Shown here piece by piece: positions 1-36,011 of a stretch of 36,011 nucleotides of DNA (its first letter is position 1; each line of letters starts with the position of its first letter). Made by a program: the position numbers and the translations under genes. The notes under the pieces are model-generated. The model saw only the letters and a program-made list of their open reading frames with translations, had not been told where the DNA came from and made no database searches. The stretch comes from a virus, in IMG/VR virus record IMGVR_UViG_3300048586_000218, positions 1-36,011 of that record. One strand, written 5' to 3'.

Positions 1-36
1 GGTTTCGAACCTGCAACGGATTTTCGACGCTGAGCG

Positions 37-1098
37 CTAGACGTACGCTGCGATTGCCGCCGAAATCTGGTCGGAGAACTTGTACAGCTCGGACAGGTCG
101 TCGATCTGTTGCTTTGACTCGACCTTGCTGGCGTCGAATAGACCGATCGTGCGGGTGCTCTTTCCGTTGAAGTACAACCTGCACACGGGTTTGCGGTTGT
201 TGTCATCTATGAAGATGCTGCAGTAGGACTTTGCGTCACGCATGGTGATGCGTGAGAGCGGAATGACCTTTGATCCGATTGCTCGAACAATCATGAAGGC
301 CTGCTGCTCGTCTTCGGTCGTGACTATCTCCTGCTCCGGCGCTTCGGGCGCATCCTTCTTCTCTTGCGTCTCGGCGGCCGGGGCATCCTTTCCAAAGGTC
401 ACACCCAAACGCTCCTGGATGCGATTGCGGATCACTTCGTCCAGAGCGGATTGTATTGCCGGTCGGAGCATCTCCAGCGCGCCCTTGGTCAGCGAGCCTT
501 CGTAAATCTGTTTTCCGATGAAGCGCACGAAGTCATCATCGGGTTCAGTGAGCTGCTTCGAAATGATCGCGGCGCCCGCCTTGACGTACTTGAGGTTTGA
601 CGCCGCCTCCAGGATTCCGTCCATGTCGAAGCTCGCCTTTTGAAAGCGCGCCAGCTCGGCGACTTGCCGATCGTCAAAGTTCTGGAGGTCGAATACGAAG
701 AACGGCTTCTTGTCCATCTTGTTCTTTTCGTCGATGTCCGAGAAGAACCAGATTTCGCGGCCGTTGATGAGGATCGCGAGGCGCGCCTCGACAGTCGAGA
801 AGTACCGGAAGAGCTGGCTGTATTGAGCGGAGCCAAGCGACATCGATATTGGTTTGACCTCGATCAGGATCGCGGTCTTGCCGCCGATCTTGATTGCAAA
901 GTCGATCTTCTCACCCTTCTTGATGCCAACATCCGCAATGAACTCTGGAACCACCTCTTCCAAGTTGAAGGCATCAAATCCGAGCGCCTGGATGAACGGC
1001 ATCACCACCGCGGTTTTAGTCGCCTCTTCGGTCATTGCGTGCAGGCTCGCATGACGAGAGCGCGCAGCAAGGTCCTTTACGCGTTGATTGAAGTCCAA
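37..1098 (-). CDS. HsdR N-terminal-like PD-(D/E)XK nuclease-family protein
   Basis: This 353-residue protein resembles the stand-alone N-terminal nuclease domain of type I restriction HsdR subunits. The visible nuclease core is D66 (KIDFAI) followed by E80-x-K82 (ILIEVKP), with a Q-containing helix (AQYSQLFRYF) just after, the usual PD-(D/E)XK arrangement. No helicase motor or methylase accompanies it. Residues about 235-260 form a charged linker before a C-terminal domain of about 90 residues that I do not recognise. The start is a TTG with a good GGGAG site eight bases upstream; no better in-frame ATG exists. It lies 79 bp downstream of the prophage repressor in the same direction, so it could be expressed in the lysogen. 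Its base composition is less GC-rich than the phage core. It may be prophage cargo or flanking chromosome. Confidence 0.75.
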   Translation of the reverse strand: MDFNQRVKDLAARSRHASLHAMTEEATKTAVVMPFIQALGFDAFNLEEVVPEFIADVGIKKGEKIDFAIKIGGKTAILIEVKPISMSLGSAQYSQLFRYFSTVEARLAILINGREIWFFSDIDEKNKMDKKPFFVFDLQNFDDRQVAELARFQKASFDMDGILEAASNLKYVKAGAAIISKQLTEPDDDFVRFIGKQIYEGSLTKGALEMLRPAIQSALDEVIRNRIQERLGVTFGKDAPAAETQEKKDAPEAPEQEIVTTEDEQQAFMIVRAIGSKVIPLSRITMRDAKSYCSIFIDDNNRKPVCRLYFNGKSTRTIGLFDASKVESKQQIDDLSELYKFSDQISAAIAAYV

Positions 1099-1120
1099 AA
1101 TCGATCTCCCGTTTACCCCA

Positions 1121-1134
1121 TGACCGTATGGTCA
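1121..1134. promoter_or_regulatory. Inverted repeat upstream of the nuclease gene
   Basis: TGACC-GTAT-GGTCA forms a 5-bp arm palindrome about 22 bp upstream of the TTG start of the leftward nuclease gene, in the short AT-rich stretch (1099-1177) between it and the repressor. It could be an operator for the nuclease gene. No strong -35/-10 pair was recognised, so the nuclease gene may depend on read-through from the repressor. Confidence 0.3.
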
Positions 1135-1177
1135 CCAAAAATAAGAAATTAATATGGCCTGCCCTCCCGATGGAAGT

Positions 1178-1852
1178 TCAGTCCTTGTTTGTGTGCCCCC
1201 ACCACAGCACCTTGCCGATAATGGAAAGCGTTTCGATCTTCGCAAACTCGGGTGGAAAATCAGGGTTGTCTGATAGGAGAATGACCTGACCATCCTCCGG
1301 CCGCTCAATCCGTTTGAGGCGAGCGCGGCCATCGTCCAGAACGGCGTAGATCGGGCTTCTCGATCGAGTAACACTTCCGGGCATGCGGACGGGAACCTCG
1401 GCGCGTGATCGGTCGATCAGCACCAAATCACCGTCCCAAATGCACGGTTGCATACTGTCGCCGCATGCCCGCGCCAGTACGGCATTGCTCGGCGACACTC
1501 CGATCTTACGCAACCAGTCTCGCCTGAATGCCAAGAAATCAACAATATGCTCTGTTCCGTTTTCTGCCCCCGCGCCCGCCGACAATCCTGCTTCATGGAC
1601 CGGGATGTGCGCGAAAGACTTCGACGGCGGTTCCGGGGGTTCAGGAAAAGGATGAACATCGCCGAAGCCCAAGTCTAAGTTAAGAGCGCGGGCTAGAGCT
1701 TCAGCGCTAGAATAATTCGGGTCGCGGCCGTCGATCATTGATCGAACGACGCCAACGCCAACGCCAGCTCGGCGGGCAAATGGGCGCATACCCTCAGCTT
1801 CCACAGCAGCCTTTACGCGCTTTTGAAGGGCCTCAATTCCGAATCGTGTCAT
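1178..1852 (-). CDS. Phage repressor, XRE-like HTH plus S24 peptidase domain
   Basis: This is the predicted lysogeny repressor (224 aa). Residues about 5-62 form a helix-turn-helix domain (FARRAGVGVGVVRSMIDGR). Residues about 80-224 are a LexA/CI-type S24 autopeptidase with nucleophile S133 (GDSMQP) and general base K180 (RARLKRI). A possible Ala-Gly autocleavage site lies in the SAGAG stretch at 91-95. Such repressors are inactivated by RecA-stimulated self-cleavage, so induction may be SOS-linked; this differs from Mu's own c repressor. An in-frame GTG lies 33 bp upstream, but ATG at 1852 is preferred because the HTH domain begins there and the predicted -10 box sits just before the GTG. 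It faces the rightward early genes across clustered TCGTGT/ACACGA repeats that are its likely operators. Confidence 0.9.
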   Translation of the reverse strand: MTRFGIEALQKRVKAAVEAEGMRPFARRAGVGVGVVRSMIDGRDPNYSSAEALARALNLDLGFGDVHPFPEPPEPPSKSFAHIPVHEAGLSAGAGAENGTEHIVDFLAFRRDWLRKIGVSPSNAVLARACGDSMQPCIWDGDLVLIDRSRAEVPVRMPGSVTRSRSPIYAVLDDGRARLKRIERPEDGQVILLSDNPDFPPEFAKIETLSIIGKVLWWGHTNKD

Positions 1853-1878
1853 GTGTGACACATACCACAGTGCTAGGC

Positions 1879-1907
1879 TTGACACGATGTGTTATTGATA
1901 GCATTGT
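1879..1907 (+). promoter_or_regulatory. Predicted rightward early promoter
   Basis: A perfect TTGACA (1879-1884) is followed after 17 bp by CATTGT (1902-1907), a weak -10. Transcription would begin near 1914, the first base of the first early gene, so that gene may be translated leaderless. The promoter is embedded in the repeated TCGTGT/ACACGA sites and would be blocked by repressor. Confidence 0.5.
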
Positions 1908-1919
1908 CGTGTCATGCAA
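1891..1919 (-). promoter_or_regulatory. Predicted leftward repressor promoter
   Basis: On the minus strand TTGCAT (1919-1914) and AATAAC (1896-1891) are 17 bp apart. Transcription would start near 1884 and give a leader of about 30 nt before the repressor ATG at 1852. It overlaps the rightward promoter and an operator pair, allowing autoregulation. Confidence 0.4.
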
Positions 1920-2189
1920 AACACGATCCTTCACCTCTGCTTTCTGATTAGAGCGCTAGCGGCGCACACCAATCGCACTCCTGCGACCGTCTCCCGCTTG
2001 GTCACTGGCTCAGGAGACACGCTTCGCCGGATCGAATTGCGCCGTCCTGATGGCTCTGCTGCACATCGGATCAGCACCGAACGTGTTGAGCGCGCTTTCC
2101 GCCAGCTTTCAAATGCTTGGCCTTCCGACCTCGCGTGGCCTGCCGATATTCCCCGCCCCCCGAAATCTCCATCGAAGGAGGCCGCATGA
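1914..2189 (+). CDS. Small early HTH-like protein (91 aa)
   Basis: This is the first gene of the rightward early operon. Residues 12-35 (IRALAAHTNRTPATVSRLVTGSGD) read like a helix-turn-helix, and the C-terminus (WPSDLAWPADIPRP) resembles a family of small proteins I associate with Rhodobacterales prophages. By position it may act like Ner or Cro, which damp early and repressor transcription in Mu-type phages, but no direct Ner similarity is seen. No Shine-Dalgarno precedes the ATG and the predicted promoter would start transcription at or next to it, so leaderless translation is likely. The stop overlaps the next start (ATGA). Confidence 0.65.
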   Translation: MQNTILHLCFLIRALAAHTNRTPATVSRLVTGSGDTLRRIELRRPDGSAAHRISTERVERAFRQLSNAWPSDLAWPADIPRPPKSPSKEAA

Positions 2190-2626
2190 TGCGCCTGATC
2201 TCCAACTTGCGCCTTCGCCTGGCACTGCTCGTCTGCCCCGATCTGCGTGTCAGCGTGCCCGCATCGGGTTACGCCGATATCGATCTGGCGCGGAGCTTCG
2301 TTCCCGCTCGTTGGCTTCGCCAGGCGAGCCAGATGGCAAAAGGCCATCGCGCTGACACGCCGATCCTGCCGCTGGCCGATGTGCTGGCCGAGCGCAGGAA
2401 AAATCGAGTTTCGCCGGGGTCGGTTGGCCCCTGCCGCGGCGGGAGCCGCCCTGACCATGGCGCTGCGCAGCCCGCCACCGGTCAGGGCGTGCCGCGCCGC
2501 TCGGTATGGCAGCGCCTGAAGGCGCTGAACGACCGGATCGAGGATTGCTGGATCGGTGACCTGATCGGGGTCGCGGCGCTCGCGGTGCTTCTGGTGGCAA
2601 TGAGTTTCATCGTGGGGATGCTGTGA
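2186..2626 (+). CDS. Hypothetical early protein with C-terminal membrane segment
   Basis: This 146-residue protein is not recognised. The ATG at 2186 is chosen over upstream in-frame starts because it has a perfect GGAGG six bases upstream and overlaps the previous stop codon. The last 21 residues (IGVAALAVLLVAMSFIVGML) form one strong transmembrane helix, so the protein is probably anchored with its body in the cytoplasm. Its middle (about 75-105) is Gly/Pro/Arg-rich and probably disordered. It is translationally linked to its neighbours in the early operon. A role in host takeover or exclusion is possible but not shown. Confidence 0.6.
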   Translation: MMRLISNLRLRLALLVCPDLRVSVPASGYADIDLARSFVPARWLRQASQMAKGHRADTPILPLADVLAERRKNRVSPGSVGPCRGGSRPDHGAAQPATGQGVPRRSVWQRLKALNDRIEDCWIGDLIGVAALAVLLVAMSFIVGML

Positions 2627-2922
2627 TGCAGGCGCTGACTGACTTTCAGGACCTGCGGGCCAAGCTGCGCAACGCGCTGATCGCCCGCGACACCATGCGG
2701 AACGCCAGCCTGCCGCAGCCCCGGCGGGATCTGGGGACCCAGGCTTACACGCGTCTGGTCGATCAGATCATCGACCTGCTGGAGCGGCTGGAGTTCACGC
2801 AGGTCATTCCGGGCGGCGAGGCCAAGCCCACCAATGCCGTCCTGGAAGAGGTGCTGGCAGGGATTGCGCGGGCCGAAGCAGCCATGGGGCATGGGGCCGC
2901 GAGCCTCCAGTCCGCTGAATAA
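2626..2922 (+). CDS. Hypothetical early protein (98 aa)
   Basis: This small, mostly helical protein (residues 5-60 are rich in Leu, Arg and Asp) has no recognised domain, signal peptide or membrane segment. The start is the ATG in the TGATG overlap with the upstream gene, which implies coupled translation. A GTG one codon earlier is also possible. It precedes the ParB-like gene by 25 bp. Its place between the early regulator and the transposition genes suggests an accessory early function. Confidence 0.6.
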   Translation: MQALTDFQDLRAKLRNALIARDTMRNASLPQPRRDLGTQAYTRLVDQIIDLLERLEFTQVIPGGEAKPTNAVLEEVLAGIARAEAAMGHGAASLQSAE

Positions 2923-2947
2923 CCACTAAAGACACAGGGGCCAAACT

Positions 2948-3796
2948 GTGAAGAAGCCGACCTTGCTGCAGCAGAACCGAGTGAAGGTGTCAGAAGTTGT
3001 CACCCATAGCCGCTTGCGCCCCATCTCGGAGGCCGGCGTTGAAAGCCTGATCGCCTCGATCAACGAGACTGGCGTGATGAAGGACGCGATCCATGTCCGC
3101 AGGAAGAAGGACGGAAGCCTGCACCTGATTGCCGGCGGTCACCGCACCGAGGCTGCCCGCCGCCTGGGCTGGGAGGAGATCGAGGCCAAGATCTGGACCG
3201 ATGTGACCGACGACTGGGCACGGTTGATGGAGATCGACGACAACCTCGCCGGGGCCGAGATGAACGCGCTGGATACGGCGGTGTTTCTGGCAACCCGCAA
3301 GGCGGTCTATGAACGGCTGCACCCGGAAAGCCGAGCGGATGCCTTTCATGGCAATCAGCATACCGGGAAACTGGCGAGCGACATCGTGTCGTTCGCCACT
3401 GCGACTGCTGAAAAGTTCGGAGTCACGAAGCGCCATATCGAACGTATGGTCGCCGCGGGTGTGTGGCTTGGCCCTGACGAAGTCAGCAGACTTCGCGCAG
3501 CTCCACGGGCGGTCACCCTGAAAGACCTGACAGAGATCGGCAAGATCGGCACAGCGACCGAACGCTATGGCGTGGTTCGGCATCTGTCGGAAGGCACGGC
3601 AAAATCCGCCGCCGAAGCCCGGCGGCTGATCAAACCGGCCCATGCCGGCCCTGTAAAAGACCCTGTTGATGAGGCCTTCAAGACGGGCCTGACATGGTGG
3701 AAACGCGCGCCAATGGCTGCGCGGCGCCGGATGGTAGCCGAGCTTGAGGGCGACCTGCGCGAGTTGCTGGCGGATCTCGATCGGGGTGACGCATGA
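2948..3796 (+). CDS. ParB/Spo0J-like nuclease-domain protein
   Basis: This 282-residue protein has an N-terminal ParB/sulfiredoxin-type domain with the motif AGGHRTEAARRLGW at 62-75, the CTP- or substrate-binding box of the family. A helix-turn-helix-like region follows around 155-175 (FGVTKRHIERMVAAGVWL). ParB-type proteins of this kind are common just upstream of the transposase in Mu-like phages of proteobacteria. They probably act in DNA binding or transposition control rather than partition, since no ParA gene is present. The start is GTG with a GGGG-type site 8-10 bases upstream. The stop overlaps the transposase start (ATGA), so the two are co-translated. Confidence 0.8.
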   Translation: MKKPTLLQQNRVKVSEVVTHSRLRPISEAGVESLIASINETGVMKDAIHVRRKKDGSLHLIAGGHRTEAARRLGWEEIEAKIWTDVTDDWARLMEIDDNLAGAEMNALDTAVFLATRKAVYERLHPESRADAFHGNQHTGKLASDIVSFATATAEKFGVTKRHIERMVAAGVWLGPDEVSRLRAAPRAVTLKDLTEIGKIGTATERYGVVRHLSEGTAKSAAEARRLIKPAHAGPVKDPVDEAFKTGLTWWKRAPMAARRRMVAELEGDLRELLADLDRGDA

Positions 3797-5889
3797 CGCT
3801 GGTCCCCGAGAAGGAATGGTGGACGGCGCAGGAAATTGCTGACGCGCGACTGCCAGATCTGCCTGACACCAGACAGGGCGTCGATGCGCTCAGCAAGCGC
3901 CTGAACTGGCGCGGCCAACCTCACTTCGCGCGCCGCCGTGACGGGCGGGGCGGTGGCTGGGAGTATAGCTGGAAGCTGTTCCCGTCGTCCGCGCAGCGGA
4001 AGCTGCTGGTCCATGCCAAAGCCCCAGTTGCCCCTGCCCCACGCCCTGATCGGGATGAGGCCTGGGAGTGGTTCGACGCCCTGCCCCAATCCGCCAAGGA
4101 CAAGGCGCAGCAGCGCCTGCGCATCCTGCAAGAGGTCGAGGCGCTGGACCCGGTGCTTGGCCGTGTACTGGCCGCAGATCACATCGCCCGGGCGCATGGG
4201 ATCGGCGAGCGCACCATCCGCGGCTGGTTTGTCCAGGTCGAGGGGGTCAGGCTGGATGACCGGCTGCCCTATCTCGCCCCGCGCCACCGGTCCTCGGCCC
4301 CGATCAAGCGCTGCGCCGACTGCGATCCCGAGTTCTTCGACCTGATCAAGAGTGACTTCCTGCGACTGGCGCGCCCCACCTTCAGCGCCTGCTATCGCCG
4401 CGCGGTGCGGGTGGCCGAGGGCAAGGGCATCGCAACCCTGCCCGAACGCACCATGCGCCGCAGGCTGGAAGTGGCGGTGAGCCGGGTCACGCAGGTGCTG
4501 TGCCGCGAGGGGATCGACAAGGTGAAGCGCCTCTACCCCACGCAGCAGCGTGACAAGACGGCCCTGCATGCCCTGGAGGCGGTGAACGCCGACTTCCACA
4601 AGTTCGACGTGTTCGTGCGCTGGCCTGCCCTGCCGGGCCAGAACGAGCCTGCCTATGTCGGGCGCCCGCAGATGGTGGCGTTTCAGGACATCTATTCCGG
4701 CCGCATCCTCGCATGGCGGGTCGATCAGACGCCGAACAGCACGGCCGTGCTGCTGGCCGCGGGTGACATGATCGAGGACTGGGGCATTCCCGGCCATGTG
4801 CTTCTGGACAACGGCCGGGAGTTCGCCGCCAAGGTGGTGACCGGCGGAGCCGCGACCCGGTATCGGTTCAAGGTCAAGGAGGACGATGTGCCGGGCCTGT
4901 TCACGGCGCTCGGATGCGAAATCCACTGGGCCACGCCCTACAGCGGGCAATCGAAACCCATCGAGCGCGCCTTCCGCGACATGTGCGACAGCATCGCGAA
5001 AGACCCGCGTTTCGACGGGGCATGGACGGGCAACCGGCCCGACGCGAAGCCCGAGGATTACGGCAGCCGGGCGATCGACCTGGAAGATTTTGTGCGGGTG
5101 CTGGCCGAGGGGATCGAGGAGCATAACACCCGGTCGAACCGTCGCTCCGAGGTGGCTTTCGGCCGCTCCTTTGCCGAGGTGTTCGACGAAAGCTACAGCA
5201 CATCGCCGATCCGCCGCGCCACGGATACGCAGCGCCGGTTGTGGCTGCTTGGGGCAGAGGGGCTGCGGCTCAATACCAGGACCGGCGAGGTTGCTTTCCA
5301 GAACAACCGCTACTGGGCGGAATGGATGCAGGACTTCGCAGGCGAGCGGGTGGTTGCCCGCTTTGACCCGGCCGACCTTTGGGCCGGGCTGCACATCTAC
5401 AGTCAGGAAGGCACCTACCTCGGCCTGGCCGCGGCGATGGACCGCAAGGGGTTCTTCGACATGGAGGAGGCCCGGATCACCGCGCGCAGCCGCCGCGCCT
5501 GGCTGAAAGCCGAGCGCGAGGCCTCTGCCGCCCATCGCCGCTACACCGCGGCCGAGCTGGGCCGTCAGCTGGACGAGGTGAGCCCGACCGAGCCGCCGAA
5601 GCCTGAGGCCAAGGTGGTGCGGATGGTGAAACCGAAAACCGGCACCGTTGCGACCCCTGCCCCCGCTGCGCCGGCCACCGTGACCCCGCTGCCGATGCGG
5701 GTGGAGGCCACCCCCGAGGAAACGCCCCGCCAGCGCTTCAAGCGCGCGCTCGACATGCAGCGCGCCCAGGAGCGTGGCGAGGACCTGACCCGCGACCAGC
5801 GCAAGTGGCTGGCGGGCTACCAGACCAGCGCGGAGTTCCGCGCGGAGAAGATGCTGTGGGATGTCCACGGCGACCAGATGTTCGGTTGA
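3793..5889 (+). CDS. MuA-type DDE transposase
   Basis: This 698-residue transposase cuts the phage ends and joins them to target DNA. Residues about 6-65 form the Mu-type winged DNA-binding domain (EWWTAQEIADARLPDLP), with further HTH segments around 105-150. The catalytic core shows D267 (NADFHKFD), D339 (LLDNGREF) and E391 (SKPIERAF), close to MuA's D269, D336 and E392. A beta-barrel domain follows at about 490-545 (RLNTRTGEVAFQNNRYW). The C-terminal tail (about 600-698) is Pro/Lys/Arg-rich, fitting the MuB-contacting region. Length is close to MuA (663 aa). The start overlaps the ParB-like gene's stop. All catalytic residues are present, so the enzyme should be active. Confidence 0.95.
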   Translation: MTLVPEKEWWTAQEIADARLPDLPDTRQGVDALSKRLNWRGQPHFARRRDGRGGGWEYSWKLFPSSAQRKLLVHAKAPVAPAPRPDRDEAWEWFDALPQSAKDKAQQRLRILQEVEALDPVLGRVLAADHIARAHGIGERTIRGWFVQVEGVRLDDRLPYLAPRHRSSAPIKRCADCDPEFFDLIKSDFLRLARPTFSACYRRAVRVAEGKGIATLPERTMRRRLEVAVSRVTQVLCREGIDKVKRLYPTQQRDKTALHALEAVNADFHKFDVFVRWPALPGQNEPAYVGRPQMVAFQDIYSGRILAWRVDQTPNSTAVLLAAGDMIEDWGIPGHVLLDNGREFAAKVVTGGAATRYRFKVKEDDVPGLFTALGCEIHWATPYSGQSKPIERAFRDMCDSIAKDPRFDGAWTGNRPDAKPEDYGSRAIDLEDFVRVLAEGIEEHNTRSNRRSEVAFGRSFAEVFDESYSTSPIRRATDTQRRLWLLGAEGLRLNTRTGEVAFQNNRYWAEWMQDFAGERVVARFDPADLWAGLHIYSQEGTYLGLAAAMDRKGFFDMEEARITARSRRAWLKAEREASAAHRRYTAAELGRQLDEVSPTEPPKPEAKVVRMVKPKTGTVATPAPAAPATVTPLPMRVEATPEETPRQRFKRALDMQRAQERGEDLTRDQRKWLAGYQTSAEFRAEKMLWDVHGDQMFG

Positions 5890-5929
5890 TGCCGGGGACC
5901 CGGCCAAGAAACGGAGAGTGAGGAAGAGC

Positions 5930-6712
5930 ATGACTGCCCTCTATGAAAGCGTGGCACCGCTGCGCAACGTCTCGGGCCTGATGACGTTGATCGAGCGGGT
6001 GCAGAACCGGGCCTTCGGGCTGCCCGGAATGGCGACCTTTTACGGCCCCAGCGGTTTCGGCAAATCCACCGCCGCGACCTATGCGATGAACTTCTTCGGA
6101 GCCTGCTACATCGAAGTCGGGCCGCTCTGGCGGTCCAAGCAATTGCTGGCGGCCATCGCGCATGAGCTGACGCTGAAGCCCGCCCGCACCGCCGCAGACA
6201 TCTTCGAGCAGGTGGCCGAGCAACTGGGCCGCAACCAGCGCCCGCTGCTGATCGATGAGGCCGACCGGCTGATCCGCGACGACATGATCGAGGTGGTGCG
6301 CGGCCTTTACGAGGCCTCGAACGTGCCGGTGGTGCTGATCGGCGAAGAAGAACTGCCCATGAAGATCATGAAGTGGGAGCGGGTTCATGGCCGGATGCTG
6401 GACTGGGTCGCTGCCCAACCGGCCGAAATGGCCGACGTGACCCAACTGGCCGCGATCTATGCGGCCGGGGTCGAGATCAGGGACGATCTGAAGGCCCGCC
6501 TGCTGAAGGAATCGGGCGGCTCGCTGCGCCGGGTTTCGACGAACCTGAGCCATGTCAAGGAAACCGCGCTGACGCTCGGCCTGTCCCGGATGGGTGTGTC
6601 CGAATGGGGCACGCGGGCCTTCTTCCGGGGCGAGGCTCCGCCGCCCCGGCGCGAACATTCGGTTGAGCGGTCGCGCCACCTGCAGGCGGCACGCACCGCG
6701 CGGAGGGCCTGA
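5930..6712 (+). CDS. MuB-type AAA+ ATPase, transposition target selector
   Basis: This 260-residue protein binds target DNA and stimulates the transposase. The Walker A motif is GPSGFGKST (39-47) and Walker B is LLIDEAD (106-112). The ATG at 5930 has a GAGGAAGAG site just upstream and is preferred over an in-frame ATG inside the transposase gene. It lacks the longer N-terminal HTH of Mu's own MuB (312 aa), as in B3-type phages. It follows the transposase by 40 bp. The C-terminal 30 residues are very Arg-rich and may contact DNA. Confidence 0.92.
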   Translation: MTALYESVAPLRNVSGLMTLIERVQNRAFGLPGMATFYGPSGFGKSTAATYAMNFFGACYIEVGPLWRSKQLLAAIAHELTLKPARTAADIFEQVAEQLGRNQRPLLIDEADRLIRDDMIEVVRGLYEASNVPVVLIGEEELPMKIMKWERVHGRMLDWVAAQPAEMADVTQLAAIYAAGVEIRDDLKARLLKESGGSLRRVSTNLSHVKETALTLGLSRMGVSEWGTRAFFRGEAPPPRREHSVERSRHLQAARTARRA

Positions 6713-6714
6713 TC

Positions 6715-7287
6715 ATGTTGATGGGGGCACTGAAAACCACAACCGCCAAGCGCAAGCCCGAGGTCGAAGCGCGGGCTTGGGAGTTCGCCGTGCGCAGCGA
6801 GGTCTTCGGCTATGCGGAGGTCTCGGCCGAAATCATGATCAGCATGGAGGTCGCGACCGCCCTGGTCCGCCAGTGGCAGGATGAAGGCCGGGTGCGGGTC
6901 CAGCGCGGAGGCAGCGGCAACGGCCGCAAGCTGTTCGAACTGACGCCGGAGTATCGCGAGCCCAAGGGCCGCGGGCCACAGATCGCGCAGCAACTCTGGA
7001 ACAGCATGCGCGGGCTGAAGACCTTCACGCCGGTCGATCTTGCCAGCCATTGCCGCGAGGATCTGCGGGTGGTCGTGCAGGAAGCCAGCGCCTACTGCCA
7101 GCAGCTGCTGCGCGCGGGCTACCTGCGGGTGGTCCGCACGGCGGTGCCGGGCAAGCGGGACGCGACCTATCAACTGGTCAGGAACAGCGGGCCGAGGGCG
7201 CCGCGCGAGAAGCGGATCGTCGCGGTCTGGGACCCGAACGACAGCGTCTACGCCTACATCCCCGGCATGTCGGAGGGCGCGAAATGA
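6715..7287 (+). CDS. Winged-helix-like early protein
   Basis: This 190-residue protein appears to contain two winged-helix units. Residues 15-75 (EFAVRSEVFGYAEVSAEIMISMEVATALVRQWQDEGRV...GRKLFEL) and 85-155 (QLWNSMRGLKTFTPVDLASHC...YLRVVRTA...DATYQLV) both show the helix-turn-helix-wing pattern. No exact family is recognised. Similar genes often follow the MuB gene in alphaproteobacterial Mu-like phages. A GGAGG lies about 8 bases before the ATG; an alternative ATG is two codons in. The stop overlaps the next start. A DNA-binding accessory role in early transcription or replication is inferred. Confidence 0.6.
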   Translation: MLMGALKTTTAKRKPEVEARAWEFAVRSEVFGYAEVSAEIMISMEVATALVRQWQDEGRVRVQRGGSGNGRKLFELTPEYREPKGRGPQIAQQLWNSMRGLKTFTPVDLASHCREDLRVVVQEASAYCQQLLRAGYLRVVRTAVPGKRDATYQLVRNSGPRAPREKRIVAVWDPNDSVYAYIPGMSEGAK

Positions 7288-7667
7288 GCGGCCCTCTGGA
7301 CAAGGCTCGCGAGGCATGGGGTCCCGATATGCCGGAGTGGGTGGAAACCCTTGCCATCGAATGCGGCAAGACCTCGCAGAACAAGGTGGCGGCAAAGCTG
7401 GAGCGCAGCTCCACGATGATCAGCCAGGCGCTGAGCCGGACCTACAAGGGCGACATGGAGGCCTTGGCCGAGCGTGTCATGGGGGTCTTTGAGCAGGCGG
7501 TCATTCGCTGCCCGGCACTTGGCACGATGCCGTCCCATGTCTGCCAGGACTGGCGCGAGAAGGCGAAGACCTTCCAGACCGGAAACCCGCTGCGGGTGCG
7601 GATGTATCGGGCCTGCCATGGCTGCCCGCGCTTCAGGAAGGAGCCGGTCGATGCAGCCAGCACTTGA
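7284..7667 (+). CDS. Small HTH regulator with cysteine cluster
   Basis: This 127-residue protein has an HTH-like core at about 30-65 (SQNKVAAKLERSSTMISQALSRTYKGD) of the type seen in Mu-like phage early regulators. Cysteines C76, C87, C111 and C114 (CPALGTMPSHVC and CHGC) could bind a metal. The ATG at 7284 overlaps the previous stop (ATGA) and has GGAGG upstream. It probably binds DNA or modulates early transcription; the target is unknown. Confidence 0.65.
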   Translation: MSGPLDKAREAWGPDMPEWVETLAIECGKTSQNKVAAKLERSSTMISQALSRTYKGDMEALAERVMGVFEQAVIRCPALGTMPSHVCQDWREKAKTFQTGNPLRVRMYRACHGCPRFRKEPVDAAST

Positions 7668-7875
7668 CCCCGTGCATCTGGTGACCCGCCTGCGCGCAGT
7701 CTGCGAGTTGCATGGCGGGCCGGCGGAGGTCGCCCGCCTGTGCGGCCTGAAGCTGCCCTCGCTGGAGAGCTATCTGTCCGGCAAATGCCTGCCCGGCAGC
7801 ATGGCCCTGGCCGCAATCAGCCGGGGGCTCGGGGTTTCCGCAGACTGGCTGCTGTTCGGAGACGAGCGGGAATGA
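7651..7875 (+). CDS. XRE-type HTH protein (74 aa)
   Basis: Nearly the whole protein is one Cro/CI-type helix-turn-helix domain: AEVARLCGLKLPSLESYLSGKCLPGSMALAAISRGLGVSADWLLFGDE is the classic repressor pattern ending in the W-L-L-x-G box. It has no second domain, so it resembles a Cro-like or anti-repressor-type regulator. The ATG at 7651 lies inside the end of the upstream gene, with AGGAAGGAG upstream. It forms a tandem pair of small regulators with that gene. Confidence 0.7.
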   Translation: MQPALDPVHLVTRLRAVCELHGGPAEVARLCGLKLPSLESYLSGKCLPGSMALAAISRGLGVSADWLLFGDERE

Positions 7876-8081
7876 CCGGGATCGGCCCGACATCCGACAA
7901 CGAGATCCTGATCCGTGCAGGAAAGGTGTTGGGCCGCATCCAGACACAAGGCCCCCGCGCCCTGGGCGGGATCGCCTTTGACGAAATCGAAGCCATGGCG
8001 CTGGCGCTGCTGATCCTCGGCCTCAAGCCCCTCTGCCCCGGCCAGAATTTACCTTCTGTTAAACAAGCTCGGAAAGGCTGA
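7872..8081 (+). CDS. Hypothetical early protein (69 aa)
   Basis: This is a short unrecognised protein. It starts by ATGA overlap with the XRE gene and has GAGCGGGA upstream. The C-terminal half (AFDEIEAMALALLILGLKPLCPGQ) is hydrophobic and helical but too interrupted for a confident membrane helix. It ends five bases before the DUF3164 gene. Confidence 0.5.
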   Translation: MTGIGPTSDNEILIRAGKVLGRIQTQGPRALGGIAFDEIEAMALALLILGLKPLCPGQNLPSVKQARKG

Positions 8082-8086
8082 AAACG

Positions 8087-8740
8087 ATGACGAATTTCCC
8101 CCCGATGCCGGTTCCGACCGGCCGTATTGAGATCGAAGGCGTTGAACATATCGTGGACGGCAACGGCGCAAAGGTGCCGGTGTCTGTCGTGAAGCCGCAG
8201 CACATTCTGGAAGACGAGCTGGTGCGCAGCGAGATCGGCCATGCCCTCGCCCTGTCCGACCAGGTGTCGCGCTTCCACGCCCACAGCTTCGGCAACCTCG
8301 CCGCCTTTGACGCGCTGATCGCCGAGAAATACGGGGCGACCGTGGGCGGCAAGAAGGGCAACAAGACCCTGATGTCTTACGATGGGCTCCTGAAGGTGAC
8401 CGTCCAGGTGGCCGACAATGTGCAGTTTGGGCCGGAGCTGCAGGTCGCAAAGACCTTGGTTGACGAATGCCTGATGGACTGGAGCGCCGGCGCCAACGCC
8501 GAGCTGAAGGCGGTGATCACGCGGGCCTTCAACACCGACAAGGAAGGCCAGATCAACCGTGCCGCGCTTTACAGCCTGCTGCGGCTGGAAATCAGCGATG
8601 AGCGCTGGAAGCAGGCCATGCAGGCAATCCGCGACGCCATGCGGGTGGTCGGATCGAAAAGCTATGTCCGCTTCTACCAGCGCGTGACCACCGAAGCGCC
8701 CTGGGAAGCGATCACCATCGATCTGGCGAAGGCGGGGTGA
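8087..8740 (+). CDS. DUF3164-family early phage protein
   Basis: This 217-residue protein matches the DUF3164 family found in the early region of many Mu-like phages. Typical features are the N-terminal GAKVPVSVVKP stretch, the central KGNKTLMSYDGLLKVTVQVAD segment and the C-terminal SKSYVRFYQR...PWEAITIDLAK. The family's biochemical role is not established. An AAAGG site lies about 11 bases before the ATG. The stop overlaps a GTG start downstream. Confidence 0.8.
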   Translation: MTNFPPMPVPTGRIEIEGVEHIVDGNGAKVPVSVVKPQHILEDELVRSEIGHALALSDQVSRFHAHSFGNLAAFDALIAEKYGATVGGKKGNKTLMSYDGLLKVTVQVADNVQFGPELQVAKTLVDECLMDWSAGANAELKAVITRAFNTDKEGQINRAALYSLLRLEISDERWKQAMQAIRDAMRVVGSKSYVRFYQRVTTEAPWEAITIDLAKAG

Positions 8741-9186
8741 GCCGGGAGATGATCATAAGTTTCTCCGATATCGCAGTCATTCAGGTCCAACTGCGCGATT
8801 CAATCTGGAACCTGGGCGTTCCCGGTCATCGGTTCTTCATGCTGGTTGATGGGAGTGACGGCCCCGCCAATGCGTTGGAATGCTTGAGCCAAGAAGGCTG
8901 TAACGCAGTCCTTCTCGAGACTGTTCCTGCCACTGGGATTATCACCCATATGGGCATTGAAAGGTATGCCCGGTCTCTCGATTGCATAGTCACGGGATGT
9001 CGGGCTCTCTTCATCCATTCAGACGCTGTTGCATGGGCTATTTCTGTCCCAGATGAGGTTGCGCTGCAGCCTCATGACGATCTCCATGCCCTGCTCGACC
9101 CTCGTGAAACAGGTGCCATTGACTTCGGCGCGCATACTCGGGTGCGGGAATTCCTTTTGGCTCGGACCAAAGGAGAGATCGCATGA
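8737..9186 (+). CDS. AT-richer orphan protein (149 aa), probable cargo
   Basis: I do not recognise this protein. It lies in the early operon between DUF3164 and GemA genes but uses codons (ATA, AGT, TTG, ACT, CCT, TCA) that its neighbours avoid, suggesting recent acquisition. It shows short beta-strand-like hydrophobic runs (HRFFMLV, CNAVLLETV, RALFIHSDAVAWAIS) and no membrane helix or signal peptide. The GTG start in a GTGA overlap follows the habit of other genes here. An ATG four codons later has an AG-rich stretch immediately next to it, too close for a normal binding site. It is probably an accessory gene; no function is proposed. Confidence 0.6.
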   Translation: MSREMIISFSDIAVIQVQLRDSIWNLGVPGHRFFMLVDGSDGPANALECLSQEGCNAVLLETVPATGIITHMGIERYARSLDCIVTGCRALFIHSDAVAWAISVPDEVALQPHDDLHALLDPRETGAIDFGAHTRVREFLLARTKGEIA

Positions 9187-9428
9187 GCGCCTTCTGGTTT
9201 TACCTTCATGGCGACCCCGATGCCCAGCTGCGGCTTAAGGCGTTCTCGTCCAGCTCTCGCGGCGGGAGATTCTCGATCCGCATTGAGGTCGAGACGGATG
9301 ACCCCGCCAAGTTCGGCTTTGCGCTTGCTGATCTTGTCGAAGTCCAGAAGGGCCAGAAGGCGAAACCCGCCCCGAAAAAGCCTGCCCAGAAGCTGCTGGC
9401 CTTGCCCGCGCCAGAAAAGGGGGAGTGA
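9183..9428 (+). CDS. Hypothetical small protein (81 aa)
   Basis: Residues 1-55 could form a small beta-rich domain (FWFYLHGDPDAQLRLKAF...RFSIRIEVETDDPAKFGFAL). The tail (56-81) is Lys/Pro/Ala-rich and probably disordered. It starts by overlap with the upstream stop, has AAAGGAGAG as ribosome-binding site and ends by overlap with the GemA gene. No family is recognised. Confidence 0.55.
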   Translation: MSAFWFYLHGDPDAQLRLKAFSSSSRGGRFSIRIEVETDDPAKFGFALADLVEVQKGQKAKPAPKKPAQKLLALPAPEKGE

Positions 9429-9874
9429 TGACCGCCCGTAACCTCCAGCGCATGATCCATGTCGGCTGCAAGCAGCTTGGCCTGGACGATGACACCCGCC
9501 GCGATCTGCAACTGGTTGTCACCGGCAAGGCCAGCATGGCCGACATGACCGATGCCGAGATGCTGAAGGTTGTGGAGGCCCTGAAACAGCGGGGCTTCAA
9601 GGCCGGGTTCAAGGGGCCTTCAAAGCCCCGCCGCCCGGTCGCCAAACGCGCCGACGTGCGGCTGATCCATGCCCTCTGGGGCGCGCTCGGCCGGGCGGGC
9701 AAGCTGAAGAAACCCGGCCGGGACGGGCTGAACGCCTTCCTGCGCACCCGCTTTGAAAAGAAGTGGGGCGCGGTGCCGATCGACGTCGATGCGCTGGCCG
9801 ACTGGTCGCAGATCACCGATGTGATCAAGGCCCTGAAGGACTGGTGCCGTCGCGAAGGGGTGCTGGAGGAATGA
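9428..9874 (+). CDS. gemA: GemA-like protein (Mu gp16 family, DUF1018)
   Basis: This 148-residue protein matches the Mu GemA/gp16 family. The N-terminal half has RNLQRMIHVGCKQLGLDDDTRRDL. The central part has RPVAKRADVRLIHALWGALGRAGKL, and the C-terminal part has W-x-x-I-x-x-V-I-x-A-L-K-D-W. In Mu, GemA modulates host gene expression and DNA superhelicity. The ATG is taken from the TGATG overlap, with AAAAGGGGGAG upstream; a GTG just before it is possible. It lies upstream of the activator gene as in Mu. Confidence 0.85.
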   Translation: MTARNLQRMIHVGCKQLGLDDDTRRDLQLVVTGKASMADMTDAEMLKVVEALKQRGFKAGFKGPSKPRRPVAKRADVRLIHALWGALGRAGKLKKPGRDGLNAFLRTRFEKKWGAVPIDVDALADWSQITDVIKALKDWCRREGVLEE

Positions 9875-10125
9875 AGAAGCCTGTGTGGGTCACGGATCAC
9901 GCGCTGGTGCGGGTGCTGGAGCGGGTCGGCGGCTTCGAGGTCGAGCGCCTGCGCCGGGACATCGCGCGCAAGGTGCAGGCCGCTGTCGATGCCGGCGCGG
10001 GCGCGGTGGTGATCGACGGCTATGCCTACATCATCGGCCGGGCGGATGATCGCGGCCCCGCGGTGACCACGGTTCTGCGCGTCCAGGCGGACCCGCAGCG
10101 CCATGTGCCGGAGGGCGGGAAGTGA
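9871..10125 (+). CDS. Hypothetical small protein (84 aa)
   Basis: This is a compact alpha/beta protein. It begins with a VTDHALVRVLERVGGFEVERLRRDI segment, whose HAxxRxxER pattern recalls small nuclease- or toxin-like folds (DUF4258-like), but the resemblance is weak. The second half (AVVIDGYAYIIGRADDRGPAVTTVL) looks like a beta hairpin. It starts by ATGA overlap with gemA and has GGAGGA upstream. The stop overlaps the GTG of the activator. Function unknown. Confidence 0.55.
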   Translation: MKKPVWVTDHALVRVLERVGGFEVERLRRDIARKVQAAVDAGAGAVVIDGYAYIIGRADDRGPAVTTVLRVQADPQRHVPEGGK

Positions 10126-10574
10126 CGCTGTTTCCCGGTATCGCAGGCGAAATTGAAGCGTTGATCGGGCAGGAACTGACGACGCAACTGCTGCGCCGTT
10201 GGGGCGGATGCCGGATCAAGCTGCCGAAGAACGCGCGGGGTTCCAAGCTGGCCGAGGTGATCGGCGCAGACGCGGCCGAGACCATCAGCAAGCACTTCGG
10301 GCATGGCGAGGTGGATCTGCCGATGGGGTCCATGCGTGGCCGCGGGCGGCGCCGCGCTGATGCCATCGACATGCTGAGGGCCGGTTCCAGCGTTCAACAG
10401 GTCGCGCTGGCCTGCGACCTGCATACCCGCACCGTCTGGAAATACCTGGACGAAATCGGCGGCCGTGATCAGCAGATGACACTGCCGTTTGACATGGGCA
10501 ATGCCAATCTGGCAGAGTGCCCGCAGCCTCGCGACACCGGCGCGGCCCGACCCCTGAAAGTATTCAGGGGCTAA
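10122..10574 (+). CDS. Mor/C-type late transcription activator
   Basis: This 150-residue protein resembles the Mor/C activator family. It has an N-terminal helical dimerisation part (IAGEIEALIGQELTTQLLRRWGGCRIKLPK) and a C-terminal HTH (AIDMLRAGSSVQQVALACDLHTRTVWKYLDEIG). Mor and C bind dyad sites just upstream of promoters with poor -35 boxes. Only one member of the family is visible, so it may do the job of both. It starts with GTG in a GTGA overlap. Its last seven codons lie inside a 20-bp palindrome that recurs before two other late operons. Confidence 0.8.
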   Translation: MTLFPGIAGEIEALIGQELTTQLLRRWGGCRIKLPKNARGSKLAEVIGADAAETISKHFGHGEVDLPMGSMRGRGRRRADAIDMLRAGSSVQQVALACDLHTRTVWKYLDEIGGRDQQMTLPFDMGNANLAECPQPRDTGAARPLKVFRG

Positions 10575-10594
10575 CCCATCCCCCCGATTTGCGA
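10551..10594 (+). promoter_or_regulatory. Late promoter A (before lysis genes)
   Basis: The perfect palindrome CCCCTGAA-AGTA-TTCAGGGG (10551-10570) is followed by CTA (10571-10573) and TTTGCGA (10588-10594). The same elements at the same spacing occur at 18029 and 26005. If the palindrome is centred near -43, as for Mor sites, the TTTGCGA box falls at the -10 position and transcription would start near 10603, upstream of the endolysin. It overlaps the 3' end of the activator gene. No T-tract follows, so it does not look like a terminator. Confidence 0.65.
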
Positions 10595-10626
10595 CTGTCG
10601 GCCTGCGTTGTCCAACGGAGGCCGAA

Positions 10627-11499
10627 ATGCGTTTGAAGAACCACCGGATCGAGGGCCTGCCCTTCGTTCAGGCCAAGCTGACGGGCGGCGCCATCACCCC
10701 CGAGATCGTCGTCCTGCATGACACGGCCGGCCGCCTCGACAAGTTCAATTCCCGCGACTACCTCGCCACCACCACCAAGGCGTCGGTGCATTTCGTGGTC
10801 GAACGCGATGGCACTGTTTCGCAACTGGTGCCGGCCAATCGGCGGGCGGGCCATGCCGGGCAGTCCAGCTATCATGGCCGCAGCGACTGCAACGCCTTCA
10901 GTATCGGAATCGAGATCGTCAATCCCGGCAAGATGACCCGCGGAGTTGGGGGCGCGGTGTTGGCCTGGTGGGGGCAGGATTTCGGGCCGGGCGGCGCAGT
11001 GGGTGGCTACCAGCTTGCCGACATCGAAACCCCGCAGCATGGCAAGGGCTGCTGGATGGCCTACACGCCCGAGCAGATCGAGGCGGTGACCGAGCTGCTT
11101 CAGGCGCTGTTCGCGGGCATCCCGACGCTGAAGGACATCACCACCCACTGGTATGTCAGCCCCGGCCGCAAGGTCGATACCAATCCCCTGTTCCCGCTGG
11201 ACAGCCTGCGCGCCCGCATTCTCGGCCGCGATGACCCTGCCGTAGCCGCGGCGGAGACCGCGAGCGTGGAGGTCGAAGGCGAGAACCTTGTCGAGATCGA
11301 AGCCCCGAGCGGTCTGAACTTCCGCAGCTGGCCGTCCTTCAACCCCAATGTCATCGCGCAAGTCCCGGACGGCGCCGTCGTGCCGGTCAACCGGGAAGGC
11401 GTGTTCGCCGGCCGGCACTGGCTGAACGTCACCTATGCGGGCCGCGAGGGCTGGATCGTCGCCAGCTACGCCGCCCCCGTCATCCACCAGAGCGCCTGA
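10627..11499 (+). CDS. Endolysin, N-acetylmuramoyl-L-alanine amidase with SH3-like domain
   Basis: This 290-residue enzyme is predicted to cut the bond between muramic acid and the peptide stem of peptidoglycan at lysis. Residues about 20-195 are an Amidase_2/PGRP domain with likely zinc ligands H31 (VVLHDTAG), H174 (ITTHWYVSPGRK) and D184 (KVDTNP). Residues about 235-285 form a bacterial SH3 domain (SGLNFRSWPSF...GREGWIVASY) that should bind the cell wall. No signal peptide is seen, so export needs a holin. GGAGG lies eight bases before the ATG. It is the first gene after late promoter A. Confidence 0.9.
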   Translation: MRLKNHRIEGLPFVQAKLTGGAITPEIVVLHDTAGRLDKFNSRDYLATTTKASVHFVVERDGTVSQLVPANRRAGHAGQSSYHGRSDCNAFSIGIEIVNPGKMTRGVGGAVLAWWGQDFGPGGAVGGYQLADIETPQHGKGCWMAYTPEQIEAVTELLQALFAGIPTLKDITTHWYVSPGRKVDTNPLFPLDSLRARILGRDDPAVAAAETASVEVEGENLVEIEAPSGLNFRSWPSFNPNVIAQVPDGAVVPVNREGVFAGRHWLNVTYAGREGWIVASYAAPVIHQSA

Positions 11500-11508
11500 G
11501 GAGTGCCC

Positions 11509-11811
11509 ATGTTCCGTCTGCCCAACAATACCAGACTGCCCGAGGCCTCGGCCTTCGGCGTCAAATCCTTCTGGCTGCTGCTGATCACCGTGCTGGTGAC
11601 CGCCTGCAATGCCATGGGGTTCGATCTGCTGCCGAGCCTGTGCGAGGTCGGCCTCGGCTGCACCGCGCAGGAAGTCGTCACCAAGGGCGAGCGCGCTGTC
11701 TCGCTGGTTCAGCAGCTGGTCCCGATCGCCAGCTCGATCTGGCTCTGGATCGAGCGGCGAGCGCCGAATTTCCGGCTGGTGTTCTGGCGTCGTCGCGGGG
11801 TGTCGCAGTGA
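11509..11811 (+). CDS. Putative holin-like membrane protein
   Basis: This 100-residue protein has one clear hydrophobic helix at about 20-38 (SFWLLLITVLVTACNAMGF) and a second amphipathic or membrane segment near 67-85 (VQQLVPIASSIWLWIE). The C-terminus is Arg-rich (RLVFWRRRGVSQ), a common holin feature. Its place directly after the endolysin supports a holin role, but the sequence is not diagnostic. ATG at 11509 has GAGGAG upstream; a GTG two codons earlier is possible. The stop overlaps the next GTG start. Confidence 0.55.
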   Translation: MFRLPNNTRLPEASAFGVKSFWLLLITVLVTACNAMGFDLLPSLCEVGLGCTAQEVVTKGERAVSLVQQLVPIASSIWLWIERRAPNFRLVFWRRRGVSQ

Positions 11812-12167
11812 CGCCAGCGCCCACCGCCTTCGACCTCGGGCCAGCGCTTGCGCTGGTCCTTGCCGCCCTGAACATCCTGAACATCCTCTACACCTGGTGG
11901 CGCACCCGCGACCAGAATGTCGAGACGCGCTTCAAGGCCGGGTCCGAGCGCATGGACCGCTTGGACCAGCGCCTCGCCAGTGTCGAGCAGACCCTGCGCG
12001 CCCAGCCCACCAAGGAAGACATGCACCAGCTGCATCTGGCCCTGAAGGAGATGCAGGGCGAGATGAAGACCATGGCCGCGGTGATGGAGGGCAACAACAA
12101 GATCATGTCGCGCCTCGAAGACATCGTCGCCCGGCACGAAAGCCATCTTCTGGACGGGGGTAAATGA
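11808..12167 (+). CDS. DUF2730-like membrane/coiled-coil protein (Mu gp25-like)
   Basis: This 119-residue protein has one N-terminal transmembrane helix (about 9-32, LGPALALVLAALNILNILYTWW). A long coiled coil follows (about 38-110, FKAGSERMDRLDQRLASVEQTL...NNKIMSRLEDIVARHE). This is the layout of DUF2730/Mu gp25 proteins, which sit between lysis and terminase genes. A spanin-like or lysis-accessory role has been suggested for such proteins but is unproven here. The start is GTG in a GTGA overlap. Confidence 0.75.
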   Translation: MTPAPTAFDLGPALALVLAALNILNILYTWWRTRDQNVETRFKAGSERMDRLDQRLASVEQTLRAQPTKEDMHQLHLALKEMQGEMKTMAAVMEGNNKIMSRLEDIVARHESHLLDGGK

Positions 12168-12466
12168 TGAGCGACTACGGAACCATGCTGCGCAAGCACC
12201 GCCGCCTCGCGATCCTGCGCTTCCTGAAGGACTGCGATGGCTATGCTGCCAATGGCTCGATCATCCGGGATGTGCTGAACGGGGTCGGGGTCACGTCCAC
12301 CACGGATCAGGTCACCACGGAACTGGCCTGGCTGAAGGAGCAGGGCCTGATCACGCTGGACGATCTGGGCGCGCTTCTGCTCGCCACCGCCACCACGCGC
12401 GGGGTGGAGATCGCCCAGGGCATCGCATCCCACCCGGATGTGCAGCGCCCGAGCCCGAGGGCCTGA
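12164..12466 (+). CDS. Mu gp26-like (VpaChn25_0724-family) protein
   Basis: This 100-residue protein has a winged-helix look: HRRLAILRFLKDCDGYAANGSIIRDVLNGVGVTSTTDQVTTELAWLKEQGLITLDD. It is followed by a short C-terminal tail with ATTRGVEIAQG. This pattern and its position between gp25- and gp27-like genes match the small Mu gp26-type phage family. Two adjacent ATGs (12164 and 12167) could both serve; the first overlaps the upstream stop. It may bind DNA during packaging, but this is unproven. Confidence 0.7.
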   Translation: MMSDYGTMLRKHRRLAILRFLKDCDGYAANGSIIRDVLNGVGVTSTTDQVTTELAWLKEQGLITLDDLGALLLATATTRGVEIAQGIASHPDVQRPSPRA

Positions 12467-12467
12467 C

Positions 12468-13007
12468 ATGCCACCGCCCCGCAAGATCGATCTGCTCCCT
12501 CAGGAACTGCGCAACTGGCTGCAAGAGGAACTGCGCACCAGCGGTTTCGCCGGCTACGAAGACCTGGCCGAACGCCTGAACTTCCGCCTGGAGGCTGAAG
12601 GGCTGGAGCTGCGCATCCGCAAGTCCGCGATCCATGCCTATGGCGTGGAATACGAGGCGATGGTCAGGGCGCAGGAAGAGGCCAGCGCCTGGGCGGTCGG
12701 CTGGATGCAGGACGAAGGTCTGGCGGATGAGGCCAAACGCCATTCGGTGCTGTTCCAGATGATCACGACGCTCGCCTTCAAGGTGATGAAGTCCCAAGCC
12801 CTCAAGGAGGGTGACGAGATCGACCCGAAGGAGCTGCATTTCCTCGGTCGGATGCTGAAGGACGTGATGTCCTCTTCGGGCATCCGGGAGCAGACCATCG
12901 CGGCCGATCGCAAGGCGCAATCCGCCAAACTGGAGGCTGCCGTGGCCTCTGGCGACATCGACGCCGAAGCTGCGGCCAAGGCCCGCAGGATCATGGGCTT
13001 CGCATGA
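12468..13007 (+). CDS. DUF3486-family protein (Mu gp27-like, possible small terminase)
   Basis: This 179-residue protein matches the DUF3486/Mu gp27 family. It starts PPRKIDLLPQELRNWLQEELRTSGFAGYEDLAERLN, a HTH-like N-terminus, followed by long helices rich in Ala, Glu and Lys and the C-terminal ADRKAQSAKLEAA. In Mu-like phages this gene precedes the large terminase and may serve as small terminase or DNA-recognition subunit. The ATG at 12468 has GAGGG upstream and starts one base after the previous stop. Confidence 0.82.
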   Translation: MPPPRKIDLLPQELRNWLQEELRTSGFAGYEDLAERLNFRLEAEGLELRIRKSAIHAYGVEYEAMVRAQEEASAWAVGWMQDEGLADEAKRHSVLFQMITTLAFKVMKSQALKEGDEIDPKELHFLGRMLKDVMSSSGIREQTIAADRKAQSAKLEAAVASGDIDAEAAAKARRIMGFA

Positions 13008-13348
13008 CCATCTTCCTGCAAGAGAAAGAACTGATCGTCGCGGGCTTCCCGATCGTCGTCGATCACCAGATGGGTCACATTGCGGTCGCGCATGACGGAG
13101 CGATCAGCTGGGATCAGTTGCAAGCGATCAAGAACGCCATCTGGGGTGCCGATGCCCGCGCCGTGGAGGTCTATCCGCGCCAAGGCGATCTGGTGAACTC
13201 TGGCAACTTCCGTCACCTTTGGCGTCTTGGTGAGGGCGACTTCTGCCCCGATCTCCTCATGCACGATGCCTCGGACACGAGCCACGGGGATAGCCTCGAA
13301 CAGCGCCACCGCGCTGCCTGGGCGGAAGCTGACGAGGTCTTCAGATGA
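13004..13348 (+). CDS. Hypothetical phage protein, DUF7694-like
   Basis: This 114-residue protein contains GHIAVAHDGAISWDQLQAIKNAIWGADARAVEVYPRQGDLVNSGNFRHLWR. It resembles a widespread small phage family (DUF7694-like) in which a conserved stretch around VYPxxGDLVN...HLWR is typical. The function is unknown. It sits in a terminase-proximal spot, starts by ATGA overlap with the previous gene and ends by overlap with the next. Confidence 0.6.
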   Translation: MTIFLQEKELIVAGFPIVVDHQMGHIAVAHDGAISWDQLQAIKNAIWGADARAVEVYPRQGDLVNSGNFRHLWRLGEGDFCPDLLMHDASDTSHGDSLEQRHRAAWAEADEVFR

Positions 13349-13548
13349 GCAATCTGCGCGGGGGCTATGTAGCCTGCAACGAATGCGGCGAGCCGTTGCG
13401 CGCCACCCGAGCGGTCGGCCTGCGGGATCAGTGGCCCATGCACCTCTTCTGCGCGGTCGATCGGCAGGATGACGAGGGCGCTGGCGCCCATGCCGTCGCG
13501 GGCTTTCTCAATGCGCTGGTCTGGGAGGGCGAGAATGAGTGCGCTTGA
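13345..13548 (+). CDS. Small zinc-ribbon-like protein (67 aa)
   Basis: This short protein has C11-x2-C14 (CNEC) followed by an H33 and C36 (MHLFC), which could complete a single zinc site. The rest (DDEGAGAHAVAGFLNALVWEGENE) looks helical. It overlaps the preceding gene (ATGA) and runs 14 bp into the terminase gene. It is not recognised further; a structural or regulatory mini-protein is possible. Confidence 0.5.
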   Translation: MSNLRGGYVACNECGEPLRATRAVGLRDQWPMHLFCAVDRQDDEGAGAHAVAGFLNALVWEGENECA

Positions 13549-14944
13549 CCCCGCCTCGCCCGTCATCCGCTTCCTGCCTTACCAGAAGGCATGGATCGCG
13601 GATCAGTCGCGGTTCAAGATCGGCATGTTCAGCCGGCAGACCGGCAAGACCTTCTCGACGGGTGGCGAATGCGCCGATGACTGTTTCACCGCCTGGGCCG
13701 AGGACCGGCGCGCACGTTGGGTGATCCTGTCGCGCGGGGAGCGGCAGGCGGCCGAGATGATGACCGAGGTGATCAAGCCGTTCACCCAGGCCTATTACGA
13801 GGTCTACAATACCCTGTTGAAAGGCGGCGAGCCGGAGTTCATCGAAGGCGAGTTTCGCGCGCCCCAGGAGAAGGGGCCGGATGCGGTCTACAAGCAGCTG
13901 GAGGTGGCCTTCCCGAACGGGTCGCGCATCACGGCGCTGCCCGCCAACCCTGACACCGCCCGCGGCTTTTCCGCCAATGTGATCCTGGACGAATTCGCCT
14001 TCCATGCGAAGTCGCGCGAGATCTGGGCGGCGCTGTTCCCCGTGATCTCCAAGTCCGGCCTGAAGCTGCGGGTCATCTCGACCCCGAACGGCAAGGGCAA
14101 CAAGTTCTACGAGCTGATGACGGCCGAGGATACGGTCTGGTCGCGGCATGTGGTCGATATCTATGAGGCGGTGCGGCAGGGGCTGGACCGGGATATCGAC
14201 ATGCTGCGCAAGGGCATGGCCGACCCGGATGCCTGGGCGCAGGAATACGAGCTGCAATGGCTGGACGAGGCGTCCAGCTGGCTCGACTACGATCTGATCA
14301 GTGCCTGCGAACATCCCGCCGCCGGTCTGCCCGGTCTATACCAGGGCGGGCCGTGCTTCGTGGGTGTCGATATCGCGGCCCGCAACGACCTCTTCGTGAT
14401 CTGGGTCATGGAGCTGGTGGGGGACGTGCTCTGGACGCGGGAGATCATCACCCGCCGCCGCGCCTCGTTCTTCGAGCAGGACCAGCTGCTGGACGAGGTC
14501 ATGCGGCGCTACCGCGTGGTGCGCTGCCGGATGGACCAGACCGGCATGGGCGAAAAGCCAGTCGAGGACGCGAAGCGCAAGCATGGCGAAAGCCGGGTCG
14601 AGGGCATCCTGTTCTCGGCCGCGAACAAGCTCGACATGGCGACGGTGCTGAAGGAGGCGATGCAGGACCGCAAGGCCCGCATTCCGGCGGGTGATGTACC
14701 CCTGCGGGCGGACCTGCATTCGATCAAGAAACAGGTGGGTGTGACCGGCACCCCGCGCCTGATCGCGGACAGCGATACGGACGGCCACGCCGACCGCTTC
14801 TGGGCGGGTGCGCTGGCGGTCTCGGCCGGGCAACTGACCTATCAACCCTATGATTACCGCCCGGTGCCACTGGGCGGCGGTAAGGATTTTGACCGCGACA
14901 TCGCCGTGACCGGCGGATTTCGCGCTGGCAAGGGGATTTTCTGA
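13535..14944 (+). CDS. Large terminase subunit (Mu gp28-like)
   Basis: This 469-residue packaging motor has an ATPase domain with a deviant Walker A, SRQTGKT (33-39), and Walker B VILDEFAF (149-156). The coupling motif is ISTPNGKGN (181-189). The C-terminal RNase H-like nuclease has acidic residues D279 (VGVDIAARND) and D333 (RMDQTGMG), with a further Asp cluster in DSDTDGHADRF. The ATG at 13535 has GGGAGGG upstream and overlaps the end of the preceding small gene. In Mu-type packaging, headful cutting starts near the left end and takes in flanking host DNA. Confidence 0.93.
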   Translation: MSALDPASPVIRFLPYQKAWIADQSRFKIGMFSRQTGKTFSTGGECADDCFTAWAEDRRARWVILSRGERQAAEMMTEVIKPFTQAYYEVYNTLLKGGEPEFIEGEFRAPQEKGPDAVYKQLEVAFPNGSRITALPANPDTARGFSANVILDEFAFHAKSREIWAALFPVISKSGLKLRVISTPNGKGNKFYELMTAEDTVWSRHVVDIYEAVRQGLDRDIDMLRKGMADPDAWAQEYELQWLDEASSWLDYDLISACEHPAAGLPGLYQGGPCFVGVDIAARNDLFVIWVMELVGDVLWTREIITRRRASFFEQDQLLDEVMRRYRVVRCRMDQTGMGEKPVEDAKRKHGESRVEGILFSAANKLDMATVLKEAMQDRKARIPAGDVPLRADLHSIKKQVGVTGTPRLIADSDTDGHADRFWAGALAVSAGQLTYQPYDYRPVPLGGGKDFDRDIAVTGGFRAGKGIF

Positions 14945-16497
14945 TGGCGCTGCTCGATACCTATGGCCGCCCGATCAAACTGCAGCAGCTGACGCGGCGC
15001 CTGGCTGAACCGGGTCTGACCGGCATCCGTCAGCTCTGGTCGGGCTCCGCCGCCTCGGGCCTGACGCCGCAGCGGATGGCCGCGATCCTGCGGGCCTGCG
15101 ACCAAGGCGACCTGCACGAGTTCCTGACGCTGGCCGAGGAGATGGAGGAGCGCGACCCGCATTACCTGTCGGTGCTGGGCACGCGGAAGCGGGTGATCAG
15201 TGGCATCAAGCCGGCGGTGAAGCCCGCAGGCGAGGATGCGCGGTCGAAGGCGATTGCCGAGGCGGTCGAGCGGGAGATCGCGGAACATGACGGGCTGCCC
15301 GACCTGATCGAGGCCCTGCTGGATGCGCTCGGCAAGTCGTTTTCGGTGGTCGAGCTGGATTGGGCGCGCGGGTCGCGCATGTGGAGCTTTCGGGAGTTCG
15401 TCCATCGCGATCCGCGCCATTTCACCTTCGATCGGGAAACGGGCCGGGAGGTCCGGCTGCTGGACGAGGCGGCGCCGGTGGAAGGTCTGGCGCTGGAGCC
15501 GGCCAAGTTCGCGGTTCACCGCGCGAAGATCAAATCGGGGCTGACCTATCGCAACGGGCTTGCCCGCGTCGTGGCCTTCGCCTGGATGTGCAAGCAGTAC
15601 ACGCTGAAGGACTGGATCGCCTTCATCGAAACCTATGGCCTGCCGCTGCGCCTCGGCCGCTACGGGCCGGAAGCCACGGCCGACGATGTGCGCAAGCTGT
15701 TCCAGGCGGTTGCCAATATCGGCACCGATGCGGCGGCGGTCCTGCCGAAGTCGATGGAGATCGACTTCCAGAATGGCCCGACCGTCACCGGCGACAAGCT
15801 GTTCGAAACCTTCGCCCGCTGGGCGGACGAGCAGATCTCGAAGGCAGTGCTGGGCCAGACCATGACGGCCGACAGCGGATCGTCGGAGGCGCAGGCCAAG
15901 GTCCACAACGATGTGCGCCATGACATCGCGATCAGCGATGCCCGTGCGGTGATGGGCACGATCAACCGCGATATCGTGCGGCCCTTCGTGGATCTGAACT
16001 TCGGGGCGCAGGAGGACTATCCGCGCCTGCTGCTGTCGATCGAGGAGCCGGAGGATGCCAAGGCCAAGATCGAGGGCGCCGTCGCCCTCGCGGGAATCGG
16101 CGTGACCTTCAAGGCGGCGGAGTTGCGGCAGACGCTGGGCTACAGCGACCCGGAGGAGGGGGACGAGGTGGTCGGCGGGCAACCCAAGGCAGCGGAACCG
16201 CCCGTAGAACCGCCAGCGGCGCAGAACCGGCTGGCGCTGAACCGCGAAGATCCGCCCGCCGATCCGCCCGCCGATCCTCTGGCCGAGATCGAGGAGGACA
16301 TGCTGGCAGACTGGCAGGAGCTGTCGGACGGGCTTCAGAAGGGCATTGCCTCGGCCGTGGATGAGGCCGGCAGCTATGAGGACCTGCTGGCGAAGCTGCC
16401 CGAGGCGCTGAGCCACATGCCCACCGGACTGGCCGTTGAAACCCTCGTAAAGGGCCTGTTCAAGGCCCGCGCGCTCGGGGACCAGAAGGATGGCTGA
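14944..16497 (+). CDS. Portal protein, DUF935 family (Mu gp29-like)
   Basis: This 517-residue protein matches Mu gp29/DUF935 portals: ITALLDTYGRP-like N-terminus, RACDQGDLHEFLTLAEEMEERDPHYLSVLGTRKRVISG (about 58-95) and the KSFSVVELDW and AFIETYGLPLRLGRYG segments. It forms the dodecameric ring through which DNA enters the head. Residues about 415-440 contain a Pro/Asp repeat (DPPADPPADPLAE), probably a flexible linker before a C-terminal helical part. The ATG overlaps the terminase stop (TGATG). Confidence 0.92.
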   Translation: MALLDTYGRPIKLQQLTRRLAEPGLTGIRQLWSGSAASGLTPQRMAAILRACDQGDLHEFLTLAEEMEERDPHYLSVLGTRKRVISGIKPAVKPAGEDARSKAIAEAVEREIAEHDGLPDLIEALLDALGKSFSVVELDWARGSRMWSFREFVHRDPRHFTFDRETGREVRLLDEAAPVEGLALEPAKFAVHRAKIKSGLTYRNGLARVVAFAWMCKQYTLKDWIAFIETYGLPLRLGRYGPEATADDVRKLFQAVANIGTDAAAVLPKSMEIDFQNGPTVTGDKLFETFARWADEQISKAVLGQTMTADSGSSEAQAKVHNDVRHDIAISDARAVMGTINRDIVRPFVDLNFGAQEDYPRLLLSIEEPEDAKAKIEGAVALAGIGVTFKAAELRQTLGYSDPEEGDEVVGGQPKAAEPPVEPPAAQNRLALNREDPPADPPADPLAEIEEDMLADWQELSDGLQKGIASAVDEAGSYEDLLAKLPEALSHMPTGLAVETLVKGLFKARALGDQKDG

Positions 16498-17761
16498 GGA
16501 CTTTCCCGACCGCCCCGGATACAGCTTCGATCCGGGCCCGCCGCCCGAGGCCAGCCGCTATCTGAAGAACAAGGGGTTCCGTCCGGCCTTCTCCTGGAAG
16601 GATGTGGAACCCGAGGAACACGCCGTCGCCTTCACCGTCGCCAAGGTCATGGAACTGGATCTGCTGGAAGCCATGCGGGGCGAGGTGCAGAAGGCGCTGG
16701 ACGAGGGCCTGCCCTTTGCCGCTTTCCAGAAAAGCTGGCGCAACAACCCGAAGCTCGCGGACTGGTGGGGCAAGCGCGAGATGACCGATCCGCTGACCGG
16801 CGAGGTCAAGGCGGTCCAACTGGGCAGCCCGCGCCGGCTGCGCACGATCTACAATGCCAACCTGCGCACCGCCAGAGCGGCCGGACAATGGGAGCGGATC
16901 GAGCGCACCAAGGGGGCCTTCCCCTTCCTCGAATATCGCACCGGGCCGAGCGAGCAGCACCGCCCGCACCATCTGGACAAGGCGGGGATGATCCTGCCGG
17001 TGGACAGCCCGTTCTGGGACGAATGGATGCCGCCGAACGGCTGGGGCTGCAAATGCTGGGTGCGCCAGGTCACCAAGGCCGAGGCCACCCGGCGCGGCGT
17101 CTCGGCCACCCCGGACGTGCCGGATCGGGTCTGGGAAAATGATCGCACAGGGGATCGCCGCATTGTGCCGCAGGGCATCGACCCCGGCTGGGAGCGCAAT
17201 CCCGGCAAGCTGCGGCTTCAGCACATGGAGGCGCTGCTGAAGGACAAGCTCACCGCGTTGCCCGAGGCGGCGCGCACGGTCGCCCTGCGAGATATCGCCA
17301 CCAGCTGGCGGGTGCAGCGGATCATGGACGGTGCGCCGGGCCGCGCGCCCGTGGGCATGCTTTCGGCGGACATGGCAGCTGCGGCCGAGGTGTCAGATCG
17401 GATGATCTGGGTGAACGCCTCGACCTTTGAGCACGTCGTCCTGGATCACATCGGCAATCCAAAGGATGCCACTTTCCGCAAGGCGCTGATGGCCGTGATC
17501 GCCCATGCCGATCTGGCGCGCTATGCCGCCGTCGAGACGCGGGCTGATGGGCATGCCACGCTGCGCGTTCTGATCCCGTTCGACAGGTTCTTCCATGTCG
17601 CCGAGAGCAAGAAGCCGGGGAAGGCCGAGCGGCCAACGGCACTGGTTCTGTGGTTCGATGACGGGATGCGCGTGCGGACGATCATGCCGACAACCGAGGA
17701 CAAGTTCATCGCCCAGACCGAAGGGCAAGGCTATCGTCTTATCGATCTGGAGAAGAAATGA
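16490..17761 (+). CDS. Minor head protein (Mu gpF-like) with extra C-terminal nuclease-like domain
   Basis: This 423-residue protein has the Mu F/SPP1 gp7-type head morphogenesis domain at about 50-205, with RRLRTIYNANLRTARAAGQWERI (115-137) and the PPNGWGCKCWVR box (181-192). Residues about 300-423 look like a separate alpha/beta domain (MIWVNASTFEHVVLDH...RVLIPFDRFFHVAES...ALVLWFDDGMRVRTIMP). This resembles the Barnase/EndoU/ColicinE5-like nuclease domains (PBECR type) reported fused to phage minor head proteins. I cannot confirm catalytic residues. The start overlaps the portal gene by 8 bp. A non-coding gap of 321 bp follows. Confidence 0.85.
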   Translation: MAEDFPDRPGYSFDPGPPPEASRYLKNKGFRPAFSWKDVEPEEHAVAFTVAKVMELDLLEAMRGEVQKALDEGLPFAAFQKSWRNNPKLADWWGKREMTDPLTGEVKAVQLGSPRRLRTIYNANLRTARAAGQWERIERTKGAFPFLEYRTGPSEQHRPHHLDKAGMILPVDSPFWDEWMPPNGWGCKCWVRQVTKAEATRRGVSATPDVPDRVWENDRTGDRRIVPQGIDPGWERNPGKLRLQHMEALLKDKLTALPEAARTVALRDIATSWRVQRIMDGAPGRAPVGMLSADMAAAAEVSDRMIWVNASTFEHVVLDHIGNPKDATFRKALMAVIAHADLARYAAVETRADGHATLRVLIPFDRFFHVAESKKPGKAERPTALVLWFDDGMRVRTIMPTTEDKFIAQTEGQGYRLIDLEKK

Positions 17762-17839
17762 CCCGGAGGGGCGACCATCCCTCACAGCCTGAAAGCCGGT
17801 TCGTCATGGCTCGGGTCACAGGCCGAAAATAGCCCCCCG

Positions 17840-17864
17840 GCGGACCAAATTCAAGCCGGTCCGC
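17840..17864. terminator. Hairpin after the minor head gene, possible terminator
   Basis: GCGGACC (17840-17846) pairs perfectly with GGTCCGC (17858-17864) across an 11-nt loop, 79 bp after the minor head gene stop. No U-tract follows, so it is at best a weak or Rho-assisted terminator. Confidence 0.3.
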
Positions 17865-17897
17865 AGATGACACCGCCGCCTTGCCCTCAGGACGCCC

Positions 17898-17918
17898 GTT
17901 AAATACCATTTAAATACC
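17898..17918. repeat. Tandem TTAAATACC repeat
   Basis: TTAAATACC occurs at 17899-17907 and 17910-17918 with an 11-bp period, about one helical turn, in an otherwise GC-rich gap upstream of late promoter B. The spacing would suit a DNA-binding protein or bent DNA. It loosely resembles the CCGTTTAACACC repeats near the right end. Confidence 0.5.
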
Positions 17919-18028
17919 CTAGGAAGCCCTCGACAGGCGCGCGGGTCTCTCGGTAGGGTGTGACGGAGGAGGCCCCTCAGCGGCCCGCTCCTGCGACGTT
18001 TCCCCAAGCCCCAGATCACCGGCATTTC

Positions 18029-18072
18029 CCCCTGAATGTATTCAGGGGCTATCGGGCGTCCCGCGCCTGCGA
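18029..18072 (+). promoter_or_regulatory. Late promoter B (before protease/scaffold gene)
   Basis: The perfect palindrome CCCCTGAA-TGTA-TTCAGGGG (18029-18048) is followed by CTA (18049-18051) and CCTGCGA (18066-18072) at the same spacing as in the other two copies. Upstream bases ATTTC are shared with copy C. The inferred start near 18081 almost coincides with the ATG at 18083, so the transcript may be leaderless. It corresponds in position to the Mu I promoter. Confidence 0.62.
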
Positions 18073-18082
18073 TGGTGCGGGC

Positions 18083-19048
18083 ATGGTGAAACGCACATCC
18101 TCCCTCTTCGGGCTTGCCCTGAACCTGGCCGCCGACGCGACAGCGCCGGACTGGGTCCAGCTCACGCCGGCCGGTCCCAGGATCATCGGCCGCGATGGCC
18201 GCTGGTGGCAGATGACCGATCCGCAGGCGGTTGCCGATCGCTTCGACCCGACGAAAGAGCCGCAGATCGACATCGAGCATTCGAGCCAGATGCAGGCCCC
18301 GAATGGTCTTCCGGCCCCGGCTGTCGGCTGGATCAAGGCGCTTGAGGTCCGCGACGGCGCGCTTTGGGGCCGGGTGGAGTGGACCTCGGTCGGAGCCGAA
18401 CTGGTGGCGGACCGTGCCTATCGCTACCTGAGCCCGGTTTTCACCTACGACTTCGGCACGGGCGACATCCACAGGATTGTCTGCGCCGGCCTGACCAACA
18501 CCCCCAACCTTGAACTGGCGGCCCTGAACGCCGCCGAAACGGAGAGTGAAGAGATGGACAAGGCTGTCCTTGACGCCCTCGGCCTGCCGGGCGCGGCAAC
18601 CGTGGCCGACGCGGTGACCGCGATTGCCACCCTGAAGTCCGAAAAGGCCATGGCGCTGAACCAGGTGCTGCAGCCCGACCCGGAGAAGTTCGTGCCGAAG
18701 GCCGATCATCAGCTGGCGCTGAACCGGATCACTGAATTCGAGGCCGAGGCGAAAGCCCGCGCCGAGCAGGAAGCCATCGCTGCGGTGGATGCGGCCGTCG
18801 CGGCCGGCAAGGTCGCGCCGGCAAGCCGGGACTATCACCTCGCGGTCTGCCGCGAACAGGGCGGGCTGGCGAAGTTCAAGGCTTTCGCCGAGGCGGCGCC
18901 GGTGATCGCGGGTCCGTCGAAGCTGGGCGCGGAGCCGCCGGCGGGGCAGCAGGGCAAGCTCTCGACCGAGGAGCTGGCCGTCTGCCGCCAGATGGGCATG
19001 ACGCCCGAGGATTTCGCGGCCGCGCGCGCCGCCGAGCAAAAGGAGTAA
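18083..19048 (+). CDS. Head maturation protease and scaffold (Mu gpI-like)
   Basis: This 321-residue protein matches the Mu I protease family. The N-terminal half includes PQIDIEHSSQMQ, APAVGWIKALEVRDGALWGRVEWT and YRYLSPVFTYD, typical of this serine-protease fold. The C-terminal half (about 158-321) is Ala/Glu/Lys-rich and helical, fitting a scaffold. An internal in-frame ATG at 18554 could make the scaffold alone. The start at 18083 lacks a clear Shine-Dalgarno; it is chosen because upstream sequence carries the late promoter and the family N-terminus (SSLFGLALNL) begins here. Confidence 0.88.
   Translation: MVKRTSSLFGLALNLAADATAPDWVQLTPAGPRIIGRDGRWWQMTDPQAVADRFDPTKEPQIDIEHSSQMQAPNGLPAPAVGWIKALEVRDGALWGRVEWTSVGAELVADRAYRYLSPVFTYDFGTGDIHRIVCAGLTNTPNLELAALNAAETESEEMDKAVLDALGLPGAATVADAVTAIATLKSEKAMALNQVLQPDPEKFVPKADHQLALNRITEFEAEAKARAEQEAIAAVDAAVAAGKVAPASRDYHLAVCREQGGLAKFKAFAEAAPVIAGPSKLGAEPPAGQQGKLSTEELAVCRQMGMTPEDFAAARAAEQKE
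18554..19048 (+). CDS. Internal-start scaffold protein (Mu gpZ-like), predicted
   Basis: An in-frame ATG at codon 158 of the protease gene is preceded by CGGAGAGTGAAGAG, a plausible ribosome-binding site. The product would be a 164-residue Ala/Glu/Lys-rich helical protein sharing the protease C-terminus. In Mu, scaffold gpZ is made in this nested way from gene I. The evidence is the site and the domain boundary only. Confidence 0.5.
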   Translation: MDKAVLDALGLPGAATVADAVTAIATLKSEKAMALNQVLQPDPEKFVPKADHQLALNRITEFEAEAKARAEQEAIAAVDAAVAAGKVAPASRDYHLAVCREQGGLAKFKAFAEAAPVIAGPSKLGAEPPAGQQGKLSTEELAVCRQMGMTPEDFAAARAAEQKE

Positions 19049-19054
19049 GCCGCA

Positions 19055-19966
19055 ATGGCCGTGATTACCGCCGAAATCCTTCAGGCCCTGAATACGGGCG
19101 TGAAGAAGAACTTCCAGGACGGCTATGCGCAGATGCGCGCGGGGGCCTTCTGGGACCAGGTCGCCACGCTGGTGCCCTCGACCACCGCGTCCAACACCTA
19201 TGGCTGGCTGGGCGATTTCCCGCAGCTGCGCGAATGGGTGGGGGACCGCGTCGTCAAGGATATCAAGGAATCCGGCTACTCGATCGCCAACAAGCTGTTC
19301 GAGGCCACCCTCGGGGTGCAACGCACCCAGATCGAGGACGATCAGTTCGGGCATTATTCGCCCATCGCGAAGTCGATGGGGCAGGAAGCGGCCCAGCATC
19401 CCGACCGGCTGCTGCAGGCCCTGATCACCGGCGCCGGTGCCGCGCTCTGCTATGACGGGCAGTATTTCTTCGACACCGACCACCCGGTCGCGGCCAATGC
19501 TGACGGCACGGGCGCGGTGACCAGCGTCTCCAACGTGGTCGCCGGCGCCAATCCGGCCTGGTATCTGCTGGACTGCTCGAAGGTGCTGAAGCCCTTCATC
19601 TTCCAGGAGCGCACCAAGCCCGAGCTGGAGATGAAGTTCGACCCCTCCACTTCGGACAGCGTGTTCAAATCCGACCGCTTCGAATGGGGCATTCGCTACC
19701 GTTGCGCCGTCGGCTTCGGCTTCTGGCAGCTGGCGCGCAAGTCCCAGGCCACGCTCGACGCCGCCGCCTTCACCGCCGGCCGTCAGGCCATGCGCGAGCT
19801 GAAGGGCGACGGCGGGCGCCCGCTGGGCATCGTGCCGAACATCCTGATGGTGCCGCCCGCCCTGGAGGCTGCGGCCGATGCCATCGTGAACGTCCGCACC
19901 CTTGCGGGCGGTGGTGACAACCCGAACTTCGGCAAGGCCAAGGTCGTCGTGATGGATTGGGCGTGA
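19055..19966 (+). CDS. Major capsid protein (Mu gpT-like)
   Basis: This 303-residue protein matches the Mu-like major head subunit gpT. Typical segments are LNTGVKKNFQDGYAQ, YGWLGDFPQLREWVGDRVVKDI, the E-loop-like KLFEATLGVQRTQIEDDQFG, and the YFFDTDHPV box. It assembles the icosahedral shell after scaffold removal. AAAAGGAG lies nine bases before the ATG, a strong site for a highly made protein. It follows the protease/scaffold gene by 6 bp. Confidence 0.93.
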   Translation: MAVITAEILQALNTGVKKNFQDGYAQMRAGAFWDQVATLVPSTTASNTYGWLGDFPQLREWVGDRVVKDIKESGYSIANKLFEATLGVQRTQIEDDQFGHYSPIAKSMGQEAAQHPDRLLQALITGAGAALCYDGQYFFDTDHPVAANADGTGAVTSVSNVVAGANPAWYLLDCSKVLKPFIFQERTKPELEMKFDPSTSDSVFKSDRFEWGIRYRCAVGFGFWQLARKSQATLDAAAFTAGRQAMRELKGDGGRPLGIVPNILMVPPALEAAADAIVNVRTLAGGGDNPNFGKAKVVVMDWA

Positions 19967-19968
19967 TC

Positions 19969-20340
19969 ATGAGCCAGCGTCTTCTGATCACCGCCGTCGC
20001 CGCCTCGGGCCTGTTCCATCGCTGCGGGCGCGGCTTCACCAGGGAAGGTGTCGTCGTCATCTATCCCGACGAGTTCACCCCCGAGGAATGGGAGCGGCTG
20101 AAGGCCGAGCCGATGCTGCACATCACGAAGGCCCCGGAAGGCGCCGAGGCCGAGGCGACCGCGGCCGACCTGAGGGCGCTGCTGCGCGCGGCGATCGGCA
20201 AGCTGGAGCAAGCCGATTTCGGGGAGGACGGCGTGCCGAAGGCGGATGTGCTGCGCAAGCTGCTGCCCGCGGGCACCAAAGGGGTCACCAGGTCGATGGT
20301 GGCCGAGGTCTGGGCCGAGCTGAAGCCGCCCGCAAGCTGA
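19969..20340 (+). CDS. Mu gp35/HI1506-like head-region protein
   Basis: This 123-residue protein has an N-terminal domain (LLITAVAASGLFHRCGRGFTREGVVVIYPDEFTPEEWERLKAEPMLHI). It resembles the small Mu gp35/HI1506 family, which has a Rho-like SAP/HeH-type C-terminal part; here that part is residues 65-123. The ATG at 19969 follows the capsid stop by two bases; an upstream TTG is less likely. Its role in head assembly is not established. Confidence 0.7.
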   Translation: MSQRLLITAVAASGLFHRCGRGFTREGVVVIYPDEFTPEEWERLKAEPMLHITKAPEGAEAEATAADLRALLRAAIGKLEQADFGEDGVPKADVLRKLLPAGTKGVTRSMVAEVWAELKPPAS

Positions 20341-20502
20341 TCCCGAGCGAAAGAACCGGTCGCGGACCCGCCCCTGCAAGGCCCGGAGAGAGGCACGGGG
20401 TGGGAGGTTCGAGTAGGCCAGCCGGGGGCGGACCCGGACGCGAACGTCGCAAGGGGGCGTGACAGCCGGAGAGACGGCACTTTCACATAGGAGAGATTAC
20501 CG
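20341..20502. other. 162-bp GC-rich leader before the Acb2/Tad1-like gene
   Basis: This is the longest gap within the head operon. It holds no open frame of note. CCGCCCC (about 20368-20374) can pair with GGGGCGG (about 20433-20439) to close a structured region, and several G-rich runs are present. No promoter was recognised. It may be a structured leader or processing site for the small downstream gene. Confidence 0.4.
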
Positions 20503-20706
20503 ATGACCGCTGCCCTCAAAGACGCGACCTGCGCGACCGCCGAACAGGCGCTGAAGGATTTCAAGGATGCGCTGCTTGCGGCGAAGCTGGATTGCGACGC
20601 GATCCTCGACCGCCTGCCGCAGAGCCGCGCGGCCGCGATCGCCCGCACCAATCTGGAGACCGGCTTCCTGTGGCTCGACCAGGCCGGCCGCGAGTTCGGG
20701 GCCTGA
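20503..20706 (+). CDS. Acb2/Tad1 hairpin-domain-like small protein
   Basis: This 67-residue helical protein ends in SRAAAIARTNLETGFLWLDQA. This matches the signature of the Acb2/Tad1 hairpin family (R-x3-[AI]-x-x-T-x-LE-x-[AG]-F-x-W-L/M). Members of that family include phage proteins that bind cyclic nucleotide signals and so block CBASS or Thoeris defence. The upstream helix (AEQALKDFKDALLAAKLDCDAILDRLP) fits the first arm of the hairpin. It is translated from a good AGGAGA site and lies between gp35- and gp36-like head genes, an unusual spot for an accessory gene. Family membership is judged by eye, and many family members have untested function. Confidence 0.6.
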   Translation: MTAALKDATCATAEQALKDFKDALLAAKLDCDAILDRLPQSRAAAIARTNLETGFLWLDQAGREFGA

Positions 20707-20709
20707 CCC

Positions 20710-21150
20710 ATGGCTTACGCCACCCAATCCGACATCACGGCGCTTTATGGCACCCAGGCACTGGTGGTCGCCGATCATGACCGCGACGGGGTGCCGGATA
20801 CCGTGGCCGTGACGCGGGCTTTGGCCATGGCGACGGGCGAGATGGATACCTACATCGCCCGGCGCTACACCCTGCCCTTGCCCGCCACGCCCGCGCATCT
20901 GGTGCAGCTTTGCGTGGACATCGCGCTCTATCGGCTGGCCCTCTCGCAGGACGTGGCGAGCGACGAACACCGCAAGCGCTATGAGGATGCGATCGGCACG
21001 CTGACCAAGATCGCGGACGGCCGCGCCATGCTGGTTCTGCCCGTCACCCCGCCCGAGGAAGGCGAGGAGCCCGAGATCACCGGCCCGCAGCCCATCGTCA
21101 CGGGCGGGCCGGAGCGCCTGTTCAGCCGCGAGAAGATGAGGGATCTGTAA
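20710..21150 (+). CDS. Head-tail connector protein, DUF1320 (Mu gp36-like)
   Basis: This 146-residue protein begins AYATQSDITALYGTQALVV and contains MDTYIARRYTLPLPATPAHLVQLCVDIALYRLA and RYEDAIGTLTKIADG. This is the DUF1320/gp36 pattern, a helical adaptor that joins the portal vertex to the tail. It starts 3 bp after the Acb2-like gene stop. The C-terminal tail (EEGEEPEITGPQ) is variable. Confidence 0.88.
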   Translation: MAYATQSDITALYGTQALVVADHDRDGVPDTVAVTRALAMATGEMDTYIARRYTLPLPATPAHLVQLCVDIALYRLALSQDVASDEHRKRYEDAIGTLTKIADGRAMLVLPVTPPEEGEEPEITGPQPIVTGGPERLFSREKMRDL

Positions 21151-21151
21151 C

Positions 21152-21595
21152 ATGACCGGCGTCGTGGTCGAAACCGATGTCTCCGTTGCCGCCGCCGCGC
21201 TCGGCCGGCTGAACGACGCGCAGCTGGCGCAACTGATGTATGAAGTCGGGGCGCTGATCGAGGATCAGACCAAGCTGCGCATCGCGGATGAGAAAACCTC
21301 GCCCGAGGGCGCGCCCTGGGCGCCCTGGTCCGCCCGCTACGCTGGCACCCGAAATGCCAAGAACAGCCGGCGGCATTCGCTGCTGGTGGGCGAAGGCGAT
21401 CTGCGCGACAGCATCCAGAACTTCACCACCGGCCTTGAGGCGGTGGTGGGATCGAACCTGATCTATGCGGCCACGCATCAGTTCGGGGACGCCGCGCGCA
21501 ATATCCCGGCGCGGCCCTACCTCGGTCTCTCGGCCGACAATCGCACGGCGATCGAGGAGCTGGTCGCGGGGCGGATCGAGGATCTGCTGCAATGA
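21152..21595 (+). CDS. Virion morphogenesis protein (Mu gpG-like)
   Basis: This 147-residue protein matches the phage virion morphogenesis family (Mu gpG). Diagnostic segments are DQTKLRIADEKTSPEGAPWAPWSARYAGTR, LLVGEGDLRDSI, YAATHQFG and IPARPYLGLS. In Mu, gpG acts in tail completion or head-tail joining. It follows the gp36-like gene by one base and ends by overlap with the next gene (ATGA). Confidence 0.9.
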   Translation: MTGVVVETDVSVAAAALGRLNDAQLAQLMYEVGALIEDQTKLRIADEKTSPEGAPWAPWSARYAGTRNAKNSRRHSLLVGEGDLRDSIQNFTTGLEAVVGSNLIYAATHQFGDAARNIPARPYLGLSADNRTAIEELVAGRIEDLLQ

Positions 21596-22158
21596 GCCGC
21601 TATCACACCCCCGTGGATCTGCTGGGCACCCTGCCCGACCTGATCGCCGCCGAGATCCATGCCGCCCTTCCCGGCCTCAGGGAATGCCGGGGCATCGCCG
21701 GGCGGCTCGACATCGAGGCGCTGAAGTCCCGGGGCATCGCCGCGCCGGCCGTGCTGGTGGCCCGCCTGCGGGCGCGACAGGACCGGACCTATGCCGGACC
21801 GCACCACACCTACCGGCTGCAGATGGCGGCCTTCATCCTCTGCAAGGACACGCTGGGCCTCACGCGCGATCAGGCGGCGGCGAACATTGCCCAGGTGCTG
21901 ATGCGGATCATCCCGGAGAGCCAGTGGCAGCTGCCGGACCATGTCCACCCCGCCGAACTGGTGACCGAGGAGCCGCTGGTCTCGGCCGCATCGGACAAGG
22001 CCGCGCTGGCGCTGACGGCCGTCACCTGGGAACAGGTGATTGCGGTCGCGCCGTTTGACGCGCCCGAGGCGATCACGCCCGAGGTCTATCTGGGGCAGGC
22101 TCCGAAGATCGGCGCGGCCCATGAGGGCGATTACGAGCAGATCGGAGGCGACACATGA
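21592..22158 (+). CDS. Mu gp37-like (DUF1834-type) tail terminator candidate
   Basis: This 188-residue protein has a core (GLRECRGIAGRLDIEALKSRGIAAPAVLVARLRARQD...YRLQMAAFILCKD) that fits the gp37/DUF1834 family, whose members probably cap the tail tube. The C-terminal part contains ALALTAVTWEQVIAV, which looks like the final strand of that fold. It overlaps both neighbours by 4 bp. Confidence 0.7.
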   Translation: MSRYHTPVDLLGTLPDLIAAEIHAALPGLRECRGIAGRLDIEALKSRGIAAPAVLVARLRARQDRTYAGPHHTYRLQMAAFILCKDTLGLTRDQAAANIAQVLMRIIPESQWQLPDHVHPAELVTEEPLVSAASDKAALALTAVTWEQVIAVAPFDAPEAITPEVYLGQAPKIGAAHEGDYEQIGGDT

Positions 22159-22607
22159 CCTTCAGCGCCGCCGAGGCCGACCGGCAGATCGCCAATGTCC
22201 TTCAGCTCGGCACGATCGTGTCGATCGACAATGCCACCGGGCGTGCCCGTGTGCAGGTGGGTGACCTCCTGTTGCCGCCCGTTCCGGTGATGCAGCTGCG
22301 CTCGGGCGAAATCCGCATGCACTGGATGCCCAGCGTGGGCGAGCAGGTCACCATTGCAGCGCCTTCCGGCGACGTGGCGCGGGCCTTCATCATGGGCAGC
22401 CTGCCGATCGACGGCAATATGGTGGCCCCGGATGCGGGCAGCCCGACCATGGATCTGGGCGGCGGCACCCTGCGCATCATCGGCAATGTCTTCATCGACG
22501 GCGATGTCGAGGTCACCGGCGACGTGGTCGCGACCGGCGTCTCCCTTGTCACCCACACCCATGGAGGCGTCGTTCCCGGCGGCTCCGACACACAGGAGCC
22601 AAACTGA
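22155..22607 (+). CDS. Baseplate assembly protein V, spike (gpV)
   Basis: This 150-residue protein forms the membrane-piercing spike. Residues 15-80 are an OB-fold (LGTIVSIDNATGRARVQVGDLLLPP...PSVGEQVTIAAP). Residues 95-133 are a repetitive beta-helix stem (MDLGGGTLRIIGNVFIDGDVEVTGDVVATG). The tip has H134-T-H136 (LVTHTHGGVVPG), the usual iron-binding pair. It is short like P2 gpV. It begins the P2-ordered baseplate block. Confidence 0.92.
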   Translation: MTFSAAEADRQIANVLQLGTIVSIDNATGRARVQVGDLLLPPVPVMQLRSGEIRMHWMPSVGEQVTIAAPSGDVARAFIMGSLPIDGNMVAPDAGSPTMDLGGGTLRIIGNVFIDGDVEVTGDVVATGVSLVTHTHGGVVPGGSDTQEPN

Positions 22608-22819
22608 TGATCCAGAAGGGCCAACCCCAACCGTCCCTTGCCAGGCAGAAGAAGACGTATCGCGTCCTTGCGGCCGGCTGGATCGCCGGACGCTGGCGCG
22701 CGGAGGGCGAAGAGATCGAGATGACCGCCGCCCAGGCGAAATATGTCAACGTGGAGCCGGTGGTGCCGGAGCCGGTCGCATCGGCCCGGCGCAAGCCTGC
22801 GGGCGCTGACGCATCGTGA
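22607..22819 (+). CDS. Small tail-region protein (70 aa)
   Basis: This short protein has a central RVLAAGWIAGRWRAEGEEIEMTAAQAKYV motif, a small beta fold seen in several phage tail-region proteins. The N- and C-termini are basic or Pro/Ala-rich. It sits between baseplate V and W, overlapping both. I do not assign it a function. Confidence 0.55.
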   Translation: MIQKGQPQPSLARQKKTYRVLAAGWIAGRWRAEGEEIEMTAAQAKYVNVEPVVPEPVASARRKPAGADAS

Positions 22820-23148
22820 GCGGCCTGTCGCGCCTCACCGCCCGTGCGCTCGATCTGGACCGGCACCTCGCCCAGTCGATCACGGACATCCTGACGACGC
22901 CGAAGGGCTCGCGGGTGCTGCGGCGCGACTACGGCTCCCGGCTCCCTGACCTGATCGACGCGCCGATGAACGGCGAGACGCTGGTCGATGTCTTTGCCGA
23001 GACCGCCGAGGCGCTGGACCTCTGGGAGCCGCGGCTGAAGCTGCGCCGCGTCCAGATCACCGAGGCGGCCTCCGGGCGCATGACCATCCTGATGTCGGGC
23101 GAGGTCCTGGGATCTGAAACCACCATCTCCTCCGAGGTGACCGCATGA
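22816..23148 (+). CDS. Baseplate wedge protein W (gpW/gp25 family)
   Basis: This 110-residue protein matches the GPW/gp25 family: HLAQSITDILTTPKGSRVLRRDYGSRLPDLIDAPMN, with the conserved R-x-x-x-YGS, then WEPRLKLRRVQI. It joins the sheath initiator to the baseplate wedges. The start is GTG in a GTGA overlap and the stop overlaps the gpJ start. Confidence 0.92.
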   Translation: MSGLSRLTARALDLDRHLAQSITDILTTPKGSRVLRRDYGSRLPDLIDAPMNGETLVDVFAETAEALDLWEPRLKLRRVQITEAASGRMTILMSGEVLGSETTISSEVTA

Positions 23149-24035
23149 CCGGGTTCACGGCCATCGATCTGTCCCGCCTTCCTGTCCCGGACGTGATCGA
23201 CACGATCGACACCGAAAGCCAGATCGCGGCCATGAAGGCCGTGGTTCTGGAGACCGCGCCCGAGCTGGCCGATGTTCTGGATCTCGAAAGCGAGCCGGCG
23301 GTCAAGCTGATCGAGGCGCTGGCCTATTTCGGGGTGCTGTTCCGCGCCCGGGTGAATGACGCGGCCAAGGCGGTGATGCTGGCCTATGCGACGGGCAGCG
23401 ATCTCGACAATCTGGCCGCACTTTATGGCGTGGCGCGGCTCACGGTGACCCCGGCCGATCCCGAGGCGATCCCGCCCACCGCCGCAGTGATGGAAAGCGA
23501 CGTGGCCTTCCGCGCGCGCACGCAACTGGCGCTGGAGGGGTTTTCCACGGCGGGGCCTCGGGGTGCTTACCTCTACCATGCCCTCAGCGCCTCTGGTGAC
23601 GTGCTGGACGCATCCGTTGTCAGCCCCGCGCCCGGCGATGTGCTGGTGACGATCCTGTCCGGCGCAGTCGGCGAAACCGCCGAGGCCGAGTTGCTGGCCG
23701 CGGTGGAGGCGGCGCTCAACGATGAGGACGTCCGCCCGCTCTGCGACACGGTGGGCGTGCAACTGGCGACGATCCTGCCCTATGCCGTCACGGCGGAACT
23801 CACGATGTTCGAAGGGCCGGACACCGCCACGGTGCTCGATCTCGCCCGCGCCGCCGTCGAGGCCTATGTCGCCGACTGTTACCGGATCGGCCGGGCGGTG
23901 CGCCGATCCGGCCTGTTCGCGGCGCTGCACCAGACCGGGGTCGAGCATGTGACGCTCACCTCCCCGGCCGCCGACATTGAGCCGACCACCGCCCAGGCTG
24001 CCTGGTGCAGCGATATCTCGATCGAGGCCGCATGA
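23145..24035 (+). CDS. Baseplate wedge protein J (gpJ family)
   Basis: This 296-residue protein matches the baseplate J family: ATGSDLDNLAALYGVARL (about 85-102), FRARTQLALEGFSTAGPRGAYLYHALSAS (about 123-151), DVLVTILS and DVRPLCDTVGV. It is a wedge component of the contractile baseplate, equivalent to Mu gp47 and P2 gpJ. It overlaps neighbours by 4 bp on each side. Confidence 0.93.
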   Translation: MTGFTAIDLSRLPVPDVIDTIDTESQIAAMKAVVLETAPELADVLDLESEPAVKLIEALAYFGVLFRARVNDAAKAVMLAYATGSDLDNLAALYGVARLTVTPADPEAIPPTAAVMESDVAFRARTQLALEGFSTAGPRGAYLYHALSASGDVLDASVVSPAPGDVLVTILSGAVGETAEAELLAAVEAALNDEDVRPLCDTVGVQLATILPYAVTAELTMFEGPDTATVLDLARAAVEAYVADCYRIGRAVRRSGLFAALHQTGVEHVTLTSPAADIEPTTAQAAWCSDISIEAA

Positions 24036-24592
24036 CCTCGATCCTGCCCCCCAATTCAACGCCCCTTGAACGGGCCTTTGAAACCGCCCTTCAGGCGATG
24101 TGCGATCTGCCGGTGCCGGTGCGGGATCTGTGGAACCCGGAGACCTGCCCGGAGAGCCATCTGCCCTGGCTCGCCTGGGCGCTCTCGGTCGATGTCTGGG
24201 ACAGCGGCTGGCCGGTCGAGGTGCGGCGCGCCGTCATCGCGGCCTCAATCGGCGTCCACCGCCGCAAGGGCACGGTTGGCGCCGTCAAGAGGGCCATCGC
24301 CGCGGCCGGTCTGGGGGACGCCGTCCTGGTCGAGGATTACGGCCGCAAGCGCTATGACGGCGCGATCCTCCACGACGGCACCTTCGACCATGACGAACCG
24401 GATCACTGGGCCGAGTATCGCATCTTCCTCGCGCGGCCGATGTCGATCGTGCAGGCCGAGCAGGTGCGCCGCATCGTGGCGGCCGTGGCGCCGCTGCGGT
24501 GCCACCTGAAAGAACTGAACTTCGTCGCGGCGCAGCACCTCTACGATGGCGCGATCGCGCATGACGGCACATTTACCCATGGAGTGGCCTGA
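24032..24592 (+). CDS. Tail protein I (baseplate, gpI family)
   Basis: This 186-residue protein matches P2 gpI: PPNSTPLERAFETALQ, LPWLAWALSVDVWDSGW and VHRRKGTVGAVKRAIAAAG. Its C-terminal half has two near-identical motifs, YDGAILHDGTFDH (108-120) and YDGAIAHDGTFTH (171-183). The second ends the protein and may dock the tail fibre encoded next. The ATG at 24032 overlaps the gpJ stop. Confidence 0.9.
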   Translation: MTSILPPNSTPLERAFETALQAMCDLPVPVRDLWNPETCPESHLPWLAWALSVDVWDSGWPVEVRRAVIAASIGVHRRKGTVGAVKRAIAAAGLGDAVLVEDYGRKRYDGAILHDGTFDHDEPDHWAEYRIFLARPMSIVQAEQVRRIVAAVAPLRCHLKELNFVAAQHLYDGAIAHDGTFTHGVA

Positions 24593-25470
24593 TGGCAGAC
24601 CTGTCTGAAGTTTCCGAGTTCCCCGAGGGGGTCTACCAGATCGAGACCACCGATCCGGTGATCGGGGGCGCCCCGAATGTCGGCACCGGCGCGGGCATGT
24701 CGAACATCCCGCACCTGCTGCTGGCAAACCGCACCCGCTGGCTGAAGAACGCGGTCGACAGCATCGTTGGCGGGCTGACGAACTTCGTCACCCGCCCCCA
24801 GTTCGAAAGCACGCAGCGCCCCGCCACCACCGAATTCGTGCGCCGCGAGATCGGCAATATGCGCGGGCAGATCACGCTCGCCGCCTCGACCGCGCTGACC
24901 GCCGCGCACACGGGCATGCGCCTGTTGCTCCAGACCAATGGCACGATCACCCTGCCGTCGCTGGCAAGCGTACCCGCCGGCACCGCGTTCCTGCTGATCG
25001 CAGCGTCGGGCTTCACCCCGACCATCCAGGCGGCGGGCGCCGATGTCCTCCATGTCTCGGGCAGCGCCTCGGCCGTGGTGCTGCCGTCGCGCGGCACGCT
25101 CTACCTTGTGGCGGGTCCGGGAACCTGGAACGGCGACATGGGGGATTACGCCCTGACCAGATCGCCGCTGTTCGACGCCACCCTGACCACCAGCGGCTGC
25201 CAGCGCCTGCCGTCTGGCCTGATCATGCAATGGGGTCAGCTGGGCGCGCCCGGGTCTCTGGCGGACGAGACGATCCCGGTGACCTTCCCGATCGCCTTTC
25301 CCACCGCCTGCTTCCAGGCCTTCGCACATGATCCGAACAACGTGCTCTCCGCCACCCAGTATCAGGTGTCGGCGCATGGCTGGACCACCACCGGCATGAG
25401 CATATCCTATCACCGCACCGGTGGCGCGGCGGGCATCTCCTCAATCAACTGGGTCGCACTGGGGAACTGA
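24592..25470 (+). CDS. Tail fibre protein with gp53-like C-terminal domain
   Basis: This 292-residue protein is a short fibre. Residues 1-60 are the baseplate-attachment region (NIPHLLLANRTRWLKNAVDSI is typical). Residues 95-180 are probable beta-solenoid or adaptor. Residues about 200-292 are a gp53-like C-terminal receptor-binding domain (SGCQRLPSGLIMQWGQ...IPVTFPIAFPTACFQAFA...WVALGN). It occupies the P2 H position. Together with the larger spike at 32276 this gives two candidate receptor-binding proteins. Confidence 0.85.
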   Translation: MADLSEVSEFPEGVYQIETTDPVIGGAPNVGTGAGMSNIPHLLLANRTRWLKNAVDSIVGGLTNFVTRPQFESTQRPATTEFVRREIGNMRGQITLAASTALTAAHTGMRLLLQTNGTITLPSLASVPAGTAFLLIAASGFTPTIQAAGADVLHVSGSASAVVLPSRGTLYLVAGPGTWNGDMGDYALTRSPLFDATLTTSGCQRLPSGLIMQWGQLGAPGSLADETIPVTFPIAFPTACFQAFAHDPNNVLSATQYQVSAHGWTTTGMSISYHRTGGAAGISSINWVALGN

Positions 25471-25471
25471 C

Positions 25472-25924
25472 ATGACCAGGTATTTCACCTCCAACCCCGT
25501 CGCCTTCTACGCCCCCGAAATCCACGGCGCGGCGATCCCCACCGGTGCCGTCGAGATCAGCGACGCGGAACACGCCGCCCTGATCGAGGGTCAGGCGGCG
25601 GGCCAGATCATCGCCGCCGGGCCTGATGGTCGCCCGCAGCTTCAGCCCCGCCCCGTACCGGATGAGGCCGAGCTGCTGGAGATCGAACGCCAGGGCATGC
25701 GATGCAGCCGGTTCCAGGCGCGGGCCGCTCTCCACCAGGCCGGCCTCCTGCCCGCGATCGAGGCGGCCGTCGCCGCCGCCCCGGCGCTGGTGCAGATCGC
25801 CTGGGCCGACGCGACCGAGTTCCGGCGCGACAGCCCCACCATCGCCGCGCTCGCCGCAGGCCTCGGCATGACCGAGGCAGCGATCGATGATCTGTTCCGC
25901 GTGGCGATGACGATCACCGCCTGA
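25472..25924 (+). CDS. Tail fibre assembly/chaperone-like protein
   Basis: This 150-residue protein has an N-terminal domain (FYAPEIHGAAIPTGAVEISDAEHAALIEGQAAGQIIAAGPDGRPQLQPRPVPD). This is the pattern of tail fibre assembly proteins that follow fibre genes. The helical second half (RQGMRCSRFQARAALHQAGLLPAIEAAV...FRRDSPTIAALAAGLGM) resembles the C-terminal domain common in such proteins. It starts just after the fibre stop and ends the operon; a hairpin follows. Confidence 0.75.
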   Translation: MTRYFTSNPVAFYAPEIHGAAIPTGAVEISDAEHAALIEGQAAGQIIAAGPDGRPQLQPRPVPDEAELLEIERQGMRCSRFQARAALHQAGLLPAIEAAVAAAPALVQIAWADATEFRRDSPTIAALAAGLGMTEAAIDDLFRVAMTITA

Positions 25925-25931
25925 CCCCATC

Positions 25932-25961
25932 AAGCGAGGCTTTGACAGCACGGCCTCGCTT
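25932..25961 (+). terminator. Hairpin after the fibre operon, probable terminator
   Basis: AAGCGAGGC (25932-25940) pairs perfectly with GCCTCGCTT (25953-25961) across a 12-nt loop, 8 bp after the fibre-assembly gene. The following TTCTGG is a poor U-tract, so termination may be partial. It separates the fibre operon from late promoter C. Confidence 0.5.
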
Positions 25962-26004
25962 CTGGCATGCTCCGATCCATTCGCGGAATGTGCCCCGTGA
26001 TTTC

Positions 26005-26048
26005 CCCCTGAACACATTCAGGGCCTACCCCACCCCCCGCATTTGAGA
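26005..26048 (+). promoter_or_regulatory. Late promoter C (before tail sheath)
   Basis: CCCCTGAA-CACA-TTCAGGGC (26005-26024, one mismatch) is followed by CTA (26025-26027) and TTTGAGA (26042-26048), with the same distances as copies A and B. The stretch between CTA and the box (CCCCACCCCCCGCA) also resembles copy A. A start near 26057 would give a leader of about 27 nt with GGAGA before the sheath ATG at 26084. Confidence 0.65.
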
Positions 26049-26083
26049 AGGTCAGTCCAGCATCCGCCTGGAGACCTTCGCCC

Positions 26084-27271
26084 ATGCCCGAACAGTTCCT
26101 TCACGGGATCGAGACCGTCGAGATCGACAACGGTATCCGTCCGATCCAGACCGTCAAATCCTCGATCATCGGCTTCGTCGGCACCGCACCCGATGCGGTT
26201 GCGCTGACCTTCCCGCTCAATACGCCGGTTCTGGTGACCGGCCCGAACATGGCCGCCGGGCTTGGCGCGGATGGCACGCTGAAGGACGCCTACGAGGCGG
26301 CCTATCAGCAGGGCGTCAGCGCGGTGATCGTCGTGCGGGTGGACGAGGGTGCCAATGCCGCGGCAACCCTGACCAATGTCACCGGATCGGCCGCGAATGG
26401 AACGGGTGTTTACGCCCTGTTGAATGCGCCGAACATCGTTGGGCTTACACCGCGCATCCTTGCCGCCCCCGGCTTCACTTCGAACCCGGCCGCAAACCCG
26501 GCCTCCCCCGTCACGCTGGCGCTGATTGCCATCGCGGCCCGCATGCGCGCCGTGGCGATTGCCGACGGCCCGAACACCAATGAGGCCGATGCCAAGACCG
26601 AGCGCGACAAATACGGCTCGGACCGCCTCTACCTGGTCGATCCGGCCGTGACGGTCTGGGACAGCGATGCCGAGGGCTATGTCACCCGTCCGGCCTCGGG
26701 CTTCGTCGCCGGCGCGCTCTCGGCGATCGATGCCAATCGCGGCTTCTGGTGGTCCCCCTCCAACCAGATCCTCAATGGCGTCGCGGGGACCGCCCGGCCG
26801 ATCACCTGGGGGATTTCCGATCCCGAGACGGAGGCCAACCGCCTCAACGAGGAGGAGATCGGCACGATCATCCGCAAGGAGGGTTTCCGTCTCTGGGGCA
26901 ACCGTTCGACCGGCGCCGATCCGCTCTGGGCCTTCCTGCCGGTGCGCCGCACGGCGGACATGATCTATGAGAGCATCGAAGAGGGGCTTCTCTGGGCGAT
27001 GGACCGGCCGTTCTCGCGCCAGTTGCTGCTCGACCTGCGCGACAGCGTGGCGGGCTACCTCGAAGTGCTGACGCGCCGCGGGGCGATCCTCGGGGGCGCG
27101 GTCTGGATCGACCCCGAGCTGAACACCGAGGCCACGCTGAAGGCGGGCAAGCTGTTTCTCAACTTCGACATCGAGCCGCCGGCGCCGCTGGAGCACCTGA
27201 CGCTCCAGGCGCATCGCAACGGCGACTATTACGAAGAGCTGGTGCTCTCCGTGTCCGGCAATCAGCAGTAA
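26084..27271 (+). CDS. Tail sheath protein (P2 FI-like)
   Basis: This 395-residue protein forms the contractile sheath. It matches P2 FI-type sheaths: FLHGIETVEIDNGIRPIQTVKSSIIGFVGTAPDA at the start, then SAVIVVRVDEGAN, DRLYLVDPAVTVWD, NRGFWWSPSNQ, and C-terminal RRGAILGGAVWIDPELNTEATLKAGKLFLNFDIEPPAPLEHLTL. It is the first gene after late promoter C, with GGAGA about 10 bases before the ATG. Confidence 0.94.
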   Translation: MPEQFLHGIETVEIDNGIRPIQTVKSSIIGFVGTAPDAVALTFPLNTPVLVTGPNMAAGLGADGTLKDAYEAAYQQGVSAVIVVRVDEGANAAATLTNVTGSAANGTGVYALLNAPNIVGLTPRILAAPGFTSNPAANPASPVTLALIAIAARMRAVAIADGPNTNEADAKTERDKYGSDRLYLVDPAVTVWDSDAEGYVTRPASGFVAGALSAIDANRGFWWSPSNQILNGVAGTARPITWGISDPETEANRLNEEEIGTIIRKEGFRLWGNRSTGADPLWAFLPVRRTADMIYESIEEGLLWAMDRPFSRQLLLDLRDSVAGYLEVLTRRGAILGGAVWIDPELNTEATLKAGKLFLNFDIEPPAPLEHLTLQAHRNGDYYEELVLSVSGNQQ

Positions 27272-27281
27272 GGAGGCACCC

Positions 27282-27779
27282 ATGGCGCTGCCGCGTCTGA
27301 TCAAGAACTTCAACGCGTTTCACGACGGCATCAGCTATTTCGGGCTGGTGTCCGAGGCCAAGCTGCCGTCCGTGAAGATCCAGACCGAAGCCCATCGCGG
27401 CGCCGGCATGGACGGCCCGGTCGGGCAGGACGTGGGCATGGAGGCCATGGCCGCGGAGATGACCTTCTCCGAATGGTCCACGCCCATCCTGAAGACGCTG
27501 GGCAAGAAGGATCGCTTCGTCCTGCGCCCGGCCATGTCGAGTGCAACGGACTTCACCGCCTCGACCATCATCGCCACGCTCTCGGGCCTGATCACCACCT
27601 CCGAGCCGGGCGATCTGAAGCCGGGCAGCAATGCCACGCTGAAGGTCGTCATGGATGTGCAGACCTACAAGCTGGAGATGGATGGCGAGGTGATCTTCGA
27701 CATCGATCTGGTCAACGCCAGGCGCGTGATCGGCGGTGTGGATCAGCTCGCGGCCCTCCGCCGCGCCATGGGCTTCTGA
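27282..27779 (+). CDS. Major tail tube protein (P2 FII-like)
   Basis: This 165-residue protein matches the P2 FII tube family. It begins ALPRLIKNFNAFHDGISYFG, has a central MAAEMTFSEWSTPILKTLGK and ends EMDGEVIFDIDLVNARRVIGGVDQLAALRRAMG. It polymerises inside the sheath to make the DNA channel. AAGGAGG precedes the ATG. The stop overlaps the next start (TGATG-like). Confidence 0.94.
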   Translation: MALPRLIKNFNAFHDGISYFGLVSEAKLPSVKIQTEAHRGAGMDGPVGQDVGMEAMAAEMTFSEWSTPILKTLGKKDRFVLRPAMSSATDFTASTIIATLSGLITTSEPGDLKPGSNATLKVVMDVQTYKLEMDGEVIFDIDLVNARRVIGGVDQLAALRRAMGF

Positions 27780-28084
27780 TGGTGGACCGGACGATGAAGA
27801 CCAGAACCCTTTCCCAGCCGATCCGCCGCGGTGACACCGAAATCGCCCGCGTCGGCCTGCGCCAGCCCGACACCGGCGCGCTGCGCGGGTTGAAGCTGAC
27901 CGATGTGCTGCAGATGGACGTCAACGCCATGTGCCGCCTGCTGCCCCGGATCTCTGACCCGGCGCTGCTGCCCGACGAGGTGGCCGCCCTGCCCCCGGCC
28001 GACCTGTTGATGCTGTCGTCGGAGGTGGTGAGTTTTTTCGTGACGGCCGAGATGGTGGAAGAGGAGAGCCGCCGGCTGCAATAG
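27779..28084 (+). CDS. Tail assembly chaperone E (frame 0 product)
   Basis: This 101-residue protein matches the P2 gpE/Mu gp41 tail assembly family (LSQPIRRGDTEIARVGLRQPDTGALRGLKLTDVLQMDVNAMCRLLPRIS). It is thought to coat the tape measure protein during tail assembly. The heptamer T-TTT-TTC at 28033-28039, read in frame 0 as TTT-TTC, allows a -1 shift into the E' frame. ATG at 27779 is used for its overlap with the tube stop; ATG at 27794 is possible. Confidence 0.85.
   Translation: MVDRTMKTRTLSQPIRRGDTEIARVGLRQPDTGALRGLKLTDVLQMDVNAMCRLLPRISDPALLPDEVAALPPADLLMLSSEVVSFFVTAEMVEEESRRLQ
28033..28039 (+). promoter_or_regulatory. Programmed -1 frameshift site
   Basis: TTTTTTC fits the X-XXY-YYZ slippery rule (T TTT TTC in the E frame). 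It lies where P2-like phages shift from E to E' (T TTT TTG in P2). After the shift the frame is open from 28039 to the TGA at 28237-28239. Confidence 0.8.
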
Positions 28085-28239
28085 AGCTGCCCGACGATGT
28101 CGAGGAGGCGATGGCCGACATCGCCTTCGTCTTCCACTGGCCGCCCGCCGCCATGGACCCGATGAGCCTGGACGAGCTGGCCCGCTGGTGGGCCAAGGCC
28201 ATCGCCCGCGCCAATCCACCTGAGGAGACCGATGGCTGA
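28039..28239 (+). CDS. E' part of the E+E' frameshift fusion (GpE family)
   Basis: Read from the slippery site in the -1 frame, this segment adds 66 residues and gives an E+E' fusion of about 153 residues. An ATG at 28111 begins the recognisable 42-residue GpE domain (MADIAFVFHWPPAAMDPMSLDELARWW), close to P2 E'. It may not be translated on its own, although a GAGGAGG lies just before that ATG. It overlaps the tape measure start by 8 bp, the usual arrangement. Confidence 0.82.
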   Translation, partial: RDGRDGGRGEPPAAIELPDDVEEAMADIAFVFHWPPAAMDPMSLDELARWWAKAIARANPPEETDG

Positions 28240-30403
28240 CCTGAACATCCAGCTGATCCTGAAGCTCGTGGACCGCGCGACCGCTCCGGCCCGCGCGGCC
28301 ATGCGGCTGATCGACCGGATGGGTGGCGAGGGGATGCGCCGCCAGGCCGAGCGGGTGAACCGCGGCGCGGTGATGATGGCCTCGGGCTTCGGCTCGATCA
28401 CCGGCGCGGCGCTGCGCGGCACGGCGGTGCTGGCGGGCTATGCCGGCACCATGGGGCTGATCACCTCGGCCTTCATCGGCCCCGCGGCCGAGATGGAGCG
28501 GTTCAAGGTCCAGCTGAAGAACCTCGAAGGCTCCTCCGAAGGCGCGGAAAAGGCGATGAAGTGGATACAGGACTTCGCCGCCACCACACCGCTCGAACTC
28601 AATGACACGATCTCGGCCTATGCCCGGCTGAAGGCGTTCGGGGTCGATCCGACCAATGGCTCGCTGCAGGCGCTGGTCGATACCATGGCGGCCACGGGGG
28701 GCGGTGCCGAGCAGCTGGACGGTCTTGTCATGGCACTCGGCCAAAGCTGGACCAAGGGCAAGCTGCAGAGCGAGGAAGCGCTGCAGATGCTGGAGCGCGG
28801 CGTGCCGGTATGGGACCTGCTGGCCGAGAAGCTGGGCAAGACCTCGGCCGAAGTGCAGGAGATGGCGACCAAGGGCAAGCTCGGCCGCAAGGAGATCGGG
28901 CTGCTGGTGGAAGCCCTGGGTGCGCGCAACAAGGGTGCCTCCGAGAACATGTCAAAGACATGGGGCGGCATCATCTCGAACATCTCGGATCACTGGTCGC
29001 GCTTTGCCGTGATGGTGATGGACAGCGGCCCGTTCGATGCCCTCAAGGGCCGTTTGCAGCAGCTGCTCGATCTGCTGAACCAGATGGCCGCAGATGGCCG
29101 CTTGCAAGCCTATGCCGAGCGGGTGGGGGAATACATGCTGTTCGCCCTTGATGCGATCTGGGCCTTCGGCGTGGGCGCCTGGCAGGCGTGGCAGACACTG
29201 CTTCCCATCGTCACGAGGGCCGCAGAAATCCTTGGAGGCTGGGACCGGCTGGCGTGGTTCGCCGCCGCAGCCCTGATGCACCGGACGATCTTCGGCTTGG
29301 TGGGCGGCTTCTGGTCGATCGGGCGCGGGGCGCTGCTGGTTGGCTGGGGTCTCTTCGGCATGGCGGGCGAGGCGACGGGTGCCACCAGCGCCTTCACGCG
29401 CCTCGGTATTGCGATGCGGGGCGGGCTGGCGCGCGGCTGGGCTCTCGTCAAAGCCGGGGCCGGACATGCCGCTACGGCGATCCAGTGGCTGAGCAAGGCG
29501 CTTCTGGCGGCAGGCCGTGCCGCGCTTGCCAATCCGCTGCTGCTGGTGATCGCGGCCATCGCGGCCGCGGCTTACGTCATCTATCAGAACTGGGACGGGA
29601 TCGTGGCCTATTTCCAGGGCAAGATCGACCGGGTGCGCGCCGCCTTCGATCAGGGCCTGCTGAACGGCGTGCTGAAGCTGATCTCCGAGTTCAACCCGTT
29701 CACGCTGATGATGGATGCGGCCGAGGGGCTGTTCACCTATCTGACCGGCTGGACCTTTGGTGACGTGCGCAAGGCGATTGCCGATGCCTTCGGGTTTGAC
29801 CCGTTCACCGCGATCCAGAATGCGGCGAAGCGGTTCTGGGTCTATCTGATGAGCTGGGACTTCATGAAGATCGCGGCCGAGCTGGTCGATGCCTTCCTCG
29901 CGATCGACTGGGTGCAGGTCGGCATCGACATGATGAACGCGATCTGGACCGGCATGAAGTCCATCGCGGGCAGCATGGGCGCATGGATGAAGGCGCAGGC
30001 CACCAGCTGGATGCCCGACTGGCTGAAGGGCGCGGCAGGCTCCGCCCCGATCGGCGGCGGCGGGTCGGACGGCATGGGTGGCGCCATGGATGGCAACCCG
30101 GCCGTGATCGGCGAGCGCGCCCTGGGCGGGCCGGTGCGCGCCGGGCGCGCCTACCGCTGGCAGGAAGAGGGCGAGGAATATTTCGTGCCGCGCACCGACG
30201 GCATGGTCATCTCGAACCGCCAGCTGCGATCGATGCGCAGCGCTGGCGGCGGGCGCGGCGGCAGCTTCAGCATCGGCGGCATCACCATCAACGCGGCCCC
30301 CGGCATGTCCACGGCCGATGTAGGGCGTGAGGTGGTGCGCCAGCTACAGAAAGCGGCGCGCGAACGTGGTTTCGCGCTGAACGATGGGGCCGACTATGCT
30401 TGA
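28232..30403 (+). CDS. Tail tape measure protein
   Basis: This 723-residue protein sets tail length. The N-terminus (NIQLILKLVDRATAPARAAMRLIDR) and the block KVQLKNLEGSSEGAEKAMKWIQDFAATTPLELNDTI (93-128) are typical of the family. Hydrophobic segments lie near 57-82, 354-377 and 431-450 (ALANPLLLVIAAIAAAAYVI). The C-terminus is Gly-rich (GGGRGGSFSIGGITINAAPG). Its length relative to P2 gpT (815 aa) predicts a slightly shorter tail. It overlaps E' upstream and gpU downstream by 8 bp each. Confidence 0.93.
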   Translation: MADLNIQLILKLVDRATAPARAAMRLIDRMGGEGMRRQAERVNRGAVMMASGFGSITGAALRGTAVLAGYAGTMGLITSAFIGPAAEMERFKVQLKNLEGSSEGAEKAMKWIQDFAATTPLELNDTISAYARLKAFGVDPTNGSLQALVDTMAATGGGAEQLDGLVMALGQSWTKGKLQSEEALQMLERGVPVWDLLAEKLGKTSAEVQEMATKGKLGRKEIGLLVEALGARNKGASENMSKTWGGIISNISDHWSRFAVMVMDSGPFDALKGRLQQLLDLLNQMAADGRLQAYAERVGEYMLFALDAIWAFGVGAWQAWQTLLPIVTRAAEILGGWDRLAWFAAAALMHRTIFGLVGGFWSIGRGALLVGWGLFGMAGEATGATSAFTRLGIAMRGGLARGWALVKAGAGHAATAIQWLSKALLAAGRAALANPLLLVIAAIAAAAYVIYQNWDGIVAYFQGKIDRVRAAFDQGLLNGVLKLISEFNPFTLMMDAAEGLFTYLTGWTFGDVRKAIADAFGFDPFTAIQNAAKRFWVYLMSWDFMKIAAELVDAFLAIDWVQVGIDMMNAIWTGMKSIAGSMGAWMKAQATSWMPDWLKGAAGSAPIGGGGSDGMGGAMDGNPAVIGERALGGPVRAGRAYRWQEEGEEYFVPRTDGMVISNRQLRSMRSAGGGRGGSFSIGGITINAAPGMSTADVGREVVRQLQKAARERGFALNDGADYA

Positions 30404-30806
30404 TCTGGGTCTCAGCGTCGTGATGATGGCCTTGGGCGCGTTCCGCTTCGGGGTGAACCGGGCGAACTACCAGTCCTTCACCCGCTCGGCCTCGTGGCGG
30501 TGGGAGGCGCAGGACCGGCTGGGCCGCAATCCGGCGCTGCAATTCCTCGGCCCCGGCACCGACGAAATCGCCCTTCAAGGGGTCATTTACCCCCATTTCA
30601 AAGGCGGGCTCAGGCAGGTCGAACTGATGCGGCTGGTCGCGAATGCCGGGCAGCCGCTCATCCTGGTCGACGGGCTGGGCTGGGTCTGGGATCGCTGGGT
30701 CATCACCTCGGTCGAGGAGACGAAGACGCTGTTCCTCGCGGACGGCGCCCCGCGCAAGATCGAGTTCTCGGTCGGCCTCAAGGCTTACGGGAGCGATGCG
30801 GCATGA
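30396..30806 (+). CDS. Tail protein U (P2 gpU-like)
   Basis: This 136-residue protein matches P2 gpU: LGAFRFGVNRANYQSFTRSASWRWEAQDRLGRNPALQFLGPG, then GVIYPHFKGGLRQVELMRLVANAGQPLILVDGLGWVWDRWVITSVEETKT. It is needed for tail completion. ATG at 30396 overlaps the tape measure stop; an ATG four codons earlier is possible but has no better binding site. Confidence 0.92.
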   Translation: MLDLGLSVVMMALGAFRFGVNRANYQSFTRSASWRWEAQDRLGRNPALQFLGPGTDEIALQGVIYPHFKGGLRQVELMRLVANAGQPLILVDGLGWVWDRWVITSVEETKTLFLADGAPRKIEFSVGLKAYGSDAA

Positions 30807-31012
30807 GCGTCTACCGCACCATCGAAGGCGACATGCTCGATGCGATCTGCAAGGCCAGGCTCGGCTCGGAAACCCATGTCCCGGCGGTGCTGGCCGCCAA
30901 CCCGCATCTGGCCGACCTCGGGCCGGTCTATGGCGCGGGGGTGCTGATCACCCTGCCCGTCGTCGCCGCGCCCGTGGCGACCGGGCAGATCCGGCTGTGG
31001 GGGCGCACATGA
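30803..31012 (+). CDS. Tail protein X (LysM-like, P2 gpX-like)
   Basis: This 69-residue protein is a short LysM-type domain: YRTIEGDMLDAICKARLGSETHVPAVLAANPHLADLGPVYGAGVLITLPV. It matches P2 gpX, a small protein that helps join baseplate parts. It overlaps the gpU stop and the gpD start by 4 bp each. Confidence 0.9.
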   Translation: MSVYRTIEGDMLDAICKARLGSETHVPAVLAANPHLADLGPVYGAGVLITLPVVAAPVATGQIRLWGRT

Positions 31013-31986
31013 CGCCCGCCTTCCGCATCGTGGTCGACGGCGAGGACCGCACCGGCGTGGTGGCCGACCGGCTCTTGAGCCTGGTGATCACCGACGAGGA
31101 CGGCACCAAGGCCGACCGGCTGGAGCTGGAACTGGATGACCGCGACGGCAAGCTGGCATTCCCCGACACCGATGCGCGGATCGAGGTCTCGCTCGGCTTC
31201 ACGGGCCAGCCGCTGGCCTTCATGGGGGTCTATGCGGTCGATGGGGTTTCGGGCAGCGGCTCGGTGCAGTCGATGCGGATCACCGCGACGGCGGCCGACC
31301 TGAAGGGCGAGATCAGGGCGCCCAGGACCCGCGCCTGGGAAGGCAAGTCGCTGCAGGACATCGCCGAGACCATCGCCGGCGAAAGCGGGCTGAAGGCCGT
31401 GGTGGGCGAAAGCGTGGCGGGCAAGGTCTGGGACTATCTGGCCCAGACGGCGGAATCGAACCTGCATTTCCTGAGCCGGATCGCCGGCACGCTGGACGCC
31501 ACGGCCAAGCCCGCGGGCGGCGCGCTGGTCATCCAGCGCCGGGGCGAGGGCAAGACCGCCGCCGGCGACAGGCTGACCCCGCCCGAGATCCCGCGCCACC
31601 GTTTCCAGAGTTGGAGCTGGTCCTACGAGGGCCGCGCCGTCTATCGCGCGGCCGAGGCGGAATGGACCGACACAAGCAGCGGCGTGACCCACAAGATCAA
31701 GCTCGGCTCCGGCACGCCGCTGAAGAAGCTCCGCCACCCCTACCCGACCGAGGATGAGGCGACCCGCGCCGCCGAGGCCGCGGTCTCTGGCGCGGAACGG
31801 GCGGCGATGACGCTGGAGGCCACGCTCTCGGGCTTCGAGCCGGGCCTTCTGGGCGGGGCCACGGTCAAGGTGGCCGGGCTGCGGCCCGAGCTGGTCGGCG
31901 AATGGCATCTGGAAAGCGTCAGCCATCAGCTGGACGCGGGCGGGCTGGTCACCAGCTTCCGGGGCAAGAAGGGGGACACGGCGTGA
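31009..31986 (+). CDS. Baseplate hub protein D (late control D-like)
   Basis: This 325-residue protein matches P2 gpD/Mu gp44. Typical segments are LSLVITDEDGTKADRLELELDDRDGKLAFP, a middle with SLQDIAETIAGESGLKAVV, the NLHFLSRIAGTLDATAKPAGGALVIQRRGEG block and a C-terminal LVGEWHLESVSHQL. It forms the hub around the spike. The family name late control reflects early genetics; the main role is structural. Confidence 0.92.
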   Translation: MTPAFRIVVDGEDRTGVVADRLLSLVITDEDGTKADRLELELDDRDGKLAFPDTDARIEVSLGFTGQPLAFMGVYAVDGVSGSGSVQSMRITATAADLKGEIRAPRTRAWEGKSLQDIAETIAGESGLKAVVGESVAGKVWDYLAQTAESNLHFLSRIAGTLDATAKPAGGALVIQRRGEGKTAAGDRLTPPEIPRHRFQSWSWSYEGRAVYRAAEAEWTDTSSGVTHKIKLGSGTPLKKLRHPYPTEDEATRAAEAAVSGAERAAMTLEATLSGFEPGLLGGATVKVAGLRPELVGEWHLESVSHQLDAGGLVTSFRGKKGDTA

Positions 31987-32276
31987 TTGTCTACAAGTTC
32001 TATCGCGGCTCGGACCGCACCATCCCGTTCCGGCTGAAGGACGCCGGGGGCGGCAGTGTCGATCTGACCGGCGCGACGGTCGAGATCTACCAACCTCATC
32101 CCGCCTTGGCCGGCCATATCGCCGCCGCGATCACCATGCCAGCCGCCGGGTCGGGCGAGATCGCGATCTCGTGGGACGAGGCCATGCCACATGGCCGCGA
32201 GATGATGTTCCGGTTGCGGTTCACCATAGAGGGCAAACGGCTGTCCGGGCCGCAGGTCTGGCTGGAGGTCGAGTGA
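31983..32276 (+). CDS. Small beta-rich tail protein (97 aa)
   Basis: This 97-residue protein starts VYKFYRGSDRTIPFRLKDAGGGSVDLTGATVEIYQPHP. It is probably an Ig-like or BppU N-terminal-like beta sandwich of the kind found just upstream of phage receptor-binding proteins. The start is GTG in a GTGA overlap and the stop overlaps the tail spike start. It may attach the spike to the baseplate; this is inference. Confidence 0.6.
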   Translation: MIVYKFYRGSDRTIPFRLKDAGGGSVDLTGATVEIYQPHPALAGHIAAAITMPAAGSGEIAISWDEAMPHGREMMFRLRFTIEGKRLSGPQVWLEVE

Positions 32277-34705
32277 TGTCGGATTTCGTGCTTGAAATCA
32301 TTGAGGAAGGCCCCCTCCTGCTCGAGTTCGCCCTCGGCGGGGATGGCGCGCCAGGCGCGTCGGCCTATGAGGCCTGGCTCGACGCCGGACATGCCGGGAC
32401 CGAGGCCGATTTCCTTGACTCGCTGCGGGGCGCGCAGGGCGACGCAGGCGAGCCGGGCGTAGGGGTGCCGACAGGCGGTGCTTCGGGGCAGATCCTCGCG
32501 AAGACCGCCGGCGCGGACTTCGCTACCGGATGGATTGATCCTCCGGCCGGCGCCTCTCACGCGGCGGTCACGCTTAGCGGCAGTGCCAGCACCAATCCGG
32601 TGGTGCTCTCGGGGCAAGCCATCGGCTTTTCTTTCGCATCTCTGGCGCTGGTGCCCGACCTGGCACTAGACGGCACCGACTTTTTGCTGATCGAGCGTAG
32701 CGGCGTTTTGTACAAAGCGGCGCTGGCCGACATAGCGGCGTTCATCGGCGGCGGCGGCGGCGAAGGTGAGGGTGAGGGTGAGGGTGAGGGCGAAGGTGAG
32801 GGTGAGGGCGACGGCGACGGCGACGGCGGCACCCCAGTAGCACCGCTTTTCGACGCGCTAGGGCTATTCAGCGGCGGCTACACAGGTAGGCTGATCGAAG
32901 CCGTGCCTGAACATATGTATACTGACGCCGGCGTCACGCTTGCGGCCATGGGTCAAACTGTCCATTCGATCAGGGAGCAAGTCGGTGGTGGGCTGATTTC
33001 CCAAACCAACCTCGCAGATCGAGGACTGCGCGGGTCGGCTGGCGTGATACTGGATGGTGTGAGCGATAAATTCCCGACTGGCTGGATACCGCCTGCCGGG
33101 GCTTTCACGGTGCTGATCGCCTTCGACGTGGCCGGCGAGCCGGTGCAGGGAACGAGCATGCTTTTCGGCGGCGTTCGCGGCGGGGCAAACCGCATGTCCT
33201 TGACCGTCGCAAAAGCCACTGGTGCGATTGCGATGCATCTTGGCGGTGTGTCACATACCATACCGGGCGATCCTCGGGCCGGGTCCATCAACTTCGCCAT
33301 GGCCCGCAATTCGGCCGGTACGGACATCAAGCTCTATAAAGACGGCGACCTGATCACGACAGACACGGCGACCGCCGTGATCACCGTAAACCAGGTGATG
33401 ATCGGCACGCGGGACGGCACGATATCTGCCGCAGATTGGGCGACGGGCACATTCCGGGCCTTCATGGCGATCAACCGAGAACTGTCCGCTGCTGAGATAG
33501 ATGACGTGTTCGGACGCTGGGATCAGCTTAAGGCGTCGAATGATGGCCTGCCTGCGCCGCCCGCGTCGGTTGTTATGCACTACGGGCAGAGCAACGCGCT
33601 CGGCATCGAGACGACCGCGGAAAGCATCTATGCCAAGCATGGGAACCGCTGCTTCGCGCAGGCGCTGGAAAGCTGGGTGGCGGATGGGGATGGCAGCGGC
33701 GGGTCGGACAGGACGCAATCACAACTGCTTCGCGAGCGCACCTATGAGAGCGGCATGACGCACGGCCTTGGGCGGCTGGTGGATCGCAAGCTGGATGCGG
33801 CAGGTGAAACGTACTGGAAGACGTTGCCGCGGCACTACTTCGCGATCAACCCGGCTGTCAGCGGCCTGAACATCGACACGCTTACCGACAGTTCCGCATG
33901 GACGCGGGCCGCTCTGGATATCGGCGGGGCGCGGACTTTGACCGGGGCTACAGGCAGCTTCGATTGGCTGTGGTGGGTGCAGGGCTTTTCGGATGCCGCG
34001 GCGGCCCGTGGGGCGTATGCCCCGAAACTGGCGGCGCTGATCAGCAAGATCAAGACCGAGGCGATTTCTGCCGGGTTCGTCGGAGCCAACCCGCACACCG
34101 TGATCGGCCAGATGTGCCAGTCGCGGACAGCGGCGGGCTTCCCGAGCGTGAGCCTCGGGCAATTGGCCGTCACGGATGCTGATGCCTTGGTGGATATTTT
34201 CCCATTGTATCAGGTGCCGTGGCGCAACGGCACCCACATGAATGCCCTGGGCCAGAAGCTGAAGGGTGAGTACTTCGCCAAGGCCATGATGGATATCGAG
34301 GCCGGGACTTATGCGCCTGTCCGGTGGTCGGTCACGACATGGACCGACACAGAGATCGTGCTGAGCGTCAGCGGTGGCGCGGGCGTCTATGCCTTCGACA
34401 CGACGAGCATCCCGGCCGTGACAAACATGGGTTTCGATGTCTGGGCCTCGAACGACACCACGCTGCAGAACATCATCAGTGGCGTGTCTCTCGTCGGCTC
34501 GACGATCACGATCAGCCTGTCGTCTCCCGCGCCCGCTGGCGCCCGCCTTGGGTATGGCTGGGGTCGGGCCGGCATGGCGATGCCCGTGAACGCGCCCTAT
34601 GCCCTGGGGAACCTGCGGGATAGCGACGCTCGGACGGCGCTGGTCTCTGGCGTCAGCTACCCGCTTTACAACTGGTGCCTGATTATGGAGGGCATCAAAC
34701 CGTAA
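32276..34705 (+). CDS. Large tail spike with LamG-like and SGNH/SASA esterase-like domains
   Basis: This 809-residue protein is a likely receptor-binding and glycan-processing tail spike. The N-terminus (1-100) has a collagen-like part (GAQGDAGEPGVG) typical of fibres. A GE/GD-rich linker lies at 158-185. Residues about 195-415 resemble a concanavalin/LamG-type beta sandwich. Residues about 430-675 show SGNH/sialate O-acetylesterase marks: GQS with S439, WWVQGFSD (566-573), and H654 in NGTHMN. The Asp usually three residues before that His is N651 here. The C-terminal 140 residues look like a beta-rich domain. It could remove acetyl groups from capsule or O-antigen. Its codon use is more AT-rich in places than the tail genes upstream. 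Confidence 0.8.
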   Translation: MSDFVLEIIEEGPLLLEFALGGDGAPGASAYEAWLDAGHAGTEADFLDSLRGAQGDAGEPGVGVPTGGASGQILAKTAGADFATGWIDPPAGASHAAVTLSGSASTNPVVLSGQAIGFSFASLALVPDLALDGTDFLLIERSGVLYKAALADIAAFIGGGGGEGEGEGEGEGEGEGEGDGDGDGGTPVAPLFDALGLFSGGYTGRLIEAVPEHMYTDAGVTLAAMGQTVHSIREQVGGGLISQTNLADRGLRGSAGVILDGVSDKFPTGWIPPAGAFTVLIAFDVAGEPVQGTSMLFGGVRGGANRMSLTVAKATGAIAMHLGGVSHTIPGDPRAGSINFAMARNSAGTDIKLYKDGDLITTDTATAVITVNQVMIGTRDGTISAADWATGTFRAFMAINRELSAAEIDDVFGRWDQLKASNDGLPAPPASVVMHYGQSNALGIETTAESIYAKHGNRCFAQALESWVADGDGSGGSDRTQSQLLRERTYESGMTHGLGRLVDRKLDAAGETYWKTLPRHYFAINPAVSGLNIDTLTDSSAWTRAALDIGGARTLTGATGSFDWLWWVQGFSDAAAARGAYAPKLAALISKIKTEAISAGFVGANPHTVIGQMCQSRTAAGFPSVSLGQLAVTDADALVDIFPLYQVPWRNGTHMNALGQKLKGEYFAKAMMDIEAGTYAPVRWSVTTWTDTEIVLSVSGGAGVYAFDTTSIPAVTNMGFDVWASNDTTLQNIISGVSLVGSTITISLSSPAPAGARLGYGWGRAGMAMPVNAPYALGNLRDSDARTALVSGVSYPLYNWCLIMEGIKP
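32747..32829 (+). repeat. Hexanucleotide repeat encoding Gly-Glu/Gly-Asp linker
   Basis: A GGCGGC run passes into about eight GGTGAG-type hexamers and then GGCGAC hexamers, encoding a Gly-Glu then Gly-Asp linker. The unit length keeps the frame, so slippage would change linker length without breaking the gene. Confidence 0.85.
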
Positions 34706-34848
34706 GCGCAGCATCCGACCAACACTGCGGCTGGAATGGATCGCCCCCTGCCGCCGCAGGCTGGAACGGTCGGGGGATTACGGCACCCCGGAACGGGACC
34801 CGAAACGCCCCGAGAATTCATCGACTCCTGGAGGAAAGGTGTTTAGCC
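34706..34848. other. Spacer between the spike and the right-end gene
   Basis: These 143 bp contain no supported gene. CTGCGGC (34725-34731) can pair with GCCGCAG (34753-34759), but no U-tract follows. No promoter consensus was recognised. The open frame from 34675 into the next gene is not used because the GGAGGAAAGG site points to the ATG at 34849. Confidence 0.5.
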
Positions 34849-35709
34849 ATGACCCGGATTGAAACCATGGACCTTTTCGACATGATTGCCATCAACGGCG
34901 CAGAGACCTGGACAGCCATGACATTCGTTTCCGGAGCCATTTCTGATTGGCGCATGTGGTGCCAGTTGATCGCCAAGGCAGACCGGATAAACCTGCCTCC
35001 CCTTGCAATTCCGATGGACCAGCGGGCGCAATTCATTGCCTGCTGTCAGTGGCTCGGAAATACGGCCAAAGCTCTGAAGATGGTCGCGGCAGCAGACGCC
35101 GCAGATCGTGCGGTGCGTGAGTGCGCGGTCAGTCTGGCGACGCCTATCGGATATGATGCGCACCGCTTGATGCAGGTGGTACTCTGTGGCGACCGGCTGA
35201 TCCACGCGTTTAATGCCGAACTGCGCGCGCGCCATGTCATGGCGCTCGACACGCGGCATGTTGAGTATTTCTCGGACCCGTCCCCGTTCGGGCAGCAGGT
35301 CGAGGATGCCTTCCCGTCGGCCGCGTTCGACATTGCTGAAGCCGCGAAATGCCGGGCGCTCGCCCGCTGGACGGCCTGCGTGATGCATTTGATGCGGGTT
35401 CTGGAGGCGGGCCTCGGCGCGCTGGCACGGCACCACGATGTGCCTGCCGACAGCAATTGGAACCAGGTGCTCAACCAGATTGAGGTGAAGATCCGCGAAG
35501 TGGGCAAACGGACGCATGGGCCGGATGCCGAACAATGGGCGGCCGAGGCCGGCACCCACCTGCGATTCATCAAGAACGCCTGGCGGAACCACGCCATGCA
35601 TCCCCGGCAGGTCTATGACGAGGAGCGCGCGGTGGCGATCTTCGAGAACAGCCGGTCCTTCATGCAGCACCTGTCCGGGAAGTTGACGGAGTATGAGGCG
35701 CTCGGGTGA
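34849..35709 (+). CDS. HEPN-like protein of unknown function, right-end cargo
   Basis: This 286-residue protein is mostly helical. Residues about 175-280 look like a HEPN domain: HLMRVLEAGLGALARHH, then FIKNAWRNHAMHPRQVYDEERAVAIFENSRSFMQHL. It has R246-N247-x3-H251, a match to the Rx4-6H motif of HEPN ribonucleases. The N-terminal half is helical and not recognised. The ATG has GGAGGAAAGG about nine bases upstream. It sits beyond the tail genes at the right end, where Mu-like phages carry non-essential cargo. HEPN proteins often act in abortive infection or toxin-antitoxin systems; no partner gene is seen. Some HEPN proteins lack RNase activity. Confidence 0.65.
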   Translation: MTRIETMDLFDMIAINGAETWTAMTFVSGAISDWRMWCQLIAKADRINLPPLAIPMDQRAQFIACCQWLGNTAKALKMVAAADAADRAVRECAVSLATPIGYDAHRLMQVVLCGDRLIHAFNAELRARHVMALDTRHVEYFSDPSPFGQQVEDAFPSAAFDIAEAAKCRALARWTACVMHLMRVLEAGLGALARHHDVPADSNWNQVLNQIEVKIREVGKRTHGPDAEQWAAEAGTHLRFIKNAWRNHAMHPRQVYDEERAVAIFENSRSFMQHLSGKLTEYEALG

Positions 35710-35732
35710 GAGGGATTGCGGGTAGGGCCAAT

Positions 35733-35782
35733 CCGTTTAACACCCCGTTTAACACCTCACGCGCCGCCGCGTTTTTAAACGG
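35733..35782. repeat. CCGTTTAACACC tandem repeat with inverted partner
   Basis: CCGTTTAACACC occurs twice in perfect tandem (35733-35744 and 35745-35756). GTTTTTAAACGG (35771-35782) is a near inverted copy, sharing TTAAACGG. The arrangement suggests a protein-binding site downstream of the last gene. Confidence 0.6.
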
Positions 35783-35849
35783 TCCCGCCCCCGTCCACCC
35801 GGCCCGCGACCGACCCCGCCTGCCGCTACACCCGCAGAAAACCGCAATG

Positions 35850-35889
35850 TGGCAAGTTCTGCTGTCAAAGTTGGCAGGTTTTGCTGTCA
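35850..35889. repeat. Two 18-bp direct repeats, candidate transposase-binding end sites
   Basis: TGGCAAGTTCTGCTGTCA (35850-35867) and TGGCAGGTTTTGCTGTCA (35872-35889) agree at 16 of 18 bases and are set 22 bp apart. A shorter match, TCTGCTGTCA, recurs at 35994-36003. Tandem 22-bp MuA sites are found at the right end of Mu, so these are the best candidates for end sites of this phage. Confidence 0.55.
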
Positions 35890-36011
35890 CGCTACAATGG
35901 CGGGCAATGACTTATGCACAGAAGATTTGAGCACAAACATCTTTACAGGCTTCCGCTTTCGGCACACCATATTTAGTAAGGGCTGACCGGGTCTCTGCTG
36001 TCAGTTGCCCT

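Follow-up and report, generated by a model that had tools for sequence, protein, structure and literature searches.

Acb2 in the strict sense is a homohexamer with cyclic di- and trinucleotides as ligands, and in a typical Acb2 the N-terminal part contributes to the cyclic dinucleotide pocket. Tad1 binds gcADPR (PMC12043709, PMC10419184). The 67-residue protein described here comes from a Mu-like phage; the window, i.e., the whole stretch of DNA analysed, is the complete IMG/VR virus record IMGVR_UViG_3300048586_000218 (36,011 nucleotides). The closest solved relatives of the window protein are Acb2 homolog 43 (PDB 9ptq, with 3'cADPR) and T4 Vs.4. Homolog 43 is about as long as the window protein (its crystal chain has 76 aa) and shares its ILD-LP--R-----T--E core, and its single-sequence match to the window protein is weak (E 0.084). 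Acb2 of Pseudomonas phage PaP2 (p26) and T4 Vs.4 share the superfamily hairpin with the window protein, and p26 also the R-x6-T core, but both are longer (89–93 residues) and carry an N-terminal GY...N..K segment; unlike the window gene, the p26 gene lies outside the head genes and on the opposite strand. Tad1 (CbTad1, PDB 7uav and 8kbf) likewise has a C-terminal two-helix hairpin with an R...T...E core and is a weak structure match, whereas its N-terminal beta-sheet domain (PMC12043709) has no counterpart in the all-helical window protein, which is too short to hold one. The product of gene 44 of Rhodobacter phage RcapMu (RcapMu gp44), which bears its depositors' annotation 'similar to cyclic-nucleotide binding domain', is encoded directly before gp36 in another Mu-like phage; in contrast to the window protein, it has 96 aa and the full typical Acb2 N-terminus, and the two are ~31% identical (alignment A2).

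A short gene between gp35-like and gp36 genes

The window carries Mu transposase, Mor, terminase, Mu portal, F, protease, gpT, gp36, sheath, tape measure and baseplate genes. The 67-aa gene (20503–20706, + strand) lies, as the sequence-only reading had placed it, between a gp35-like gene (19957–20340, +; weak FluMu_N match, phrog_6188) and the Mu gp36-like head-tail adaptor gene (20710–21150, +; PF07030, 98.7 bits; phrog_195 head-tail adaptor), which defines the slot considered below; the major head subunit gpT is encoded upstream (19055–19966, +; PF10124, 381 bits). Two further genes of the window may be mentioned. At the left phage end, a 353-aa protein (37–1098, −) whose N-terminal domain resembles the HSDR_N nuclease of type I restriction is possibly the product of a carried defence gene, and a ParB_N-domain protein (2948–3796, +) is encoded directly upstream of the Mu transposase gene.

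Judged from its sequence, the 67-aa open reading frame (ORF) is a genuine gene, being stop-bounded, preceded by a good Shine-Dalgarno sequence and matched by a relative with 73% identity under purifying selection. Its translation has 67 residues, exactly as had been stated, and the stop-to-stop frame around it has only 71 aa, so the protein is not a shortened version of a longer frame. The Shine-Dalgarno sequence AGGAGAG (20489–20495, +), read directly from the DNA, lies upstream of the ATG, and the stop codon is 3 nt from the gp36 start. The 73% identical counterpart, in the same position on a 5-kb contig (L002), also encodes 67 aa, and gp36 next to it is 97% identical. The dN/dS values between the two genes (~0.03 for residues 1–20 and ~0.10 for residues 47–67) indicate strong constraint; from this relative and the constraint at both ends, we therefore regard the ORF as a real, evolving gene. 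The central third behaves differently: in residues 21–46 (20563–20640), 15 of the 26 codons are changed and 39 of 78 bases differ, while both ends are nearly unchanged, a pattern that may reflect recombination or rapid change. In single-sequence searches, none of 50,697 phage records yielded a relative of the 67-aa protein, and in the genome collection neither a single-sequence search nor a three-sequence profile found one.

A decaying remnant or a spurious ORF in GC-rich DNA is very improbable and already largely refuted. The ORF is short and is overlapped by large reverse-strand open frames, as happens throughout this GC-rich window, and this is what such an explanation can draw on; the Shine-Dalgarno sequence, the identical length in L002, the strong constraint at both ends and a family profile score far above those of shuffled sequences all argue against it.

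Membership in the Acb2/Tad1 hairpin superfamily

Our evidence from Pfam, sequence profiles, an AlphaFold model and viral structure matches supports placing the window protein in the Acb2/Tad1 hairpin superfamily (PF24729). The Pfam score is marginal (27.4 bits against a cut-off of 27, over residues 32–58 only; 26.1 bits, slightly below the cut-off, in a six-frame search of the window), and further family tests were run for this reason. Other proteins encoded before gp36 score higher (31.7 bits for the L002 counterpart, 41.9 for L003, 45.8 for L018 and 50 for RcapMu gp44). A profile of five relatives (L003, L018, RcapMu gp44, PaP2 p26 and the printed fragment of Acb2 homolog 43), built without the window protein or L002, gave the window protein 30.9 bits, compared to a maximum of 12.8 bits among 2000 shuffles; the next-best frame of the window reached 8.5 bits. 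When a profile of the slot proteins, including that of the window, was searched against the whole PDB, the best solved match was homolog 43 (9ptq, E 4.7e-5), followed by Vs.4 (7uq2, E 8.9e-4) and then by p26 and Tad1. A 34-member family profile, composed mostly of proteins of other phages, matched p26 (E 9.5e-11), Vs.4 (E 2.1e-8) and Tad1 (E 0.006). The window's own group aligned with 24 typical members by hhalign at E 5.3e-6; against p26 as a single sequence, hhalign gave no informative match. All 34 members of alignment A7, the window protein included, match PF24729, and they match no other Pfam family at E 0.001. PADLOC had no model matching the 67-aa protein.

The core R-x6-T-xx-E motif is present at the start of helix 2 (codons for R42, T49 and E52; 20626–20658, +). 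In alignment A7, R42 and E52 are invariant and T49 is conserved in at least 90% of the members, and all three are kept in the window protein. The N-terminal GY...N..K segment of typical Acb2 members is absent from the window protein, L002 and L003. Because this segment is missing, together with the short N-terminal helix, the window protein is not filed as an Acb2 in the strict sense. Nor is it filed as a Tad1, since it has no beta domain: the N-terminal four-stranded beta-sheet is absent from a 67-aa protein predicted to be all-helical.

AlphaFold2, run with shallow and deeper alignments, predicted two antiparallel helices (residues 3–36 and 42–66; pLDDT 86), i.e., the two-helix hairpin that the sequence-only reading had called for. 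Among the best 12 structure matches to predicted viral proteins, all six with a name are Acb2/Tad1 hairpin proteins (E 0.2–1.5). Several of these named matches have 64–71 residues and carry the same domain name, so the length of 67 aa is not exceptional; the earlier statement that it falls at the short end of the family has to be softened. Two-helix hairpins are a common fold. Comparison with solved structures gave Z scores of 7.2 for Vs.4 and 5.9 for 9ptq, which are not above those of unrelated helical hairpins. For the first model, no Acb2 or Tad1 chain was among the Foldseek matches listed for the PDB, and nothing was significant; for the deeper-alignment model, CbTad1 chains were present as weak matches (E above 2). 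The hairpin assignment made from the sequence alone thus agrees with Pfam, the independent profile, the profile matches to solved Acb2, Vs.4 and Tad1 chains, the predicted hairpin and the recurrence of the family before gp36.

The slot before gp36 in other Mu-like phages

The strongest new evidence for the Acb2/Tad1 assignment is the position of the gene. Relatives for comparison were found through gp36, and the slot was defined as the space between the gp35-like gene and gp36. It holds family members in three of these relatives (L002, L003 and L018), and family members also lie directly before gp36 in RcapMu (gp44) and in L057, a locus found through a DNA element and not through the protein. 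A search with the typical form of the family returned 80 loci, of which 25 (22 distinct at 90% identity) have gp36 as the next gene, compared to the 1–2 of 80 that we estimate would be expected by chance in a phage of ~55 genes. L058, counted among the 25, and L057 are one contig, and the L057 protein was in the query; in two further loci (L069 and L120) no start was placed by our script and adjacency to gp36 comes from the frame match only. In the 23 loci with a placed start, the gap between the family gene and gp36 is −4 to +6 nt. The slot before gp36 is therefore a favoured address of the Acb2/Tad1 hairpin family, which raises the prior for membership of the divergent window protein; the comparison of gene neighbourhoods that had been suggested as a check thus shows undoubted Acb2-family genes recurring at this position in related phages.

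In most close relatives the slot either has no gene or holds something else, which argues that the 67-aa gene is cargo and no core head protein. At least 11 other relatives found through gp36 have an empty slot, and most close relatives keep gpT, the gp35-like gene and gp36 although they have no slot gene. In L016 the slot is empty, and a PF24729 protein is instead encoded directly after the endolysin-like gene of the same record (L052, 1111–1368), which gives the family a second address. A further PF24729 match (L053, 4938–5150; record of L038) is close to the end of a Mu-like contig and distant from gp36. Unrelated ORFs occupy the slots of L056 and of L019 (88 aa; 7738–8004). The L019 prophage looks rearranged at the slot, and no recognisable gp36 follows the RNA-like element on that contig (L161). 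Small, similar-looking ORFs beginning MTTKVTV were seen in the slots of L057 (3276–3022, −; 84 aa), together with an Acb2-family gene, and of L056 (11756–11974; 72 aa), and may be a second cargo family.

It is quite unlikely that the window protein is a head or neck assembly factor, that is, a hairpin of sponge origin recruited to aid the folding or assembly of gp36 or of other connector proteins. Such a role would explain the location within the head operon and the close coupling to gp36, at 3 nt in the window and within the −4 to +6 nt measured in related loci. Most close relatives, however, retain gpT, the gp35-like gene and gp36 without the slot gene, the family member of L016 lies after the endolysin and not in the slot, and an unrelated ORF stands in the slot of L056. 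Comparison with Pfam and PHROG found no match of the 67-aa protein to a structural family, including the structural head protein that had been named as the competing outcome.

A conserved RNA-like element of 142 bases (20341–20482, +), recognised by matches to model R1 and by covariation, lies between the gp35-like gene and the slot. It recurs directly ahead of the gp36 slot in several Mu-like phages that otherwise differ (L056, 11605–11753; L057, 3401–3251; L097, 2821–2969, and L157; L144, 10806–10952; L150, 4290–4439; and, weakly, L016). Six pairs show compensatory change against 2.9 in shuffles, counts that lean toward the structure of the model because R1 was trained on four of the sequences. 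Taken by itself, the window copy folds no better than its shuffles (z −0.09). Searched against Rfam, the window stretch matched nothing at E up to 1, and nine loci matched nothing at gathering thresholds. The Mu-gpT-DE phage RNA was considered as its identity and rejected on the absence of an Rfam match in the window stretch and on weak matches in L056 that were implausible.

A putative sponge for a nucleotide alarm signal

A nucleotide-signal sponge is the best reading of the window protein. The explanation that we consider probable is that a short, all-helical member of the superfamily, encoded by an accessory gene in the gp36 slot, sequesters a nucleotide alarm signal. The 67-aa gene would be accessory cargo of the recurrent slot immediately ahead of gp36 in Mu-like phages, and its translation most likely accompanies that of the late head genes. 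If the product behaves like Acb2, Vs.4 and Tad1, its helical hairpins would assemble into an oligomer, and this oligomer would sequester a host-defence signal, either cyclic oligonucleotides of the CBASS type or cyclic ADP-ribose of the Thoeris type, which would keep the suicide effector off. The late-gene location fits two published observations: phages deleted for acb2 escape from CBASS through capsid mutations (PMC10419184), and Thoeris senses the major head protein (PMC12043709).

The ligand of such a sponge may differ from that of a typical Acb2. In Acb2, we take the dinucleotide pocket to use Y11 and K26 and the trinucleotide site to lie near R67 and T74, and p26 carries all four residues at those positions. 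Going by these pocket residues, the dinucleotide site of the window protein is expected to be lost or rebuilt. With residue roles assigned from conservation and from reviews (PMC12043709, PMC10419184), a trinucleotide or a cADPR-type ligand would, weakly, be expected over a typical cyclic dinucleotide because the N-terminal GY...N..K part is absent while R42, T49 and E52 are kept. Alternatively, the ligand of the hairpin might be another small molecule or a protein, for instance one that acts in nucleotide signalling other than CBASS and Thoeris, and the window protein would then look like a sponge without being an anti-CBASS or anti-Thoeris one. The missing N-terminal part of the typical dinucleotide pocket and the high divergence of residues 21–46, even from the 73% identical relative, speak for this alternative; we consider it unlikely, given that R42, T49 and E52, where conservation in the family is highest, are retained and that the nearest solved relative, likewise short, was crystallised with 3'cADPR.

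Returning to the sponge, a broader scheme can be drawn for the stretch before gp36, which we hold to be tentative and rather doubtful. The stretch might be a dedicated counter-defence slot in which a conserved structured RNA element precedes small genes that can replace one another and that often encode nucleotide-signal sponges. Through coupling to gp36, the sponge would be made exactly as the capsid proteins linked to the triggering of CBASS and Thoeris accumulate; the window protein would then be a minimal sponge, reduced to the hairpin and changed in its ligand.

The 67-aa protein adds a short and divergent sponge candidate to the Acb2/Tad1 superfamily. More useful is the demonstration of a single precise address in Mu-like phages at which genes of the Acb2 family recur, an address that can be mined for new anti-defence genes, including the unrelated small ORFs found there, and the minimal hairpin form could reveal which parts of a sponge serve which signal.
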